Shown here: positions 1 to 64,000 of the stretch, piece by piece
Position numbering within the stretch: position 1 is the stretch's first letter
Layout: each line of letters opens with the position of its first letter
From: Butyrivibrio sp.
GTDB taxonomy: Bacteria > Bacillota > Clostridia > Lachnospirales > Lachnospiraceae
Length of the DNA: 64,000 nucleotides
Assembly (NCBI RefSeq): GCF_017433805.1
Contig: NZ_JAFRGN010000013.1
Coordinates: 372,001 to 436,000, forward strand
Direction of reading: 5' to 3'
Position numbers and translations under genes: made by a program
The notes under the pieces: model-generated
Told to the model about the DNA's origin: nothing
Seen by the model: only the letters and a program-made list of their open reading frames with translations
Databases searched by the model: none

Positions 1-500
1 TAACACAAATAAGCCAGTGAACCAGCAAAGAATCCGCCGCCGTTGTGGCCCATGCTGGCTTCCTTGTAAATAGTCACAAGATCATAAGCCTCAGCACCCT
101 GAGGTCTTCCAGTGATAAGCTCAGCAAGCATGCCGATTATCAAAAACAAAACTATACCTGAAATAATCTTCCGAACGGAAGCATTAGAACCAAAATTAGC
201 TATACCGATAAGTACAGATACAGCGGCCACTATAGGCGCAATATAAGCAGTAAAGCCAAAGAGTCCAAACTGAACTCCACTTACAGCGCTGCCAAAGCTG
301 CCACAGATTCCAAAATTGCACAAGAAAAGAAAGATTGCCAGCGCAATCGCCGCAATTACAACAATCTCACTCTTAAGAGAATAATCTATCTCCTCTTCCT
401 GTACAGGTCTTCTCTTGGGACTTCTGGCGCTGGAATTGCTCCTCCCATTACCCCTGGTAGACTTTCTATTAGTATTTCCCCTCTTATTAGCTGTTGCCAT
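1..500 (-). CDS. ftsK: DNA translocase FtsK/SpoIIIE, N-terminal part (runs off the left edge)
   Basis: Translating the minus strand from the ATG at 498-500 gives an open frame to base 1. The protein starts with a basic, Ser/Asn/Arg-rich tail of about 40 residues and then alternates hydrophobic segments (four can be seen), the usual membrane anchor of FtsK/SpoIIIE. These proteins pump chromosomal DNA through the division or sporulation septum. The motor and gamma domains lie outside the window, so the assignment rests on the membrane domain and its spacing. A GGTGGG ribosome site lies 6 bases before the ATG. Another polytopic membrane protein with a basic N-terminus cannot be fully excluded. 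Confidence 0.72.
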   Translation of the reverse strand, partial: MATANKRGNTNRKSTRGNGRSNSSARSPKRRPVQEEEIDYSLKSEIVVIAAIALAIFLFLCNFGICGSFGSAVSGVQFGLFGFTAYIAPIVAAVSVLIGIANFGSNASVRKIISGIVLFLIIGMLAELITGRPQGAEAYDLVTIYKEASMGHNGGGFFAGSLAYLC

Positions 501-543
501 TTTTTACCCACCAAAACTATTTAATACAGATTGCAAAACTCTA

Positions 544-579
544 ATAAGTATACCATTTTTAGAGTCTTTGTGCTATACT
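544..579. promoter_or_regulatory. Divergent extended -10 promoters
   Basis: On the plus strand TGCTATACT (571-579) is an extended -10 element placed 40 bases before the ATG at 619. On the minus strand the complement of 547-554 reads TGGTATACT, an extended -10 for the ftsK-type gene starting at 500. Neither has a good -35 box, as expected for extended -10 promoters. The two promoters overlap back to back in a 118-bp gap. Confidence 0.5.
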
Positions 580-618
580 AACTACGGATTTTAGGTTTCG
601 CATAAAAAGGAGAAAATA

Positions 619-1188
619 ATGGAATTCAAACAGGAATTAGAAACTGGCAGCTTAAAAGTTGTTGGCAATACAGAATCTTCTCTCAAGATCAGGGAAGTTG
701 CAGAGAAGTGCAGACTTGTTAAGTCAGATAATGGTGTTAAGGTTGAGCTTGCTTACACAGGCCCTAATGCCAGCAAATATATGCAGTATGTTGAGAAGCA
801 CAAAGAAGAGCTTACCAAGTTCCTCATGAACCCAGATGAATCTGATCTCTTCGTATGGATGGAGCAGTCACACCAGACTCCTACTACACTCAAGAAGCAC
901 GAGAAAGAAAAACTCATTCTCTATGTAGGTTTTGATCCTGAGACACGTCTTATGCTCACAGGTATTGCTGATGAGAACGTAACTCTCAAGCTCGGTGCTC
1001 CACTTATGGAGATCAACATCGATGAGCTCACAAGAGAAGAATTCAAGCTCAAGATTTATGATATGCTTCTTCTCGCAGATGAGATTGCTGTACTTATGGG
1101 CAACGCTGATCTTCGCAAGATGGCTAACATCCAGATCGTTAAGACATATCTTACTGAGATTTATGACAAGTTCCACGAGAACCCTTGA
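619..1188 (+). CDS. Conserved-looking hypothetical protein, 189 aa
   Basis: I do not recognise this family. The ATG has an AAGGAGA ribosome site 5 bases upstream and the frame ends at a terminator hairpin, so the gene is well bounded and monocistronic. The protein is soluble, with no signal peptide or membrane segment. It is acidic and rich in Glu, Lys and Leu, with likely mixed alpha/beta structure; a hydrophobic strand around residues 98-105 (KLILYVGFD) is followed by helices at the C-terminus. Codon use resembles the neighbours, with many CTC/CTT and AAG codons typical of well expressed genes in this window. Confidence 0.8.
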   Translation: MEFKQELETGSLKVVGNTESSLKIREVAEKCRLVKSDNGVKVELAYTGPNASKYMQYVEKHKEELTKFLMNPDESDLFVWMEQSHQTPTTLKKHEKEKLILYVGFDPETRLMLTGIADENVTLKLGAPLMEINIDELTREEFKLKIYDMLLLADEIAVLMGNADLRKMANIQIVKTYLTEIYDKFHENP

Positions 1189-1218
1189 TTTCTCATATTT
1201 GATAAAAGAGCAAAAAAT

Positions 1219-1260
1219 AACACAGATATACTCTTCAAATGAGTTTATCTGTGTTTTTTA
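1219..1260. terminator. Bidirectional intrinsic terminator
   Basis: Inverted repeat AACACAGATA...TATCTGTGTT with a second paired segment ACTC/GAGT around a short loop. It is followed by TTTTTT on the plus strand and, on the minus strand, by TATTTTTT. It separates the convergent 619-1188 gene and proB. Confidence 0.85.
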
Positions 1261-1261
1261 T

Positions 1262-2065
1262 TTACTTATTTTCTCTTGCTACAAATAAGGTTCCAACCTT
1301 TTTCTTGTCGATGATATCGTAAAGTCTCTCCGGATTCTTACCGTTAGTTATGAGAACATCAATACCATGAGAAGTTGCAAGTTCTGCAGCCTCAAGTTTG
1401 GTGATCATTCCTCCAGTTCCTCTGTTAGAACCAGAACCTGATGCAACAGACTTAAGCTCATCTGTTATATCCTCTACCCTGCTGATAAGCTTGGCATCAG
1501 GATCAGTCTTAGGATTGCCATCATATAAGCCTTCGATATCAGAAAAGATAATGAGCTTACTTGCATTGCAGAACACAGCCACAAGTGCGGATAACATATC
1601 GTTATCGGAAAAGAGCTTCTTCTCAGACTCAATCTCAGCGTGGCTGACAGAGTCGTTTTCGTTAACAATAGGAATAATATGATTCTCTAAAAGAGCATCG
1701 AAAGTATTCTTGAGGTTCTGGCTTCTGACAGGATCAGCAATATCCTCATTATCGAGAAGAATCTGACCTACCATCCTGTTATACTCGCCAAAGAGCTTGT
1801 CATAGAGATGCATGAGCTCAGTCTGACCTACAGCAGCTGCAGCCTGCTTGAGCTTGATCTCCTGAGGCTTCTGAGCAAGTCTCATCTTGTTGGCGCCTAC
1901 AGCAATAGCACCTGAAGAAACAAGCACCAGATCATATCCAAGATTCTCAACACCAGCAATAGCTCTGCAGAGATGGTCAATCGCCCTGATATCTATATTT
2001 CCTGACTCATTTGTAATTGTTGATGTACCAACCTTAACTACAATTCTCTTCTTACTGACGCTCAT
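1262..2065 (-). CDS. proB: Glutamate 5-kinase
   Basis: Phosphorylates glutamate to gamma-glutamyl phosphate, the first step of proline synthesis. The protein (267 aa) opens with KKRIVVKVGTSTIT, the amino-acid-kinase nucleotide site, followed by VLVSSGAIAVG and later IPIVNENDSVS and NRGTGGMITKLEAAE, all standard ProB motifs. It lacks the C-terminal PUA domain of E. coli ProB, as in other short forms. The start is the ATG at 2063-2065 (MSVSKK): GGGGGA lies at 2069-2074. A longer in-frame start exists but would run through the tmRNA 3' end and has no family match. No proA is nearby. Confidence 0.93.
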   Translation of the reverse strand: MSVSKKRIVVKVGTSTITNESGNIDIRAIDHLCRAIAGVENLGYDLVLVSSGAIAVGANKMRLAQKPQEIKLKQAAAAVGQTELMHLYDKLFGEYNRMVGQILLDNEDIADPVRSQNLKNTFDALLENHIIPIVNENDSVSHAEIESEKKLFSDNDMLSALVAVFCNASKLIIFSDIEGLYDGNPKTDPDAKLISRVEDITDELKSVASGSGSNRGTGGMITKLEAAELATSHGIDVLITNGKNPERLYDIIDKKKVGTLFVARENK

Positions 2066-2077
2066 ATGTCCCCCGAG

Positions 2078-2430
2078 TGGATTAGGCGGGAGTCGAACCC
2101 GCGTCCAAAAATTCATCCCCTGTCCTTCTACTATCATAGTCAATTATTCCGGGATTCTGCATCCCTGTTCCCTCATAGCCCCGGAAATTGACAACCAAGA
2201 CTAATTGGTAGCTTCATGATACGACCATGACCGCAAAGCTTAAGCCATGTCGTTTCCTACAAATTTTGACGCCAGTTACTAAATGTGTAGGTGCACTTAG
2301 GCTGACGGGCTGCACTTAGGCAGCGAATGCTAAATTATCGTTAGCGTTTAATTTTAATTTGAGGTTTAACGCACCGTCCTACGGATAGCTTCTCCAGCTT
2401 CAAAATCCCTGTCGAAACCTTTACTAACCC
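2078..2430 (-). ncRNA. ssrA: tmRNA (transfer-messenger RNA)
   Basis: Ribosome rescue RNA. The 5' end GGGTTAG (2430-2424) pairs with the 3' end CTAATCC (2085-2079) to form a 7-bp acceptor stem; next come the conserved GGTTTCGACAGGG and, near the 3' end, GGACGCGGGTTCGACTCCCGC, here written as the D-like and T-arm regions. The resume codon GCT is at 2345-2343 and the tag reads A-N-D-N-L-A-F-A-A then TAA (2318-2316), giving (A)ANDNLAFAA with the expected AA end. After discriminator A2078 the CCA is not encoded. Length 353 nt is normal. smpB is nearby at 4785-5252. Confidence 0.95.
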
Positions 2431-2467
2431 ATATTAAATTGTTACTTCAGCTTAAAGCTGCTCACTT

Positions 2468-2496
2468 AGTATATCGCAGGCTTTTACAAAAAACAA
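2468..2496 (-). promoter_or_regulatory. Probable ssrA promoter
   Basis: On the minus strand TTGTTT (2496-2491), a 17-base spacer and TATACT (2473-2468). A start near 2461 would leave a 5' leader of about 30 nt, to be removed by RNase P as for other tmRNA precursors. Confidence 0.55.
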
Positions 2497-2523
2497 TAAC
2501 CTGGCAGTTTAAAATCACAAAAT

Positions 2524-2565
2524 AATGGACCACTAACCCCGTCCCCCTGGTCCCCCTGGTCCATT
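2524..2565. repeat. REP-like palindrome
   Basis: A 42-bp element with perfect 9-bp arms AATGGACCA (2524-2532) and TGGTCCATT (2557-2565). The interior is very C-rich on the plus strand and contains the CCCCCTGGTC unit twice. Its composition is unlike the flanking AT-rich DNA. It resembles the short GC-rich palindromes mobilised by REP-associated tyrosine transposases, but no such transposase is in the window. Confidence 0.5.
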
Positions 2566-2572
2566 CTTTGGA

Positions 2573-2614
2573 CAAAAATGATGAGCTGCCTCACCAAAAG
2601 ATGCAGCTCATCAT
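2573..2614 (-). terminator. Terminator of the chemoreceptor gene
   Basis: On the minus strand ATGATGAGCTGC and GCAGCTCATCAT form a perfect 12-bp stem, followed by TTTTTG. It lies 18 bases after the stop at 2633. Confidence 0.85.
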
Positions 2615-2632
2615 ATCACAAGCTAAATTCAA

Positions 2633-4651
2633 TTAATCCTTAAAGAACTTCATATCCTCATTAAGCTTTTCTGCAATATCCTTAAGAGAGTTAGCCGATC
2701 CGGCAAGTGTTGTAACAGTAGCTGAAAGCTCCTGCATAGAAGCACCAGTTTCCTCTGAGGAAGCAGCATTTTCTTCTGAAATAGCAGAAAGTGCGCTCAT
2801 TGTATCTACAACGGCATTCTTGGAAGAATCACAGTTCTCAGCACCTTCGGAGATAAGCTGAACTCCTCCAACAGTACTGCTGATATCTGTAAGCATTCCG
2901 TTAACAGCATCAAGTGTTTCGCCAAGTGCGATCTGCTGATCATTGTTACCCTGCTTAACATCCTCAGCAGCCTGAACAGCTGCTTTACTCTGTTCAAGAA
3001 GAGATTCCATCTCTTTCTTGATGTCATCTGCCATTGCCTTGGAATCTTCTGCAAGCTTACCAATTTCTTCAGCAACAACTGCAAAGCCCTTACCAGCCTC
3101 TCCAGCTCTTGCTGCCTCGATACTAGCATTAAGTGACAACAGGTTAGTCTGCGTAGCAATTGAAGTAATGCCTTCAACTTTTTCGCTGATATTATTGACA
3201 GCATCCTGCGTAGCGCCAATTGTCCTGGAAATATCGTCAATCTTGGCAGTCATCTCAGCACTTGAATCCTGGAGAGAAGCAAGTGAACTACTGGATATCT
3301 CAGATGCTTCTTTCATCTTCTGAGCAATGCCCGAAAGGTCATCAGTAGAATTCTGCACATTAGCTACCGCATCTCCAATTCTTCCTACATTTTCTGAAGC
3401 ACTCTGAATTTCATCTGCCTGCTGAGTAGCGCCTGATGCAATCTCCTGAACTGCATTAGATACATCTTCCGCCGTCTGAGAAATCTGGTTAGCCATATCA
3501 GACAGTTCCTCGGAAGAAGTTCCAACCTGCGTAGCAGAAGCTTTTATATTTCCAACTATGTCTGATAGTTTATCTATTACACTGTTTGTAGCCTTGGACA
3601 TAAGTCCCAGCTCATCTTTTCGTTTATCATACTTATCAACTTTAGCAAATCGTCCATCGGAAAGTGCAGAAAACGATTCATTAATCGCTAATATTGGATC
3701 TGTAAAGCTTCTGGCAAGAATTATAGAAATAACTACGGCAACAGCAAGAAGGACAAGGCCAATAACAACATTTATCATAGCTGATTTTCTTGCAGATCCC
3801 ATAACCTCAGCTTGTGTTTTAGCAGCAACAACTACGAAATTTGACTGTGTTTCCTTTACATATGCAACATATTCCGCAGATCCTTCAACATTGTCCAGAT
3901 AAAAGCCTTCTTCTTTTCCTGAAGTAAAAAATTCGTGATCAGCAAAACTCATCTCTTCATGTGCCCCATCACCAATTTCATACTTGGAATGTGCCATAAC
4001 ATCGCCGTTTCTATCTATAATAAATGCATTATCAGATTCAGCAGCAAGCTGAGTATGAATATTTCCAAGATCATAATTTCTATGAACTATACCAATAACC
4101 TGATCTCCGTTTTTTATAGGGCACGCGAAAGTAACCATTCTTCTACCATTCTTCTTACTAATGGTAATATTTGAAATATATATAGATCCAGCTATAGCCT
4201 TCTGGAAATACTCTTTATCAGATACATCAATAAAATCGCCTGTTCCTCGTGCAATCTGCATACCTGTTGCATCTGTAATTGATGTATTTTCACCATCACC
4301 TAAAACAGCATCACATTCAAGAAGTGTAGACTGTACTGCATCATAAGGAATTCCTGCTTCTCCGAGAACAAACTGGATAATAGTAGGATTATCAGCAATA
4401 CTTCTGCACATATTCATATTTGTGTCAAAAGTTCTCAAAAAAATATCTTCAATATACCAAGCCTGCCATTCCAAAGAATCCTGAGCATTCTCAAGTGCTT
4501 TATTAGTCGACGTAATATAATTAACAACAATCGCAATAATAAGAGGGACCGCTGCAACAAGTATCATCAGTGATATAAGTTTTGTTTTTATACTGTCTTT
4601 AAAACCTACTGTTCCCGAACCTGTGCTCTTTTGTTTCTTTTCCTTTGCCAT
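2633..4651 (-). CDS. Methyl-accepting chemotaxis protein
   Basis: Membrane chemoreceptor that signals to CheA/CheW. In order: a Lys-rich cytoplasmic start, membrane helix about residues 25-45, a long extracellular dCache-like sensor to about 290, a second membrane helix about 295-315, a HAMP region, and a coiled-coil signalling domain. The signalling tip is plain: [20 protein letters not shown] followed by [15 protein letters not shown]. The ligand cannot be told. No C-terminal CheR pentapeptide is visible. Start: the ATG at 4649-4651 (MAKEKK) has GGAGG 9 bases upstream; the ATG five codons earlier overlaps that GGAGG and is unlikely. The gene sits between smpB and ssrA and ends at its own terminator. 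Confidence 0.93.
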
Positions 4652-4784
4652 AATTAAAGCCTCCATAAGACAATAATAAAAGTGATATAGTTATCGCTAT
4701 AATGAACACATATACACTTATTATTATAATGTCCATGAAGGCTTTTTTCTTTGTTTAAAACTCGATTTAATAATCTTTTAAGTT

Positions 4785-5252
4785 TTATCTAAGGCTTATT
4801 TTATAGTCTCTAAGAGCTTCTCTCTGCTGATCCTTTTTAGCCATATCAGCACGCTTGTCATAAAGCTTTTTACCTCTTGCAAGACCTACTTCAACTTTAA
4901 CCTTACCATTCTTGAAATATACTTCAAGCGGAACAAGTGTATAACCCTGAACCATCTTCTGCTGTTCAAGCTTTCTGATCTCAGCCTTGTGTAGAAGGAG
5001 CTTTTTAACTCTAAGAGGATCTTTGTTAAAAATATTGCCTTTCTCATATGGACTAACATTCATTCCCATGATAAAAGCTTCACCCTTATCAATACTGATC
5101 CAGGCCTCTTTAATGCTACACTTACCCTGTCTGATTGATTTAACTTCTGTTCCAAAAAGCTCAATACCTGCTTCATATTTCTCTTCAATGAAATAGTCAT
5201 GGTATGCCTTTTTATTATTTGCTACTAATTTTCTTGCCTTATCTTCTGCCAT
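4785..5252 (-). CDS. smpB: SsrA-binding protein SmpB
   Basis: Binds the tRNA-like domain of tmRNA and places it in the ribosomal A site of stalled ribosomes. The 155-residue protein has the family features: [20 protein letters not shown] near the start, [18 protein letters not shown], the [10 protein letters not shown] stretch, and a basic C-tail ([18 protein letters not shown]) that inserts in the mRNA channel. It is 58 bases after rnr on the same strand, the usual order secG-rnr-smpB-ssrA in Firmicutes, here interrupted by a chemoreceptor gene before ssrA. Confidence 0.97.
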
Positions 5253-5310
5253 TTCTTATGTACTTCCTTATGTCTGTAATATATTTTTATATTCAGGTCG
5301 AATTCATTTA

Positions 5311-7632
5311 TTATTTGCGCTTCTTTTTCTTACCCTGAGCGCTTCTGGCCGCCTTACTTGTAGCTGACTTCTTGTACTTATGAACCTTGTACACCTTACG
5401 GTCAGATTTTTTCTTTTTAGGCTTGGGTTCGCCAGTTCTTGGGTCAATATCGATCTTCTTTAGATCAATCTTCTTGCCCTTGTATTCAGTAAGCTTTTCT
5501 TCTGATTTTCTTTCAGGCTCTTTTTCAGCTCTTTCTATAATCTTTCTGACTTTGTTAGCTCTATTCTCTGCAACTTTTCTTGCATCTGAATAAACTACAA
5601 AATCATCTGGATCATAGCCATACTCATAATCTTCGTCATAATCATTCTCATCTACAATTCTGAAATCGATTGTTCTTGTGATCCTGTCAGCTCCCAGAAC
5701 CTTGATCATTACTTTCTGTCCAAGAACATATTCTTTATGAGTACTCTCGCCCACTAGCTTCATATGATCTTCATCATAAACATAGAAGTCGTCGTTCATA
5801 GAAGCCGCTCTGATCATTCCCTCACAGGAATTATCAAGTTCAACGAAGAGTCCCCAGGCTGTAACGCCTGATACGATTCCTTCAAATCTCTCTCCAATGT
5901 GCTGCTCCATGTACTGAGCCTTTTTGAGCTTATCTGTTTCTCTCTCTGCTTCTTCAGCACGTCTCTCTGTTTCTGAAGAGTGCTTGGCTACTTCATCAAG
6001 AATTTCCTCGTAGTGAGAAGCCTTCTCCGCATTCATTCTGCCCCTCAGGTGATCCTTGATAATCCTGTGGATCTGAAGGTCAGGATATCTTCTGATAGGA
6101 GAAGTAAAGTGACAGTAATAGTCAAAAGCAAGTCCAAAGTGCCCTGTACATTCTGTACTGTACTTGGCCTGCATCATACTGCGAAGTGTCATTCTGCAGA
6201 TAACTGCTTCTTCCTTGCTACCCTCAATCTGCTTAAGTAGCTTCTGTAATTCTTTTGGCTTAACACCAACATCCTTCCTTGACTTGATGTGATGGCCAAA
6301 GTTAGAAACAAAAGCAGATAGTGTGCTGATCTTCTCAGGATCAGGCTGTTCATGAATACGATATACAAAAGGACTCTGAAGATAATAAAAGTGCTCAGCC
6401 ACTGTCTCATTAGCTGCCAGCATAAAGTCCTCAATAAGCTTGGTTGCAGTGTTCCTCTGGCGAGGAAGAATCTCTATAGGATTACCAGCTGGGTCAAGTA
6501 TAATCTTGGTCTCAGGGAAATCAAAGTCTATTGCACCCTTATCTTCTCTTTTCTTGCGTAAAAGAGCTGAAAGCTGTGCCATATCCTTGAACATAGGGAC
6601 AAGCTCTTCATACTTCTCTATTTCCTCAGGATCCTCATCCTCAAGAATCTTGGCTACTGACGTATAAGACATACGCTCATTGACGTTAATTACTGACTCG
6701 ACAATATCATGGTCAACAATTACGCCGCTCTTATCAATTGTCATAAGACAGCTAAGTGCAAGCCTATCCTCCCCGTGGTTGAGTGAACAGATTCCGTTGG
6801 AAAGTCTGTGAGGAAGCATAGGTATAACTCTGTCTACCAGATATACACTGGTTCCTCGTTTATGAGCTTCTCTATCAAGTGCTGAATTCTCCTGAACATA
6901 GTTGGTTACATCTGCAATGTGAACACCAAGATGATATAATCCCTTCTCATCAATAGAAAGACTTACTGCATCATCAAGATCCTTGGCATCCTCGCCATCA
7001 ATAGTAACCATCTGAACATCCCTAAGATCTGTTCTGCCAAACATATCTGCTTCACTTATCTGGTCAGGACACCTGTTAGCCTGGTTGATTACCTTTTCAG
7101 GGAATTCACTTGGAATATCATAGCCCTTTACAATAGACATAATATCTACTCCGGGATCATTGATATTGCCAATAACCTCTTTAACCTTGCCTTCTGGCTT
7201 CTTGCGTTCAAGAGCATTGCCATAGTCTGTGATCTTGACTACTACCTTATCTCCAGTAACAGCCTTGCCATGATGCTCAATAGGAATAAAGATATCACTC
7301 TGGATTCTGCCATTATCAGGAATAACAAAGCCAAAATTCTTCTCACCCTGATAAGTTCCAACTACCTCATCCATTCCTCTGACGAGAACATTCCTGACAC
7401 GACCTTCCTGTCTTTTACCAGTAGATTCAGGTAACAGTTCAACCTCGACTGTATCAGAATGAAAAGCTCCGTGAACATATTCCTCAGGAATAAAGATATC
7501 TTCATCTCTTCCCTCGACTTCCACAAAACCAAAGCCCCTTGCATTAGCAATAAAGGTTCCTACTACCATTTCTTTATTCTTTTTGCCTAAAAAGCTCTCA
7601 TTCATTCTCTTGAGACTTTTACCTTTAATCAT
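5311..7632 (-). CDS. rnr: Ribonuclease R
   Basis: Processive 3'-5' exoribonuclease of the RNB family that degrades structured RNA and works with tmRNA/SmpB in removing faulty mRNA. Visible domains: cold-shock domains from about residue 22 (GTFIANARGFGFVEV) and about 90; the RNB catalytic domain with TIDGEDAKDLDDAVS (metal-binding Asp cluster) and HIADVTNYV; the S1 domain near 600 (GERFEGIVSGVTAWGLFVEL); and a Lys/Arg-rich tail of about 60 residues. The usual N-terminal winged-helix domain of about 60 residues is missing. GAGG 6 bases before the ATG supports this start. Confidence 0.95.
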   Translation of the reverse strand: MIKGKSLKRMNESFLGKKNKEMVVGTFIANARGFGFVEVEGRDEDIFIPEEYVHGAFHSDTVEVELLPESTGKRQEGRVRNVLVRGMDEVVGTYQGEKNFGFVIPDNGRIQSDIFIPIEHHGKAVTGDKVVVKITDYGNALERKKPEGKVKEVIGNINDPGVDIMSIVKGYDIPSEFPEKVINQANRCPDQISEADMFGRTDLRDVQMVTIDGEDAKDLDDAVSLSIDEKGLYHLGVHIADVTNYVQENSALDREAHKRGTSVYLVDRVIPMLPHRLSNGICSLNHGEDRLALSCLMTIDKSGVIVDHDIVESVINVNERMSYTSVAKILEDEDPEEIEKYEELVPMFKDMAQLSALLRKKREDKGAIDFDFPETKIILDPAGNPIEILPRQRNTATKLIEDFMLAANETVAEHFYYLQSPFVYRIHEQPDPEKISTLSAFVSNFGHHIKSRKDVGVKPKELQKLLKQIEGSKEEAVICRMTLRSMMQAKYSTECTGHFGLAFDYYCHFTSPIRRYPDLQIHRIIKDHLRGRMNAEKASHYEEILDEVAKHSSETERRAEEAERETDKLKKAQYMEQHIGERFEGIVSGVTAWGLFVELDNSCEGMIRAASMNDDFYVYDEDHMKLVGESTHKEYVLGQKVMIKVLGADRITRTIDFRIVDENDYDEDYEYGYDPDDFVVYSDARKVAENRANKVRKIIERAEKEPERKSEEKLTEYKGKKIDLKKIDIDPRTGEPKPKKKKSDRKVYKVHKYKKSATSKAARSAQGKKKKRK

Positions 7633-7670
7633 AATACCTCGCTAAAAAATAATCAATACTCAAACCATTT

Positions 7671-7703
7671 AATAAAAAGAAAGGCACTCACAATGGAGTG
7701 CCT
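7671..7703 (-). terminator. Terminator after secG
   Basis: On the minus strand AGGCACTC and GAGTGCCT form an 8-bp stem around CATTGT, followed by TTCTTTTT. It lies between secG and rnr, so rnr-smpB either depends on read-through or has its own promoter in the 39 bases that remain. Confidence 0.85.
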
Positions 7704-7732
7704 CAAAAACCTAATAAATTCAAATAAACAAA

Positions 7733-7975
7733 TTAAAGAATGTTCATATTAAGAACAATTGCAATAACAACGAATAATACAGAAAGAATGATTGTTACCT
7801 TCTTAAGTACGCCTTCTCTTGAACGACCCTTGTTCTTGCCCCAATATGTATTCTCAACTGTTCCCTGAATTGCTCCAAGTCCCTGATTCTTGCCTTCCTG
7901 AGCAAGTACAAGAACTACTAAAGCGGCACAAACCAGCATAAAAATTACACCAACAACATAACTTAAAACGCTCAC
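7733..7975 (-). CDS. secG: Protein translocase subunit SecG
   Basis: Small membrane subunit of the SecYEG channel. The 80-residue protein has two hydrophobic helices (about 3-23 and 58-78) separated by the conserved loop with LAQEGKNQGLGAIQG and WGKNKGRS, as in SecG. The start is GTG (7973-7975) with CGGGAGGT 8 bases upstream; no ATG fits. It is followed by a terminator and then rnr and smpB. Confidence 0.93.
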   Translation of the reverse strand: MSVLSYVVGVIFMLVCAALVVLVLAQEGKNQGLGAIQGTVENTYWGKNKGRSREGVLKKVTIILSVLFVVIAIVLNMNIL

Positions 7976-8044
7976 TTAAAATAACCTCCCGAAGTCAATA
8001 AATCGCATTAAGCTCATATTTTTTATAAATTACAAGCAAATAAT

Positions 8045-8073
8045 ACTCTACCACATTTGCGTAGTATCGTCAA
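8045..8073 (-). promoter_or_regulatory. Probable secG promoter
   Basis: On the minus strand TTGACG (8073-8068), a 17-base spacer and TAGAGT (8050-8045). It lies 70 bases before the GTG start of secG. Confidence 0.5.
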
Positions 8074-8110
8074 TTATCAACTCTTTTGATTGGCTTAGCT
8101 TAATCCAACA

Positions 8111-9658
8111 TTATTTCTTGATAAGAAGAGACTTACCAGTCATCTCAGCTGGCTGCTCTTCACCCATACACTCGATAAGTGTAGGAATGATGTCTGCAAG
8201 ACATCCGCCCTCTTTAAGTGTATAAGCTGGATCATAGTTAACAAGGATAAATGGAACAGGATTTGTTGTATGAGCTGTCCATGGCTCTCCTGTCTCATAA
8301 TCGATCATCATATCAGCGTTACCGTGGTCAGCGCAGATGAACATTGTTCCGTTCTGAGCCTTAACAGCATCTACTACCTTGCCAACGCACTCATCAACAA
8401 CCTCGATAGCCTGAACAGCTGCAGGAATAACACCTGTATGTCCAACCATGTCTGGATTAGCGAAGTTAGCGATAACAACATCGTACTCCTGAGAGTTGAT
8501 TGCGTTAACGATCTTCTCACATACCTCTGGAGCGCTCATCTGAGGCTTGAGGTCGTATGTTGCTACATCCTTAGGGCTGTTAACAAGTACTCTGTCCTCA
8601 CCCTCGTTAGGCTGTTCAACGCCACCGTTAAAGAAGAATGTTACATGAGCATACTTCTCTGTCTCAGCGATACGAGCCTGCTTCATTCCCTTAGCTGCAA
8701 GCCACTCACCAAATGTGTTGTTGAGAAGAACCTTCTTGAATGCAACTTCCTTGTTAGGAATAAGTGGATCGTAATCTGTAAAGCAAACGTAAGTAACCTC
8801 TGGTCTCTTACCTCTGTTAAACTTATCAAACTCATCATCACAGAAGCAATGTGTGATCTCTCTTGCTCTGTCAGGACGGAAGTTATAGAAAATAACTGAA
8901 TCGCCATCCTTGATAGTAGCTACAGGAGCACCATTCTTCATGATAACTGTAGGGATAACGAATTCGTCTGTCTTGCCATCCTTGTATGAGTTAACCATGC
9001 ACTCGTGAGCTGAATCAGCCTTGTTGCCCTCACCCTTTGTAAGAGCATTGTAAGCGATCTCTACACGGTCATAGTTGTTATCTCTATCCATAGCATAGTA
9101 ACGTCCAGAAATAGAAGCTACAGCACCAACGCCGAGCTCTTTCATCTTATCTTCAAGCTGCTGTACGAAATCAATTCCGCTCTCTGGTGGAGTATCTCTA
9201 CCATCAAGGAAGCAGTGAACGAATACCTTATCAAGGCCGTTCTTCTTGGCAAGCTCTAAAAGACCATAAATATGTGTAATGTGGCTGTGTACACCACCAT
9301 CTGATACAAGGCCATATAAATGAAGAGCTGAACCTTTCTCCTTACAGTTGTTAATAGCAGCCATAAGGCCCTCATTTGTAAAGAAATCACCATCCTCGAT
9401 TGACTTGGTAATTCTGGTAAGCTCCTGATATACGATACGGCCAGCACCCATATTCATGTGACCAACCTCTGAGTTACCCATCTGTCCATCAGGAAGACCT
9501 ACTGCAAGACCTGATGCATATCCCTTAACAAAAGGATAATCCTTCATAAGACCATCCATTACAGGAGTCTTAGCCATTGCAATTGCATTTCCCTCTGGGT
9601 TTTCATTAAGTCCGTATCCATCAAGGATCAAAAGAACTGTAGGTTTAGAACCTCTCAT
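8111..9658 (-). CDS. gpmI: 2,3-bisphosphoglycerate-independent phosphoglycerate mutase
   Basis: Interconverts 3- and 2-phosphoglycerate in glycolysis with two Mn ions in the cytoplasm. The 515 residues match the family length. LLILDGYG at the start supplies the first metal Asp; GQMGNSEVGHMNMGAGR holds the phosphoserine nucleophile; DGRDTPP, GRYYAMDRD and the C-terminal ADHGNADMM complete the alkaline-phosphatase-fold metal sites. GGAGG is 9 bases before the ATG. Codon use is strongly biased, fitting high expression. A long antisense open frame within it is a shadow. Confidence 0.97.
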   Translation of the reverse strand: MRGSKPTVLLILDGYGLNENPEGNAIAMAKTPVMDGLMKDYPFVKGYASGLAVGLPDGQMGNSEVGHMNMGAGRIVYQELTRITKSIEDGDFFTNEGLMAAINNCKEKGSALHLYGLVSDGGVHSHITHIYGLLELAKKNGLDKVFVHCFLDGRDTPPESGIDFVQQLEDKMKELGVGAVASISGRYYAMDRDNNYDRVEIAYNALTKGEGNKADSAHECMVNSYKDGKTDEFVIPTVIMKNGAPVATIKDGDSVIFYNFRPDRAREITHCFCDDEFDKFNRGKRPEVTYVCFTDYDPLIPNKEVAFKKVLLNNTFGEWLAAKGMKQARIAETEKYAHVTFFFNGGVEQPNEGEDRVLVNSPKDVATYDLKPQMSAPEVCEKIVNAINSQEYDVVIANFANPDMVGHTGVIPAAVQAIEVVDECVGKVVDAVKAQNGTMFICADHGNADMMIDYETGEPWTAHTTNPVPFILVNYDPAYTLKEGGCLADIIPTLIECMGEEQPAEMTGKSLLIKK

Positions 9659-9744
9659 TTATATATCCTCCATTCTACATGCCAAGAATAAGCTCTTAGC
9701 ACAGTCAACAATATTGAAATGCAGATGATTATTCATCCTTGCAT

Positions 9745-9774
9745 AGTATAGCTCAATAGTGGCCACTCTGACAA
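9745..9774 (-). promoter_or_regulatory. Probable gpmI promoter
   Basis: On the minus strand TTGTCA (9774-9769), an 18-base spacer and TATACT (9750-9745). This leaves a 5' leader of about 80 nt before gpmI. Confidence 0.5.
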
Positions 9775-9804
9775 GTAATTAACAAAAACTTAATATTACA
9801 ATTA

Positions 9805-11532
9805 TCACTTTAAAACATATCCTTCAATCCTTATATATTTATAAGAATCCTGAACTTCTGAATCATAACCAAAATGAATCTCAGTTATATAAAGAACACC
9901 GCCTCCGGTTATTGCGATCTTTTGGGATAAAATATCCTGATTAGCACTATCTGCGCCGCTTTCGTCATTAACAGCCAGAGTCGTCAACAGACTTGCTATA
10001 TTGGCAGTTCCAAGGTCCACATCTTCTGACAAGGGATAAATCGGAAAAGCATGTATATCAGCCATCGTCTGAAGCTCATTTCCCTCAAAGCTAATATCCA
10101 CATAGTAGACATCTGTGTAACCATATACATCCAAATGATCAATACTTCTCCGTAAATACACATCCTTATGAGTATCTTTATTGGCATTTCCTGAAGCTTT
10201 TTTCATTCTATCAATAAGGTCATCTGATAAATTATTCTTTATGTATCTGGCTCCAGCAATTCCGCCCTCATCAACAATAGCATCATAAGCTATATAAGCC
10301 TTCGCAAGATCCTGTGAAGATGAATCCCTGCCAAGAGCAAGTACCTTCTCTATGCTCTTTTTCTGTGATCTTGTAACCACGCTGTACATATTCGTACCGG
10401 GGAAGAAAAGAATTAAAACAGAAGCCGCAATCAGAATAAAGATTACTCCTGCCATAATATCTTTATTGTTGATGATCCTGTTGGAATATAAACCAAAGTA
10501 CACAACTTCAAATAAAATAAGCACCACTCCAAGATATCTACTCTGCGTAAATCCATAGTTATCTATTCTTATGTAAAGGCACAAGAACTGAAGTACTATA
10601 AATGGCAAAAAGAAAAATGGAAATGCCTTAAAAAGCTTTTGCAAATTCTCATCGCAAGCTCCCTGAGCCATTGTCCATATGAATACTCCAAACGCAAAGA
10701 GCCATGTCAGTATCGAGAAAACCTCATTAGACGGGAGTTTCATAGTAGCAATGATCTTGAAAATATAGATGTAGATAATTACAAAGGCAATAGCCAAAAG
10801 AGCTGTAAATACATAACTCAAAACAGCTTTTCCAAACTTGGTTATCTGTGCCTCTGTCTTACTAAGCCCAATGAGAATACATGGATATTCCACCAGTCCC
10901 AGTAGAATAATCTCTATTCTCTCCATCAGATCGAGCTTGTAAGTATCGTAGATAAGCGTATTAAATACAGCAATAATGAGAACAACGCCAAGAGCAATTA
11001 TGCCATAAACAAGTTCCGCTTTCATAAGACCGCAAAACGCCTTGGCCACATAGACTTCAGTATTTTCTTTGCTTCTTTTGTAAAAAAAGAAAATTGTAAG
11101 TCCAAGATATGTCACTACATAACAGATAATAAGATTTCGGGATATTTCTTCGAAAGCATCCCATATATCTTTGTATTTATAATCGTCGCATAAAAACTCA
11201 GTCATAACAATGCACGAAACTGTAGTGGCTACAGAGACAGCCATGATCAAAGCATTGATCAGTACGCTCTTAGCGCTTGTTACAACATAGCCTTCGCATT
11301 CCTGCTTTTTATAGTTATGAATAGCTTCGCACAAAAGGACTCCAACCGCTAAGCCTGCCAGAAGCTCCGTTCCAATTGTAAAGACTTCATCCAGCTGAAC
11401 ATGGTTTTTGTAAAGCTGATCACCTACAGTAACGGACCAGCATACCATCGACAAAAAGAATAACAGCACAGAGATAAGGTGTTCCTTGATCGCGCCCTCA
11501 TAGCTCTCCTTAAGCTTTTTTACCACCAACAT
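9805..11532 (-). CDS. DUF4153-type polytopic membrane protein
   Basis: A 575-residue integral membrane protein of unknown function. About ten hydrophobic helices fill residues 18-380 (for example the segments around 20-36, 50-66, 92-112 and 130-150). The C-terminal 190 residues are soluble and start with a Ser/Lys-rich stretch (VVTRSQKKSIEKVLALGRDS). The pattern and the EYPCILIGLSK region fit DUF4153 proteins of Firmicutes. A strong GGAGGAAAG precedes the ATG. It is 55 bases after the metal transporter gene on the same strand and may be read with it. No function can be given from sequence alone. Confidence 0.72.
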   Translation of the reverse strand: MLVVKKLKESYEGAIKEHLISVLLFFLSMVCWSVTVGDQLYKNHVQLDEVFTIGTELLAGLAVGVLLCEAIHNYKKQECEGYVVTSAKSVLINALIMAVSVATTVSCIVMTEFLCDDYKYKDIWDAFEEISRNLIICYVVTYLGLTIFFFYKRSKENTEVYVAKAFCGLMKAELVYGIIALGVVLIIAVFNTLIYDTYKLDLMERIEIILLGLVEYPCILIGLSKTEAQITKFGKAVLSYVFTALLAIAFVIIYIYIFKIIATMKLPSNEVFSILTWLFAFGVFIWTMAQGACDENLQKLFKAFPFFFLPFIVLQFLCLYIRIDNYGFTQSRYLGVVLILFEVVYFGLYSNRIINNKDIMAGVIFILIAASVLILFFPGTNMYSVVTRSQKKSIEKVLALGRDSSSQDLAKAYIAYDAIVDEGGIAGARYIKNNLSDDLIDRMKKASGNANKDTHKDVYLRRSIDHLDVYGYTDVYYVDISFEGNELQTMADIHAFPIYPLSEDVDLGTANIASLLTTLAVNDESGADSANQDILSQKIAITGGGVLYITEIHFGYDSEVQDSYKYIRIEGYVLK

Positions 11533-11587
11533 AACTTTCCTCCACCATGAAATTATTCATATCTAAAGAATGATAAATCCCCATCTC

Positions 11588-12766
11588 TCATTCTTCTTCA
11601 TCCAATGTCTTATCAACATCAATATCAAGGGTCAGATCAGGCACAACGCCTTTAAGATGCTCTGTAAGATAATCGATGATCAAATCATCTTTTAAATCGT
11701 ATTTATATGGCACCTGAACATCAAAAGAAACTCTCTTTTCTCCGCTATCATGATGCACCAGTCTGAAATCATGAAATGTAAGTTCAGGCCCGAGCTGGCT
11801 AAGAAACAATCTGACCTTACTCTTTAAATACTCAGTTTCTATGTCTCCTGAAATAACTGGATCCATATGTATAACAACCGTGCAGTGATATTGTTGCGTA
11901 ATTTCTTTCTCAATATCATCGATCAAATCATGAACCGTCACAATATTCTGATCACCAGGAACTTCAACGTGAAGAGACATGATAATTCTGCTAGGTCCAT
12001 AGTTGTGCACGAGAATGTCATGAACTCCAAGAATTCCCTCATGAGCCATTACTTTATTTTTAACGTCCTGAATAAATTCCTTGCTGGGTGGTTCTCCAAG
12101 AAGTGGATTTATAGTGTCCTTGGCTGCCTCATAGCCTGTTTTAATGATAAAAAATCCAACGAATACGCCAAAAAATCCATCTACTATAATTCCTGTTTTG
12201 TAAGCAAAGATACTGGATGCAAGCACCACAGATGTAGTGAATACATCAGAAATACTGTCCATTGCAACAGACCTTAAGGTCTTACTTTCAATCTTTTTGG
12301 CAGCCTGAAGGTTCCCCTGGAACATAAGAAGCTTGATGATAATGGAAACTATCAGAATAACAGCTACAGTGAGATTAAACTCAGTCTGTTCTGGCTTGAT
12401 TATTTTATTTACTGAGGTTCTGACAACCTCACAGCCTGTAAGTATGATAAAAAGAGAAACAATGAGACCTGCGATGTATTCAAGTCTGCCATGTCCAAAG
12501 GGATGCTGTTCATCAGCCTCCTCCCCTGCAAGCTTAAATCCAATCAGTGTAACGATTGATGATGCAGCATCTGACAAGTTATTAAACGCATCACCAAATA
12601 TAGATATAGAGCCACTTATAAGGCCCGCCATAAACTTGGTAAGAAATAAGAAAATATTAAGACCTATGCCAACAATTCCACTAAGCAGTCCATAGCCCTG
12701 CCTTACCCTTGGCCTCTTAACCTGTTCATAATCTTTGATAAAAAAACGTGCAAGGAAACAGATCAT
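11588..12766 (-). CDS. Cation diffusion facilitator metal exporter
   Basis: Proton-coupled exporter of divalent metals (Zn, Mn, Co or Fe) in the cell membrane. The 392-residue protein has six hydrophobic helices up to about residue 215. The metal site is clear: SISIFGDAFNNLSDAAS in helix 2 and MDSISDVFTTSVVLASS in helix 5. HPFGHGRLEYIAGL marks the loop after helix 2-3. The cytoplasmic dimerisation domain follows, then an extra 90-residue C-terminal extension ending in an acidic tail. The Asn-Asp/Ser-Asp site does not decide the metal. GGAGG precedes the ATG. It lies 45 bases after thiN. Confidence 0.93.
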   Translation of the reverse strand: MICFLARFFIKDYEQVKRPRVRQGYGLLSGIVGIGLNIFLFLTKFMAGLISGSISIFGDAFNNLSDAASSIVTLIGFKLAGEEADEQHPFGHGRLEYIAGLIVSLFIILTGCEVVRTSVNKIIKPEQTEFNLTVAVILIVSIIIKLLMFQGNLQAAKKIESKTLRSVAMDSISDVFTTSVVLASSIFAYKTGIIVDGFFGVFVGFFIIKTGYEAAKDTINPLLGEPPSKEFIQDVKNKVMAHEGILGVHDILVHNYGPSRIIMSLHVEVPGDQNIVTVHDLIDDIEKEITQQYHCTVVIHMDPVISGDIETEYLKSKVRLFLSQLGPELTFHDFRLVHHDSGEKRVSFDVQVPYKYDLKDDLIIDYLTEHLKGVVPDLTLDIDVDKTLDEEE

Positions 12767-12811
12767 TACATCTAACCTCCTGTCATCTATTTGTATCTGT
12801 TATCATATGTC

Positions 12812-13489
12812 TCACACAAACTCAGTAATAATCAAAAGAGTTCCATCTGTGACAGTAACTTCCGCCTCTTCATCGATAATGAATTCATTGCTGACTCCAA
12901 GAGGAAAATCACTTGTCAGCTCTCCATCTTCAAGGGTATACATAAGTCCCTTTAATGTAACACCCCTGGACATCTCAGTAAGGGAAAAAACAGATAAATA
13001 TCCGGTATTTCCCCTGTTGAACCTGATAGTTTCATTCTCGGCTATCATGATCATTCTGTCCTGGTCAAAGATATATCCTCTTCCGCCGTTATGCTTAATG
13101 AATGTAAGTGTCTGAATATTAGCAAAAGAATGATCAAATCTCCTGCCTCCAAGGGCTCCGTATAGATAAAACTTCTGATACCCCTTGGATAAACCAATCT
13201 TAACTGCCTTAATTGTATCCGTATCATCTTTTCTCACATCCAGCTTAACAATCCTGTCTGGATCATGCTCAGCTATTTCTCTGATTCCTCTAAGTACTGC
13301 AGGATCAGCTTCGGCTGCTGAGTCAAAATCTCCAACTATAAGATCTGGCAAAATTCCAAGCTGCTGAGCATACATAAATCCTGCATCGCAGGCAATAACG
13401 AAGTCGTCCTCATTTTTCTTGATATCAAGCGGTGTGAACTTACCAGCTGATATTATTATGCACTTTGGTTCTGATACTTTATTTACCAT
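12812..13489 (-). CDS. thiN: Thiamine pyrophosphokinase
   Basis: Transfers pyrophosphate from ATP to thiamine to make the cofactor thiamine diphosphate. The 225 residues carry FVIACDAGFMYAQQLGILPD and LIVGDFDSA, the Asp-rich ATP/Mg site of the family, then LDVRKDDTDTIKAV and GALGGRRFDHSFANI in the catalytic domain, and a small beta-rich thiamine-binding domain from about 150. GGAGA lies 5 bases before the ATG. It is the usual salvage route where thiamine is taken up. Confidence 0.95.
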   Translation of the reverse strand: MVNKVSEPKCIIISAGKFTPLDIKKNEDDFVIACDAGFMYAQQLGILPDLIVGDFDSAAEADPAVLRGIREIAEHDPDRIVKLDVRKDDTDTIKAVKIGLSKGYQKFYLYGALGGRRFDHSFANIQTLTFIKHNGGRGYIFDQDRMIMIAENETIRFNRGNTGYLSVFSLTEMSRGVTLKGLMYTLEDGELTSDFPLGVSNEFIIDEEAEVTVTDGTLLIITEFV

Positions 13490-13501
13490 TTCTTCTCCAA
13501 A

Positions 13502-13543
13502 TAAAAAACTAGTACACCTGACACACTATCAGATGTACTAGTT
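13502..13543 (-). terminator. Terminator after the TPR protein gene
   Basis: On the minus strand AACTAGTACA and TGTACTAGTT form a 10-bp stem, extended by TCTGA/TCAGG, followed by TTTTATTT. It separates the 13565-14956 gene from thiN. Confidence 0.88.
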
Positions 13544-13564
13544 AATTATACTATATATTTCCTA

Positions 13565-14956
13565 TTATGCACGGATTCTGGACTCGATGGTCTTAATATC
13601 CATCTCATACTCATCAGTTCCGCCCCAGTCACCTACTATAGTCTCAGTTGTCTTGCCATTCTCATCAGTTATTGCAGTAGATAATCTGTAATTCATCTTG
13701 GCAACCTTGGTATTGCTGCCTGAATTAGTGTAACTCTTAAGATAAGTTACAGTATATTTGGTATGAGGATATAGATTACCATCAATAGCACCCGGCTCGT
13801 AAGAGATTGAATTTCTCTGAACACCGTCATCCTCAAAATAATTAGCCCAAAGTGTGATAACACCAGCAGTCTCTGGATTCTCTTCAAAATCAAGGAATCT
13901 ATAGCTAAACTGTCCATCGTTTCTGTTAAGAATAATAGCTTCTCTGCTGATAGCTACATAAGTTGTGTTCTCCTGAGGAGTTTCTTCGTTGTTAAGGAAG
14001 ATATTCCTGAGATTAACATATTCCTCAGAAACCACAAAATCTCTAAGTTCATCAACATTACCAACATCAAGCTGAGCAAAAATCCCGGCAAATACTCCCT
14101 GAACATTCTGTGCATCAGAAATGCAGGCTCTCATAGATGAGATTTCATTACTTGATCCAACGCTGTTCTCAATATTAGCAAGTACTGTCTCATAAGCTAT
14201 AGCATCCTCATAATTCATAGTAAAAGAATCAGATGCAGGAACTGCGTACTTAAGAAGAAGTGCCTTAAGTTCCTCAGATGGATTAGCTTCATATACAGAA
14301 GTAAGTCTTACGAGCATATCAGAATATTTGCTATAGTTGCAACCTTCAGGATCTGTATTTCTAAACAGTGCATTTACATCATCTGCATAAACACTAAAGC
14401 ATCTGTCATAAGCCGCATTTAAAAGCTCTACAGCGTCTGTGTTAGTCGCATCCTGCTCAAGTACATTAACAACGCTAAGGATTGTATCAATGTTGCCCTC
14501 TCCCTTATTGATTGTATTAACAGCATCATTCATGATAACTGTAAGGTAATTAGATAAAAGAGCCTGGCTCTCTGTGTTCTGCCAGCCATCATACAAAACC
14601 TTTTTGGCTGATTCTGAATCGTCAATGCTAAGGTATGCACTTGCCATGTTAGAATAAGCTGCTACAGATCCTGAATCAATCTCGATAGCTTCTGAATAGG
14701 AACTGATCGCTGCATCATATTCAGCCTTCTGTGAATATTTATTGCCTGCTGCAATAGCCTTATTAACCTTAACAAAAGGTAAATGGCTGTATACTGCATA
14801 TCCACATACAACAGCAACAACTGTAGCTATACCTATTATTGCAAGTTTTCTAAAATCTATTCTATTAGCGCGTTTGCGTCTGATATTGCGCTTATTTTTT
14901 CTTTTAATTGTATTAAGAGAATTATCCTTTCCTCTATAACCCATAGCCGTCTGCAA
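13565..14956 (-). CDS. Membrane-anchored TPR protein
   Basis: A 463-residue protein with a very basic cytoplasmic start (KRKNKRNIRRKRANR), one membrane helix at about residues 37-58, and an extracytoplasmic part that begins with tetratricopeptide repeats (KYSQKAEYDAAISSYSEAIE, then SGSVAAYSNMASAYLSIDDS). The C-terminal 170 residues are beta-rich and not recognised. The likely role is protein-protein contact at the cell surface. The start is TTG (14954-14956): AAGGAG is 8 bases upstream, the right spacing, whereas the ATG four codons later would be 20 bases away. Confidence 0.8.
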   Translation of the reverse strand: MQTAMGYRGKDNSLNTIKRKNKRNIRRKRANRIDFRKLAIIGIATVVAVVCGYAVYSHLPFVKVNKAIAAGNKYSQKAEYDAAISSYSEAIEIDSGSVAAYSNMASAYLSIDDSESAKKVLYDGWQNTESQALLSNYLTVIMNDAVNTINKGEGNIDTILSVVNVLEQDATNTDAVELLNAAYDRCFSVYADDVNALFRNTDPEGCNYSKYSDMLVRLTSVYEANPSEELKALLLKYAVPASDSFTMNYEDAIAYETVLANIENSVGSSNEISSMRACISDAQNVQGVFAGIFAQLDVGNVDELRDFVVSEEYVNLRNIFLNNEETPQENTTYVAISREAIILNRNDGQFSYRFLDFEENPETAGVITLWANYFEDDGVQRNSISYEPGAIDGNLYPHTKYTVTYLKSYTNSGSNTKVAKMNYRLSTAITDENGKTTETIVGDWGGTDEYEMDIKTIESRIRA

Positions 14957-15028
14957 CGTTCTAACTCCTTATAAATCCTCAAACAAAAAGTATCAAAACC
15001 CTAGTACCCCATTTCAACACTATCGCGT

Positions 15029-15037
15029 ATTATATCA
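15029..15037 (-). promoter_or_regulatory. Extended -10 promoter for the TPR protein gene
   Basis: The minus strand reads TGATATAAT (15037-15029), a full extended -10 element, about 70 bases before the TTG start. A weak TAGAAT lies 17 bases further upstream, inside the preceding terminator tract. Confidence 0.5.
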
Positions 15038-15057
15038 TAAAATTTTTCTTAATTCTA

Positions 15058-15098
15058 GATTAAAAAAGCAGCCTCTTCTTTTTACAGAAAAGGCTGCT
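15058..15098 (-). terminator. Terminator after the RpiB-like gene
   Basis: On the minus strand AGCAGCCT and AGGCTGCT pair around an A/T-rich loop, followed by TTTTTTA. It ends the helicase-channel-phosphatase-isomerase block. Confidence 0.88.
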
Positions 15099-15113
15099 CC
15101 TAATAGGTCTGAC

Positions 15114-15755
15114 TTATGCAAGAATCTCGTGTACAGCTGCTTTGATTCTCTCATCCTTGGCATTAGCATCGAAATACTCAAGGAAATGTTCTCCTGAAAG
15201 AGCTCCCTTAACGAGTTCTCTGTCGAGCTTGTTAAGAATATCAACAACATCTGTGTTGTAGGTTACCTTCTTAACTTCATCAAGAATCTTCTTGTTACGC
15301 TGCTCAGGCACTGCTCTCTCTCTTGGATAGCCCTGTCCTGACTCCTCAGAGAAAAGTTTCTCGAATGTGTACTCAAGATTGAGCTCAGCGCCCCATCCTG
15401 ACTTAAGAGCAAAATTCATAGAGATTGCATTACCATCATTGATCTGAGCAAATGTGTAAGCATCAAGTGGATCTGTTACATGTCCGCAGATAACTCCAGG
15501 GAAGCTGTTGCATGCAAGCATAGCGCCCTCACCTGTTCCGCAACCTGTAATAACATAATCTACAGCGCCTGAGTTAAGGAGCACGCATGCAAGAATACCA
15601 TTCTGTACATAAGTAAGCTGTGCCTTGTCCTCACCAGAATACATTCCATAGTTAAATACTTCAAAGCCATGCTTGTCAGCAACCTTCTTGAGTGCTCCAT
15701 AGATCATCTCATTCTTGGCAGCCTGGCTGTTCTCATTGATAAGTGCGATTTTCAT
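15114..15755 (-). CDS. RpiB/LacAB-family sugar-phosphate isomerase
   Basis: Aldose-ketose isomerase of 5- or 6-carbon sugar phosphates. The first 150 residues fit the family: MKIALINENSQ at the start, then VDYVITGCGTGEGAMLACN, the substrate-binding loop with the catalytic Cys, and ISMNFALKSGWGAE. At 213 residues it is about 60 longer than classic RpiB (about 150); the extra part is a charged helical C-terminus. The start is the ATG at 15753-15755 with GGAGGG upstream; an ATG 12 codons earlier lacks a ribosome site. Ribose-5-phosphate is the default substrate but another pentose or hexose is possible. Confidence 0.85.
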   Translation of the reverse strand: MKIALINENSQAAKNEMIYGALKKVADKHGFEVFNYGMYSGEDKAQLTYVQNGILACVLLNSGAVDYVITGCGTGEGAMLACNSFPGVICGHVTDPLDAYTFAQINDGNAISMNFALKSGWGAELNLEYTFEKLFSEESGQGYPRERAVPEQRNKKILDEVKKVTYNTDVVDILNKLDRELVKGALSGEHFLEYFDANAKDERIKAAVHEILA

Positions 15756-15809
15756 ATCAACCCTCCGATTAAGATCAAATGCTAATTTCATCGATTAACG
15801 ACTGATATA

Positions 15810-15839
15810 ATTATAGTGAATTTATCTATCTTTCGTCTA
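15810..15839 (-). promoter_or_regulatory. Probable promoter of the RpiB-like gene
   Basis: On the minus strand TAGACG (15839-15834), an 18-base spacer and TATAAT (15815-15810), about 55 bases before the ATG. Confidence 0.5.
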
Positions 15840-15897
15840 TGGAATAGCTATGATTGTGTAAGTTTTTCAAGATTTGTATCACATATTAACATATGTA

Positions 15898-16749
15898 TTA
15901 ATCTGCAAGAAGTCTGCCCATTTCACCAATGCCTTCATATACAGCATCCGGCTTAACATCCGACTTAGGAATATCATCTACTCCAGCTTCTCCAGTCAGA
16001 ACCAGTACTCCCTTGGCGCCATTTTTAACACCTGTAGCAACATCGGTATAGAGTCTGTCTCCAACAAAGGTTATTCTCTCTTTGGAATATCCAGTTTTAT
16101 CAACAACCATATCTACAGTCTCAGCAAATGGTTTACCAACATATTTAGGCTCTTTGCCTGTAGAAAGAGTTATAGCTGCGCACATCATACCACAGTCAGG
16201 AATAAAGCCTCCCTTAACAGGACAATTGATGTCAAGGTGTGTTGCAAGAAAAAGCGCTCCATTTCTAATGTATGTGCAGGCATTTGTAAGTTTCTCATAG
16301 GTAAGAGTCTTATCAAAGCCGATAACAACGATATCTGGAATATTAGTAGTATCAGCAGGAACAAAGCCCTCTGTCACAAGCACTTCCGGTTCAAAGAGGT
16401 TAATACCACCATCTCTGAAATCATCGATCAAAGGCTGAGTACCAAGCAGATACACACTCTTACCAGGATAATTGCTCTTTAAATACCTTATCATAACATC
16501 CCCTGAAGTCATGATCTGGTCCCTTGTGATATGGCAGTTCATTCTGGCTAATTTCTCAATATAAAGAGCTGGTGACGTGGATGAATTATTGGTAAAAAAC
16601 AAATAGTCCTTGTCAGCTTTTTTTACAGCATCAAGGAAGTCCAATGCTCCATCCAGGATATCGTTATCCAGATAGAAGGTCCCATCCATATCAAGAACAA
16701 ATAAATCTGTATCCTGAAGTACTTTTTTCTTAGTTTCTATATCAAACAT
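15898..16749 (-). CDS. HAD-IIA family phosphatase (NagD-like)
   Basis: Cytoplasmic phosphatase acting on small sugar phosphates or nucleotides. Its 283 residues contain motif I LFVLDMDGTFYLDN (nucleophile Asp), motif II LFFTNNSSTS, and the C-terminal GKPFAETVD and ITFVGDRLYTDVATGVKNG with the metal-binding Asp. The cap domain between motifs II and III is of the C2a type, giving subclass IIA. The exact substrate is not evident; related enzymes include NagD and 4-nitrophenylphosphatase. It follows the channel gene after 49 bases. Confidence 0.9.
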   Translation of the reverse strand: MFDIETKKKVLQDTDLFVLDMDGTFYLDNDILDGALDFLDAVKKADKDYLFFTNNSSTSPALYIEKLARMNCHITRDQIMTSGDVMIRYLKSNYPGKSVYLLGTQPLIDDFRDGGINLFEPEVLVTEGFVPADTTNIPDIVVIGFDKTLTYEKLTNACTYIRNGALFLATHLDINCPVKGGFIPDCGMMCAAITLSTGKEPKYVGKPFAETVDMVVDKTGYSKERITFVGDRLYTDVATGVKNGAKGVLVLTGEAGVDDIPKSDVKPDAVYEGIGEMGRLLAD

Positions 16750-16798
16750 TTTCTATTACACTCCAAATAAAAAGCTTATAACTGCTACTTGCATAATA

Positions 16799-18010
16799 TT
16801 ATGCCAACTGATTCTTGTTATGTTTCTCGTATAAAAGAACAACATCACCAGATTTTATAACAAGGTTTCCTCTAGGGATAATGGCCTTTCCTTTACGCCT
16901 GATCATAAAGATATAGCTCTGTCTGGAAATATCGATATCCTTGATAGCTACGCCGTTCCAGGAATGTCCATCATTTATCGTTATCTCTTTAAGGTCAATA
17001 GGCTGAATCTCTTTTATCTTTTCAGCGCACATTACAATGATATCGCCACTCTCAAGAACAGTCTGACCCCTTGGAATAATGGTGTCTTTCTTTCTCTGAA
17101 TAGCTACGATCATGATATCCTTGGGAATCTGAAGGTCAATTATCTTCTTGCCTGTCCAGCTATCCTTGTCAGAAAGCCTGATTCTGATGAAATGGATATT
17201 TTCCTCTTCAGTATAGTCACCGACAGTCTTCAGTTTCTGGTACTGTTCAACGAATCCGGCGCTTATGATACCAGTTGGAATAGCAACCATACCAACACCT
17301 AAAAAGCTTATGATTATTCCTAATATCTTACCCATTACCGTTTTGGGATAAATATCGCCGTATCCAACTGTCAAAAGAGTTGAAACAGACCACCATACAC
17401 CAGAAAATGCATTTTGGAAAACATCTGGCTGAGCATCATGCTCTACACTATACATACATAGGCTGGAGCCCATCATAAGTATCAGAATAATAAACACCGA
17501 CGCCATCAGCTGCTGCTTCTTGCTGGAAAGGACCTCTGTAATAACATTTAGCTGATCATAATAGGAATTAATTCTAAAGAGCCTAAGTATCCTGGCCACT
17601 CTGAACATTCTGAACACTGCATAGCCTGCAGGAAAGAATATCGGCAGATAATATGGCAGGAATGAAAGCAGGTCAACTATTCCGGTAAAAGACAAAACAT
17701 ATTTAACTATAGATTTGGATTCCGATAACTTGGGATACAGCTCATTAGCTGTAAATACCCTAAGACAATAGTCAATTGCAAAAAAGAATGTAGTAATTGC
17801 TTCAATAGCAAGGAGGAGCCCTTTATAGTGCTCCTCCATATAATCAAATGTAATAGCAAATGCCGCAAAAAGATTAAGTGCAAGAGCTACAATGCTCAGC
17901 ACATCATAGAAACGGTTTAAGGGCTCATCAATAACCCCTGTACTGACCATATTAAAGGTTTTGGCTCTAAGTCTGTTTAATCTTGCTCTACCACCTTTTA
18001 AATCAGTCAT
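16799..18010 (-). CDS. Voltage-gated-type potassium channel with two RCK C-terminal domains
   Basis: Six-helix K+ channel. S4 is textbook: from residue 134, five Arg recur at every third position (RMFRVARILRLFR), a voltage sensor. The pore has WWSVSTLLTVGYGD with the selectivity filter at 214-219. After S6 there are two tandem TrkA_C/RCK_C modules, each with a W-x-G-K/V start and an IIPRG motif, at about residues 280-325 and 350-395. The Rossmann RCK_N domain is absent. The protein may set membrane potential and respond to a cytoplasmic ligand. GGGGGAT precedes the ATG; the gene is 27 bases after the helicase gene. Confidence 0.93.
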   Translation of the reverse strand: MTDLKGGRARLNRLRAKTFNMVSTGVIDEPLNRFYDVLSIVALALNLFAAFAITFDYMEEHYKGLLLAIEAITTFFFAIDYCLRVFTANELYPKLSESKSIVKYVLSFTGIVDLLSFLPYYLPIFFPAGYAVFRMFRVARILRLFRINSYYDQLNVITEVLSSKKQQLMASVFIILILMMGSSLCMYSVEHDAQPDVFQNAFSGVWWSVSTLLTVGYGDIYPKTVMGKILGIIISFLGVGMVAIPTGIISAGFVEQYQKLKTVGDYTEEENIHFIRIRLSDKDSWTGKKIIDLQIPKDIMIVAIQRKKDTIIPRGQTVLESGDIIVMCAEKIKEIQPIDLKEITINDGHSWNGVAIKDIDISRQSYIFMIRRKGKAIIPRGNLVIKSGDVVLLYEKHNKNQLA

Positions 18011-18037
18011 ATTATCCCCCGTATCCAGATTACTTAA

Positions 18038-20065
18038 TTATTTCTTACGCTTACCAAAGCTCTCCATTACAAGGCTGCTAACATCAGCAAGGTAATCAAG
18101 GCTTCTCTTTTTATTCTCAGCTTTTATAGCCTTCTTGTCAGACTTGGAAACATTCATAGTATCAGTATCTGGCTTGTCAGCCTTCTTTTTCCTTGGAGTA
18201 TCCTCCATATACCATGACTTTGTAGAACCTTCCCCTTTAATATTGATACGTCCTACATTTTCGAATCCGTCGCCATTTTTCTTTGGCTTTCTCTCATACT
18301 TCTTGGTATCAGAACCAGCCTTGGATGAATCGCTTGACTTATTAGAAGACTTATCTCTATCAGCCTTGATGCTTGCGATCAGGCTCTCATCAAGACCTGT
18401 GCTCTTTGTGAAGCCATCGTTATCATTAAGTGGCTTATTCTTTCTCTTTGGCTTAGGGAAAGCTTCACCGTCCTTATTATCTCTGCGGCTAGAAGAACGT
18501 CTATTGTCCTTGTCGTAAGATTTGCGACCGTCCTTATCAGAACGTCTGCCATCTTTGCTACGACCGTCTTTGTTTCTTCTGTCGTCGCGATTTCTATCGC
18601 CACGTTTTCTATCACCGCGGCCTCTGTCACTTCTATCTCTGTCGCCACGTCCTCTCTCACCGCGAGTCTTAAAGTCTCTGCGGTTTCTGTCGCTCTTTTC
18701 GAAGAGTACAAGGTCCTCGAGGTCTGCGCCCATCTTGAGCTTCATGAAGCCGGCTGCAAGCTGCTCCGCAGTGTACTCGCCCTCTTCAACCTTCTGGTTA
18801 ACAAACTCAAGAACAGAAGTGATATCGCCATTTTCGATAATATCGATAACCTCGGCAAATACCTTCTGTGACTTAACTCTTGTGATCTCTTTTGCCTTAG
18901 GAACGTGTCTTTCCTCAATCTTGGTGTGACATACCTTCTCGATTTCTCTGAGCTTGTACATCTCCCTGCCACCAACAAGGGTAAAGCTCTTACCACTTCT
19001 GCCGGCTCTTCCTGTACGTCCGATTCTATGAACGTAGTACTCAATATCTTCAGGAATATCGAAGTTAAATACAGCTTCTACACCACTTACATCAATACCT
19101 CTCGCTGCAACATCAGTAGCGATAAGAATATTGATCCTGCCGCTTCTAAAGAGATTCATTACTGTATCTCTCTGATTCTGAGAAAGGTCTCCGTGAAGGC
19201 CATCAGCAAGATATCCCTTGCCCTTAAGGCTCTCTGCCAGCTGGTCTACCATTCTCTTGGTGTTACAGAAGATAAGTGATCTTGCTGGGCTATAGTAGTC
19301 CATAAGTCTCACGAGGACTTCTTCCTTCATTTTCTGTGGAACTCTATAATAAGCCTGCTCAATAGCTGCTACAGTGATCTCCTTGGGAGTCATTTTGATG
19401 TACTCAGCGTCAGGCTTCTGGTATGTCTTGGTAATCTTGAGGATGGCATCAGGCATTGTAGCTGAGAAAAGAGCTGTCTGTCTCTCCTCTGGCATCCCCT
19501 GAAGAATAGTCTCAATATCCTCTCTAAAGCCCATATCAAGCATCTCATCAGCTTCATCGAGAACAAGGACCTTAACATCTTTCATCTTCATGGTGTGTCT
19601 GCGCATGTGATCCATTACTCGTCCAGGAGTACCAACCACGATCTGAACACCATTTGAAAGAGCCTTGATCTGTCTGGAAATATCCTGTCCGCCATATACA
19701 GCAAGAACCTTGATTCCAAACATGAACTTGGCAAAATCTCTAATATCATCTGCAGCCTGCATAGCAAGCTCTCTTGTAGGGCACAGAACAACTGCCTGCA
19801 GATGCTTATTAGTTGGATCCACCTGCTGAAGAAGTGGAATACCAAAAGCTGCAGTCTTACCTGTTCCTGTCTGCGCCTGTCCTATTATATCCTTACCCTG
19901 TATCATTACAGGAATAGCTGCCTTCTGGATAGGTGACATGTATTCAAATCCCATCTCTGTAACAGCTCTTATTATTCTCTCATCAAGTCCTGATTCGTCG
20001 TAGCGAACCTTCTCTTCAGCAACCTCGTTTTCCTTAATAATTTCTTTTTCTAAATCTTTACTCAT
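18038..20065 (-). CDS. DEAD-box ATP-dependent RNA helicase with an Arg/Asp-rich tail
   Basis: RNA unwinding enzyme, probably of the CshA/DeaD type acting in ribosome assembly or mRNA decay. All core motifs are present: Q motif (GFEYMSPIQ), AQTGTGKTAA, PTRELA, TPGRVMDH, VLDEADEMLD, SAT, GLHGDLSQ, ATDVAARGIDV and HRIGRTGRAGR. After the core comes a linker and a long low-complexity region (about 490-610) of repeated Arg-Gly-Asp-Arg units, then a basic tail. The start is uncertain: MSKDLEK at 20065 fits homologues, but in-frame ATGs at 20110 and 20143 also exist. A structured leader lies upstream. Confidence 0.9.
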   Translation of the reverse strand: MSKDLEKEIIKENEVAEEKVRYDESGLDERIIRAVTEMGFEYMSPIQKAAIPVMIQGKDIIGQAQTGTGKTAAFGIPLLQQVDPTNKHLQAVVLCPTRELAMQAADDIRDFAKFMFGIKVLAVYGGQDISRQIKALSNGVQIVVGTPGRVMDHMRRHTMKMKDVKVLVLDEADEMLDMGFREDIETILQGMPEERQTALFSATMPDAILKITKTYQKPDAEYIKMTPKEITVAAIEQAYYRVPQKMKEEVLVRLMDYYSPARSLIFCNTKRMVDQLAESLKGKGYLADGLHGDLSQNQRDTVMNLFRSGRINILIATDVAARGIDVSGVEAVFNFDIPEDIEYYVHRIGRTGRAGRSGKSFTLVGGREMYKLREIEKVCHTKIEERHVPKAKEITRVKSQKVFAEVIDIIENGDITSVLEFVNQKVEEGEYTAEQLAAGFMKLKMGADLEDLVLFEKSDRNRRDFKTRGERGRGDRDRSDRGRGDRKRGDRNRDDRRNKDGRSKDGRRSDKDGRKSYDKDNRRSSSRRDNKDGEAFPKPKRKNKPLNDNDGFTKSTGLDESLIASIKADRDKSSNKSSDSSKAGSDTKKYERKPKKNGDGFENVGRINIKGEGSTKSWYMEDTPRKKKADKPDTDTMNVSKSDKKAIKAENKKRSLDYLADVSSLVMESFGKRKK

Positions 20066-20106
20066 ATATTTCTTTCTATCTTTTTTACTACTTACAGCGA
20101 TATTAC

Positions 20107-20244
20107 GCATGTCTCCACTTCGTTCTCGACATGCTACGTCCATTCGAAAATCAACAGGCTCTCTTCATTCGCCTGTCTTTTTTTCTCATGTCCGTTCAGT
20201 CATTTCATAAACACAGTTTTTTATGCAAGCATAAAACTGTGTTT
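20107..20244 (-). promoter_or_regulatory. Structured leader upstream of the helicase gene
   Basis: Three hairpins fall between pgsA and the helicase start. Minus strand, in order: AAACACAGTTTTATGC pairing with a GCAT...GTGTTT arm (20244-20209, 16 bp with a 2-base bulge); ACAGGC/GCCTGT (20176-20154) followed by TGATTTTC; and GCATGTC/GACATGC (20134-20107), whose 3' arm contains an in-frame ATG and whose loop holds GTGGAG. The middle one also ends in CTTTTTTT on the plus strand. Such leaders could allow cold- or self-regulation, but no experimental link is known to me. Confidence 0.5.
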
Positions 20245-20262
20245 ACTCATTCCTTATATCGC

Positions 20263-20805
20263 TCACATCTCACCGCTCATAACGTCCTTGTTCTTAACAA
20301 GGTAATCTACGAGCGAAATTATTGTTAACGCTAGTGCAACCCACATGATAATCTGAGTCAGGAGCTGAACTGCATCAATAGGCAGATCTGCGATCATCAG
20401 AATAACCATGATCATCTGGAAGGTTGTCTTGAACTTGCCCCAATAGCTGGCAGCAATAACTCTTCCATTATCAGCAGCTATAAGTCTGAAGCCACTGATC
20501 ACAAACTCTCTGGCAATGATAATAACCACAATCCATGAAGGAATACGGTCAAGCTCTATAAGGCATATCATAGCACTGCACACAAGGAGCTTATCAGCCA
20601 AAGGATCCATAAACTTACCAAAATCCGTAATAAGATTATATTTTCTGGCAATCTTTCCATCCAACATATCAGTCAGACTGGCAACAATAAAGATTGCAAG
20701 TGCGATCCACTTAAAAGTGTCATTTCCAGGACTAAGCAGCAAAAATGCTACAAAAAAAGGAATCAAAATTACTCTTAAAACGGTCAGCTTGTTAGGTAAA
20801 TTCAT
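20263..20805 (-). CDS. pgsA: CDP-diacylglycerol-glycerol-3-phosphate 3-phosphatidyltransferase
   Basis: Makes phosphatidylglycerol phosphate in the membrane. The 180-residue protein begins NLPNKLTVLRVILIP and holds the complete CDP-alcohol phosphotransferase motif D-x2-D-G-x2-A-R-x8-G-x3-D-x3-D (DMLDGKIARKYNLITDFGKF then MDPLADK). Several membrane helices follow. GAGGAAAC precedes the ATG, which overlaps the rimO stop as ATGA, so the two are translationally coupled. Confidence 0.95.
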   Translation of the reverse strand: MNLPNKLTVLRVILIPFFVAFLLLSPGNDTFKWIALAIFIVASLTDMLDGKIARKYNLITDFGKFMDPLADKLLVCSAMICLIELDRIPSWIVVIIIAREFVISGFRLIAADNGRVIAASYWGKFKTTFQMIMVILMIADLPIDAVQLLTQIIMWVALALTIISLVDYLVKNKDVMSGEM

Positions 20806-22157
20806 GTTGTTTCCTCCCCAATCAGATCATATTCATTAGATCCTGTTATCAATACTTTTATATAATCACCAGTCATAAGCTCGCGCTTAACACCAGTGAC
20901 AAATACATACCCATCAATATCCGGAGCATCCTTATAGGTTCTGGCAACATAGGAAAGTCCATCCTCGTCGTCAGTATCTGTAATTCTACCCTCGATTACA
21001 GCCTCCACAGTCTTGCCAATCATATCTTCGGCATTCTCAAAAGCTATTTCCTGCTGAAGACGCATAAGTTTGTTACGTCTTGTATTCTTGACCCTCTCAG
21101 TAACCTGATCAGGCATTGTAGCTGCAGGAGTATCCTCTTCCTGTGAATAAGTAAATACACCAAGTCTGTCAAATCTGAGATCTTCTACAAGCTTATAGGT
21201 CTCGTTGTGGTCAGCAGCTGTCTCCCCAGGGAAACCACTGATCAGAGTTGTTCTGATACAGATATCTGGAATTTCTGATCTTAGATGTTCTACAAGAGCT
21301 CTGATCTCAGCATTGTTGGTGCGTCTGCCCATTCTCTTAAGTATCCTGTCAGAACCAGACTGAATAGGAATATCCAGGTAGTGACATATCTTGGGCTCAG
21401 ACTTGATTGTCTGAATAAGTTCCTCAGTAATCTCCTCAGGATAACAGTAGAGAACTCTGATCCACTTAAAACCTTCTATCTCACAAAGCTTATGTAATAG
21501 CTCTGGAAGCTTCTTTTCTCCATAGAGGTCTGTTCCATATAATGTTGTCTCCTGAGCAACAAGTAACAGCTCAGTTACACCAGCATCAGCAAGATTTCTT
21601 GCATCTGCAAGGAGCTGTTCCATAGGAACACTTCTATAAGAGCCTCTAACCTTAGGAATAATACAATAGGTACAGCACTTATCACATCCTTCTGCAATTT
21701 TTAGGTAATTGTAAAGGCCTCCTGTTGTAATAACTCTTTTTTGGCCTCCAATAGGCTTTCTATTGATGTCGTCGAAATAATTCTTGTGTGTACAGAGCTT
21801 ATTCCGCTTAACTGTCTCATCAATTGCTTCAATGATCTTATCAGTTGAAGAAACGCCAAGAATCTCATCCACCTCAGGAATCTCAGTCTGAATTTCTTCT
21901 TTATAGCGCTGTGCAAGACAACCTGTTACAATAAGCGCTTTAAGCTGACCGGATTTTCTCCGCTCAGCTAATTCCAAAATAGTATTAATGCTCTCTTCCT
22001 TGGCATCATTGATAAAGCAGCAGGTGTTAACAACTGCTGCTTCTGCTTCTAGTTCATCATCAGTAAAGTTGTGCCCGTGGCTAGCCAGCATTCCCAGCAT
22101 AACCTCAGTATCAACTCTATTCTTGTCACAACCAAGTGACACAAATAAAATCTTCAT
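20802..22157 (-). CDS. rimO: Ribosomal protein S12 methylthiotransferase RimO
   Basis: Radical-SAM enzyme adding a methylthio group to an Asp of ribosomal protein S12. Three N-terminal Cys (C10, C46, C80) hold the auxiliary cluster; C158, C162 and C165 (GCDKCCTYCIIP) hold the SAM cluster. The N-terminus KILFVSLGCDKNRVDTE and the end with a TRAM domain (about 385-450) separate RimO from the tRNA enzyme MiaB, which starts differently. Length 451 is typical. It starts 3 bases after rpoZ and overlaps pgsA by 4 bases. Confidence 0.95.
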   Translation of the reverse strand: MKILFVSLGCDKNRVDTEVMLGMLASHGHNFTDDELEAEAAVVNTCCFINDAKEESINTILELAERRKSGQLKALIVTGCLAQRYKEEIQTEIPEVDEILGVSSTDKIIEAIDETVKRNKLCTHKNYFDDINRKPIGGQKRVITTGGLYNYLKIAEGCDKCCTYCIIPKVRGSYRSVPMEQLLADARNLADAGVTELLLVAQETTLYGTDLYGEKKLPELLHKLCEIEGFKWIRVLYCYPEEITEELIQTIKSEPKICHYLDIPIQSGSDRILKRMGRRTNNAEIRALVEHLRSEIPDICIRTTLISGFPGETAADHNETYKLVEDLRFDRLGVFTYSQEEDTPAATMPDQVTERVKNTRRNKLMRLQQEIAFENAEDMIGKTVEAVIEGRITDTDDEDGLSYVARTYKDAPDIDGYVFVTGVKRELMTGDYIKVLITGSNEYDLIGEETT

Positions 22158-22160
22158 ATA

Positions 22161-22433
22161 TTACTCGTTCTCTGTAGCCTCAGTCTGCATTTCTTCCTTC
22201 TCTTCATCTGTGAGAATGCGAAGAGTCTCCTGGTTCATCTCGTCAACAGCGATTGAAAGAGGCTTCTGCTTATCCTTAACCTTAACCATTGGCTCATCAC
22301 CAGCAATAATCTGTCTAGCTCTCTTAGCAGTAGCCATAACTACTGAATATCTTGAGCTGATTACTGGCTCCTCGCCCTCTTCAACTCCCTTGTTAACAAC
22401 CTTCATAAGATCAACATAAGATGGGTGTATCAT
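22161..22433 (-). CDS. rpoZ: RNA polymerase omega subunit
   Basis: Small assembly subunit of RNA polymerase. The 90 residues include IHPSYVDLMKVVNKG, SRYSVVMATAKRARQI and KPLSIAVDEM, which are the omega core motifs. The C-terminus is an acidic tail. The start is the ATG at 22431-22433 (MIHPSY), with AAAGGAT upstream; an upstream in-frame ATG would add 13 Arg/Cys-rich residues with no family match. It follows gmk as in most Firmicutes. Confidence 0.93.
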   Translation of the reverse strand: MIHPSYVDLMKVVNKGVEEGEEPVISSRYSVVMATAKRARQIIAGDEPMVKVKDKQKPLSIAVDEMNQETLRILTDEEKEEMQTEATENE

Positions 22434-22528
22434 ATAAAATCCTTTCCTGCGTCTTACGCATAAAACATTCAATGTGAAATATAGTATAAAACAACTTGGA
22501 TTAAATCAAGTGTATAACTAACCTATTA

Positions 22529-23149
22529 TCAGAGCCTGCTAAGCTGCTCTCTTACCTCAGCGATAAACTCTTTATTTCTGTCTGGAGTGCCATGTGCTGC
22601 TGTGATTATACCATGGACTCTTTCGACAGCATCCTCTAGTTTATCATTAATTACAATATAATCATAGTTCTCAATTCCAACAGCCTCTTCATTGGCTCTC
22701 TTAAGGCGCTGCCTGATAACTTCGTCTGATTCTGTTCCTCTACCGCGAAGTCTCTGCTCGAGAACCTCTGCTGATGGAGGCATTACAAACAAAAGAACTG
22801 CATCTGGATACTGCTCCTTGATCTGAAGTGCACCCTGAATCTCTATTTCTAGTATAACATCAATTCCTGCATTAAGTTTATCTTCTACAAACTTTCTAGG
22901 TGTACCATAATAATGGTTAACATATCCAGCATGCTCTATAAGGCCATTCTCAGCAATAAGCTTCTCAAATTCCTCATTGCTTACAAAGAAATACTCTCTT
23001 CCGTTTTCTTCACCTGGTCTTGGATCTCTTGTAGTAGCTGAAATAGAAAGTGCATACTGATCATACTTGGAAATAAGAGCCTTCATAATGGTGCCCTTAC
23101 CTGCACCTGAAAACCCTGAAACAACAATAATAATACCCTTACGATTCAT
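22529..23149 (-). CDS. gmk: Guanylate kinase
   Basis: Phosphorylates GMP to GDP. The 206 residues start with KGIIIVVSGFSGAGKGTI (P-loop) and continue with SISATTRDPRPGEENGREYFFVS, the GMP-binding segment, and VILEIEIQGALQIK. It overlaps the end of remA by 11 bases and precedes rpoZ, the conserved yloC-remA-gmk-rpoZ order. Confidence 0.97.
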   Translation of the reverse strand: MNRKGIIIVVSGFSGAGKGTIMKALISKYDQYALSISATTRDPRPGEENGREYFFVSNEEFEKLIAENGLIEHAGYVNHYYGTPRKFVEDKLNAGIDVILEIEIQGALQIKEQYPDAVLLFVMPPSAEVLEQRLRGRGTESDEVIRQRLKRANEEAVGIENYDYIVINDKLEDAVERVHGIITAAHGTPDRNKEFIAEVREQLSRL

Positions 23150-23402
23150 CTATAATACTCTCATTCTCTATTTGTGTTCTGGCGCTGATAGTTTCTGGCA
23201 AAAGAGCTGATAAAACAACCATACCATTTTCCATGACAATAACAGCCTTGGTCTTACGTCCCTGTGTAGCATCTACACTAGTGCCATCTTCCTTGGCCTT
23301 TTGGACCATTCTCTTAACAGGGGCCGCATCAGGGCTGACAATGCTGATAATCTTATCTGCGTTAACTATATTGCCAAAACCTATATGGATTAGTTTACTC
23401 AA
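23139..23402 (-). CDS. remA: DUF370/RemA-family DNA-binding regulator
   Basis: In Bacillus the RemA protein activates matrix operons by binding DNA as a ring-shaped oligomer. Here the core KLIHIGFGNIVNADKIISIV and SPDAAPVKRMVQKAKEDG with TQGRKTKAVIVMENG matches closely. The start is a TTG at 23400-23402 that gives MSKLIHIGFG; it overlaps the yicC stop (TTGAGTAA), so translation is probably coupled. GGGAG lies 13 bases upstream, rather far. No biofilm genes are in the window, so the role is taken only from the family. Confidence 0.9.
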   Translation of the reverse strand: MSKLIHIGFGNIVNADKIISIVSPDAAPVKRMVQKAKEDGTSVDATQGRKTKAVIVMENGMVVLSALLPETISARTQIENESIIDES

Positions 23403-24282
23403 TGTTCTGTATCTGCTCCCTAACCTTCTCAATATCAGTCTTAAGAGCGATTCCTCTATCTGATATCTTAAGGTCTGTAGACTTGGAAAGAATTGTATTA
23501 GCCTCTCTGTTCATTTCCTGTGCAAGGAAATCAAGCTTACGGCCAATTCCATCCTTATCATCGCCATTTAAAAGAGTCTCCTTAGTAGCCTTAATATGAC
23601 TACGAAGTCTTGTAAGTTCCTCATCTACGCAAACCTTATCTGCATAAATAGTAACTTCCATTGCAAGACGATTCTCATCAACCTGTTTATCCTCAAGAAG
23701 ATCAGCAATCTTCTCGCGAAGTTTGGTCTTGTATTCCTGGATGATTTCTGGAGAACGCTCTGTAATATATTCCACATTTTCAAGCATTCCGTCAAGCTTT
23801 TCTGTTAAATCCTTGCAAAGAAATTCTCCTTCCTTTGCTCTGGACTCCATGAACTGCTTGCCAGCACCGTTAATTGCCTTCTGAAGACCGCTCCAAACTT
23901 CCTCTTCATCAAGCTCTTCCTCTTCCATAGTAAATACCTCTGGGAATTTAGAAAGAACTGAAATCCTGATATCATTATCCAAGCCAAAATCAGAAGCCAT
24001 TTCATTTAAATACTTGAAATACTCCTCCGCAATTGCCTTATTATATTTAACCCTGGAATCTGATTCAGAAAAATCTTCATAACTAATGAAAACGTCTACC
24101 TTACCACGCTTCATGTAGTTCTTAAGTTCAGAACGAATAGCAGCTTCAAAAGCATTGAATTTTTTAGGCATCTTAAGGCCTAAATCCAAATATCTGTTGT
24201 TAACAGATTTAAGCTCGACAGTGTACTTACGCTGTCCCTCGGTGACTTCGCATCTACCAAAGCCAGTCATACTGCAAACCAT
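23395..24282 (-). CDS. yicC: YicC/YloC-family endoribonuclease
   Basis: Ribonuclease family that clips structured RNAs. The 295-residue protein starts with the typical MTGFGRCE and has VELKSVNNRYLDLGLKMP, then a helical C-terminal half with RLAMEVTIYADKVCVDEELT, HIKATKETL and GRKLDFLAQEMNREANTI, the acidic/His catalytic surface of the family. It heads the yicC-remA-gmk-rpoZ-rimO-pgsA string. Confidence 0.95.
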   Translation of the reverse strand: MVCSMTGFGRCEVTEGQRKYTVELKSVNNRYLDLGLKMPKKFNAFEAAIRSELKNYMKRGKVDVFISYEDFSESDSRVKYNKAIAEEYFKYLNEMASDFGLDNDIRISVLSKFPEVFTMEEEELDEEEVWSGLQKAINGAGKQFMESRAKEGEFLCKDLTEKLDGMLENVEYITERSPEIIQEYKTKLREKIADLLEDKQVDENRLAMEVTIYADKVCVDEELTRLRSHIKATKETLLNGDDKDGIGRKLDFLAQEMNREANTILSKSTDLKISDRGIALKTDIEKVREQIQNIE

Positions 24283-24361
24283 ATTAATTTATCTCCTAAT
24301 CAAATTATTAGAATTGCATTATAACACTCGTTTTCTTAGCAATTCTACATAACATAATATA

Positions 24362-24420
24362 GCTCAAAATTAAGGCCAATGTCAATAAAGCCCCATTAAA
24401 TGCGCCTTTGACATCGGCCT
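24362..24420 (-). terminator. Terminator of the opp operon
   Basis: On the minus strand AGGCCGATGTCAA pairs with TTGACATTGGCCT (one G-U), enclosing a smaller A/G-rich loop, and is followed by TAATTTTG. It lies 26 bases after the last opp gene. Confidence 0.75.
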
Positions 24421-24445
24421 AAATAATTCATATAGAATTCAGATA

Positions 24446-25738
24446 TTAAAGTGTTGCCAACAACAAGAAGAACAAGAACAACAATATAATTACAGCGAGA
24501 ACGATGAATCCAATGATTGCACCCTTCTTACATCTCTTATAGTTTCTGATGTAGTTCATCTTTCTGAAGATAAATGCAGCAACAATTCCGAGTACTGGAA
24601 GGAAGAATGACAGGATAGAAAGCCACAGACTACCAGTGTCATGAATAGGAGTGCTGAGGATCTCACTGCTGTCAACCTCTTCAGCTCCCATGAACTCTGT
24701 ATTCTTAGCCATCTGCTTCTTAGCCTCTTCAGGATCAATCTTAACAGCCTGAATTGGCTTATTCTCTTCACGAAGCTTCTTGTACTCTTCGATTTCCTTC
24801 TTGTTACCATATACAAGGTGGTTATGTCCAATATCTACGAGCTCAGGCTTATCCTCTGAGTAATCATGAACAGTTGGATCATAAGTAAAGAGAACCTTGT
24901 TCTTCTCAAGCCTTGGATCTGGGATAGGAACCGCAGAAATAAGAGACTTGGTATATGGATGAAGAGGGAACTGGAACAATTCCTCTGTATCAGCAATCTC
25001 AACGATATTACCCTTGTAGATAACGCCGATACGATCTGAAATAAATCTTACGATTGAAAGGTCATGTGCAATGAAGAGATATGATACGCCTCTCTCCTTC
25101 TGGAACTTCTTGAGAAGATTCAGAACCTGAGCTCTGATTGATACATCAAGAGCTGAAATAGGCTCATCAGCTACTACAAGTTCTGGTTCCATAACCATAG
25201 CTCTCGCAAGACCGATACGCTGTCTCTGACCACCAGAGAACTCGTGAGGGTAACGTGTAAGGTGCTCAGGAAGAAGACCAACTTCTTCGATCATCTTCTC
25301 AACCTTTTGTACTCTGTCAGCTTCGTTCTCAAAGAGATGGAAGTTGTACAGACCCTCTGAAATGATATAGTCTACTGTTGCTCTCTCGTTAAGAGATGCA
25401 GCAGGATCCTGGAATACCATCTGAATGTTTCTGATAACTTCTCTATCAAGAGACTTGGAAATATTACCAGAAATCTTAACGCCTTTATACTGGATCTCAC
25501 CAGCAGAACAAGGGTTAACTCTGATTACAGCACGACCGATAGTTGTCTTACCTGAACCAGACTCACCAACAAGTGAGAATGTCTCGCCCTTATAAATATC
25601 AAAGCTTGCATCCTTAACAGCTTTGAAAGCGTTCTCTCCCTTTCCAAATGTAATATCAATATTCTTAACAGAAAGGAGAACTTCTTTGCCTGTTTCTGGA
25701 TCTATTGGTCCATGCTCAGGGAACTGATTATTAGGCAT
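24446..25738 (-). CDS. oppF: Oligopeptide ABC transporter ATPase (OppF type) with a membrane tail
   Basis: ATP-hydrolysing subunit of peptide import. [13 protein letters not shown] (Walker A), [13 protein letters not shown] (Q-loop), [15 protein letters not shown] (signature), [14 protein letters not shown] (Walker B) and [10 protein letters not shown] (switch His) are all present. The OppDF C-terminal region follows ([15 protein letters not shown]). Beyond about residue 365 is an unusual tail with two hydrophobic helices ([20 protein letters not shown] and, after a basic loop, a second), ending the 430-residue protein. Normal OppF has about 310-330 residues and no such segments. Start overlaps the oppD stop by 8 bases with GGAGG upstream. 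Confidence 0.9.
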
Positions 25739-27497
25739 TTTCTGAAACCTCCGTAATATCGTAAATCTTCAAAAACTTCTCATGAATATTCCGGATAATT
25801 TCCGGCTTTTCAATCTTAGGTGCCCTTGGATCGAGAAGCCAAGTCTTAGCATAATGAGTATCGCTCACCTTGAACATAGGTGGTTCCTCAATTGTATCAA
25901 TCTTAAGGCAATATGGGTTACGAGGAGCAAACGCATCACCTGTAATCTTGTTGTAAAGTGATGGTGGTGTTCCTGTAATTGAGTACAGCTCTGTATCTCT
26001 CTGTGCAAGCTGAGGAAGTGATGAAAGAAGAGCCCATGTATATGGGTGTCTTGAATCATAGAATACATCCTCTACTGTACCAAGCTCTACGATCTGTCCG
26101 CCGTAAAGAACTGCAACTCTGTCTGCGATATTAGCAACTACACCAAGGTCATGTGTGATGAATACGATTGTGTAGTTATATTCCTTCTGAAGATCCTTAA
26201 GAAGCTGAAGGATCTGAGCCTGAATTGTAACGTCAAGGGCTGTTGTAGGCTCATCACAGATAAGAATCTTAGGCTGACATGAAAGTGCAATAGCGATAAC
26301 GATACGCTGTCTCATACCACCTGAATACTGGAATGGGTAGTCATCATAACGCTTCTCAGCATTAGGAATACCAACCTTCTTCATGATCTCGATTGCTCTA
26401 GCTCTAGCCTCAACCTCAGAAACATTCTGATGCTTCATGATGATTGATGAAATCTGCTTACCAATTGTAATAATTGGGTTAAGAGATGTCATAGGATCCT
26501 GGAATACTGTAGCTCTCTTCTTACCACGTGTCTGTCCCCAGTCACTTGGATCTGTTACTCTTGCAAGATTGATGAAAATCTTACCAGAAAGCTTAGTCTC
26601 TGCTTCATCTACAAGCTTGCAGTACATAACGTTATCAAAGATCTTGATCTTTGTTTCCTCATCTGCAATGTTTTCGCCAAGCTTAAGAGCTTTTTTGAAA
26701 TCATTGAGAATACGAGTAACATATTTTCTTCTTGTTGTATATTTGAATCTTCCTACAGAAAGGTAGATTTCCTTACCGAGTACTGAGTTTCTATCCATCT
26801 GCTCCTTAGTAATAGGCTTGGAAATATCAAGCTTATACTGAGCTTTAAGAGCAGCGAGCTTCTTCTCATATTCATTGAGATATGTAGCATCAGAAGAAAC
26901 TTCCTCTTTGTGCTTCTGAATCAGATCATTTCTTTCCTTCTGAATCTTGGCAATTTCTTCCTCAAAAGCCTTAATCTTATTCTCTGAAGCCTTGATCTTA
27001 TCCTTTTCCTTCTTGGTATCGAAGGTCTGTTTGAGGTTGAACTCCTCAGTCTTCTTGAACTTGAGATCATTTATCTTCTTGGTAAACTCTTCATCCTGTT
27101 CATCAGTAAGAGTTTCTTTAGATCTCTTCTCAGATTCAAGATCAAGAATCTTCTTGTAAGTATCTGCTCCGAACTCAAGACTTGAATATGTATTAAGCTT
27201 GTCAATGATCTTAGCAAGCTCTCTCTTACCAGCAGCATTGAGAGTAACAATAGTATTAGATAACTCTTCATCGTTGAAGATAATGTCACCCTTGCTGATA
27301 AAGCCGTTTGTCTCAAGCATACCTGCAAAAGTCTTGGTGAAAACTGACTTACCTGAACCAGACTCACCAACGATGGCGATTGATTCATTTTCATAAATGT
27401 CAAGTGAAATACCACGAATAGCAGTCAGTATACGACCTCTAACGCGGAATTTAACTTCCAAATCTTTAACTGATAATAATACTTTCTTATCTTCCAT
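25731..27497 (-). CDS. oppD: Oligopeptide ABC transporter ATPase (OppD type) with a large coiled-coil insertion
   Basis: Second ATPase of the importer. Walker A is at about 44-51 (GESGSGKS) but the Q-loop ([11 protein letters not shown]) only appears at about 330. The signature [26 protein letters not shown] and [10 protein letters not shown] follow normally. Thus about 230 residues, rich in Lys and Glu and predicted coiled coil, are inserted where OppD usually has about 50. The frame is open throughout, with no stop or shift. The end has the OppD C-terminal domain ([14 protein letters not shown]). The start is ATG at 27495-27497, since AAGGA abuts the earlier ATG at 27506. Confidence 0.9.
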
Positions 27498-27509
27498 TTC
27501 TGCCATTCC

Positions 27510-28487
27510 TTACATATGTGTTCTAGGGTCTGATGCATCACCCAAATTCTGTCCTGTTACATAAAGTGCAACTGTAATGATTGAAGCAATTACTACAGGG
27601 CTCCAGAACTCAAACTGCCAACCTGGAGTAACCATCGCACTCTCAGCTTCATAAATAAGTCTACCAAGAGACATATCTGACATACCCATACCGATATAAG
27701 CAAGGAATACCTCGTATGAGATATATGATGGAATCTCAACAGCAAGTAATGTAACAATAACTGATGTCATAAATGGCAGGATGTTCTTGGTTGCAATTCT
27801 TGTAATTGGTGTTCCAAGACATCTGCTGGCCAAATTGTACTCTCTATCTCTGATGATGATAACCTGTGTTCTGATGAAGTAAGCAATAAAGAGCCAACCT
27901 GTAATTGTAAGTGCAAATACCATTGACCAGAAGCTAGGTGAAAGGATAAGCACAAGAACAGAGATAAGAAGGATTGAAGGAACGTTACCAACAATGTTGT
28001 AAACCTCCATCATGAACATATCTATTTTCTTGGAGAATCCCCAAATCGCACCTACCAAAACACCGATGGTCATGTTGATAGCAGCACAGATAAATGCAAG
28101 TGAAATTGAAATTCTGGAGCCATTCCAGATAGCGTCAAATGTTGACTGACCAGCTGCTCCAGCACCCAGAATCCAGTGGATGTTGTAACCAAACTTCTTC
28201 ATGGCAGCCATAGGCTTAAGATGCTTGGCTGTAGAATCCATAAGGTTACCAAACTTGTCATACTCAACTACTGTTGGATAAATATAAGCAAACAGTATTA
28301 CAAAAGCAAGTATGCCAAGGAATACTAAATTAATCTTCTTCTTAAAGAATACGCGAAATACTGAACGCCAGTATGAATATCTGGGAGCAGTAATCTTCTC
28401 AGAATCGAGACTGTTATGATCAACACGAGCAAATAATTCCTCGTCTGTCATTCCCTCTACTGTAAAAAGAGAATCCTTGTTTTCCAT
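27510..28487 (-). CDS. oppC: Oligopeptide ABC transporter permease (OppC type)
   Basis: Membrane permease of the peptide importer. About 325 residues with an N-terminal cytoplasmic part, a first helix near residue 55 (KINLVFLGILAFVILFAYIY), a periplasmic-side loop, and five more helices. The EAA motif is seen in ASRCLGTPITRIATKNILPF, which docks on the ATPases. The C-terminus NLGDASDPRTHM matches the family ending DPR. The start is ATG at 28485-28487; an upstream TTG overlaps the ribosome site. It lies 12 bases before oppD. Confidence 0.9.
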   Translation of the reverse strand: MENKDSLFTVEGMTDEELFARVDHNSLDSEKITAPRYSYWRSVFRVFFKKKINLVFLGILAFVILFAYIYPTVVEYDKFGNLMDSTAKHLKPMAAMKKFGYNIHWILGAGAAGQSTFDAIWNGSRISISLAFICAAINMTIGVLVGAIWGFSKKIDMFMMEVYNIVGNVPSILLISVLVLILSPSFWSMVFALTITGWLFIAYFIRTQVIIIRDREYNLASRCLGTPITRIATKNILPFMTSVIVTLLAVEIPSYISYEVFLAYIGMGMSDMSLGRLIYEAESAMVTPGWQFEFWSPVVIASIITVALYVTGQNLGDASDPRTHM

Positions 28488-28533
28488 TTTAAATACACTC
28501 TCCAATCAATTATAAATGATATCTATTCAAACC

Positions 28534-30117
28534 TTATCTTGCCTTACCTGAGTAGTTGATTCTAGGATCAACAAGTGAAATAAGAACGTCACCGGCAATA
28601 ATACTTACAACAGAAAGTATTGCGTAGAAAAGAACTACACCAACGATTACACCGTTGTCGTACTGGTTAATAGCAATTGTAAGAAGGTTACCAGCACCAG
28701 GAACTACGTATACACGCTCTGTTATGATAGCACCAACCAATGCTCCAAGAACACCTGCTGGAATACCATGTACAATCGGGATTGAAGCATTCTTAAGGAT
28801 ATGCTTTCTAAATATCTCGCTCTCTGTAAGACCACCAGATCTAGCAAACTTAACATAGTCTGAATTCATCTGATCGATCATGTATCTACGGAGCCACTTC
28901 ATAGTATCAGCAATAGGTCTAAGTGCAAGTGAAACGATAGGAAGCACATAAATCATCTTGCTAGTAGATTCAATATCAAATGTTGTAGGGAAGCCAAGCT
29001 TACCACCAATGGCTTTGAACAGGAAGATATAAGCCAGTGAAGGAACCGCTGTGATAAACATGATGTATGCTGTACCAAGCTTATCTACAAACTTATCTTT
29101 ATGTCTTGACATCAAAATTCCAAGAGGAATACCGATCAGATACATAAGAAGTACTGAAATGATACCAATTGAGAATGAGTAACCCATCTTGGACTTACCA
29201 GCCTTAACAGTTGTCACGCTAGTATAGTCATCTGTAAATCTGTCTGAATTAACCTTATTAGCAAGCATTGATCCAGATACATAAACTGCTGAATGAAGAT
29301 CATCAGCTGATTCCTCTGTAAGACCTGTAGGGAATGTTGTTGTTGTCATTACATAAGATCCCTGAGGCTTAGTCATAGTCTCAAATACATCAACACCCTG
29401 GTTAACTGCATAAGACTGACCAAGATTAAGTGTTACAAGGTTCTGATGGATGAATGGGAACTTACCATCAAAATATAATAAATACTTATGTTTAGTACCA
29501 TTACCTATAATAGCTGGAGCAAACTTCTCTCCACCGTATATAGGATCATGAAGTGTAAATGTGATACCTGGGTTCTCAAGAACATCACCAGTGTTCTTCT
29601 CTACATAGTGAATGTTATCAACCTTGATAAGACCTGTAACATAAGAAACTAATCTATGTGTTATTGGAAGTGCCTTGTAAGCGAAAAGCTGCTGAGCTCC
29701 ACCGTTAGCATACTTCTTGGGTGAAACCATGATCGCATTAAGTCTTACTACTGTATAATTATTAGCAGCACAATATTCATTGAATTTCTCAACGTACTCT
29801 GCTGTCTCTTTCTTATCATTCTCAGGCTTCTTGCCGATAGATGCTACGCTTGTCTTAGTCTCTTCGTCAATTTCACCTTTTTCTACTAAAAGAGAAAGAT
29901 AATCTGTATATGTCAAATAATCGAGATAGCCATACTCTTCCCATTTACGGTACTGGTAGGCAACTTTCTCGTTGTTTCCATAGTTTTTGTAAACATTATC
30001 TGCAGCAAAAATAAGCTGCTTATCCAGCAATGTGTAAATCATGATCATTACAATTGCTACAACAACGAAAGCAGAAATTAATCCATGAAATAGTCTTCTT
30101 AATACATACTTACCCAT
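28534..30117 (-). CDS. oppB: Oligopeptide ABC transporter permease (OppB type) with a large extracytoplasmic insertion
   Basis: Membrane permease of the importer. A first helix (about 10-31) starts with the family-typical GKYVLRRLFHGLIS. Then comes a hydrophilic stretch of about 280 residues before the second helix at about 310. This insertion is rich in Tyr, Asn and Lys. The rest is normal: five helices, the EAA motif (ARSGGLTESEIFRKHILKN) and the ending LISLVDPRINY. Length 527 compares with about 310 in classic OppB. AAGGAAAAAG precedes the ATG. It pairs with OppC and probably helps hold the binding protein. Confidence 0.9.
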   Translation of the reverse strand: MGKYVLRRLFHGLISAFVVVAIVMIMIYTLLDKQLIFAADNVYKNYGNNEKVAYQYRKWEEYGYLDYLTYTDYLSLLVEKGEIDEETKTSVASIGKKPENDKKETAEYVEKFNEYCAANNYTVVRLNAIMVSPKKYANGGAQQLFAYKALPITHRLVSYVTGLIKVDNIHYVEKNTGDVLENPGITFTLHDPIYGGEKFAPAIIGNGTKHKYLLYFDGKFPFIHQNLVTLNLGQSYAVNQGVDVFETMTKPQGSYVMTTTTFPTGLTEESADDLHSAVYVSGSMLANKVNSDRFTDDYTSVTTVKAGKSKMGYSFSIGIISVLLMYLIGIPLGILMSRHKDKFVDKLGTAYIMFITAVPSLAYIFLFKAIGGKLGFPTTFDIESTSKMIYVLPIVSLALRPIADTMKWLRRYMIDQMNSDYVKFARSGGLTESEIFRKHILKNASIPIVHGIPAGVLGALVGAIITERVYVVPGAGNLLTIAINQYDNGVIVGVVLFYAILSVVSIIAGDVLISLVDPRINYSGKAR

Positions 30118-30182
30118 AACTTTTTCCTTATTTGGAATATTTTTTTACGATATAATGCAAGCTATCAAATTTACATAAATAT

Positions 30183-30214
30183 GGAGAAAGTGGGAAGTAG
30201 TTCCCACTCTCTCC
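30183..30214 (-). terminator. Intercistronic hairpin between oppA and oppB
   Basis: On the minus strand GGAGAGAGTGGGAA pairs with TTCCCACTTTCTCC (14 bp, one weak pair) with a 4-base loop. Only a weak T-rich stretch follows, so it is more likely a leaky terminator or 3'-end stabiliser that raises oppA mRNA over the rest of the operon. Confidence 0.6.
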
Positions 30215-30296
30215 TTGAAGTAGAAATCTAAGATATCTCTCATTATCACGTAGATATATAATCTACCATAAATCTTTACTAATGTAAAGCCTTAAA

Positions 30297-32561
30297 TTAG
30301 AAGATACCTAAACTCTTAACCATGTATCCAGCATAGTCTGGAAGCATTGTATCGAGGTATGTCTGAGGATCACCATAGTCAGGGCCCCATCCAGAAACAT
30401 CGCAAAGATCGCAGTTAAACTCATATCCATAATCTGGATAGTAAGCTGCATAGTACCAGTCATCAGATGACTCGCAAGCTACAAGGTTGATAACAACCTG
30501 CTTGTCAAGAGCTGCCTCAAGAGACTGCTTGAATGCGTTTGCTCTGTTTGTGTATGTCTCACTTCCAGCGAAGTATGGAAGATCGATCTGGATAGGATTC
30601 TCAGCTGTAACTTCTACACCCTGCTTAGCAAGCTGCTCAGCTGCCTTAGCAAGACTCTCTTTTGCTGCTGTTGGGTTGTACCATCCATCGAAACCATCAG
30701 ATGAAAGCTTATCAGCATCCCAAACCTTAAGCTTAACGCCATCAGCGTCAACCTGAGCCTGAACGATCTCACCATAGTATGTACCAGCTGCAAATGTTGT
30801 AGCTGTTCCGTTAATATCTACAGTAGCGTCCTCTGGAAGTGTTACAAATGTTCCAGGAACATATGAGTTTCTAAGTGAGTTGAGCTTAAGATCCTCACCC
30901 TGTGTCTGAGCATTGTATGCTGCTCTGTCAAGTGACTGAACAACTGCAAGTCTGAAGTCCTGATTCTGCATAGCGATTGTTGTTCTCTGTGCCTCGAATA
31001 CAGTCTTATCAGAAATAGCTACAGATGCATCATTGAAGTTTGCAAATCCCTTACGGTTGATGTTAAGGAATCCCATGAATGATGTAGCATCTGTGTCTGT
31101 TGTGTAGTTATACTTGTCGAAGTTACCATCAGCCTTTGCAGACTCGATAGTTGATGTGTTAAGACCACATCCGTCAACGGTACCAGCAAGTGTATCGTTG
31201 TATGTCTTTGTTACATCTGTACCATCTTCATATACATATGTAAGAGTCTTGATATTCTGGTTATCCTTGTTCCAGTATGAAGGATTAGCCTTGAATACGA
31301 TTGAGTTCTTCTCTGTGAAGCTTGTGATGATGAATGGTCCGCAGTATGCAATGTGGTCCTGATCAGTTCCGTAGTTACCTGAACCTGTTCCCTGACCAAA
31401 CTGTCCGCCCTGTCCTTCATAGTATGATCTTGAAAGAGGAGCAAATACACCGTAGCTAAGCATTGACATGAAGTAAGGTGTGTCCTGCTCAAGTGTGTAC
31501 TCAAGTGTGTAGTCATCAACCGCCTTAACACCAACTGTTGAGAAATCAGCTGTCTCACCGTTGATATAAGCATCAGCGCCCTTGATAACGCCCTGTACAA
31601 GGTACTCAAGTCCACCCATAGCGTCCATCATGTGCTGCATACCAGCTACGAAATCGTCTGCTGTAAGATCAGCAACTTCTCTACCCTGTGAATCAACCCA
31701 CTTAACACCTTCACGAATCTTGAATGTGTATGTAAGTCCGTCATCAGATACTTCCCAGCTCTCTGCAAGTGCAGGCTGCTGAACATCCTCAACGTCATAC
31801 TCTGTAAGTCCATCGTAAAGCTGGATAAGAATTCTGCTATCAGCCTGTCTTGATGTAGCAAGAACGTCCCATGTTACAGGATCGCTTGAGCTTGGATAGT
31901 TGTAAGAATCCTTGATTGTGTATCCTTTTCCTTCAAGGTACTCTTTAGCCTTCTCCTGGTATGTACCAGTTCCCTTAAGCTCTTCTCTAAGATCTCTAAG
32001 TGCCTGGATATCCTCAGAAGCGATAAGCTCTGTTGTTACGATAGCGTTGTGCCATCTCTCATCGTCGTTACCCCAAAGAGTTCTTGTAACAGAACCAGGA
32101 GCCATACGAGAAATAGCGTAGTTACCACCACGTGTTGTCATTGGAAGGAATACACCTGACTCAAGAAGCTTAGCTTCTGCAAGAGCCTGAAGTGCATAAC
32201 GCTCTGAAAGGCTTGATGCACCAAGTGCGTTCTGGTATGTCTCGTAGTACTCACCAAGAGCTCTTTCATACTGCTTGGATGACTCTTCCTGATAGCTGTC
32301 CATATCCCAAAGCTCTGAATAAGCTTCAGCAGCAGCACGTGTGTCTGGCTCAACTCCTACGAGTGATGGAAGATCTTCCTCAACTTCCTCAGCTGGAGCT
32401 TCAGTAGCTTCTGTAGCAGCAGCTTCTGTTGTTGTTTCTGTTGTCTGCGCAGGTGTATCTGTTGTCTGTGCAGGAGCTTCTGTCTTGCCGCATCCAGCCA
32501 TAAGTGTAGCTGTCATAGATGTAGCAGCAAGTAAAGCGATTACTCTGTTGTACTTCTTCAT
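30297..32561 (-). CDS. oppA: Oligopeptide-binding lipoprotein (OppA type)
   Basis: Substrate-binding lipoprotein of the importer, outside the membrane. Signal peptide with lipobox LMAGC (Cys23), then a Thr/Glu/Ala-rich linker to about residue 60. The SBP_bac_5 fold follows: SSDPVTWDVLATSRQADSRI, LAESWEVSDDGLTYTFKIRE, DADLTADDFVAG-type segments, and near the end DVSGWGPDYGDPQTYLDTML, the peptide-site signature. At 754 residues it is about 200 longer than usual, part of which is a charged region after the linker (about 60-210). GGAGG precedes the ATG. Confidence 0.93.
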   Translation of the reverse strand: MKKYNRVIALLAATSMTATLMAGCGKTEAPAQTTDTPAQTTETTTEAAATEATEAPAEEVEEDLPSLVGVEPDTRAAAEAYSELWDMDSYQEESSKQYERALGEYYETYQNALGASSLSERYALQALAEAKLLESGVFLPMTTRGGNYAISRMAPGSVTRTLWGNDDERWHNAIVTTELIASEDIQALRDLREELKGTGTYQEKAKEYLEGKGYTIKDSYNYPSSSDPVTWDVLATSRQADSRILIQLYDGLTEYDVEDVQQPALAESWEVSDDGLTYTFKIREGVKWVDSQGREVADLTADDFVAGMQHMMDAMGGLEYLVQGVIKGADAYINGETADFSTVGVKAVDDYTLEYTLEQDTPYFMSMLSYGVFAPLSRSYYEGQGGQFGQGTGSGNYGTDQDHIAYCGPFIITSFTEKNSIVFKANPSYWNKDNQNIKTLTYVYEDGTDVTKTYNDTLAGTVDGCGLNTSTIESAKADGNFDKYNYTTDTDATSFMGFLNINRKGFANFNDASVAISDKTVFEAQRTTIAMQNQDFRLAVVQSLDRAAYNAQTQGEDLKLNSLRNSYVPGTFVTLPEDATVDINGTATTFAAGTYYGEIVQAQVDADGVKLKVWDADKLSSDGFDGWYNPTAAKESLAKAAEQLAKQGVEVTAENPIQIDLPYFAGSETYTNRANAFKQSLEAALDKQVVINLVACESSDDWYYAAYYPDYGYEFNCDLCDVSGWGPDYGDPQTYLDTMLPDYAGYMVKSLGIF

Positions 32562-32592
32562 AATTTTCCTCCATATTATTAATAAGAAAATA

Positions 32593-32631
32593 TATAAAAA
32601 TAGCTATTTGCATCGTGAAGATACAAATAGC
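32593..32631 (-). terminator. Terminator-like hairpin in the oppA leader
   Basis: On the minus strand GCTATTTGTATC (32631-32620) pairs with GATGCAAATAGC (32614-32603) with one mismatch and a 5-base loop, then TATTTTTATATATTTTC. It lies between the predicted oppA promoter and the ribosome site, so it would act as an attenuator rather than a gene end. No alternative antiterminator arm or aptamer is obvious. Confidence 0.55.
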
Positions 32632-32713
32632 CTTTTTATCACTAGAATATGTTCCCCACAAATGATATTCGTAAAAACGTCATTGTCTCTACTTTCTTTC
32701 AAACTTGTATACA

Positions 32714-32742
32714 ATTATACTACGCTGTTTAAAATAAATCAA
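32714..32742 (-). promoter_or_regulatory. oppA operon promoter
   Basis: On the minus strand TTGATT (32742-32737), a 17-base spacer and TATAAT (32719-32714), about 150 bases before oppA. This is the best promoter match in the 460-base gap between uxaB and oppA. The rest of the gap (about 32785-32950) is AT-rich, without a gene. Confidence 0.65.
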
Positions 32743-32758
32743 TAAGATATTCTCGTTT

Positions 32759-32781
32759 AACTATAACGATTACTTATAGTT
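32759..32781. promoter_or_regulatory. Palindrome upstream of the oppA promoter
   Basis: AACTATAA (32759-32766) and TTATAGTT (32774-32781) form a perfect 8-bp inverted repeat with a 7-base centre, 17 bases upstream of the -35 box. The position suits an activator site. The binding protein is unknown. Confidence 0.35.
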
Positions 32782-32950
32782 TCTGATTGGTTTTCGTTAA
32801 GTTAAAGTTTAACAGTTTAAAGCGTTGTGCTGTTAACATAATAAACCATGTCTACCATTTTGGCTACAATTTTTTTAACAAAAATTTTATTTTTATAATT
32901 TCGTTCTTGATTTCAGTCAAAAATGAGATTGTAAACAATATTAATTTTGT

Positions 32951-32999
32951 AATAAAAAATCCTCCCAAAACGCACATTTGTGCGCACTAGGAGGATTTT
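32951..32999 (-). terminator. Terminator of uxaB
   Basis: On the minus strand AAAATCCTCC pairs with GGAGGATTTT, with an inner GCGCAC/GTGCG pair, followed by TTTTATT. It lies 22 bases after the uxaB stop. Confidence 0.88.
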
Positions 33000-33021
33000 G
33001 GATTTTATATTTTAGCAGTTA

Positions 33022-34521
33022 TTAAAGGCAACTTGCATAAGCTGCTTCTGCACCTTCTGAATGAATCTTTTTGAGATCAGCAACAACTGCATCTGTAAGA
33101 CCATCGATCTTATTAAGATCCTGATTCCACATCTTCTCGTTACCAAGAACTGCCTTAACAAGCTCCTCTTCTGAATCATTCTTGTGATCATAGAAGAACT
33201 CAAGAGCCCATCTGTCATCACTTACAGTGTATGTGTTACCTGCAGGTCTCTTACATACAAGTCCAGCATCTGTAAGCTCCTGAACATCATTAGAATAGAA
33301 TGCGATATATGCAGCAAGTGACATTGTAAGGCAAACTGGAAGCTTACCATTCTTGTCAATGTACTGAAGGAATGATGGCATATTTCTGGCCTTCCACTTA
33401 CTTGTTGAGTTAAGTGAAATAGACATAAGCTCGTGGTTAACGAAAGGATTGTTGAAACGATCCTTAACCGCAGCAGCGAACTCGTTAAGGTCATTCTCAT
33501 CAAGGTGATCAACAAGTGTAGGAATAACCTCCTCGTTGAGCATCTTGTTCATGAAGCCTGCAACATTATCATTGTGCATACAGTCACGAACGATATCGAA
33601 GCCTGCAAGATATGCGCCAAGAACAAATCCTGTGTGTGCGCCGTTAAGAATACGAACTTTACGGTGCTTGTATGGCATAACATCAGGAACAACGTGTACG
33701 TTAACACCTGCCTTCTTGAATGGAAGTCTGTCCTCAAGACCTTCTGGTCCCTCAATGATCCAAACTCCAAAGATCTCACCTACATCGATGAGTTCATCAT
33801 GGTATCCGTTAGCTGCCTCAAGCTGCTCTACTTCCTTGGCATCACGAATTCTACCTGGAACGATTCTGTCTACAAGAGTTGAGCAGAAAATGTTCTCCTC
33901 GTTAACCCATGTCTTAAATCCATCCTCAAGCTTCCACTGGTCAATGTACTGGTTGACGCACTTAAGAAGCTCTTTACCATTGTTATCAATAAGCTCGCAT
34001 GAAAGAACAACAACGCCCTTCTTACCAGCCTTGTATCTAGCGAAAAGAACCTGTGTAAGCTTACCAGGGAAGCTGTTTGCAGGAACATCCTCAAAATTGC
34101 AGCTAGGATCATAAGCAATACCAGCTTCTGTTGTGTTAGAAGCGATAATATCGAGATCATCTGATACTGCGATTTCCATCATCTTGTCATAATCAGCCTT
34201 GTCATAAGGGTTAAGGCAGCAATCTACTGCAGAGATTACTCTCTTGGCATCAACCTTCTCTCCGTTCTCGCTTCCACGAAGATAAAGTGTGTAGAGACCT
34301 TCCTGCTTGTTAATAAGCTCTGTAAGTCCCATTGAAATAGGCTGTACAAGAGCAACCTTACCATTAAAACCAGCCTTCTCATTGCTGATATCAAAGAAAT
34401 AATCAACGAATGCACGCATGAAGTTTCCTTCACCAAACTGAAGAACTCTTACAGGTGCTTCCTTGCAAACATAGCCTTCATAGCCTGACTTGGCCAATAC
34501 ATCATAGTTTAATAATTCCAT
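33022..34521 (-). CDS. uxaB: Tagaturonate reductase (altronate oxidoreductase)
   Basis: NADH-dependent reduction of tagaturonate to altronate in galacturonate breakdown, fitting a pectin-using gut or rumen bacterium. The 499-residue protein has VRVLQFGEGNFMRAFVDYFF (nucleotide site of the mannitol dehydrogenase fold), then FCSTLVDRIVPGRI, PYKHRKVRILNGAHTGFVLGAYLAG with the catalytic Lys, and the C-terminal domain. Length suits UxaB (about 480) rather than mannitol-1-phosphate dehydrogenase (about 380). AGGAGG precedes the ATG. No uxaA or uxaC is adjacent; it is monocistronic. Confidence 0.9.
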   Translation of the reverse strand: MELLNYDVLAKSGYEGYVCKEAPVRVLQFGEGNFMRAFVDYFFDISNEKAGFNGKVALVQPISMGLTELINKQEGLYTLYLRGSENGEKVDAKRVISAVDCCLNPYDKADYDKMMEIAVSDDLDIIASNTTEAGIAYDPSCNFEDVPANSFPGKLTQVLFARYKAGKKGVVVLSCELIDNNGKELLKCVNQYIDQWKLEDGFKTWVNEENIFCSTLVDRIVPGRIRDAKEVEQLEAANGYHDELIDVGEIFGVWIIEGPEGLEDRLPFKKAGVNVHVVPDVMPYKHRKVRILNGAHTGFVLGAYLAGFDIVRDCMHNDNVAGFMNKMLNEEVIPTLVDHLDENDLNEFAAAVKDRFNNPFVNHELMSISLNSTSKWKARNMPSFLQYIDKNGKLPVCLTMSLAAYIAFYSNDVQELTDAGLVCKRPAGNTYTVSDDRWALEFFYDHKNDSEEELVKAVLGNEKMWNQDLNKIDGLTDAVVADLKKIHSEGAEAAYASCL

Positions 34522-34540
34522 TACCCAGATCCTCCTAAAT

Positions 34541-34554
34541 TGTAAGCGCTTACA
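34541..34554. promoter_or_regulatory. LacI-type operator near the uxaB start
   Basis: TGTAAGCGCTTACA, a perfect 14-bp palindrome of the LacI/GalR or cre class. It lies 20 bases before the uxaB ATG, downstream of the predicted transcription start, so a bound regulator would block elongation. Confidence 0.75.
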
Positions 34555-34585
34555 AATCGCTTAAAAAAGAAATTTGACTAACTAT

Positions 34586-34615
34586 GTTATAACACATTTA
34601 TGTAAGCGTTTACAA
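34586..34615 (-). promoter_or_regulatory. uxaB promoter overlapping a second LacI-type operator
   Basis: On the minus strand TTGTAA (34615-34610), an 18-base spacer and TATAAC (34591-34586). The operator TGTAAGCGTTTACA (34601-34614) covers the -35 box. Together with the site at 34541-34554, 60 bases centre to centre, this is a two-operator repression layout. Which regulator binds is not shown; CcpA or a uronate-specific LacI protein are the candidates. Confidence 0.65.
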
Positions 34616-34632
34616 TACCTAAATTTATGAAA

Positions 34633-34660
34633 TCTAAAAAGATACCCTAAGGTATCTTTT
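34633..34660 (-). terminator. Terminator of the fatty acid operon
   Basis: On the minus strand AAAAGATACC pairs with GGTATCTTTT around CTTA/TTA, followed by TAGATTT. It comes 7 bases after the last operon gene. Confidence 0.75.
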
Positions 34661-34666
34661 AATGTA

Positions 34667-36349
34667 TTAAGACTTCATGTCCGCCTTCCTTATGAGTGCT
34701 CTGCTGATCTTACCGTTAGATGTTCTTGGAAGTTCAGTTACAAAGCATATTTTTCTTGGATATTTATATAGGGCCACCCTCTCTCTTACAAAATCCCGAA
34801 TCTCATTTTGCAGAAGCTGATCAGGTGAATATCCCTCATTTAATATGATGCTTGCTTTTACAAGTGTTCCTCTGTTTTTGGATGGATAGCCTGTGACAGC
34901 GCATTCAAACACCGCCGGATGCTTCATTATCACATCCTCTACTTCTGATGGACCAATACGATAGCCACTGGATTTTATGACATCATCGTTTCTTCCAAGA
35001 AAAAAGAAATTGCCATTTTCATCCTTCATGGCTCTGTCCTTGGTGTGATAAATTCCGCCGCTCCAAATTTCCAAATACTGCGCTTTGTCTCCCAGATACC
35101 CCTTAAAAACTCCCATTGGAAGTATTGCTCCGCTCCTTGGTATAATAGCAATCTCCCCTTCTTCGCCATCTGGAACTTCTACACCATCTTCATCTACTAT
35201 TCTGATGTCATATAACGGAGAAGCCTGTCCAATAGAGCCCGTAACTTGCTCTTTTCCTACAGGAGTACAAATCTGAAGAGCTGTCTCTGTCTGTCCAAAG
35301 CCTTCTCTTATAATAAGGCCTGTTTTCTCCGTAAACTTCCTTGAGACTTCTAGTGGCATGGGTTCCCCGGCAGTTGTAACCTGACTTAAATAAGATAAGT
35401 CATATTTAGATAAATCCTCCAGAACCAGATATTTATATATAGTAGGCGGAGCACAAAAGGTATTGATTTTCTCTTTTTCCAGGAGTTCCAAAATGTCCCA
35501 GGCGTAGAACTGCTCGTAGTCATAGACCATAACAGCGCTGCCCATAAGCCATTGCCCGTAGAGCTTACCCCAGGCTGATTTAGCCCAGCCAGAATCAGCA
35601 ACTGTCAAATGAAGTCCGTTATCTACTACGCCATGCCAGTTTTTAGCTGTATATATGTGAGCAAGAGGATATGAAAAGTCGTGTATTACAGCCTTTGGAG
35701 CACCATTTGTTCCGGAAGTAAAGTAATAGAGCATATCATCGTGAACATTAGTCTCTACTCTTTTCAGTTCCTCGCTTGCTTCATCCATCTGCTCATCAAA
35801 AGCTATAGCATCCCCATATTTATCACCGACTACAATCTGCACTACCTCTCCAGCACCAGTTCTGGTAAAAGACATATCGCCAGCCTGAAGGACTGCTTCC
35901 TTAACCTTATCACAGATATCATCTGAATTGACGCAGATAACTGCTTTTGCACCTGCCATCCTGATTCTCTCAGCAATATCTTTTACTGAGACCATATGCG
36001 ATGTAGGTATAGCCACAGCACCTAGCTTGTGAAGCGCAATAATGCTGATCCAGAATTCATATCTTCTTTTAAGCAAAAGCATTACGCTATCGCCCTTTGT
36101 AATCCCAAGCTTAGCCAGCATATTGGCAGCTTTATCAGAGAGTTTCTTAAGATCAGCAAAAGAAAACCTTGTGATCACTCCATCTGTGCTCTTATGCACA
36201 AGTGCGAGTTTTTCTGGCTCTGTTTCTGCGTATTTATCAACTACGTCGTAAGCAAAATTAAAGCTTTCATCATATAAAAAATCAACGCCTTCTATATTAC
36301 CTTTATCATCCAGCTTTTCTTTATAGAAATTTGTATATAATCCAGGCAT
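34667..36349 (-). CDS. AMP-forming acyl-CoA synthetase (medium-chain type)
   Basis: Activates a carboxylic acid to its CoA thioester through an acyl-adenylate. The 560-residue protein has the P-loop-like YYFTSGTNGAPKAVIHD, then REGFGQTETALQIC, the hinge FFLGRNDDVIKSSGYRIGPS (Asp, Arg and Gly of the AMP-binding domain) and the C-terminal catalytic Lys in PRTSNGKISRALIR. The length and KNWHGVVDNGLHLTVADSGW resemble the medium-chain/benzoate family. It is the last gene of the fatty acid operon, 33 bases after accA, an unusual place. Start: the ATG at 36347-36349 has GGTGGG 7 bases upstream. Confidence 0.9.
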   Translation of the reverse strand: MPGLYTNFYKEKLDDKGNIEGVDFLYDESFNFAYDVVDKYAETEPEKLALVHKSTDGVITRFSFADLKKLSDKAANMLAKLGITKGDSVMLLLKRRYEFWISIIALHKLGAVAIPTSHMVSVKDIAERIRMAGAKAVICVNSDDICDKVKEAVLQAGDMSFTRTGAGEVVQIVVGDKYGDAIAFDEQMDEASEELKRVETNVHDDMLYYFTSGTNGAPKAVIHDFSYPLAHIYTAKNWHGVVDNGLHLTVADSGWAKSAWGKLYGQWLMGSAVMVYDYEQFYAWDILELLEKEKINTFCAPPTIYKYLVLEDLSKYDLSYLSQVTTAGEPMPLEVSRKFTEKTGLIIREGFGQTETALQICTPVGKEQVTGSIGQASPLYDIRIVDEDGVEVPDGEEGEIAIIPRSGAILPMGVFKGYLGDKAQYLEIWSGGIYHTKDRAMKDENGNFFFLGRNDDVIKSSGYRIGPSEVEDVIMKHPAVFECAVTGYPSKNRGTLVKASIILNEGYSPDQLLQNEIRDFVRERVALYKYPRKICFVTELPRTSNGKISRALIRKADMKS

Positions 36350-36382
36350 ATCCATACCCACCATTTATATTTTTATTTTAGA

Positions 36383-37144
36383 TCAGATATATCCTATGCT
36401 TCTGAACTTCTTGTATCTCTCATCCAGAAGTCTGTCTGTTGGAACACTCATAAGCTCTTTTATCTGCCCATATATGTCAGCTGCAAATTCCTGTAAAGCT
36501 TTATCCTTACAGATTCTGTCAATAATTCCAAGAGAATATAATTTATCTGCAGTCAGTCCCAGAGCCCTTGCTGCCACATCTGCTTTATCAAGAGTCTTCC
36601 ACAGAATGTTCGAGCAGCTCTCAGGAGACACAACGCTATAATAGGCATCTTCCAGCATCCATATTCTGTCAGCATGGCTAAGAGCAAGCGCACCTCCACT
36701 TCCACCTTCGCCTATTATTATAGAAAGAACAGGTGTCTTTAAGGTTGACATCTCATACAGATTCTCCGCAATAGCCCTTCCCTGGCCTCGTTCTTCCGAT
36801 TCCACATCAGGAAATGCACCAGCAGTGTCTACAAAGCATATAACTGGCCTATGAAACTTCTCAGCCTGCTTCATGAGTCTCAAGGCCTTTCTATAGCCTT
36901 CAGGGTGTGCACTTCCAAAATTATGAAGAATGCGATCCTCGGTGTTCTTGCCTTTTTCTATTCCAATGACAGTAACAGGCATGTCCTGAAGTAGCCCGAT
37001 GCCACCGATGATTGCTCTGTCATCTCCATATAATCTATCGCCGCTAAACTCCGTTAAATCAGTAAAACATCCATCAATATAATCTCTGGCAGTTTTCCTT
37101 TTTTCAGATCTGGCAGCTCTTACAATCTCTATATCAGTCATCAT
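36383..37144 (-). CDS. accA: Acetyl-CoA carboxylase carboxyltransferase alpha subunit
   Basis: With AccD, transfers CO2 from carboxybiotin to acetyl-CoA to form malonyl-CoA. The 253 residues have the carboxyltransferase fold: RPVICFVDTAGAFPDVESEERGQGRAIAENL and SIIIGEGGSGGALALSHADR, the acyl-CoA and oxyanion segments, then YSVVSPESCSNILWK. The length is of the short Firmicute type. It follows accD after 30 bases. Confidence 0.95.
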   Translation of the reverse strand: MMTDIEIVRAARSEKRKTARDYIDGCFTDLTEFSGDRLYGDDRAIIGGIGLLQDMPVTVIGIEKGKNTEDRILHNFGSAHPEGYRKALRLMKQAEKFHRPVICFVDTAGAFPDVESEERGQGRAIAENLYEMSTLKTPVLSIIIGEGGSGGALALSHADRIWMLEDAYYSVVSPESCSNILWKTLDKADVAARALGLTADKLYSLGIIDRICKDKALQEFAADIYGQIKELMSVPTDRLLDERYKKFRSIGYI

Positions 37145-37174
37145 AATTTAAGCCCGCTCAACAAATCTCTTAAT

Positions 37175-38025
37175 TCACATACTTACTTCTCTTGATGCTT
37201 CATGAAGTCGTAGCAGTCTTTCCAGATAGTCTTTTTGCTCATGCCTTGGAACAATAGCATCAATAAAGCCGCATTCCATAACTCTCTCAGCCTTCTGAAA
37301 GCCATCAGGAAGCGCGGTTTTCAAGGTTTTCTCAACTACTCTTGGCCCTGCAAAGCCAACTCTTGCTCCAGGCTCAGCCAGGGTAATATCTCCCAGCATG
37401 GCAAAGCTTGCATCAACTCCTCCAGTTGTTGGATTAGTTAAAAGAACTATATATAGCCCGCCTTTATCACTATGTCTTTTTACAGCGGCTGAAACCTTGG
37501 ACATTTGCATAAGAGAGATCATTCCCTCCTGCATTCTGGCTCCACCGGAAACAGTAACGCCAATAACAGGAAGAGACTGCGTCGTAGCATACTCAAAGAG
37601 CCTTGTTATCTTCTCCCCTACAACTGCGCCCATAGAGCCCATCATGAAATTGCCATCCATAGCAAAGATACAGGTCTTATGTCCTCCAATCTGAGCTACT
37701 CCGGTGATAACTCCTTCATTTTCACGGCTCTTATCTTTGGCAGCAGTAAGTTTTTCTTCATACTCTGGGAAATCAAGGATATTCCTTGATGCCATATCCC
37801 TGTCATGCTCTATAAAGCTTCTGTTATCAGTCAGCATAAGGATCCTTCGCCTTGCCCTTACCGGAAAGTAGTATCCGCATTCAGGACAGACAAAGTAATT
37901 TTTCCTTATCTTTTTGACAGGCGATGTATTCTGGCACTTTTTGCAGGTGATCTTCCTACTTCTTATTCTTTTTTCGCTACTCTCAAGCTCATTGTCCGCC
38001 TTAAGAAAAAGCTTTTTTAAGTCCA
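37175..38025 (-). CDS. accD: Acetyl-CoA carboxylase carboxyltransferase beta subunit
   Basis: Partner of AccA. The N-terminal zinc ribbon is visible: CKKC near residue 28 and CPEC near 47. The crotonase-like core follows: VSGGARMQEGMISLMQMSK and YIVLLTNPTTGGVDASFAMLGD with the oxyanion Gly pair. The start is the ATG at 38023-38025 (MDLKKLFLK), 2 bases after the accC stop, with AGAAGG upstream. A longer in-frame start inside accC has no family match. Confidence 0.95.
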
Positions 38026-38027
38026 TT

Positions 38028-39356
38028 TTATAAAACCTTCTGACAGATCGTCGTATCATAGTTACCTACGATAAATCTGTTATTATTCATAAATTTCATG
38101 TGCATTTCCCTGTTGTTATCAACTCCAACAAGCACAAATTCTGAAAGGGCGCTCTTCATCTTCCTGATAGCGCCATCTCTTGAGTTTGCGCATACTATAA
38201 GTTTGCCCAGCATCGAATCATAGAAAGGTGTTACGACATAATTGGTATAAAGAGCTGAATCAAACCTCACATCGACGCCTCCAGGAACATGGAGCATTTC
38301 AACCTTCCCAGTTGATGGTGCAAAGCTCTGGGAATTCTCAGCGCAGATCCTGCACTCTATAGCATGCTTACTGATAGCTATGTCCTTCTGTTCAAAATCG
38401 ATCTCTACTCCGGCAGCTGTCCTTATCTGCCACTCAACTATGTCCACTCCGGAAACCATCTCGGTGACAGAATGTTCAACCTGCAGCCTCGTGTTCATTT
38501 CCATGAAATAAAAAAAATTGCCTTTAACAAGGTACTCGATCGTTCCAACTGTTACATAGCCCACTTCTTTTGCGAGTCTTACGGAAGCCTCATACATCTG
38601 AAGGCGGAGTTCATCTGATAACACAGGAGCTGGGCATTCTTCTATGAGCTTTTGGTTCTTGCGCTGTACTGAGCAGTCCCTGTCTCCAAGAACTATAATC
38701 TTACCTTTGACATCTCCCAGTATCTGAACCTCAACATGCTTAACATTTTCAAGGTATTTTTCCATGAAAATGGCATCGTCGTTAAAAGAACTTCTGGCTT
38801 CTTTTTGGACCTGGTCAAAGGCCGTTTCAAGCTCATCCTCCGATCTTACAATGCGAATTCCTTTCCCGCCGCCACCTGCTCTGGCTTTTAATATAACCGG
38901 ATAGCCAATTTCAGAAGCTGCCATAAACGCTGCTTCTACATTTTCCAAAATGTCACTTCCAGGTGTAACAGGAACTCCTGCTGCAGTAGCCAGCTTTCTT
39001 GCCAACTCTTTTTGTCCCATTTTCTCCATGACTTCTGAGCCGGGACTAATGAGAGTAATATGATTTTCTTCACATCTTCTGGCAAATTCAGGATTCTCTG
39101 ATAGCATGCCATAGCCTGGATGAATAGCTGCAGCTCTGGTCCGCAAAGCAACTGTAATAATGGCATCCATATTAAGATAGCTGTCCTTGAGAAGAGGCCC
39201 ACCTATGCAATAGCTCTCATCAGCCATACCAACATGAAGAGCATCTCTGTCAGCTTCTGAGTATACCGCAACAGTCACTATTCCCATTTCCTTGCAGGCT
39301 CTGATAATTCGTACAGCTACTTCTCCTCTATTAGCGATCAGTATTTTTTCAAACAC
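38028..39356 (-). CDS. accC: Biotin carboxylase
   Basis: Carboxylates biotin on AccB using ATP and bicarbonate. It begins FEKILIANRGEVAVRIIRAC and has the ATP-grasp Gly loop KARAGGGGKGIRIV, then EKYLENVKHVEVQILGD, DRDCSVQRKNQKLIEECPAP and FYFMEMNTRLQVEHSVTEMV. Its 442 residues are normal. The start is GTG at 39354-39356, with GGAGG 7 bases upstream; a longer frame with a TGA-like Cys-rich N-terminus is not needed. Confidence 0.95.
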   Translation of the reverse strand: MFEKILIANRGEVAVRIIRACKEMGIVTVAVYSEADRDALHVGMADESYCIGGPLLKDSYLNMDAIITVALRTRAAAIHPGYGMLSENPEFARRCEENHITLISPGSEVMEKMGQKELARKLATAAGVPVTPGSDILENVEAAFMAASEIGYPVILKARAGGGGKGIRIVRSEDELETAFDQVQKEARSSFNDDAIFMEKYLENVKHVEVQILGDVKGKIIVLGDRDCSVQRKNQKLIEECPAPVLSDELRLQMYEASVRLAKEVGYVTVGTIEYLVKGNFFYFMEMNTRLQVEHSVTEMVSGVDIVEWQIRTAAGVEIDFEQKDIAISKHAIECRICAENSQSFAPSTGKVEMLHVPGGVDVRFDSALYTNYVVTPFYDSMLGKLIVCANSRDGAIRKMKSALSEFVLVGVDNNREMHMKFMNNNRFIVGNYDTTICQKVL

Positions 39357-39404
39357 ATTACCACCTCCGCTTGTACAACAAACAAAAGACTTATACTGCA
39401 CTAC

Positions 39405-39830
39405 CTACTCTGCCTTAGTCAGGGCAAAAGAAAAATCGCCGCCCATGCATTTCCTGCCATCTACAGATACTTCTCCATGCAAAAGATATAGCGGATGGCT
39501 GCTACGCTTAAGCTCTACATCGATACGGATTGTATCTGAAGGTTTGATCATTCCCCTGAACCTGACCTTATCAAGCCCAGTGTATAAAGGTAAAACACCT
39601 GGCTCGTTCATCTTGTCAGCAAAAAGTATACAGGCTGATTGCGCCATCATCTCGCACTGGATCACTCCGGGAACAATCGGATTATCCGGAAAATGCCCCT
39701 GTAAAAAAAATTCATCTCCCCTGACATGATAAAAGCCTGTAGCTGTACCATCATCATTTAGAACTACTTCATCTACCAGAAGCATTGGCTCTCTGTGGGG
39801 AAGAAGCTTTTTTATTTCTTCTTTATTCAT
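39405..39830 (-). CDS. fabZ: 3-hydroxyacyl-ACP dehydratase FabZ
   Basis: Removes water from 3-hydroxyacyl-ACP in each elongation cycle. Hotdog fold, 141 residues. The active-site His is in FFLQGHFPDNPIVPGV and the Glu in IQCEMMAQSACILF. LPHREPMLLVDEV near the start is typical. The start ATG (39828-39830) overlaps the accB stop by 8 bases. A longer frame into accB exists but is a shadow. Confidence 0.96.
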   Translation of the reverse strand: MNKEEIKKLLPHREPMLLVDEVVLNDDGTATGFYHVRGDEFFLQGHFPDNPIVPGVIQCEMMAQSACILFADKMNEPGVLPLYTGLDKVRFRGMIKPSDTIRIDVELKRSSHPLYLLHGEVSVDGRKCMGGDFSFALTKAE

Positions 39831-40242
39831 CGCTCTTTTCTCCAATCGCAAAAAGAACCTGACCAAATTCCACAAGATCGCCTTCTTTTGCATTTATGTT
39901 TGTAACTTTTCCATCTACTGGAGCCTTCACTTCATTCATCATCTTCATGGCTTCAATGCTACAAAGGACATCACCTTTTTTGACCATGTCTCCGACCTTA
40001 AGAGCCTTACCATTTACTTCTGAATAAAACACACCAAGAAGCGGAGCTTTTACCTCAGTTCCGTTAGCTTTATTTTCTTTTGGAACATCTGCCTTAGGTA
40101 CAGTTACATTTACGCTAGCAGGCTCTGCCACAGCAACTATATTTTTCTTAAGTACAAGCTTTATACCTTCATCCTCAACAGATAATTCCGTCAGACCTAA
40201 ATCTCTGAATACATCAACGTAGTCTTTAAGAGTATTTGTCAT
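39823..40242 (-). CDS. accB: Biotin carboxyl carrier protein
   Basis: Carries biotin between AccC and the carboxyltransferase. The 139 residues have an N-terminal helical part, an Ala/Pro/Val/Lys-rich linker (about 40-65) and the biotinyl domain with SIEAMKMMNEVKAPVDG, whose central Lys is biotinylated. GAGGAAAAG precedes the ATG, and the gene overlaps the fabF stop by 4 bases. Confidence 0.96.
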   Translation of the reverse strand: MTNTLKDYVDVFRDLGLTELSVEDEGIKLVLKKNIVAVAEPASVNVTVPKADVPKENKANGTEVKAPLLGVFYSEVNGKALKVGDMVKKGDVLCSIEAMKMMNEVKAPVDGKVTNINAKEGDLVEFGQVLFAIGEKSDE

Positions 40243-41483
40243 TTCTTTTCCTCATATTTCTTAAATGCAATGCAGGCGTTGTGACCACCAAAGCCAAGTG
40301 ACGTACTCATTGCATACTTAAGGTCAGTAGCCAGTGCCTTGTTTGGTGTATAGTCAAGGTCACACTCTTCGTCTTTTTCCTTATAATTGATTGTCGGTGG
40401 AACGATTCCGTTTTGAAGAGCAAGGACAGATGCGATTGCTTCTACAGCACCAGTCGCCCCCATCATATGTCCTGTCATAGATTTAGTAGAACTGATATGA
40501 ATATCGTAGGCCCTCTCCCCAAATACAGCCTTGATAGCCTTAGTCTCCATTGCATCATTAAGATGCGTACCTGTACCATGTGCATTGATGTAAAGGTTGT
40601 CAGCTTCCCCAATGCCAGCTTCAGTAGCTGCACTCTTAATTGCCCTTATAGCGCCGCTTCCCTCTGGGTCAGGGGCTGTAATGTGATAAGCATCAGAAGT
40701 ATTACCGTAGCCTGTAACCTCTGCAAGAATCTGGGCGCCACGCTTTTTGGCATGCTCATATTCTTCCAGAATCAGCATTCCAGCTCCCTCACCCATAACG
40801 AAACCGCCTCTCCTCTTATCAAAAGGTAAGCTTCCCTCGTCAGGATCCTCTGAGAGGTTAAGAGCCTGACAATTTACAAAACCTGCCATGGAAAGTTCAT
40901 TGATTGACGCTTCAGCACCTCCAGCTATTATCACATCCGCATAGCCGTGTTTGATCGCTCTGTAAGCTTCTCCAATTGTATGAGTTGATGTGGCACAGGC
41001 CGTCACAACAGGAAGTGTCGGGCCTTTTGCTTCGAATTTAATTGATATGGCGCCTGCAGCCATATTACTGATCATCATAGGTACAAAAAATGGTGATACA
41101 AAATCAGGACCTTTTTCTGTTAGCTTATTGGTCTCTCTGATAGTCGTATTGATTCCGCCTATTCCAGTTCCTACATAAACTCCAAAGCGCTCCTTATCAA
41201 TGTCAGCATTAAGGATACCGCTCTGATCCACAGCCTGCCTTGCTGCTCCCATGGCATACTGCATGAAAAGATCTGACTTTCTTATTTCCTGAGCTGTCTC
41301 ATAATATTTCTTGGGTTCAAAGTCTTTAACCTCGGCATCCAGACTCACCTTTAACCTTGATGCGTCAAAGCGCTCGATTTTGCCAATTCCGCACTTGCCG
41401 CTTGTTATGCTATTCCAGAAGGTTTCTACATCATTTCCTATAGGTGTAATAACCCCCAAGCCTGTAACTACTACTCTTTTCAT
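40239..41483 (-). CDS. fabF: 3-oxoacyl-ACP synthase II
   Basis: Condenses acyl-ACP with malonyl-ACP. The 414 residues include RVVVTGLGVITPIGND, the nucleophile Cys in VVTACATSTHTIGEAYR, and the two catalytic His in NAHGTGTHLNDAMETKA and SSTKSMTGHMMGATG. It is the only condensing enzyme in the operon; no fabH is present here. Confidence 0.97.
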   Translation of the reverse strand: MKRVVVTGLGVITPIGNDVETFWNSITSGKCGIGKIERFDASRLKVSLDAEVKDFEPKKYYETAQEIRKSDLFMQYAMGAARQAVDQSGILNADIDKERFGVYVGTGIGGINTTIRETNKLTEKGPDFVSPFFVPMMISNMAAGAISIKFEAKGPTLPVVTACATSTHTIGEAYRAIKHGYADVIIAGGAEASINELSMAGFVNCQALNLSEDPDEGSLPFDKRRGGFVMGEGAGMLILEEYEHAKKRGAQILAEVTGYGNTSDAYHITAPDPEGSGAIRAIKSAATEAGIGEADNLYINAHGTGTHLNDAMETKAIKAVFGERAYDIHISSTKSMTGHMMGATGAVEAIASVLALQNGIVPPTINYKEKDEECDLDYTPNKALATDLKYAMSTSLGFGGHNACIAFKKYEEKK

Positions 41484-41527
41484 TTATCTCTCCTCATATA
41501 ACTGTTGTGTAACACTCATTTTCTGAC

Positions 41528-42268
41528 TTACACGTACATTCCTCCATCTACCTTAATAACTTCCCCAGTGATATAGGAAGATGCATCAGATGCCAGGAAC
41601 AAAACAAGATCTGCCACGTTATCAGGATCTCCAAGTGTTCCAAGAGGTATCTGAGTCCTTATCATATCTCTCTGTTCATCAGAAAGTGCTCCTGTCATGT
41701 CAGTCGCTATATAGCCTGGAGCTACAGCGTTACATCTAATATTCTTCTTGCCATATTCTCTTGCTACAGATTTGGTAAAGCCTATGATTCCAGCCTTGGA
41801 AGCAGAATAATTAGTCTGCCCCTTATTTCCCATAAGGCCTACTACAGAGCTGATATTTATGATGCTTCCAGATCTTTTCCTGACAAACTGCCTGATAAAA
41901 GCCTTGGTCACATACATAGTGCCCTTGAGGTTTACATCTATAACATCATCGATATCCATGGTAGATAGCGACGGCAAAATGTTATCTCTTGTAATACCGG
42001 CGTTGTTAACGAGAACATCAACCTGTCCAAAGTCAGCTAGTATCTCTTCACAAGCAGAAGCCACTTCATCAGTATTTTTGATATCACAGATATAGAGCTT
42101 TGCATCTACGCCTAGTTCCTTAAGCTTTTCTATTGTCTCTTTAGCTTCTTTTGTCTCTCTGGTAGCCACAACCGCGATATTTGCGCCGCTCCCGGCAAGC
42201 TTAAAAGATATAGCCCTTCCTATACCTCTACTTCCGCCTGTAACTACAGCAGTTTTTCCATTAAGCAT
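41528..42268 (-). CDS. fabG: 3-oxoacyl-ACP reductase FabG
   Basis: NADPH-dependent reduction of the 3-oxo group. Short-chain dehydrogenase of 246 residues with TGGSRGIGRA (cofactor loop), NNAGI, the catalytic Ser in INISSVVGLMGN and Tyr/Lys in YSASKAG. The C-terminus YITGEVIKVDGGMYV is standard. The ATG overlaps the fabD stop by 8 bases with AAGGAG upstream. Confidence 0.97.
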   Translation of the reverse strand: MLNGKTAVVTGGSRGIGRAISFKLAGSGANIAVVATRETKEAKETIEKLKELGVDAKLYICDIKNTDEVASACEEILADFGQVDVLVNNAGITRDNILPSLSTMDIDDVIDVNLKGTMYVTKAFIRQFVRKRSGSIINISSVVGLMGNKGQTNYSASKAGIIGFTKSVAREYGKKNIRCNAVAPGYIATDMTGALSDEQRDMIRTQIPLGTLGDPDNVADLVLFLASDASSYITGEVIKVDGGMYV

Positions 42269-43235
42269 AGATCTGCTCCTTATCTTTTTCTTCTACATCT
42301 AATGTTTTCTCGGAAAGCTCTGATTTAATCTTTTCAAGCGAAGCCATATCACAGATGTTGTAAATCTTAGCTCCCGGAACAGTTCTTTTAACAAAACCAG
42401 AAAGTGTTCTTCCGGGGCCACATTCTATAAAGGTATCAACGCCGCTTCTGGACATATTAAGGAGTGTATCCTCCCACTTTACGCTATTTGATACCTGATC
42501 AGACAAAAGATCTATCATATCATCTGGCTTGTTCGGGTATGGCCTTGCTGTCTTATTTGCATAAAGAGGCTTATCAGTTGCCTTGAACTTATAGATACTA
42601 TCGTTCTTTATCTCATCTCTTAAAAGCTCAGAAGCTTCCTGCATATAGGGCGTATGGAAGGATCCGCTGACGCTAAGTTCAACAAATCTGACTTTGTTTT
42701 TCTCAAGCTTTTTCTTGAACTTATCCATGTTCTTTTCTTCGCCTGATACGACAATCTGTCCTGGACAGTTAAAGTTTACTGGATAAACCTTGGATTTCTC
42801 GCACATCTCTACCAACTCATCTCTGTCCATTCCAATGACTGCCACCATGCTTCCCTTTACTTCTTCTGAAGCTTTCTGCATAAACTGTGCTCTTTTACAT
42901 ACAAGCTTAAATGCACTTACACTAGAAAGGCCACCGGATACAGCCATTCCAACAACTTCGCCAAGAGAAAAGCCTGCAACCACATCTGGATGAATTCCAG
43001 CACTTTCTAGTGCAAGAGAGCCTGCTATATCTGCAAGGAAAAGACAAGGCTGAGTATTCTCAGTCTTTTTAAGATCTTCCTCTGTTCCCCTTAGCACCTG
43101 AATTATTGTTCCAGGTCTTATTGCCTCAGCCACACCAAAAAAGTCGTGAACTTCCTGGATATTCTCGTATAAGTCCTTAGCCATTCCAGGATACTGACTT
43201 CCCTGACCAGAAAATAAAAATGCAATTTTTCCCAT
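42261..43235 (-). CDS. fabD: Malonyl-CoA:ACP transacylase
   Basis: Transfers malonyl from CoA to ACP. The 324 residues show FLFSGQGSQYPGMAKDLYE, the nucleophile motif AGFSLGEVVGMAV, and SGSFHTPYM with the catalytic His. The C-terminal 30 residues form an extra charged tail (SLEKIKSELSEKTLDVEEKD). GAGGAG precedes the ATG. Confidence 0.96.
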   Translation of the reverse strand: MGKIAFLFSGQGSQYPGMAKDLYENIQEVHDFFGVAEAIRPGTIIQVLRGTEEDLKKTENTQPCLFLADIAGSLALESAGIHPDVVAGFSLGEVVGMAVSGGLSSVSAFKLVCKRAQFMQKASEEVKGSMVAVIGMDRDELVEMCEKSKVYPVNFNCPGQIVVSGEEKNMDKFKKKLEKNKVRFVELSVSGSFHTPYMQEASELLRDEIKNDSIYKFKATDKPLYANKTARPYPNKPDDMIDLLSDQVSNSVKWEDTLLNMSRSGVDTFIECGPGRTLSGFVKRTVPGAKIYNICDMASLEKIKSELSEKTLDVEEKDKEQIYA

Positions 43236-43261
43236 AACCTATCTCCTCAGAAAAACTTCAG

Positions 43262-44215
43262 TTACGCAAGTTTCGCTTTAACTGGCTCTAATCCCATCAG
43301 CTCATATGCATCGTTGCAGATTCCTGTGACTATCTCCTGACAGGTATCTTCTGTTTTAACAAGTCCTGCAATCTGTCCGCACATACAAGAGCCTGTCCTG
43401 ACATCACCTTCTATTGCAGCTCTTCGAAGGGCCCCGGCACCCATCTGTTCAAGCTCAGCAGGGGTAGTGTTTTTGTCATTTTCTTTTTCCAGGAATTCTC
43501 TTGTCATGTGATTCTTAAGCGCTCTGACAGGGTGTCCCAGGCTCTTACCGGTAACAATTGTGTCTCTGTCCTTAGCCTTTAGAACCTTTTCCTTGTAATT
43601 AGGATGTACACCACACTCCTTGGCTGTGAGAAATCTTGTTCCCATCTGTACAGCCTTGGCTCCCAACATAAAAGCAGCCGCCATTCCTCTGCCATCGGCA
43701 ATTCCGCCGGCAGCAATAACCGGAATATTCACTGCATCTGCAACCTGCGGAACAAGCGCCATAGTAGTTGTCTCTCCCACATGGCCACCTGATTCACAGC
43801 CTTCAGCAACAATAGCACTGGCGCCCATTCTCTCTACCATTACAGCAAGAGCAACGCTTGCTACAACACATATAACCTTAACTCCCGCTGATAAAAGCTT
43901 ATCCATGTACTTGGCAGGATTTCCAGCTCCGGTAGTAACTACCTTGATGCCTTCCTGACATACAACTTCAACTGCCTCATCAATAAATGGACTCATGAGC
44001 ATCAGATTCACACCAAAAGGCTTATTGGTCAGCTCTTTTGCCTTGACTATCTGAGCCCTTAGCTGCTCACCATTTGAATTCATGGCAGCAATTAGTCCAA
44101 GTCCCCCTGCATTAGAAACCGCTGCGGCCAGCTGCGCATCTGCTATCCAGGCCATGCCCCCCTGAATCACCGGATACTCTATACCGAGCATCTCACAAAC
44201 TGGATTTGTATTCAT
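43262..44215 (-). CDS. fabK: Enoyl-ACP reductase FabK
   Basis: FMN-dependent reduction of the enoyl group. TIM-barrel of the nitronate monooxygenase group, 317 residues, with YPVIQGGMAWIADAQLAAAV, LGLIAAMNSNGE, then EGCESGGHVGE and AAGGIADGRGMAAAFMLGA, which form the flavin/phosphate site. The operon context separates it from nitronate monooxygenase. No fabI is seen in the window, so FabK is the enoyl reductase here and the FabI inhibitor class would not act on it. Confidence 0.95.
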   Translation of the reverse strand: MNTNPVCEMLGIEYPVIQGGMAWIADAQLAAAVSNAGGLGLIAAMNSNGEQLRAQIVKAKELTNKPFGVNLMLMSPFIDEAVEVVCQEGIKVVTTGAGNPAKYMDKLLSAGVKVICVVASVALAVMVERMGASAIVAEGCESGGHVGETTTMALVPQVADAVNIPVIAAGGIADGRGMAAAFMLGAKAVQMGTRFLTAKECGVHPNYKEKVLKAKDRDTIVTGKSLGHPVRALKNHMTREFLEKENDKNTTPAELEQMGAGALRRAAIEGDVRTGSCMCGQIAGLVKTEDTCQEIVTGICNDAYELMGLEPVKAKLA

Positions 44216-44241
44216 TTCTCCTCCGTTCAGAACAGTATGTA

Positions 44242-44475
44242 TTAAACTGTTACTTCCTGTTTCTCGATGAGCTTAGTAAGCTGCTCAATTGTTGTGATAT
44301 CCTGTGAAAGCTCAATCTTACAATCAAGCTCTTCCTGCATCTGCATAACCAGCTCCATGATATCCAGTGAATCAAGAACAATATCAGTAAATGTAGAATT
44401 TACATCGATCTCTGACTCATCCTTATCAAGATACTCTGCAATTATTTTTACGATCACACCTCTAACATCCTTCAT
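44242..44475 (-). CDS. acpP: Acyl carrier protein
   Basis: Carries the growing chain on phosphopantetheine. The 77 residues are acidic and four-helical, with the attachment Ser in TDIVLDSLDIMELVMQ. It is the first gene of the operon; AAGGAGA precedes the ATG. Confidence 0.96.
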   Translation of the reverse strand: MKDVRGVIVKIIAEYLDKDESEIDVNSTFTDIVLDSLDIMELVMQMQEELDCKIELSQDITTIEQLTKLIEKQEVTV

Positions 44476-44526
44476 TTTTCATTCTCCTTTTTGAAATAAA
44501 AGTTTTTATATTATCAATCTTTTGTT

Positions 44527-44557
44527 ACAATAATCTTGGGGGTAACCCCCAGGTCAA
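44527..44557 (-). promoter_or_regulatory. MerR-type promoter and operator of the fatty acid operon
   Basis: On the minus strand TTGACC (44557-44552), a 19-base spacer and TATTGT (44532-44527). The spacer is filled by the palindrome TGGGGGTAACCCCCA (44537-44551). A 19-base spacer with a central palindrome is the mark of MerR-family promoters, where the regulator untwists the DNA. The site faces a divergent MerR-type gene at 44589. The leader to acpP is about 45 nt. Confidence 0.85.
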
Positions 44558-44588
44558 GAGAAAAATTATAGAAAATATGAGGTTTTTA

Positions 44589-45440
44589 ATGACAATGGGA
44601 AATGGTTTTCAAGACGATGAAAACGAGTATTCGTTAACTGTCAGTCAATTTGCGAAGTTGTGCGGTACAACTAGGGATACTCTTCGCCACTATTACGAGC
44701 AGGGGATCATTGCTCCCAAGGTTGATCCAGACAATGGATATCATTATTATTCTCCGGCGCAGATCAGTTCTTTTTTCTTTATCACAACCATGAGACAAGC
44801 CGGCTGTTCAATTCAGGAAATACGCTACATGATAGATTCTGGCTCCAAGGATGCCATTACCAGACTTGGCAACTCCAAGATACTTGATATGCAGAGAGAG
44901 CTCTTTTTAATAAACAAGAAAATAAGCGCTCTACACCTAGGCATGTGGATTCTTAATACCTGTGATGAACACGGCTTCAACAAGGTATTTGAAGACTTTA
45001 TTCCTGATATAAGCGTATCTTCAACACCAATAAAAGACAGTGATACTGCCTTTCATGTGGCTGATATCGCGGAAGATATTTCCATTCATCTGGCTAAAAC
45101 CGCTGGAGATGGCACTCTTTCAACCTTTCCAACTGGCGTGACCATGAGCTATGAGAATATGCGTAAAAAGCGCTACGTCTACAACAATGTAGTCAGTTTG
45201 TCTTTTCTTCCTGCTGACAACGAGACTTCCGTGCAGCTTCCCAGTAACAATGTGGTTGCCTGCTATCACGAACACGGTCAGTCTGATATAGATAAAATTT
45301 ACGAAAAAATGGTATCATATATGAGGAGACACGGACTCACCGCAGTCTCCGATCTATTCATCGTAAGTCTGATCAATCTGTACAACAAAGAAAAGCAGCA
45401 CACCTATTTTAAATATCTGTTTATATGCGTTTCCAAGTGA
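44589..45440 (+). CDS. MerR-family transcriptional regulator
   Basis: DNA-binding activator/repressor. The N-terminal winged helix is clear: YSLTVSQFAKLCGTTRDTLRHYYEQGI, then PDNGYHYYSPAQISSFFFI and a dimer helix. The C-terminal 150 residues (from about 120) resemble GyrI-like small-molecule-binding domains by their pattern of YVYNNVVSLSFLP and NVVACYHEHGQ, though not certainly. No Cys cluster for metal is evident. It lies divergent to acpP, with the 19-base-spacer promoter between them, so the fatty acid operon is the likely target and an acyl-CoA or related thioester a possible ligand. GAGG 6 bases before ATG 44589 sets the start. Confidence 0.9.
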   Translation: MTMGNGFQDDENEYSLTVSQFAKLCGTTRDTLRHYYEQGIIAPKVDPDNGYHYYSPAQISSFFFITTMRQAGCSIQEIRYMIDSGSKDAITRLGNSKILDMQRELFLINKKISALHLGMWILNTCDEHGFNKVFEDFIPDISVSSTPIKDSDTAFHVADIAEDISIHLAKTAGDGTLSTFPTGVTMSYENMRKKRYVYNNVVSLSFLPADNETSVQLPSNNVVACYHEHGQSDIDKIYEKMVSYMRRHGLTAVSDLFIVSLINLYNKEKQHTYFKYLFICVSK

Positions 45441-45518
45441 CATAGCGCGCACTTTGTTCGTATAGATATGTGGATAAGATGAAAATACTAATCAGTTGAT
45501 TTGGAGGGGAAATCACAG

Positions 45519-46322
45519 ATGGCAGAAATTAGCAAGGTAACAACAGACAGCTTTTCAATGAACTATTTTAAGTTCGGAACCGGCGACAAGCCTTTGGTTC
45601 TGATTCCAGGTCTTAGCATCCAGAGCGTAATGGGGGCAGCTAATACAGTTGAGGCTGAGTATTCAGCAAGGATCAAAGAATCTTTTACCGTTTATGTATT
45701 CGACAGGCGCGAGGAAATTCCAGAAAACTACTCTATTCACGAGATGGCAAGGGATACTGTAACAGCCATTGAGTCTCTTGGGTTAAAAGATATATGTCTT
45801 TTCGGAGCTTCACAGGGTGGCATGATTGCCATGGTAATCGCTATTGAGCATCCAGAACTGGTAAAAAAACTTATTCTTGGTTCAACTTCATCTCACATCA
45901 AAAAGGAGCAGTCCGCGGTACTTAAAAAATGGATTGAGCTTGCAGAGAAAAAGGATGCTCATACTCTTTATCAGAGCTTTGCCAAGGAAATATATCCTCC
46001 TGAAGTTTACGACGAATATAAGGAATACTTTGAAGATGTAGCAAACTCAGTTACCGCCAAAGAACTTGAGAAATTTACAATACTCGCCAAATCCATATTA
46101 GGCTTTGATATTTCAAAGGATGTATCCAAGATTCAGTGCCCTACTCTGGCAATTGGCGTATATGAGGACGCTGTTCTTGATTCAGATGCCACCATGGAAA
46201 TTGCAGAAAACCTTGATTACAGGCCAGACTTTAAGCTCTACATGTATATTGGCTATGGTCACGCTGCCTTTGACACAGCTCCCGACTACAGAGACAGGAT
46301 GTATGCTTTCCTTACTGAGTAA
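45519..46322 (+). CDS. Alpha/beta hydrolase
   Basis: Hydrolase of unknown substrate. The 267 residues have the fold's hallmarks: VLIPGLSIQSVMGA (oxyanion loop), nucleophile elbow LFGASQGGMIAMV (Ser near 97), an acidic residue in ECPTLAIGVYEDAVLDSDA-like strand 7 (seen as QCPTLAIGVYEDAV), and the catalytic His in GYGHAAFDT. GGAGGGG is 9 bases before ATG 45519. It follows the regulator on the same strand after 78 bases and ends at its own terminator. An esterase or thioesterase role is possible from context but not shown. Confidence 0.88.
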   Translation: MAEISKVTTDSFSMNYFKFGTGDKPLVLIPGLSIQSVMGAANTVEAEYSARIKESFTVYVFDRREEIPENYSIHEMARDTVTAIESLGLKDICLFGASQGGMIAMVIAIEHPELVKKLILGSTSSHIKKEQSAVLKKWIELAEKKDAHTLYQSFAKEIYPPEVYDEYKEYFEDVANSVTAKELEKFTILAKSILGFDISKDVSKIQCPTLAIGVYEDAVLDSDATMEIAENLDYRPDFKLYMYIGYGHAAFDTAPDYRDRMYAFLTE

Positions 46323-46338
46323 TATAGTGTAAAATTCT

Positions 46339-46382
46339 ATCCAAGGCTCATTGTTTATTCAATGTGAGTCTTGGATTTTTTA
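46339..46382 (+). terminator. Terminator of the hydrolase gene
   Basis: ATCCAAGGCTCA pairs with GTGAGTCTTGGAT (one mismatch) and is followed by TTTTTTATT. It lies just before rqcH. Confidence 0.85.
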
Positions 46383-46404
46383 TTATCTTTTTTGGAGAAA
46401 AGAA

Positions 46405-48219
46405 ATGGCATTTGATGGAATTACTATTGCGAATCTCACCAAGGATTTTAGTGACAGATTAACTGGTGGTCGTATTTACAAAATAGCACAGACAGAGAGC
46501 GACGAACTCTTCATTACAGTTAAGCTCTCCTTTGAAAACGCGGATAAATATGGTATCAAACAGGAAAAGATAGTTCTTTCTGCTGATGCTTCTCTTCCGC
46601 TTACATACCTTTCTGACGAGACCAAGCAGTCTCCTATGACAGCGCCTAACTTCTGCATGCTCCTTCGTAAGCACATTCAGAATGGCCGTATTATGTCTAT
46701 TACTCAGCCAGGTGGTCTTGAGAGAATCATCCGTTTTGAGGTTGAGCACCTTGATGAAATGGGCGATCTTCGTCACAAGGTTCTGCTCATTGAGATCATG
46801 GGTAAATACAGCAATATCATCTTCACAGATGAGAACAATATGATAATCGACAGTATCAAGCATATCCCAGCTTCTGTCAGCTCAGTAAGAGAAGTTTTAC
46901 CTGGACGCGAATACTTCATTCCATCTCAGGATAAGGCTAATCCGCTCACCACAACAGCTGACGAGTTTTCCAGCTGCGTTCTCAGTAAGGGAATGCCGCT
47001 TTTCAAGGCTATTTATTCAAGCTATACAGGCTTGTCTCCTATTATAGCTCAGGAAATCTGTTATAGGAGCGGTGTTGATGCAGATAAGTCCGCCATTGCT
47101 CTTGATACTTCTGAGTCAATCGCTGTATATAGAGCCTTTAGTGATGTAATGGACCTTGTTAAAAATGGACAGTTCACTCCAGTGGTTGTATATGAGGATG
47201 ATGCTCCCAAGGAATATGCTTCTATTCCGCTGACCTTGTACGGAATGTCTTCAAATGCAGAAAATGCTACTGATACAAACTCTGAACATCATTCCTTCAA
47301 GGAATATGACAGCATTTCAGAGCTTCTCCAGAATTACTACGCTGAAAAAAATGTTGTCACAAGGATACGTCAAAAGTCAGTTGACCTTCGTAAGATTGTC
47401 CAGACTTCCCTTGAGAGAAACGTCCGCAAATACGAGCTCCAGCTCAAGCAGATGTCCGACAGTGAAAAGAAGGATAAATACAGAGTTTACGGCGAACTTC
47501 TTACTGTATATGGCTACAGCGCAGAGCCAGGTGCCGAGAAGATAACAGTCAATGACTATAACACAGGCAAGGACGTGACCATCACCCTTGATCCTACTCT
47601 CACGCCTTCACAGAATGCCAAGAAGTACTTTGACAAATATACCAAGCTGAAAAGAACTGCTGAGGCCCTCGAGGAACAGATGAAAGAGACCAAGGAAGCA
47701 ATCAATCAGCTTGAATCCATTCAGACAGCACTTGAAATTGCCCAGAAGGAAGCAGACCTTGCTCAGATCAAACAGGAACTTGCTGACAGTGGTTATATCA
47801 AATCACATCCTACAGGCAAAAATGGCCACAAGGAGAAAATTACAAGTAAGCCATTCCACTACCTTTCAAGTGATGGCTTCGACATCTACGTAGGCAAGAA
47901 CAACATCCAAAATGATGAGCTCACCTTCAAGACAGCCAATGGCGGTGACTGGTGGTTCCACGCCAAGAAGATTCCAGGCTCTCACGTTGTCCTGATCACA
48001 GGCGGGAAAGAAGTTCCAGACAGAGCCTTCGAAGAAGCTGCAGCACTCGCAGCCTTCTACTCCAAGGGCAAGATGCAGGAAAAAGTCGAGATCGACTACG
48101 TCATGAGAAAAGAAGTTAAAAAGCCAGGCGGAGCAAAACCAGGCTTCGTAGTTTACTACACCAACTACTCAATGGCTATTTCGCCGGATATTTCTGCATT
48201 AAAGCTTATAAGTGACTAA
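46405..48219 (+). CDS. rqcH: RqcH (NFACT family) ribosome quality control factor
   Basis: Binds stalled 50S-peptidyl-tRNA complexes and recruits tRNA-Ala to add C-terminal alanine tails that mark peptides for decay. The 604 residues hold NFACT-N (AFDGITIANLTKDFSDRLTGG), central helices forming a long coiled coil (about 350-470) and the NFACT-R domain with PFHYLSSDGFDIYVGKNN and GGDWWFHAKKIPGSHVVL. The start ATG 46405 has GGAG 7 bases upstream; longer frames are not needed. Together with tmRNA/SmpB/RNase R in this window it gives two rescue pathways. Confidence 0.95.
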   Translation: MAFDGITIANLTKDFSDRLTGGRIYKIAQTESDELFITVKLSFENADKYGIKQEKIVLSADASLPLTYLSDETKQSPMTAPNFCMLLRKHIQNGRIMSITQPGGLERIIRFEVEHLDEMGDLRHKVLLIEIMGKYSNIIFTDENNMIIDSIKHIPASVSSVREVLPGREYFIPSQDKANPLTTTADEFSSCVLSKGMPLFKAIYSSYTGLSPIIAQEICYRSGVDADKSAIALDTSESIAVYRAFSDVMDLVKNGQFTPVVVYEDDAPKEYASIPLTLYGMSSNAENATDTNSEHHSFKEYDSISELLQNYYAEKNVVTRIRQKSVDLRKIVQTSLERNVRKYELQLKQMSDSEKKDKYRVYGELLTVYGYSAEPGAEKITVNDYNTGKDVTITLDPTLTPSQNAKKYFDKYTKLKRTAEALEEQMKETKEAINQLESIQTALEIAQKEADLAQIKQELADSGYIKSHPTGKNGHKEKITSKPFHYLSSDGFDIYVGKNNIQNDELTFKTANGGDWWFHAKKIPGSHVVLITGGKEVPDRAFEEAAALAAFYSKGKMQEKVEIDYVMRKEVKKPGGAKPGFVVYYTNYSMAISPDISALKLISD

Positions 48220-48231
48220 TAATGACTAATA

Positions 48232-48280
48232 TAAAAAAGATACCAATGGAATTCAGATCCACTGGTATCTTTTCTTTTTA
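48232..48280. terminator. Bidirectional terminator
   Basis: AAAAGATACCA/TGGTATCTTTT with an inner TGGA/TCCA pair, followed by CTTTTT on the plus strand and TTTTTTAT on the minus strand. It separates the convergent rqcH and ABC exporter genes. Confidence 0.85.
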
Positions 48281-48319
48281 TGTAAGATTTTATTCTTCTA
48301 TTTGATGATCAGTATTGCA

Positions 48320-50053
48320 TCAGATTCCACCAAGCTGCATACGATAATACTTCTCATACAGTCCGCCAAGCTTGATAAGTTCTTTGTGATTGCCTCTTTC
48401 CTTGATTCCATCCTCATCCAGAACAATGATCTCATCTGCGCCCAGAATAGTTGAAAGTCTGTGAGCTATGGTGATAGTAGTTCTGCCATATGACAGCTTA
48501 TCAAGGCTCTCCTGAATATAGCGCTCACTCTCGTTATCAAGAGCACTTGTGGCTTCATCAAGGATAAGGATTGGAGGGTTCTTAAGGAATACTCTGGCAA
48601 TGGCAATTCTCTGCTTCTGACCGCCGGATAGTCTTGCTCCTCTCTCACCAACCTGTGTATCAAAGCCATTAGGAAGGCTTTCAATGAACTCGAGAAGATC
48701 AGCGTTTCTCGCAGCTTCTACGATTTCATCCATTGTTGCATCAAGCTTACCGTAGGCGATATTCTCTTTTACCGTACCATTAAAAAGATATACATCCTGC
48801 TGAACAATACCAATATATGATCTAAGTGATTTCTGAGTTACGTCCCTGATGTCAGTTCCATCAATCTTAACGCTTCCACCTGTTACGTCATAGAACCTTG
48901 GAAGCAGCGAGCACAGCGTTGTCTTACCGCCACCTGATGGGCCAACAATTGCAACAGATTTGCCTGCATCAACATGAAGATTGATATTAGACAGGACTGC
49001 CTCGCCGTTCTCGTATGAGAATGATACATCTTCATAGTCGATAACGCCCTTAACATCCTTAAGCTCTCCAGCGCCCTCTTTATCTACGATTGCAGGCTCA
49101 GTTTCTACAACTTCCCTGAATCTCTCAAAGCCTGCAAGGCCCTTCTGGAGCTGCTCTGTGAACTCAACCAGAACGTTAACAGGATTTATGAAAATATTGA
49201 TATACAGCGCATAGATAGCAAGGTCTTCACCTGTCATCTGGCCCTTGGCAATAAAGAAGCCACCAGCCACGAGAACTGTAATAAACATAAGTCCTTCAAA
49301 GAAGTTATTACCTGAATTAAAGATTCCCATCTGTCTGTAATTGGCCTGTTTGGAATCAAGGAATGCCAGATTGCTGTTATCAAACTTCTCTCTTTCTATA
49401 TCCTCGCCAGTAAAAGACTTAACGACGCGGATTCCGCCAAGTGTGTCCTGAAGAGATGAGTTAATTCCGGCTATCTTTTTCCTGTTATCCCTAAAGGTAA
49501 CTCTCATTCTCTTATTCTGGCCTATTGCAAAGAATGCCATACAGATGACAACAGCCACAAGGCAAAGAGTCATAGGAACATTGATTCTCATTAGGAGTAT
49601 AAATGAGCCAAGAATCTTAACTACAGAAATAAATATATTCTCAGGACCATGGTGAGCCAGCTCAGATATATCAAAGAGATCAGAAACCAGCTTACTCATC
49701 ATTTCGCCAGTGTTGTGAGAATCATAGTAAGAAAAAGAAAAGTCCTCAAACTTATCAAAGAGCTCTCTTCTCATACCAGATTCCATCTTAGCTCCCATCA
49801 TATGTCCCTGATAGGTTACGTACCATCTGCAAAATGATCTGACAGCGTACATCACTATAAGGCCAAGGGCTATAATACCAAGTCTTTTTAGGATAACTTC
49901 AGGTGCCTCAAGGAAAAGTGTTGATCTCAGTATCCTTAGAAACTGAGGAAATGCCAGATCAATAATAGAAAGTATTGATGCGCATAAAAGATCTAACAGG
50001 AATACTCCCATATATGGTTTATAGTAAGGCAAAAACTTCTTAACCAGCTGCAT
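48320..50053 (-). CDS. ABC exporter (fused membrane and ATPase domains)
   Basis: Half-transporter of the MsbA/LmrA type, likely exporting drugs or lipids as a dimer. Six membrane helices (to about residue 310) are followed by the ATPase: GPSGGGKTTLCSLLPR, VQQDVYLFNGTVKENI, LSGGQKQRIAIARVFLKNP, ILILDEATSALDNESE and ITIAHRLST. The 577 residues are normal. The start is ATG 50051-50053 with AAGGAG 7 bases upstream; it overlaps the upstream MATE gene by 14 bases, so the two exporters are coupled. Confidence 0.93.
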   Translation of the reverse strand: MQLVKKFLPYYKPYMGVFLLDLLCASILSIIDLAFPQFLRILRSTLFLEAPEVILKRLGIIALGLIVMYAVRSFCRWYVTYQGHMMGAKMESGMRRELFDKFEDFSFSYYDSHNTGEMMSKLVSDLFDISELAHHGPENIFISVVKILGSFILLMRINVPMTLCLVAVVICMAFFAIGQNKRMRVTFRDNRKKIAGINSSLQDTLGGIRVVKSFTGEDIEREKFDNSNLAFLDSKQANYRQMGIFNSGNNFFEGLMFITVLVAGGFFIAKGQMTGEDLAIYALYINIFINPVNVLVEFTEQLQKGLAGFERFREVVETEPAIVDKEGAGELKDVKGVIDYEDVSFSYENGEAVLSNINLHVDAGKSVAIVGPSGGGKTTLCSLLPRFYDVTGGSVKIDGTDIRDVTQKSLRSYIGIVQQDVYLFNGTVKENIAYGKLDATMDEIVEAARNADLLEFIESLPNGFDTQVGERGARLSGGQKQRIAIARVFLKNPPILILDEATSALDNESERYIQESLDKLSYGRTTITIAHRLSTILGADEIIVLDEDGIKERGNHKELIKLGGLYEKYYRMQLGGI

Positions 50054-51422
50054 TTTCACTCTCCTTAGCTTTATTATTCCATAATATCAAACGAATCAGG
50101 AACAGAATTCCTCTTACGCATAATTCAGTGCACATGGCAATCCATGCGCCTTTAAGTCCAAATCTTGAACCAAGATACCATGCAAGTGGGATTCTGACAC
50201 ACCACACACTAGCAAGATTAAGTACACTTGATAAAAGTGTCTCTCCTGCTCCTCTGAATACGCCGGCAGAAACAATAGCTGCGCCGTAAAAGGCTTCAGC
50301 AAAGGCTTCGATCCTAAGTATCTCTGTGCCAAGAACTCTGATCTCAGCATCAGGTGATAAGATGCTGATCATCTGAGGTGCAAAGAGCCACATGAGAAAT
50401 CCGCTAAAGCCCATAACAAGCATACCAAGAATTACCGCCATCCAGCCAAGTCTTTTGGCTTCATCTCGTCTTCTTGCTCCAATGCACTGTCCAACTATAG
50501 TTGTGGCAGCAACGCCTATTCCAAAGCCCGGCATATAACAAAGGCTCTCTGCTGTTATGGAAAAAGAATTAGCTGCTACTGATACTGTGCCATACTGAGA
50601 TACGATTCTTGTAAAAGCAACGTAGGCAAAGCCCATGATTATATTATCTATAGCAACAGGAACTGCAATTTTAAGAGCATTAGGTATTTCTTTATACAAG
50701 AATTCTGAAAATCCAGTTCTGACCTTGTCCTGTCTCCCCACCAGATAAAGAGAAGGCGTCTTAACAAGCAGAATATACATCATTATAAAAGAAATGATCA
50801 CTATAGAAATAGATGTTCCAAGGGCTGCGCCCACAACTCCCAAAATAGGGATAAGAATCGCATTAAACAGAACATCAAGTCCGCACATGATAACACTTAA
50901 GATGCTGGGAACCCTAATGTTTCCACTAGACTGTATCATTCCCTGAGACACATAGAGCATCTCGTGAATTGGAATAGTCAGGGCATATACAAGAAAATAA
51001 TTAGAAGCATCTCTCCTTATAGCCACATCTCCGCCCATCCAGGTTGGAAGATATCCACTAATTGTAACGCATACAGCCATGAGAACTAGTCCAAAGCCAA
51101 GTACGCAAACAAGTCCCCATTTAACTATTACTCTGGCTCCTGCTTCATCATTAGCTCCTATTCTGTGAGCAACGCTAACAGTAAAGCCCATACTGGCCGC
51201 TGTCATAAGACCGCCAATAAGCCATGTGGTACTGGTCACAAGTCCAATAGCCGCTGAAGCATTTGCTCCCATGTGACCTACCATGGAGGCATCTATATAT
51301 TGCATTATTACTGATGAAAGCTGTGCCAGAATAGCTGGAAGAGAAAGTCTTATTATCAGTATGATTTCCTCTCGAAGTGATAACTTCTCTCCGTTCCTGA
51401 TAGCTGCAAGTTGATCGTTCAT
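50040..51422 (-). CDS. MATE-family efflux transporter
   Basis: Sodium- or proton-driven multidrug exporter. The 460 residues have about 12 hydrophobic helices in two halves. SLPAILAQLSSVIMQYIDASMVGHMG and GLVTSTTWLIGGLMTA are typical of the first half; TTIVGQCIGARRRDEAKRLGW of the second. GGAG lies 5 bases before the ATG. It is transcribed with the downstream ABC exporter. Confidence 0.93.
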   Translation of the reverse strand: MNDQLAAIRNGEKLSLREEIILIIRLSLPAILAQLSSVIMQYIDASMVGHMGANASAAIGLVTSTTWLIGGLMTAASMGFTVSVAHRIGANDEAGARVIVKWGLVCVLGFGLVLMAVCVTISGYLPTWMGGDVAIRRDASNYFLVYALTIPIHEMLYVSQGMIQSSGNIRVPSILSVIMCGLDVLFNAILIPILGVVGAALGTSISIVIISFIMMYILLVKTPSLYLVGRQDKVRTGFSEFLYKEIPNALKIAVPVAIDNIIMGFAYVAFTRIVSQYGTVSVAANSFSITAESLCYMPGFGIGVAATTIVGQCIGARRRDEAKRLGWMAVILGMLVMGFSGFLMWLFAPQMISILSPDAEIRVLGTEILRIEAFAEAFYGAAIVSAGVFRGAGETLLSSVLNLASVWCVRIPLAWYLGSRFGLKGAWIAMCTELCVRGILFLIRLILWNNKAKESENAAG

Positions 51423-51473
51423 TATAACTCCATAGATTCAATAATAATCGTGTTTCATCTAAATAGTTCATAG

Positions 51474-51514
51474 ACAAAAATCAGTGCCTTACTTGATCCA
51501 AGAAAGGCACTGAT
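51474..51514 (-). terminator. Terminator of the M42 peptidase gene
   Basis: On the minus strand ATCAGTGCCTT pairs with AAGGCACTGAT, with an inner CTTG/CAAG pair, followed by TTTTTG. It ends the flippase-peptidase unit. Confidence 0.88.
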
Positions 51515-51566
51515 ACATTTTACATTGCACACTATTTATTTGCAACAAGATTGATGAAATTTATCC

Positions 51567-52661
51567 TTAGATTGCGTACTGGATAAGAAGACGAAGTGTA
51601 TTTTCTGCTCCATCTCTGTGGCTACGCTCATAGCCATGAGATGCATAAACGCCAGCACCAATAAGTCCATGTTTAAGATCATTACCAGATCGAAGTGTAG
51701 CTTCTACGTCACTTCCGTAGTGTGGATAGATGTCTACTGCATAGTCAGCACCACTATCTACAGCTGCCTTGGTAAGCGCTTTAACAATCTCAAAGCTGTA
51801 AGGGCCACCACTGTCCTTGGCACATATAGATACCTGTTTCTCTGTGCAGGTAAGGCCTTCGCCTACACAACCCATATCTACAGAAATAGCCTCTGTGCAG
51901 CCCTCTGGAACACTGCCACAGCCGCCATGTCCAACTTCTTCATATACAGTAATGTGAGCATAAAGAGCTCTCTTAGGAGTAACCTTCTTTTCCTTGATGT
52001 ACTTGGCAAGTCCAAGAAGAATACCTACACTGAGCTTATCATCAAGGAATCTTGATTTGATGTAGCCAGTCTTGGTTACTCTTACGTTTGGCTCGAAGCA
52101 GACGATATCACCTACTGAGATGCCAAGCTTTTCTGTATCCTCTTTTGTCTTAACATCTTCATCAAGAACTACTTCACATGTATCCCATTTACGCTTGATA
52201 TCATCATAGTCACCATTAACATGTATTGAGGCGTTGTTGAGCTGGAATGTTCCTTCATAGATGCCATTGAACTTAGTCACTACTCTTACATTCTCAGTCT
52301 CTGCGTTGTTTGGATTCATACCACCAAGGTTAGTAAGCTGAAGTCTTCCATTCCCCTTGATTGTAGCAACCATTCCGCCAAGAGTATCAGTGTGAGCCTC
52401 AAGTAAAAGGCCATCCTTTTTATCCTTACCTGTAAGATCAACGATTACGCCGCCTTTATTAGTAAGGGTTGCCTTAAAGCCAAGCTTCTCGAACTCCTTT
52501 TTAACCCAGGCTGCAGCTTCCTCAGTGTAGCCAGTTGGTGAATCGATGTTAAGGAGCTTGGTTGTCTCCTCTACTATAAAGTCTGTGTATTTGGTAAGAT
52601 CAATCTTTTTTACTGTAGATGTCTTATTTGTTGTTTTACCTGCTGTTTTCTTCGCTGCCAT
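51567..52661 (-). CDS. M42-family metallopeptidase
   Basis: Cytoplasmic aminopeptidase with two metal ions. The 364 residues contain LLEAHTDTLGGMV (first metal His/Asp), KSRFLDDKLSVGILLGLA (bridging Asp), TVYEEVGHGG (catalytic Glu pair) and the C-terminal HGYERSHRDGAENT. The core matches the glutamyl/deblocking aminopeptidase family. A Lys/Thr-rich start (AAKKTAGKTTNKTSTVKK) precedes the core. Two starts are possible: ATG 52659-52661 with AAGGAA upstream, and ATG 52683-52685, which overlaps the flippase stop as ATGA. Confidence 0.92.
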   Translation of the reverse strand: MAAKKTAGKTTNKTSTVKKIDLTKYTDFIVEETTKLLNIDSPTGYTEEAAAWVKKEFEKLGFKATLTNKGGVIVDLTGKDKKDGLLLEAHTDTLGGMVATIKGNGRLQLTNLGGMNPNNAETENVRVVTKFNGIYEGTFQLNNASIHVNGDYDDIKRKWDTCEVVLDEDVKTKEDTEKLGISVGDIVCFEPNVRVTKTGYIKSRFLDDKLSVGILLGLAKYIKEKKVTPKRALYAHITVYEEVGHGGCGSVPEGCTEAISVDMGCVGEGLTCTEKQVSICAKDSGGPYSFEIVKALTKAAVDSGADYAVDIYPHYGSDVEATLRSGNDLKHGLIGAGVYASHGYERSHRDGAENTLRLLIQYAI

Positions 52662-52681
52662 ATTTATCTTTTCCTTTCTTA

Positions 52682-54400
52682 TCATTTCATAATCTTGAGC
52701 TTCTTCATAACATTAACAAGAAGGTAAGCCTTAGGAATTCTCCTGATCTCAGACTCAGAAGCTCCGCCAATCTTAACCAGCATTACAAAGTACACAATTA
52801 CTGCCACTACCATTGCAACCATAGCAGAAACAAGGTTAACAAAGTAATTTGTATACATATAATCCGCAAACTTAAGCTCCGCTGCCACTGTGCCAATACT
52901 CTGAATACGTCCAATTGAATAAGCAATAAAGCTTACAAGTACGTATGAAAGATATGCAAATGCTCCCATAACAACAGCTGCAATACCAGGAAGTACATAG
53001 GTCTTCTTGAAATTATTGCTAGTAGTTATGCTCTTCTTAAGTGACATACTGTTAAGAATACACATGAGAAGTGAGTAAACTATTGTAACTATGCAAAGAG
53101 CTGCTCCGCCAAGATCTGTAAATACCAAAAGCGCGCTAAGTACTACTGTCTGCACAATAAGAGCAAGGAACGCATTAACTACAGGTGTGTTAACCCTTCC
53201 TATTCCCTGAAGCACTGCATTGGAAATAGTTGAAAGCGAGTAAAACACTACAGTAATTGCAAGTATCTGGAGTAGATACGCAGCCTCTCCAATAGATGCT
53301 CTCTGTGGGAACAAAATCATGATAAATGGCTTGGCAAGGACAAAAAGTCCTACTGCACTTGGAATAGCAATGAGAAGGATTACCTTGGTAACCTTGGAAA
53401 TGGTCTCACTTGCTTTTTCCTTATCTCCCTTGGCCAAAAGAGCTGATACTTCTGGAAGCATTGCAGAAGCTGCTGCACTTGCAAGTGCTATAGGAAGGCT
53501 TGTGATAACCTTGGCTTTCCTTGCGTATATTCCATACATTGATGCCACCTGTGCTTCATCCACATGTCTCACATACATGAGGATTCTGGAAAACAGTGTA
53601 GCATTAAGTGATGATGACAGATTGTAAATTGCAGTACTAAGAATAAAAGGGGTTACGATCAAAATGATCATGCTGTAAATCTTTTTATCTGGCAGTACCT
53701 CATGCTGGTCTGAGTCAATTCTCTTATGAATCTCTTTTCTGTTAAAGAGATAGATATGAAGCATGAATAAAAGAGCTACCAGTACACCAGAGCCTGTACC
53801 AAGGGCGCTTCCTATAGCACCGTATACAGCTCTTTTGGACATATCCTGCGTTCCGGCAATTCCAGTGAGTATATAGGCTGCGCCAACACTGACAATTGCA
53901 TTAAAGACCTGCTCTAAGATCTGAGAAACAGATGATGGAACCATTGTCCTCTGGGCCTGGAAATAACCTCTTAATACTCCCAGAAATCCAAAAACAAAAA
54001 TAGTCGGAGCAAAGAATCTAAGGACTGTTGCTGCTCTTCCTGCTGCAAGAACATCAGCTCCAAGGAAAAGCAAAAGACTTCCTATAAGTCCAACTATTGT
54101 TACATAAACAAGAGCACATCTAAATATCCTCTGTGCTGTCTTAAACTCTCCTACAGCAAGCCTTGCAGAGATGATCTTGGACATAGCAGATGGAATACTG
54201 TACGAAGAGATCAAAAGAATGATCGTATAAATCTCGTAGGCAGTTCCATAGTAGCCGTTACCCTCATCCCCGATAATAGCCGCCAGAGGACTTCCATATA
54301 AAAGACCTATGATCTTACTGATAATTCCAGCAGCAGCCAGAATACCAGCATTCATCAAGAGGCTTTTTTTCATTTCTTTATTACCAATATTGTTATTCAT
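52682..54400 (-). CDS. MurJ/SpoVB-type lipid or polysaccharide flippase
   Basis: Multidrug/oligosaccharidyl-lipid/polysaccharide flippase superfamily, moving lipid-linked precursors across the membrane. The 572 residues have 14 hydrophobic segments. The N-terminus KKSLLMNAGILAAAGIISKIIG and FFAPTIFVFGFLGVLRGYFQAQRTM are typical of SpoVB/YtgP proteins. The role may be in cell wall or sporulation precursors. Two starts are possible, MNNNIG (54400) and MKKSLL nine codons later; neither has a strong ribosome site. It overlaps the peptidase gene start. Confidence 0.88.
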   Translation of the reverse strand: MNNNIGNKEMKKSLLMNAGILAAAGIISKIIGLLYGSPLAAIIGDEGNGYYGTAYEIYTIILLISSYSIPSAMSKIISARLAVGEFKTAQRIFRCALVYVTIVGLIGSLLLFLGADVLAAGRAATVLRFFAPTIFVFGFLGVLRGYFQAQRTMVPSSVSQILEQVFNAIVSVGAAYILTGIAGTQDMSKRAVYGAIGSALGTGSGVLVALLFMLHIYLFNRKEIHKRIDSDQHEVLPDKKIYSMIILIVTPFILSTAIYNLSSSLNATLFSRILMYVRHVDEAQVASMYGIYARKAKVITSLPIALASAAASAMLPEVSALLAKGDKEKASETISKVTKVILLIAIPSAVGLFVLAKPFIMILFPQRASIGEAAYLLQILAITVVFYSLSTISNAVLQGIGRVNTPVVNAFLALIVQTVVLSALLVFTDLGGAALCIVTIVYSLLMCILNSMSLKKSITTSNNFKKTYVLPGIAAVVMGAFAYLSYVLVSFIAYSIGRIQSIGTVAAELKFADYMYTNYFVNLVSAMVAMVVAVIVYFVMLVKIGGASESEIRRIPKAYLLVNVMKKLKIMK

Positions 54401-54451
54401 TACAAATCAACTTTCATATCATCAAGCATTACAGCTTGTATTATGATTCAC

Positions 54452-54483
54452 ATAAATAAAGGTGTCAACAGCCGTTGACACCT
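54452..54483 (-). terminator. Terminator of glgA
   Basis: On the minus strand AGGTGTCAA pairs perfectly with TTGACACCT around CGGCTG, followed by TTATTTATG. It lies 14 bases after the stop. Confidence 0.88.
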
Positions 54484-54497
54484 CAAATGTTTAATAA

Positions 54498-55943
54498 TCA
54501 AGGTTTTAACCAGTCGTACATTTCCTGATACTTCTCAGCAGATATCTTCCAGGAGAAGTCAACTGCCATAGCTCTGTCGATCATCTTGTTCCACTCGCGC
54601 TTCTGATCGTAGTATACTCTCTCAGCTTCTCTGATGGTTCCAAGCATCTCATGAGCATTGTAGTTGAGGAATCCAAAACCTGTTCCTGTGCTCTCGAACT
54701 TGTTGTATGGTTCAACAGTATCGATAAGTCCGCCTGTCTGACGTACAATCGGAATTGTACCATATCTAAGTGCCATGAGCTGTGATAGTCCGCATGGCTC
54801 AAAGAGTGAAGGCATCAGGAATGCATCAGATGCAGCATAAATCTTGTGTGACATAGGCTCTGAATAATAAATGTTAGCAGATACCTTGTCATGATACTTC
54901 CAGTCAAAGTGACGGAAGGAATTCTCATACTGCTCTGTTCCTGTACCAAGTACAACCAGCTGAATAGCATCCTGGCAAAGCTCATCAAGAACATAGTTGA
55001 TAAGATCAAAGCCCTTCTGATCAGTAAGTCTTGATACGATACCGATCATCATGCACTTCTCATCTTCCTTAAGACCAAGCTCCTTCTGGAGTGCCTTCTT
55101 GTTCTTAACCTTCTCTTTACGGAAGTTAATAGCATTGTATTGATAAGGAATGTATTTATCTGTCTCAGGATTGAAATCTGTGTAATCAATACCGTTGACA
55201 ATACCTCTAAGGTCATTGGCTCTTGCTCTAAGAAGGCCATCAAGCTCCTCACCATAGAACTGAGTCTTGATCTCCTCTGCATATGCCTTACTAACTGTAG
55301 TAATGGCATCAGCATAGACAATTCCGCCCTTAAGAAGGTTGGCATCTTTGAAAAGGCCAAGCTTATCTGGTGTGAAGTAATAATCAGGAAGTCCTGTGAT
55401 ATCCTGAACTGCCTTGATATCCCACTTACCCTGGAACTTAAGGTTATGAATTGTCATGATTGCCTTAATTCCTCTGTAGAACTCGCTTCCCTGGAATCTC
55501 TCCTTGAGATATACAGGTACAAGTCCTGTCTGCCAGTCATGGCAGTGAATGATATCAGGTCTGAAATCGATAACAGGAAGAATTGAAAGTGCTGCCTTGG
55601 AGAAGAATGCAAACTTCTCGATCTCAAAGAGCACATCATCACCATAAGGCTTCATCCCGTTAAAATAAAACTCGTTGTCAATGAAGTAATATTTGATACC
55701 GTCTACTTCTGCTCTGAAGATACCAACATACTCATTTTTCCAATGAAAATCCATGTAGAAGTTGGAAACATATTCCATCTTTTCCTTGAGCTGCTGATTA
55801 ATACACTTATATAGTGGCAGAATCACGCGGACATCAAAGTATCTCTTATCAATGTCCTTGGGAAGTGAGCCAACTACATCAGCAAGTCCACCTGTTTTAA
55901 TAAATGGTACTCCTTCAGAAGCTACAAAAAGGATATTTTTCAT
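54498..55943 (-). CDS. glgA: Glycogen synthase
   Basis: Adds glucose from ADP-glucose to glycogen. GT5 enzyme of 481 residues: KNILFVASEGVPFIKTGGLADVVGSLPKD at the start with the KTGGL loop, HCHDWQTGLVPVYLK, MIGIVSRLTDQKGFDLI and LMPSLFEPCGLSQLMALRYG with the nucleotide-sugar Glu. No other glg gene is adjacent, so it is separate from a glg cluster. The ATG overlaps the trpS stop (TAATG), so translation is coupled. Confidence 0.96.
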   Translation of the reverse strand: MKNILFVASEGVPFIKTGGLADVVGSLPKDIDKRYFDVRVILPLYKCINQQLKEKMEYVSNFYMDFHWKNEYVGIFRAEVDGIKYYFIDNEFYFNGMKPYGDDVLFEIEKFAFFSKAALSILPVIDFRPDIIHCHDWQTGLVPVYLKERFQGSEFYRGIKAIMTIHNLKFQGKWDIKAVQDITGLPDYYFTPDKLGLFKDANLLKGGIVYADAITTVSKAYAEEIKTQFYGEELDGLLRARANDLRGIVNGIDYTDFNPETDKYIPYQYNAINFRKEKVKNKKALQKELGLKEDEKCMMIGIVSRLTDQKGFDLINYVLDELCQDAIQLVVLGTGTEQYENSFRHFDWKYHDKVSANIYYSEPMSHKIYAASDAFLMPSLFEPCGLSQLMALRYGTIPIVRQTGGLIDTVEPYNKFESTGTGFGFLNYNAHEMLGTIREAERVYYDQKREWNKMIDRAMAVDFSWKISAEKYQEMYDWLKP

Positions 55944-57036
55944 TAGTCGTTTTTCTCCTCATACTTTGCAGATTGCATAGCTATAAGTTCTTTATCGTCA
56001 AAATAGTTGATCTTCATTGCTGCCTTAACATCAGCAAGTGTCTGTGCAGCAACTTCCTCAGCTACCTGGCTGCCTTTTCTAAGGACTTCATATACGTAAG
56101 GTATATCCTTCTGGAATTCTTTTCTTCTATTGCGGATAGGCTCAAGCTCAGCCTGAAGTACGTTGTTAAGGAATCTCTTAACCTTAACATCACCAAGACC
56201 TCCTCTTGAGTAGTGATCCTTCATTTCCTGGAGGTTAGCATAATCTGGTGCAAACTCAGCAAAATGCTCATCCTTGGCAAAAGCATCAAGGTAAATAAAT
56301 ACTGGATTGCCTTCAACCTGACCTGGATCCTCAACTCTAAGGTGATTAGGATCTGTGAACATGCTCATAACCTTCTTCTGGATTGATTCTGGCTCCTCAG
56401 AAAGGTAGATGCAGTTACCAAGTGACTTACTCATCTTGGCCTTACCATCAATACCTGGAAGTCTAAGACATGCTGCATTATCAGGTAAAAGAATCTCTGG
56501 CTCAACCAAAGCTTCTCCATATACTGAATTGAACTTTCTAACGATTTCTTTACACTGCTCGAGCATTGGCTCCTGATCCTCACCTACAGGAACTGTAGTT
56601 GCCTTGAAGGCTGTGATATCAGCTGCCTGGCTGATTGGATATGTAAAGAATCCAACAGGAATGCTGGTCTCAAAGTTTCTCATAGCAATCTCAGACTTAA
56701 CAGTAGGGTTTCTCTGAAGTCTTGAAACTGTAACGAGATTCATATAATAGAAGGACAGCTCTGTAAGCTCTGGAATCTGTGACTGAATGAACAGTGTAGA
56801 CTTAGCTGGATCAAGTCCAACAGAAAGATAGTCAAGTGCTACCTCGATAATGTTCTGACGTACCTTCTCTGGATTATCAGCATTATCTGTAAGCGCCTGA
56901 GCATCGGCGATCATAATGAAAATCTTATCAAACTCCCCTGAATTCTGAAGCTCGACCCTTCTACGCAGAGAACCTACGTAATGTCCTACGTGAAGCTTGC
57001 CTGTAGGGCGGTCTCCAGTCAAAATAATCTTACTCA
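55943..57036 (-). CDS. trpS: Tryptophanyl-tRNA synthetase
   Basis: Charges tRNA-Trp. Class I enzyme of 364 residues with [17 protein letters not shown] (HIGH equivalent) and [10 protein letters not shown] (KMSKS). [21 protein letters not shown] is typical. The start is ATG at 57034-57036 (MSKIIL), with AGGAG upstream; the longer frame (MVLGEIW) is unlikely. It lies between cbiD and glgA and may share a transcript. No T-box leader is seen in the 67-base gap before it. Confidence 0.95.
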
Positions 57037-57103
57037 TTCCCCAAATTTCTCCTAAAACCAAATTTCGAATACTTTACAAAAAAGTATACTAATATAGAAT
57101 ACT

Positions 57104-58309
57104 CTATTTTAGCTTAAGTGACAATGCAAATTGTTCCTGAGACACCTTAACTAAAACATTTTTTGTATTAATTGTTGATCCTAAAAGGCCAAATTCTTCT
57201 GAAAACAGCGCGACAGCAAGATTAAGTCTTCCACGGCTCCTGATAGTGCAGTATTCAGCAATGGAATTCATGATACTGCTCATTACTCTGTCTCTAATTC
57301 CCCAAGTTGTTAAAAGAGCCAATATCTCATCACAGGTAAGACAGTGCATAACAGTTCTGACCTGGCTGGAGGTTCCTCCAATTATTGCTGTATGTGCAGC
57401 AAATATCTCTCTTCTGCCATCTGAGGCAAAAGAATTAGTGTTAGTAATACCAGCAGCAAGCTTAACAAGCTTACCTACATTACCTACAAGAAGCATGTTA
57501 GTTACGCCGTAAGATACGCAGCTATCAATAGCCTGTCCAGGATAATTGTAGCAATGCGCAGCTGTAGTAAGCGGTACATGAAGCTGACTATTGATCTTGT
57601 CAGCACAGTAATTACCAGGCGAAACCAGAACGCTATTTACACCATAATCAACCTGCTTTTTGATCTGAAAATCAATTGAATCTGATATATCTCTCTGATG
57701 AATCTTGGAAATTGTAGCATGCTCACCCATAATGGTGATTCCACCGGCAAAGGTAGTCTGTCCCATAGTATTGCCGGCTGCTATCATCATTCCTCCGGGA
57801 CAGCTTACAGTTATCAAAAGAAGCTGTGCACCATCCGAAATATCGCAGACATTAGCAACTGTCTCAAAAACAGAATCTCTTACAGGCTTTTCTACAAGCG
57901 CCTCACCGTCAAGATATCCAGGTCTTCCACCTGATGCTGTTCCTATACCTTCTCCACCAACTAAAAAGAGATTGGCAAATCTTGGATCAACATGCGCTTT
58001 GTCGCTTATATTATTAAAGTCCTCGATATATGAAACGCAGACTCTTATCTCAGCTCTGTCCTTAATATCTGGAGGCGCAGCACCTTCCACAACACAGGAA
58101 TACTCAGACTGCTTGAGATTACAGTTCTCATCTATTCTTTTAACAGGATAGATTCTGCTGGAAGTTCCATGAAATACAATAATGTTCTCAAACCTGATCC
58201 TAAACAAAAGATCACTGGCTGCAGCCTGTGCAGCAGCTGCCATACAATCACCTGATGAAACAGGACTACTAAGTAAACTATTCTGATCCTTTACGATAAA
58301 TCGATCCAT
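57104..58309 (-). CDS. Divergent CbiD homologue (cobalt-precorrin-5B C1-methyltransferase family)
   Basis: CbiD methylates C1 of the corrin ring in anaerobic B12 synthesis. The 401-residue protein matches CbiD in LFLVGGEGIGTASGGRPGYL, SVLVSPGNYCADKI, and MLLVGNVGKLVKLAAGITNT with FAAHTAIIGG, and the overall length. However, the usual start motif (G-Y-T-T-G-x-C-A) reads SSGDCMAAAAQAA, and the usual GGISI-x-GTTGIV reads GGITIMGEHATIS. No other cobalamin gene is adjacent. It may be a shifted or moonlighting relative. GAGAGG precedes the ATG (58307-58309). Confidence 0.75.
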   Translation of the reverse strand: MDRFIVKDQNSLLSSPVSSGDCMAAAAQAAASDLLFRIRFENIIVFHGTSSRIYPVKRIDENCNLKQSEYSCVVEGAAPPDIKDRAEIRVCVSYIEDFNNISDKAHVDPRFANLFLVGGEGIGTASGGRPGYLDGEALVEKPVRDSVFETVANVCDISDGAQLLLITVSCPGGMMIAAGNTMGQTTFAGGITIMGEHATISKIHQRDISDSIDFQIKKQVDYGVNSVLVSPGNYCADKINSQLHVPLTTAAHCYNYPGQAIDSCVSYGVTNMLLVGNVGKLVKLAAGITNTNSFASDGRREIFAAHTAIIGGTSSQVRTVMHCLTCDEILALLTTWGIRDRVMSSIMNSIAEYCTIRSRGRLNLAVALFSEEFGLLGSTINTKNVLVKVSQEQFALSLKLK

Positions 58310-58386
58310 ATAAGGCCTCTCTAACAAGATAAACCACAATATTATGTGTCTGTGAATAGCTACTACAACATCATATACCTAGTACC

Positions 58387-58415
58387 ATTATACAATATTT
58401 CGTGCATTCTCAAAA
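58387..58415 (-). promoter_or_regulatory. Promoter of the CbiD-like gene
   Basis: On the minus strand TTTTGA (58415-58410), a 17-base spacer and a perfect TATAAT (58392-58387), about 75 bases before the ATG at 58309. Confidence 0.6.
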
Positions 58416-58502
58416 GAAATATTGCAAAATTAACTATATATCGTATCTTAGTTATTGATTATTTCGATTTACTTTATTTTTAATTTATAAATCGTCCATA
58501 TT

Positions 58503-58531
58503 TTGTCCAAATTTAGACACTATTATATATA
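58503..58531 (+). promoter_or_regulatory. Promoter of small RNA A
   Basis: TTGTCC (58503-58508), a 17-base spacer and TATATA (58526-58531). Transcription would start about 58537, at the first base of the 5' hairpin, which supports a non-coding RNA beginning there. Confidence 0.65.
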
Positions 58532-58534
58532 CTA

Positions 58535-58660
58535 TCAGAAGTGAATAACTTCTGACTCCCCCAACAAAACTTTTTTCATACCGGGTCGATCGGCTCCCCA
58601 CTGGTCGACCCCTCCTCCCAAAAAAACAACCACCTATCAATCTTGATAGGTGGTTTTATT
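58535..58660 (+). ncRNA. Structured C-rich small RNA, copy A
   Basis: Predicted trans-acting RNA, no gene name known to me. Parts: 8-bp hairpin TCAGAAGT/ACTTCTGA (58535-58555); C-rich linker starting TCCCCCAACAAAAC (58557-58582); 11-bp hairpin (58583-58611) with GGGTCGATCGG paired to CTGGTCGACCC and loop CTCCCCA; tail TCCTCCC then A-run; and terminator 58628-58660. Copy B at 59158 shares linker, loop and tail base for base but has different, still pairing stems. The three unpaired C-rich pieces can pair with GGAGG-type ribosome sites. No open reading frame. Confidence 0.8.
58628..58660. terminator. Shared terminator of small RNA A and the 109-aa gene
   Basis: AACCACCTATCAA and TTGATAGGTGGTT form a 13-bp perfect inverted repeat with a tiny loop. 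The plus strand continues TTTATT; the minus strand continues GTTTTTTTGGG. It serves both convergent units. Confidence 0.88.
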
Positions 58661-58988
58661 ATGCTGTCAATACTTCTGAGCTCTCTGTCTCTTCTGTTAT
58701 GTTGTCTTCTACCATGACCTCGGCTACGCTATCTCTCTCGCTATCTGCCATGATCGAATCAGTCTTCCTGGGACCTCTTACCCCAAAGCTTCCTGTATAT
58801 CTGAGCGCCCCCAGGATTTTCTTAACATTCTTAAGTTCCTTGTCCATATCCTCAACTCTGGCACAGACAACAGTAGGAACTCCACTGCCATTGAACTCTA
58901 CTCTAAGTCCTGAATCCTTAAGTGTCTTGAAAGCCTTAAGCTTGTCTGTTGTACTTATTTCATCTACTTCTTTTATATTCTTTGCCAT
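58659..58988 (-). CDS. Hypothetical small protein, 109 aa
   Basis: I do not recognise this family. The protein has a charged N-terminal helix (MAKNIKEVDEISTTDKLKAF), a short beta stretch with VEFNGSGVPTVVCARVEDMD, a Lys-rich helix and an acidic tail of about 25 residues (SERDSVAEVMVEDNITEETE). No membrane helix or signal peptide. AAAGG precedes the ATG, and a good promoter (59017-59045) lies upstream. It is flanked by the two small RNAs, with copy A convergent and sharing its terminator and copy B divergent. Confidence 0.75.
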   Translation of the reverse strand: MAKNIKEVDEISTTDKLKAFKTLKDSGLRVEFNGSGVPTVVCARVEDMDKELKNVKKILGALRYTGSFGVRGPRKTDSIMADSERDSVAEVMVEDNITEETESSEVLTA

Positions 58989-59016
58989 ATCTTGTGCCTT
59001 TCTTTAATTCAAACAC

Positions 59017-59045
59017 AATATAACATACATTTAATATTTTTGCAA
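59017..59045 (-). promoter_or_regulatory. Promoter of the 109-aa gene
   Basis: On the minus strand TTGCAA (59045-59040), a 17-base spacer and TATATT (59022-59017), 29 bases before the ATG at 58988. The -35 lies in GCAAACGTTCG, which is partly palindromic and could bind a regulator. Confidence 0.6.
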
Positions 59046-59157
59046 ACGTTCGTTCTGACACAACTGCACAATTTATTAATCGTTATTTCGTATATTATTT
59101 TTCGTATTTTTTATACTAAATAGTGTTAAGTTTTCACTTGCCCCACCGATATATATA

Positions 59158-59279
59158 GTGAGAATAAAAATTCTCACTCCCCCAACAAAACTTTTTTCAT
59201 ACCTGGGCTGTTTAACTCCCCATTAAGCAGCCCTCCTCCCAAAAATTCAAAGAGACGGCCAGTTGACCGTCTCTTTTTT
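59158..59279 (+). ncRNA. Structured C-rich small RNA, copy B
   Basis: Second member of the RNA pair. Parts: 8-bp hairpin GTGAGAAT/ATTCTCAC (59158-59177, loop AAAA); the same linker (59178-59203); 11-bp hairpin GGGCTGTTTAA/TTAAGCAGCCC (59205-59233) with the identical loop CTCCCCA; tail TCCTCCCAAAAA (59233-59245); and terminator 59249-59279. The promoter is weaker than that of copy A: TTAAGT (59126-59131), an 18-base spacer and TATATA (59150-59155). No open reading frame fits. Confidence 0.78.
59249..59279. terminator. Terminator of small RNA B and the protease gene
   Basis: AAGAGACGG pairs with CCGTCTCTT around an 8-base loop, followed by TTTTC on the plus strand; the minus strand continues TGAATTTTTGGG. 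It ends small RNA B and serves the convergent gene at 59291. Confidence 0.85.
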
Positions 59280-59290
59280 CTTGTTCATCA

Positions 59291-61072
59291 TTACTTGTTT
59301 ACTGTATATGCTTTTACAAAAAAGTCTTTATCATCCTGCCTTATAAGGCTGGTACCATCTTCTGAAATATAATAGCTACAGCCGCTTGCCGTATAGTTAT
59401 TATGTACGTTACCAGTAAGGTTATTCCATTCGTCATAGTTGGGCTTACTAATATCGTTAACGGAAGGCTCATAAATAAGCTTTCCTGAGGTTACAGGCTT
59501 GATCAAGATAAAGAATTCATCTCCGCCATTTAACTCGATATCTCCAGGAAGCTCAAATGTATGATATCCGCCGCTTATAGCAGCTGCCTTCATGGATATA
59601 TCAGCATGTCCAAGATCATCCAACCGGATAGTCTCTCCATCATTTTCAGGATTAACGTATATTTCAAACTCGTACTGCTGATATGTATCAAGTCCCATAA
59701 GACCTATAGCTTTAAGATTCTCTTTTCCCTGAGCTTTATAGAGCATTCCATAGGCATTGGTAGAATCGCTGTAGGCTGTGACATAATTGTCTGAATCCTC
59801 CAAAGTACTGACCATATATGTCAAAAAGCCGGCTGCCTGATAATTGTTGTCGTAGAAGTTACTCTGGCCTGGGACAGCTGATGAATAAGCTGCCACATTA
59901 TTTCTTCCTGTGGTCTGATCATAATATGACAGATAAAAGCATCCGTTCACTCCAGGTAGCGTTCCCCAGCTGTTCTTACAAATCCATGCTCCATCCCCTG
60001 GCGGAGTAATTGCAAAATTATCTTTGCTGTATTCATCATCCCAGCCGATTATCAGAACTTCATGATTGGCTGTAGGAATGTCTTTTCCTCCAAAATCCGC
60101 ATATAACGTGGAATTGTGATTCTTCCAGAATGGATCATCTGCGTATACTCCAGCTGTAACACTGCCATGCTCCATGATAAGCTGCTTGATCATGTCATTG
60201 TTGTCGTAGTTAGCAGGAACCTCGTTTACATCCTGCACATGATATTCGCTAGCAAAGATATCTGAAGGAGTATCACCGTTATCCTGGAAAATGTATTTGG
60301 AACCATATAAGCTCTTAAAAGCATCATTTCCTTTTTCGGAAACAGGTCCTTTCCAGGCTGTGAGAAGACTTATGCAAAAGTCCGCAACACCGCCAGTAGC
60401 AATATAATTGGTATCATAGTCAAATATCCAGGCATTTTCCTCATTGTCTGCATTTACAAATTCACGGTAGTCGTTATCTATGTATCCATTTACTGAACCT
60501 TCGGCCTTATGCATATTACTGTAAGCCATATGTTTTTCAGACAGATCCAGTGTATCTCTGGACAGATTCTCATTGTGAAGCAAAAGGTCGCTTTCTATAG
60601 CTCCAAGTGAAGCATAGGTCCAGCACAGATAAGTATAGCCCTGATCCTCTATAGCCGTGATATAGCTCTTTCCATCCACATCTCGTGAATCGTATTTAGT
60701 TGGAATTTCTTCTCTGGAAAAAGAACGAGCATCGACAGGAATGATATCTAGAAAATCTCCATTCCCATAGAATTTGTCAGCATCACCCTCAGATATGCTG
60801 ATAGCCTCAGGTATAGTAATGACTTCTACCTTTTCTACCGGCAAGGCGACTGGCTGAGGCTCTGTGGCTTCCTCTGTTGCAGAAGCTATAGCTTCATCAG
60901 GCTTGTCAGAAGTAGGAACTTCGCTACTATCCTCTACTTCGCTATTAGTAGCAGTTACCTGCTGCTCTGTTGTAGCAGAATTATTCCTACCAGATAAGCT
61001 ATAAAAAGCCACGCCACAAACACCAACAACCGCAACGCCAGCGATTATCGCAATTATCACTTTCTTGTTCAT
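59291..61072 (-). CDS. Secreted papain-family (C1) cysteine protease with lectin-like domain
   Basis: A 593-residue protein anchored by an N-terminal hydrophobic segment (about 4-25), then a Thr/Glu/Ser-rich spacer (about 30-75). The protease domain follows: IEDQGYTYLCWTYAS has the oxyanion Gln144 and nucleophile Cys150, ANHEVLIIGW the catalytic His337, and ICKNSWGT the Asn367. The rest (about 400-590) is beta-rich, matching the lectin-like domain often fused to these proteases. GAGGGG precedes the ATG. It probably acts at the cell surface on host, plant or own-wall proteins. Confidence 0.92.
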   Translation of the reverse strand: MNKKVIIAIIAGVAVVGVCGVAFYSLSGRNNSATTEQQVTATNSEVEDSSEVPTSDKPDEAIASATEEATEPQPVALPVEKVEVITIPEAISISEGDADKFYGNGDFLDIIPVDARSFSREEIPTKYDSRDVDGKSYITAIEDQGYTYLCWTYASLGAIESDLLLHNENLSRDTLDLSEKHMAYSNMHKAEGSVNGYIDNDYREFVNADNEENAWIFDYDTNYIATGGVADFCISLLTAWKGPVSEKGNDAFKSLYGSKYIFQDNGDTPSDIFASEYHVQDVNEVPANYDNNDMIKQLIMEHGSVTAGVYADDPFWKNHNSTLYADFGGKDIPTANHEVLIIGWDDEYSKDNFAITPPGDGAWICKNSWGTLPGVNGCFYLSYYDQTTGRNNVAAYSSAVPGQSNFYDNNYQAAGFLTYMVSTLEDSDNYVTAYSDSTNAYGMLYKAQGKENLKAIGLMGLDTYQQYEFEIYVNPENDGETIRLDDLGHADISMKAAAISGGYHTFELPGDIELNGGDEFFILIKPVTSGKLIYEPSVNDISKPNYDEWNNLTGNVHNNYTASGCSYYISEDGTSLIRQDDKDFFVKAYTVNK

Positions 61073-61128
61073 AATATGCCCCTCATCTCATAAATAAACA
61101 AATAAGCGTTATTTTGTAATCAACAATA

Positions 61129-61761
61129 TTATTTTACAACAATCGTGTTAAAAGAACCAAATAAGGACTGCGAAATATCTTTAGCAAAGGCTTCATAGTC
61201 AATGTAGTGATAGCCGCTTCGCCATCCATCTATAATTCGGAGCATAGGATATTCCTTATCTCCCACTCGCCATACGCTATAGCCAACTACGACAACTGTA
61301 TGATCCTTGTAGTAGCCTCGTGCAATATTCATAATAACAGGCCTTCCTTCAGATATCTCTTTAACCACCTGTTTCTCAAAGGTCCAGACATAGACGCCCT
61401 TACACCTGGTCTTTATGCCATACCTTCCAAAAGATTCCTTGGCTATACCAGAAATAAAAAATGGAATCGTGCCTATCTTGTCGTTATAGCCGTAACTCTC
61501 TGCAATCTCTTCCACATCGCGGTAGATTTCCCTGATATCCTCAGGGATCCCCGGAAGATTTCTCTTTTTGCGATAGTAATCGATAACTCTGGTAACAGCT
61601 ACAACAGAACAGTTTCTGGTGCGTCTTCCGCTGATTTCCTCCATGGATTTATGGTCCATGACAACGGAGCGTCCTCTTTTAACAAGGACGCCACGCTGTC
61701 CGTATTGTTCCATCAGATATTTAGATACATTTGTGATTCCGCCATAGGGTTTTCTTTTCAT
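61129..61761 (-). CDS. C39-like papain-fold protein
   Basis: A 210-residue protein with the peptidase_C39-like triad pattern: Cys51 in RNCSVVAVTRVIDYY, His154 in YKDHTVVVVGY and Asp178 in RIIDGW. The usual Gln just before the Cys is not seen, so activity is uncertain. There is no clear signal peptide or membrane helix, though the N-terminus is basic. It lies 56 bases before the secreted protease and 23 after the propeller-like gene, so all four genes at 59291-64000 may be one unit. The ribosome site is weak. Confidence 0.78.
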   Translation of the reverse strand: MKRKPYGGITNVSKYLMEQYGQRGVLVKRGRSVVMDHKSMEEISGRRTRNCSVVAVTRVIDYYRKKRNLPGIPEDIREIYRDVEEIAESYGYNDKIGTIPFFISGIAKESFGRYGIKTRCKGVYVWTFEKQVVKEISEGRPVIMNIARGYYKDHTVVVVGYSVWRVGDKEYPMLRIIDGWRSGYHYIDYEAFAKDISQSLFGSFNTIVVK

Positions 61762-61784
61762 GTAAAAATATCACTTTCGGCACT

Positions 61785-63293
61785 TTATTTATAAACGGTC
61801 AGATTACCATATACTGATGCAACTCTTCTTCCTGACAGATCAGTAAAGCCAGCAAAATCCCCGTAGTCAGAGCTTAAGTAAGTTCTAGTACGACATTTTT
61901 CAGATACGGTAGTAATCTCTTCAGTATTCTCATCTAGGAAATATACTGTACTATCACTTATATAGTACACCTTCTTTTCGCAGGGTACATACTTAAGTAA
62001 TGTACTGTCGCTTACCTCGCCAAAATCATACATATGATAGTCCTGATATTTATGAAGGCCATTGTCTGTATCTATAAGCCAAACAGTAGATAGGTCCTTA
62101 TTGGCCACAAAATCGCGAGTCTTATATTCCAGTTCGATAAACTCATTTTCTACCTTGTGGTTAGTCTTAACATTGCCCTTATATACGTGATCATCCTTGA
62201 TCAAAAGATAATCCATCTCTTTATCATGAATATTAAAGTAGGTGATCGCATCATCTTCTGCTAAACTAATAGCATCCTTGTGGGCATCATAAAACCAATA
62301 ATCTCCCATGTATGCATCTATAAAGCATCCCTCCAGGGAAGGAACATCTACCGTTCTAACCCTGCTTGGACCTTCTATGACCTGCAGATTTTCTTTAGAG
62401 AAATAAAAATTATTAGGGCTATTCCCAAGAACTCTTCTAAGCTTATCGTTCCTGTTACTATAATACCAAAGCTCTCTGCCATAGATAAACAAATCTGTGC
62501 AGTCATCGTTTACAATAAAGCTCCATTGATTATCATATTCAAAAACAGATATCTGATGCAGCTCTCCATCATGATAGCTATATACCCAGGTTTTATTGCT
62601 GTATTTATTAGTATCGTAATAAAACGCTCTTGTTCCATCATCAGATACCGCGATAGGAAACAGTATCTCATCGGAAACTGGAGAGGTTACAGCCTGCTGG
62701 CCATATGGAATGATACGAGTCTTGTTTTGGTGAAAGAGGGTTACATATTTACCATTTGATGAAATGGCGTATTTAGAGTCCTTAATAATTCCGTCATTAA
62801 CCTTAATGTGCTCATTATTAGCTACATCATACACTTTTACTGCATTAGTGATATCATTACAGTACAGAATATATCCGCCGTCCTTACACATTATGCCATA
62901 GCTCTGAGTTCTTCCGCATATCAGAACAGGGTCGAGATTGCCATCCACATAGTAAAGAACTCTATCAGCCGTAATAGCTGCCTGTTTATGGTCATAGGAT
63001 AAACTTATATTTACCTTGTCGAACCGAGTAAAATAGTCATATACATCGCCATTTTCACTATATAGAATCTTGTCATACATATAAAACTCAGGGCTGTCTA
63101 TATCTGTAACCTGCGCATATTTTATTACTCTGCCATCACCAGATCTTTCGTGCGTTTTCTCATAGTGAACTACAGCAGTGCGAATGGATGGAATACCAAT
63201 AAAAAAGAATACTATTCCAACTACCAGCCACAATCTGATTCTATTCCTCTTTTTCCTACTCATCATTTTTTTCAGATATTCCTTAACTGCCAA
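61785..63293 (-). CDS. Membrane-anchored beta-propeller-like protein
   Basis: About 500 residues. A basic N-terminus (KKMMSRKKRNRIR) leads to one membrane helix (about 21-37), and the rest is extracytoplasmic with repeated short strands of the type YYVDGN, YILYCND, RAFYYDTN, LWYYSNRN and VYFLDENT. This looks like a six- to eight-bladed propeller (WD40/TolB-like), but I cannot name the family. Start unclear: TTG at 63291-63293 overlaps the preceding stop; ATG at 63264-63266 follows AAGGA at a long distance. It resembles the next gene upstream. Confidence 0.75.
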   Translation of the reverse strand: MAVKEYLKKMMSRKKRNRIRLWLVVGIVFFFIGIPSIRTAVVHYEKTHERSGDGRVIKYAQVTDIDSPEFYMYDKILYSENGDVYDYFTRFDKVNISLSYDHKQAAITADRVLYYVDGNLDPVLICGRTQSYGIMCKDGGYILYCNDITNAVKVYDVANNEHIKVNDGIIKDSKYAISSNGKYVTLFHQNKTRIIPYGQQAVTSPVSDEILFPIAVSDDGTRAFYYDTNKYSNKTWVYSYHDGELHQISVFEYDNQWSFIVNDDCTDLFIYGRELWYYSNRNDKLRRVLGNSPNNFYFSKENLQVIEGPSRVRTVDVPSLEGCFIDAYMGDYWFYDAHKDAISLAEDDAITYFNIHDKEMDYLLIKDDHVYKGNVKTNHKVENEFIELEYKTRDFVANKDLSTVWLIDTDNGLHKYQDYHMYDFGEVSDSTLLKYVPCEKKVYYISDSTVYFLDENTEEITTVSEKCRTRTYLSSDYGDFAGFTDLSGRRVASVYGNLTVYK

Positions 63294-64000
63294 TTAACAT
63301 AATATTTCCAAATATTCTGGCATATCTCTTTTGCATGTTATATGAGAACACCAGAAAGTCTTCATAGTCATAATAGTAGGAAGATATATAATCTGCTTCG
63401 CTATATTCAAGTCTGCAATCCTCAGGATCTTCTCCTACAGAGTAGAGACTGTCATTGTCTATAAAAAAGAGTCTTCCACTAAAACGGTCATAATGAATAT
63501 AGGTACAATAACCAGACCTGTCATACAAAAGCTTGCTCTCTCCGTTTTCATATAGCCATATATTACAGTCTCTATCCACGTAATAAATTTTAGAGAGATT
63601 ATCAGCGACATCAAATGTTCTGACTATTGTATCTATATCCTCGAGTCTGCTACTTGTTACACAGCCATCTTCCATAGTATCTATACAAAGGTAGTCTTCC
63701 ACGTCTCTATACAGTCTTTGTGCCACCCCATTATCAAAGCCCAGATGGTCATAAGTACCAAAACCACCTAGTTCAAGCGGATTCTTATACGGAGAGTAGA
63801 AATAATACGCTGACTGTATTGTATCCAAAATACATCCCCTGAAGCTTTCTACATCTGCTATTTTGATACCGGAATATTTACCATCTATTCCTACTGGATC
63901 ATTTGCGCAGTGTACCGTGAAAATATCTTCATCAAGTATCTTTTTGCCTGTTTCCATGTGGATGTCATAATAATAGGTTGCGTCATTATCATAAACAAAG
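63283..64000 (-). CDS. Beta-propeller-like protein, C-terminal part (runs off the right edge)
   Basis: The frame is open from base 64000 (FVYDNDATYYYDIH...) through to the stop at 63283, so the visible part is a C-terminal fragment of at least 238 residues. It has Tyr/Asp-rich strand pairs such as SAYYFYSPYKNP, IYYVDRDCNIWLYE, RLFFIDNDSLYS and FLVFSYNMQKR, like the adjacent gene at 61785, with GCILDTIQSAYYFYSPYK matching its GCFIDAYMGDYWFYDAHK. The two are tandem paralogues. The stop overlaps the next start by about 11 bases. Its N-terminus is not visible. Confidence 0.75.
   Translation of the reverse strand, partial: FVYDNDATYYYDIHMETGKKILDEDIFTVHCANDPVGIDGKYSGIKIADVESFRGCILDTIQSAYYFYSPYKNPLELGGFGTYDHLGFDNGVAQRLYRDVEDYLCIDTMEDGCVTSSRLEDIDTIVRTFDVADNLSKIYYVDRDCNIWLYENGESKLLYDRSGYCTYIHYDRFSGRLFFIDNDSLYSVGEDPEDCRLEYSEADYISSYYYDYEDFLVFSYNMQKRYARIFGNIMLIGS

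Follow-up and report, generated by a model that had tools for sequence, protein, structure and literature searches.

Among the small RNAs (sRNAs) that act on translation initiation regions, the RsaE/RoxS family of Staphylococcus and Bacillus targets Shine-Dalgarno (SD) sequences through C-rich single strands, and both this family and LhrC are represented in the Rfam library. In the accessible parts of the reports on the CiaRH regulon of Streptococcus, the csRNAs are described as several paralogous sRNAs per genome, with promoters that carry the CiaR direct repeat TTTAAG-N5-TTTAAG (11-bp period), and with stem-loops that leave anti-SD and anti-start sequences unpaired (CAU in 53 of 61) and contain a conserved nonamer with UCCUAAA (PMC3091779, PMC8186281). 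According to its abstract, the work on LhrC1-5 of Listeria concerns a multi-copy sRNA under control of the LisRK two-component system, which has three redundant CU-rich sites and impedes translation of the mRNA for a cell-wall-associated protein (PMC4132741).

The locus described here lies in a window of 64 kb (the whole stretch of DNA that was analyzed) from a Butyrivibrio genome. An initial annotation had proposed two plus-strand copies of a structured RNA, identical in linker, loop and tail, with stems that differ in sequence and still pair, and with a terminator at the end of each copy. Re-reading of the sequence bears out the two copies, here A and B (Table 1), and both hairpins: linker, loop and tail are the same, the stems differ and pairing is kept. 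The terminator scan likewise places a terminator-like stem and a T run at the end of both. In A as well as in B, the 5' hairpin is followed by the linker CUCCCCCAACAAAACUUUUUUCAUAC, the 11-bp hairpin with its C-rich loop, CCUCCUCCC and the terminator, the segment after the 11-bp hairpin reading (C)UCCUCCC. By this layout, A and B look like intact sRNA genes. A 109-aa open reading frame (ORF) with no Pfam match lies between them on the opposite strand (58659-58988, minus), and a papain-family (C1) peptidase with a lectin-like domain adjoins copy B (59291-61072, minus).

Table 1. Predicted features of sRNA copies A and B and of their upstream regions (positions in the window).
Feature	Position	Strand	Basis
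11-bp direct repeat GTCCATATTTTGTCCAAATTT, putative OmpR/PhoB-type response-regulator box of A	58494..58514	+	pattern search, lag-11 periodicity
Copy A -10-like TATATA / TATACT	58526..58533	+	by eye; not listed by promoter scan
sRNA copy A, predicted transcript (3' end approximate, within the T-rich tract after the terminator)	58535..58659	+	fold z=-9.25, R1 111.9 bits, covariation
Copy A 5' hairpin, 8 bp (58535-58542/58548-58555), loop GAATA	58535..58555	+	fold, covariation
Copy A, first of the C-rich single strands, CTCCCCC (complement of GGGGGAG)	58556..58562	+	sequence
Copy A anti-start module CUUUUUUCAUA, complementary to UAUGAAAAAAG	58570..58580	+	divergent paralogues retain U-run-CAU
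Copy A spacer hairpin, 11 bp (58583-58593/58601-58611), loop CTCCCCA	58583..58611	+	covariation
Copy A anti-SD module (tail) CTCCTCCC	58612..58619	+	sequence, duplex energies, cofold
Copy A terminator, with a stem of 12 bp that is terminator-like on both strands	58628..58655	+	terminator scan
Sigma-28/SigD-like promoter of copy B, TTAAGTTT-N11-ACCGATAT	59126..59152	+	pattern search
sRNA copy B, predicted transcript (ends approximate)	59158..59282	+	fold z=-8.68, R1 78.4 bits
Copy B 5' hairpin, 8 bp (59158-59165/59170-59177)	59158..59177	+	fold, sequence
Copy B anti-start module CUUUUUUCAUA	59191..59201	+	sequence
Copy B spacer hairpin, 11 bp (59205-59215/59223-59233), loop CTCCCCA	59205..59233	+	fold, covariation
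Copy B anti-SD module (tail) TCCTCCC	59234..59240	+	sequence
Copy B terminator stem-loop and T run, also terminator-like on the minus strand	59249..59276	+	terminator scan

No Rfam model matches A or B at gathering level, in agreement with the initial view of an undescribed family, and at 14 other loci, each with a family copy, the only Rfam match is a tRNA. Eight sub-threshold matches (up to E=10) between 58400 and 59350 fall below the gathering scores and were not accepted; the best are OmrA-B (E=0.016) and the PyrG leader (0.7), which both cover the terminator stem on the minus strand, and suhB (1.2). The LhrC and RsaE/RoxS models give no match at gathering score over the 64-kb window and none up to E=10 over 58400-59350. 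The RsaE/RoxS family, as generally described, differs from the copies described here (A and B, with their paralogues C, D and E) in the multi-copy state, in U6CAU and in the hairpin spacer. For Butyrivibrio and other Lachnospiraceae, to which Clostridium phytofermentans belongs, no comparable family of trans-acting sRNAs turned up in the open-access literature searched, PMC5171806 and PMC3050895 included; Clostridium listings could hold single copies. Unnamed non-coding transcripts are mentioned in the accessible part of a transcription-start map of C. phytofermentans (PMC5171806).

Like the csRNAs, as far as these are covered in the accessible sources, the family occurs in multiple copies, has a promoter repeat of 11-bp period upstream of non-B copies, and has unpaired anti-SD and anti-start sequences: in the predicted folds of A and B, U6CAUAC and CCUCCUCCC are largely unpaired, and the order of the motifs is kept in the divergent copies. 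The CiaR box TTTAAG-N5-TTTAAG is absent upstream of A (58351-58560) and B (59001-59180), and the nonamer motif UCCUAAA is absent from A-E. Unlike the csRNAs as described there, the copies have another repeat sequence, a covarying hairpin that parts the anti-AUG from the anti-SD sequence, one member with a sigma-28-like promoter, a Lachnospiraceae host and no Rfam match. With LhrC they share the multi-copy state, repeated C-rich sites and two-component-type control, the last being predicted here; a U6CAU module in front of a spacer hairpin, as present in A and B, does not appear in the LhrC abstract (PMC4132741). By the sequence features compared, the csRNAs of CiaRH and LhrC of LisRK are the nearest functional parallels, and the family is a member of neither.

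Both copies fold better than expected from their composition, as none of 200 dinucleotide shuffles was as good for either of them. In an alignment of 28 sequences made with MAFFT and without structure (A4), 13 of the 19 pairs change on both sides, a count reached by none of 500 shuffles, and 98.3% of 532 cells pair, against 33.6-49.2% when the partner is slid by 1-3 columns. For the spacer hairpin, two-sided changes are found in 9 of 11 pairs, with 99.7% of cells paired. All 19 pairs change on both sides in a second alignment of 41 sequences (A6), which was fitted to the model and hence leans towards structure. Four terminator-like sites in 951 bases (0.3 expected) correspond to two stems, each read on both strands, and a terminator-like site lies within 70 nt of 50 of the 61 distinct genus copies, where 0.8 would be expected. 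At the level of sequence, covarying structure, conserved single strands and terminator-like stems are thus established. The initial annotation had inferred a non-coding RNA family kept for its structure and C-rich single strands, and had named a covariance-model search of related genomes as a check; that search returned more copies with paired substitutions, and the inference holds. Since a third copy in the same genome and dozens of copies in the genus are alike, the pattern seen in A and B is more than chance.

The genome contains three close copies, A, B and C (the last on contig C27), and two divergent ones, D and E. Two covariance models were used: R1, from 28 copies picked from the 61 distinct genus copies without B rows, and R2, from the 41 sequences of A6. 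The latter took 33 of 46 sources, rows under a cut-off also falling away; left out were nine genus loci, L067 (a near-duplicate of L066), L070 and L074 (in which the second hairpin is followed by CCCCCC) and L071 (which by eye lies on a tRNA). When R2 was run over nine loci with filters off, copy D scored 37.0 bits (E=6.3e-6) and copy E 23.4 bits (E=0.0043). Copy D was recovered in the order-wide R2 scan (33.3 bits) and copy E was absent from its matches; E is a weakly supported member of the family. The weak R1 matches of 0.758 and 3.79 in this genome are not claimed as copies. Copy C is followed, some 170 bases downstream and on its own strand, by a weak R1 match of 19.8 bits (L002 1258-1344, minus) that reads AACUUUUUUACACC-hairpin-ACUCCC, without CAU at that place, and is perhaps a decayed or variant copy.

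Searched with copy A as DNA, 72 of 79 genus genomes match, including 45 of the 47 of high quality, and a B copy begins 586-684 bases downstream in 20 of 30 A-type loci. R1 matches 14 of 397 genomes drawn over the family (this genome included), and R2 matches 37 of 392 drawn over the order, namely 18 of the genus (again with this genome) and 19 others, all of the same family, the sample's share outside the family not being given. As about 4 genomes are expected by chance at E<=0.01 in each scan, single weak genome matches are not all real; on the other hand, genome searches score only some candidates, so that the spread is a lower bound. R2 matches number 2 to 8 per genome in Butyrivibrio and 7 each in four genomes of genus g321. 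A core-pattern scan of named genomes gave at least 120 stretches, and R2 run on 80 of these matched 26 at E<=0.1. Records titled Lacrimispora, Hungatella, Candidatus Enterocloster, [Clostridium] citroniae and further Clostridium or Lachnospiraceae names are in this set; the count of 26 includes one false match in Paenibacillus (L162), which lies on a coding start. The plasmid collection gave no match, and the IMG/VR viral contigs gave none to the exact 23-base core, a search that reaches close copies and not divergent ones.

What the divergent copies keep is a U run with CAU, a hairpin and CCUCC, whereas the sequence of the hairpin and even its C-rich loop vary; a few variants of CCUCC occur, such as CUCCUC in copy E. 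This pattern is partly circular, as the models were trained on such copies, but the promoter repeat alone had led to D and E, which are therefore independent cases of the constant modules. The complement of U6CAUA, UAUGAAAAAA, is a start codon followed by two lysine codons (AUG-AAA-AAA), and CCUCC is complementary to the Shine-Dalgarno sequence. The order CAU-hairpin-CCUCC is that required for antiparallel pairing with SD and AUG on one mRNA, the hairpin lying opposite the SD-AUG spacer. The first account of this locus was right but too small: it overlooked the start-codon clue in U6CAU and the additional paralogues, as well as two features of the upstream regions, a sigma-28-like promoter at copy B and repeats of the response-regulator type.

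When part of copy A (linker to tail) was cofolded with the 342 predicted starts in 436 kb of its own contig, two-site pairing was found at 160 of 342 start regions, against 55 for shuffled and 31 for reversed sequences. At start regions, the mean energy is below all 60 shuffles for each of the anti-start modules of A, D and E, that of A being close to its reversed form (-4.78 against -4.51). Similarly, the mean duplex energy of the first C-rich strand of copy A at SD regions is below all 60 shuffles and slightly lower than that of the reversed strand (-7.25 against -6.87), and copy A and its reversed module are close at SDs (-8.81 against -8.68). The complementarity itself is evident; part of the pairing signal stems from properties that start regions have in general.

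An export-like N-terminus is predicted for 32 of the 80 best anti-start-A genes compared to 68 of 342 overall (Fisher p=1.1e-6), gene calling and the export rule both being crude. Shuffled anti-start modules give a mean of 16.2 and a maximum of 26 export-like genes in 80, and none of 100 reaches 32; the best 80 contain 21 for the reversed module, 27 for D and 22 for E. With the tail added, the counts are 32 (A), 33 (D), 26 (E) and 26 (reversed), the tail alone giving 26. These counts trace the preference for exported proteins to the anti-start modules of A and D; for E it is weak. The listed stretches of the named-genome scan also include 32 loci with a 12-base gap that are gene starts on the opposite strand, by title from Paenibacillus (30), Cohnella and Chengkuizengella. 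In 31 of these 32, an ORF of 275-1255 aa opens with MKKSL or a MKKSLS-like sequence and has the look of a signal peptide; the RNA core thus reads as the negative of an MKKSL-type gene start. No dominant target emerged from this genome, in which the extended complement with at most 3 mismatches has 7 matches (2 of them the sRNA genes) compared to 5 for the reversed control. The strict pattern GGAGG-N4-9-ATGAAAAAA occurs at 8 sites against 2 in the control, two of the eight having been scanned with Pfam. Pairing is especially good for the mRNA of a DUF4349 lipoprotein-like protein (L115), with -19.7 kcal/mol for the linker and -19.8 in the cofold.

Upstream of copy A, the initial annotation had placed a promoter exactly at the first hairpin. 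A TATATA/TATACT sequence just before the hairpin, found by eye, agrees with this, but the promoter scan lists no sigma-70-like site there. A and other copies are preceded by GTCCA/TTCAYA-like repeats, and with up to 3 mismatches the GTCCATATTTTGTCCAAATTT pattern has 8 matches in the genome against 1 for the reversed control. Besides A, these are three matches inside reading frames (L083, L085, L087) and four that precede paralogue D, paralogue E, a regulator/kinase pair (L086) and a PilZ protein (L088). In 45 regions upstream of non-B copies (46 were picked, and L223 was dropped as too short), lags 11 and 22 stand out in self-similarity (z=14.6 and z=10.9, respectively), in a test that includes related sequences and uses mononucleotide shuffles, which keep base composition only. 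TCA/TCC pairs occur at lag 11 in 33 of the 45 regions and at each of the lags 6-10 and 12-17 in 5-14 of them; for single copies in the genus, the 11-bp repeat often does not reach significance. As judged from the sequence pattern, the upstream layout is that of OmpR/PhoB-type sites.

The repeat-like site at L086 (1501-1521) lies upstream of genes for an OmpR-family regulator and a histidine kinase in the same genome, which makes this regulator a candidate for the one that controls the sRNAs, with autoregulation. At L088 (1501-1552), the same kind of repeat is found just upstream of the PilZ-domain protein gene. A distant family copy at L075 (1501-2511) is divergent to an OmpR-type response regulator gene with which it shares the intergenic region. 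The regulators at L075 and L086 are 32% identical and do not name the regulator of the sRNAs. Control by the Pho regulon was also considered and is not supported by the pstS-like loci: of nine PBP_like_2 upstream regions, three agree with TTCACA pairs at 10 or more of 12 positions, and the repeats in these three are TTTACA, whereas sRNA upstream regions in the same genomes as the TTTACA pst promoters mostly read TTCACA. The only PF12849 match of the genome with copies A and B lies outside a recognizable pst operon.

The consensus for sigma-28/SigD promoters is similar to TAAAGTTT-N11-GCCGATAA. The promoter of copy B fits this at 13 of 16 positions with a spacing of 11, and a degenerate sigma-28-like pattern occurs 3 times in the genome and not at all in the reversed control. 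The other two matches lie upstream of flgM-flgN (Pfam FlgM, FlgN) and of an ORF without Pfam match. All 19 B copies among the 61 distinct genus copies have a sigma-28-like promoter at the same distance, 17 scoring at least 12 of 16 and two scoring 11; of the 42 non-B copies, none scores 12 and two score 11 at other positions. A sigma-70-like site (TTTTCA-17-TATAGT, 59131-59159) overlaps this promoter, the scan giving 5 such sites where 3.2 are expected. At the level of sequence, B thus has the promoter pattern expected in the sigma-28/SigD regulon, shared with flagellar genes of this genome. As near-identical pairing segments are combined with different promoters, the copies seem to answer different signals.

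We consider it probable, with some reserve, that A and B are trans-acting sRNA genes of one multi-copy family that block start sites in the manner of csRNAs and LhrC, with a seed that is split by a hairpin. Activation of A and most paralogues would fall to an OmpR-family response regulator, and transcription of B to the flagellar sigma factor. The RNA would base-pair with translation initiation regions, U6CAUA on AUG-AAA-AAA and CCUCCUCCC on the Shine-Dalgarno sequence, while the covarying hairpin would stay folded between both sites as a spacer (a three-way junction). With SD and start codon covered together, the 30S subunit could not bind. The C-rich loop and the 5' linker of A and B may offer extra SD-binding sites. 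As exported proteins typically begin with MKK, the mRNAs of lipoproteins and other envelope proteins would be favored. The elements of this model that we infer are transcription, pairing within the cell, repression and the identity of the regulator. More tentatively, and with somewhat less than even confidence, we suggest a Lachnospiraceae-wide sRNA system in which a bipartite anti-AUG-Lys-Lys and anti-SD seed is split by a covarying spacer hairpin, with up to 8 copies per genome wired to different inputs (a two-component system or the flagellar sigma factor), which would lower the synthesis of exported proteins globally under envelope stress or during motility. If true, the Lachnospiraceae would have a conserved multi-copy translational regulator, motility would be tied to an sRNA through sigma-28, and the seed would have a layout with a structured spacer opposite the SD-to-AUG gap. 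The family provides ready candidates for tests in culturable strains.

Other explanations need to be weighed against start-site blocking. A structured RNA might bind mainly a protein or the ribosome, its C- and U-rich strands serving as a decoy or as a mimic of the 16S anti-SD sequence, with no particular mRNAs selected. The linker is indeed invariant in the genus beyond the need of a seed of 7-9 nt, the C-rich motifs occur three times over in A and B, and no single best target emerged. A decoy has no obvious need for CAU directly after the U run, however, and the constant order CAU-hairpin-CCUCC fits antiparallel pairing with SD and AUG, which makes this explanation unlikely. It is also improbable that A and B are two specialized sRNAs with one or a few dedicated mRNAs each (e.g. 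for envelope or motility functions), their broad complementarity to translation initiation regions being incidental. Although B alone is under a sigma-28-like promoter and the DUF4349 lipoprotein-like mRNA pairs especially well, the pairing segments of A, B and C are identical or near-identical even though their promoters differ, so that common targets are more likely, and the presence of 2 to 8 model matches in each genus genome also speaks against dedicated partners.

The terminator-like stem that closes each element could point to cis-acting leaders or attenuators of downstream genes. Such a role was already disfavored and is very improbable, since the long ORFs downstream of A and B are on the opposite strand, the copies occur in many different places, and among 11 distant loci only L070 and L074 have a common neighbor (by eye). 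A coding reading would have the minus strand encode a tiny protein with an MKK start after an SD-like run, the plus-strand features being a by-product: in A, B and C, the minus strand does read ATGAAAAAA after a G-rich stretch. The resulting peptides differ (MKKVLLGESEVIHF, MKKVLLGE and MKKSIVGGSEGMSF), a run of 6 or 7 T shifts the frame, and the frame is variable and only 5-35 aa long at all but one (L162) of the 26 named-genome loci that R2 matched. These short variable frames and differing peptides led us to reject the coding reading, and the compensatory stem changes favor an RNA; we regard it as barely credible. Start-site blocking by a family of trans-acting sRNAs remains the explanation we prefer.

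Several other observations concern related elements and RNA genes. In two genera, related-looking elements (GCUUUUUCAUACUCAUACC, hairpin, CCCCCC) at L070 (1501-1562, minus) and L074 (1501-1567, plus) are both divergent from a gene that by eye reads like MreB/Mbl. Copies were also found in records titled Paenibacillaceae MAG SIG287 (L158 1252-1339; L186 188-269). They score under R2 as Lacrimispora records do, with 43.9 bits (L169, L207) and 47.5 bits (L211), and the label of this MAG may thus be wrong. The 64-kb window itself also contains a tmRNA gene (2075-2430, minus; Rfam 136.9 bits) and an Rfam Clostridiales-1 RNA (20098-20261, minus; 86 bits).
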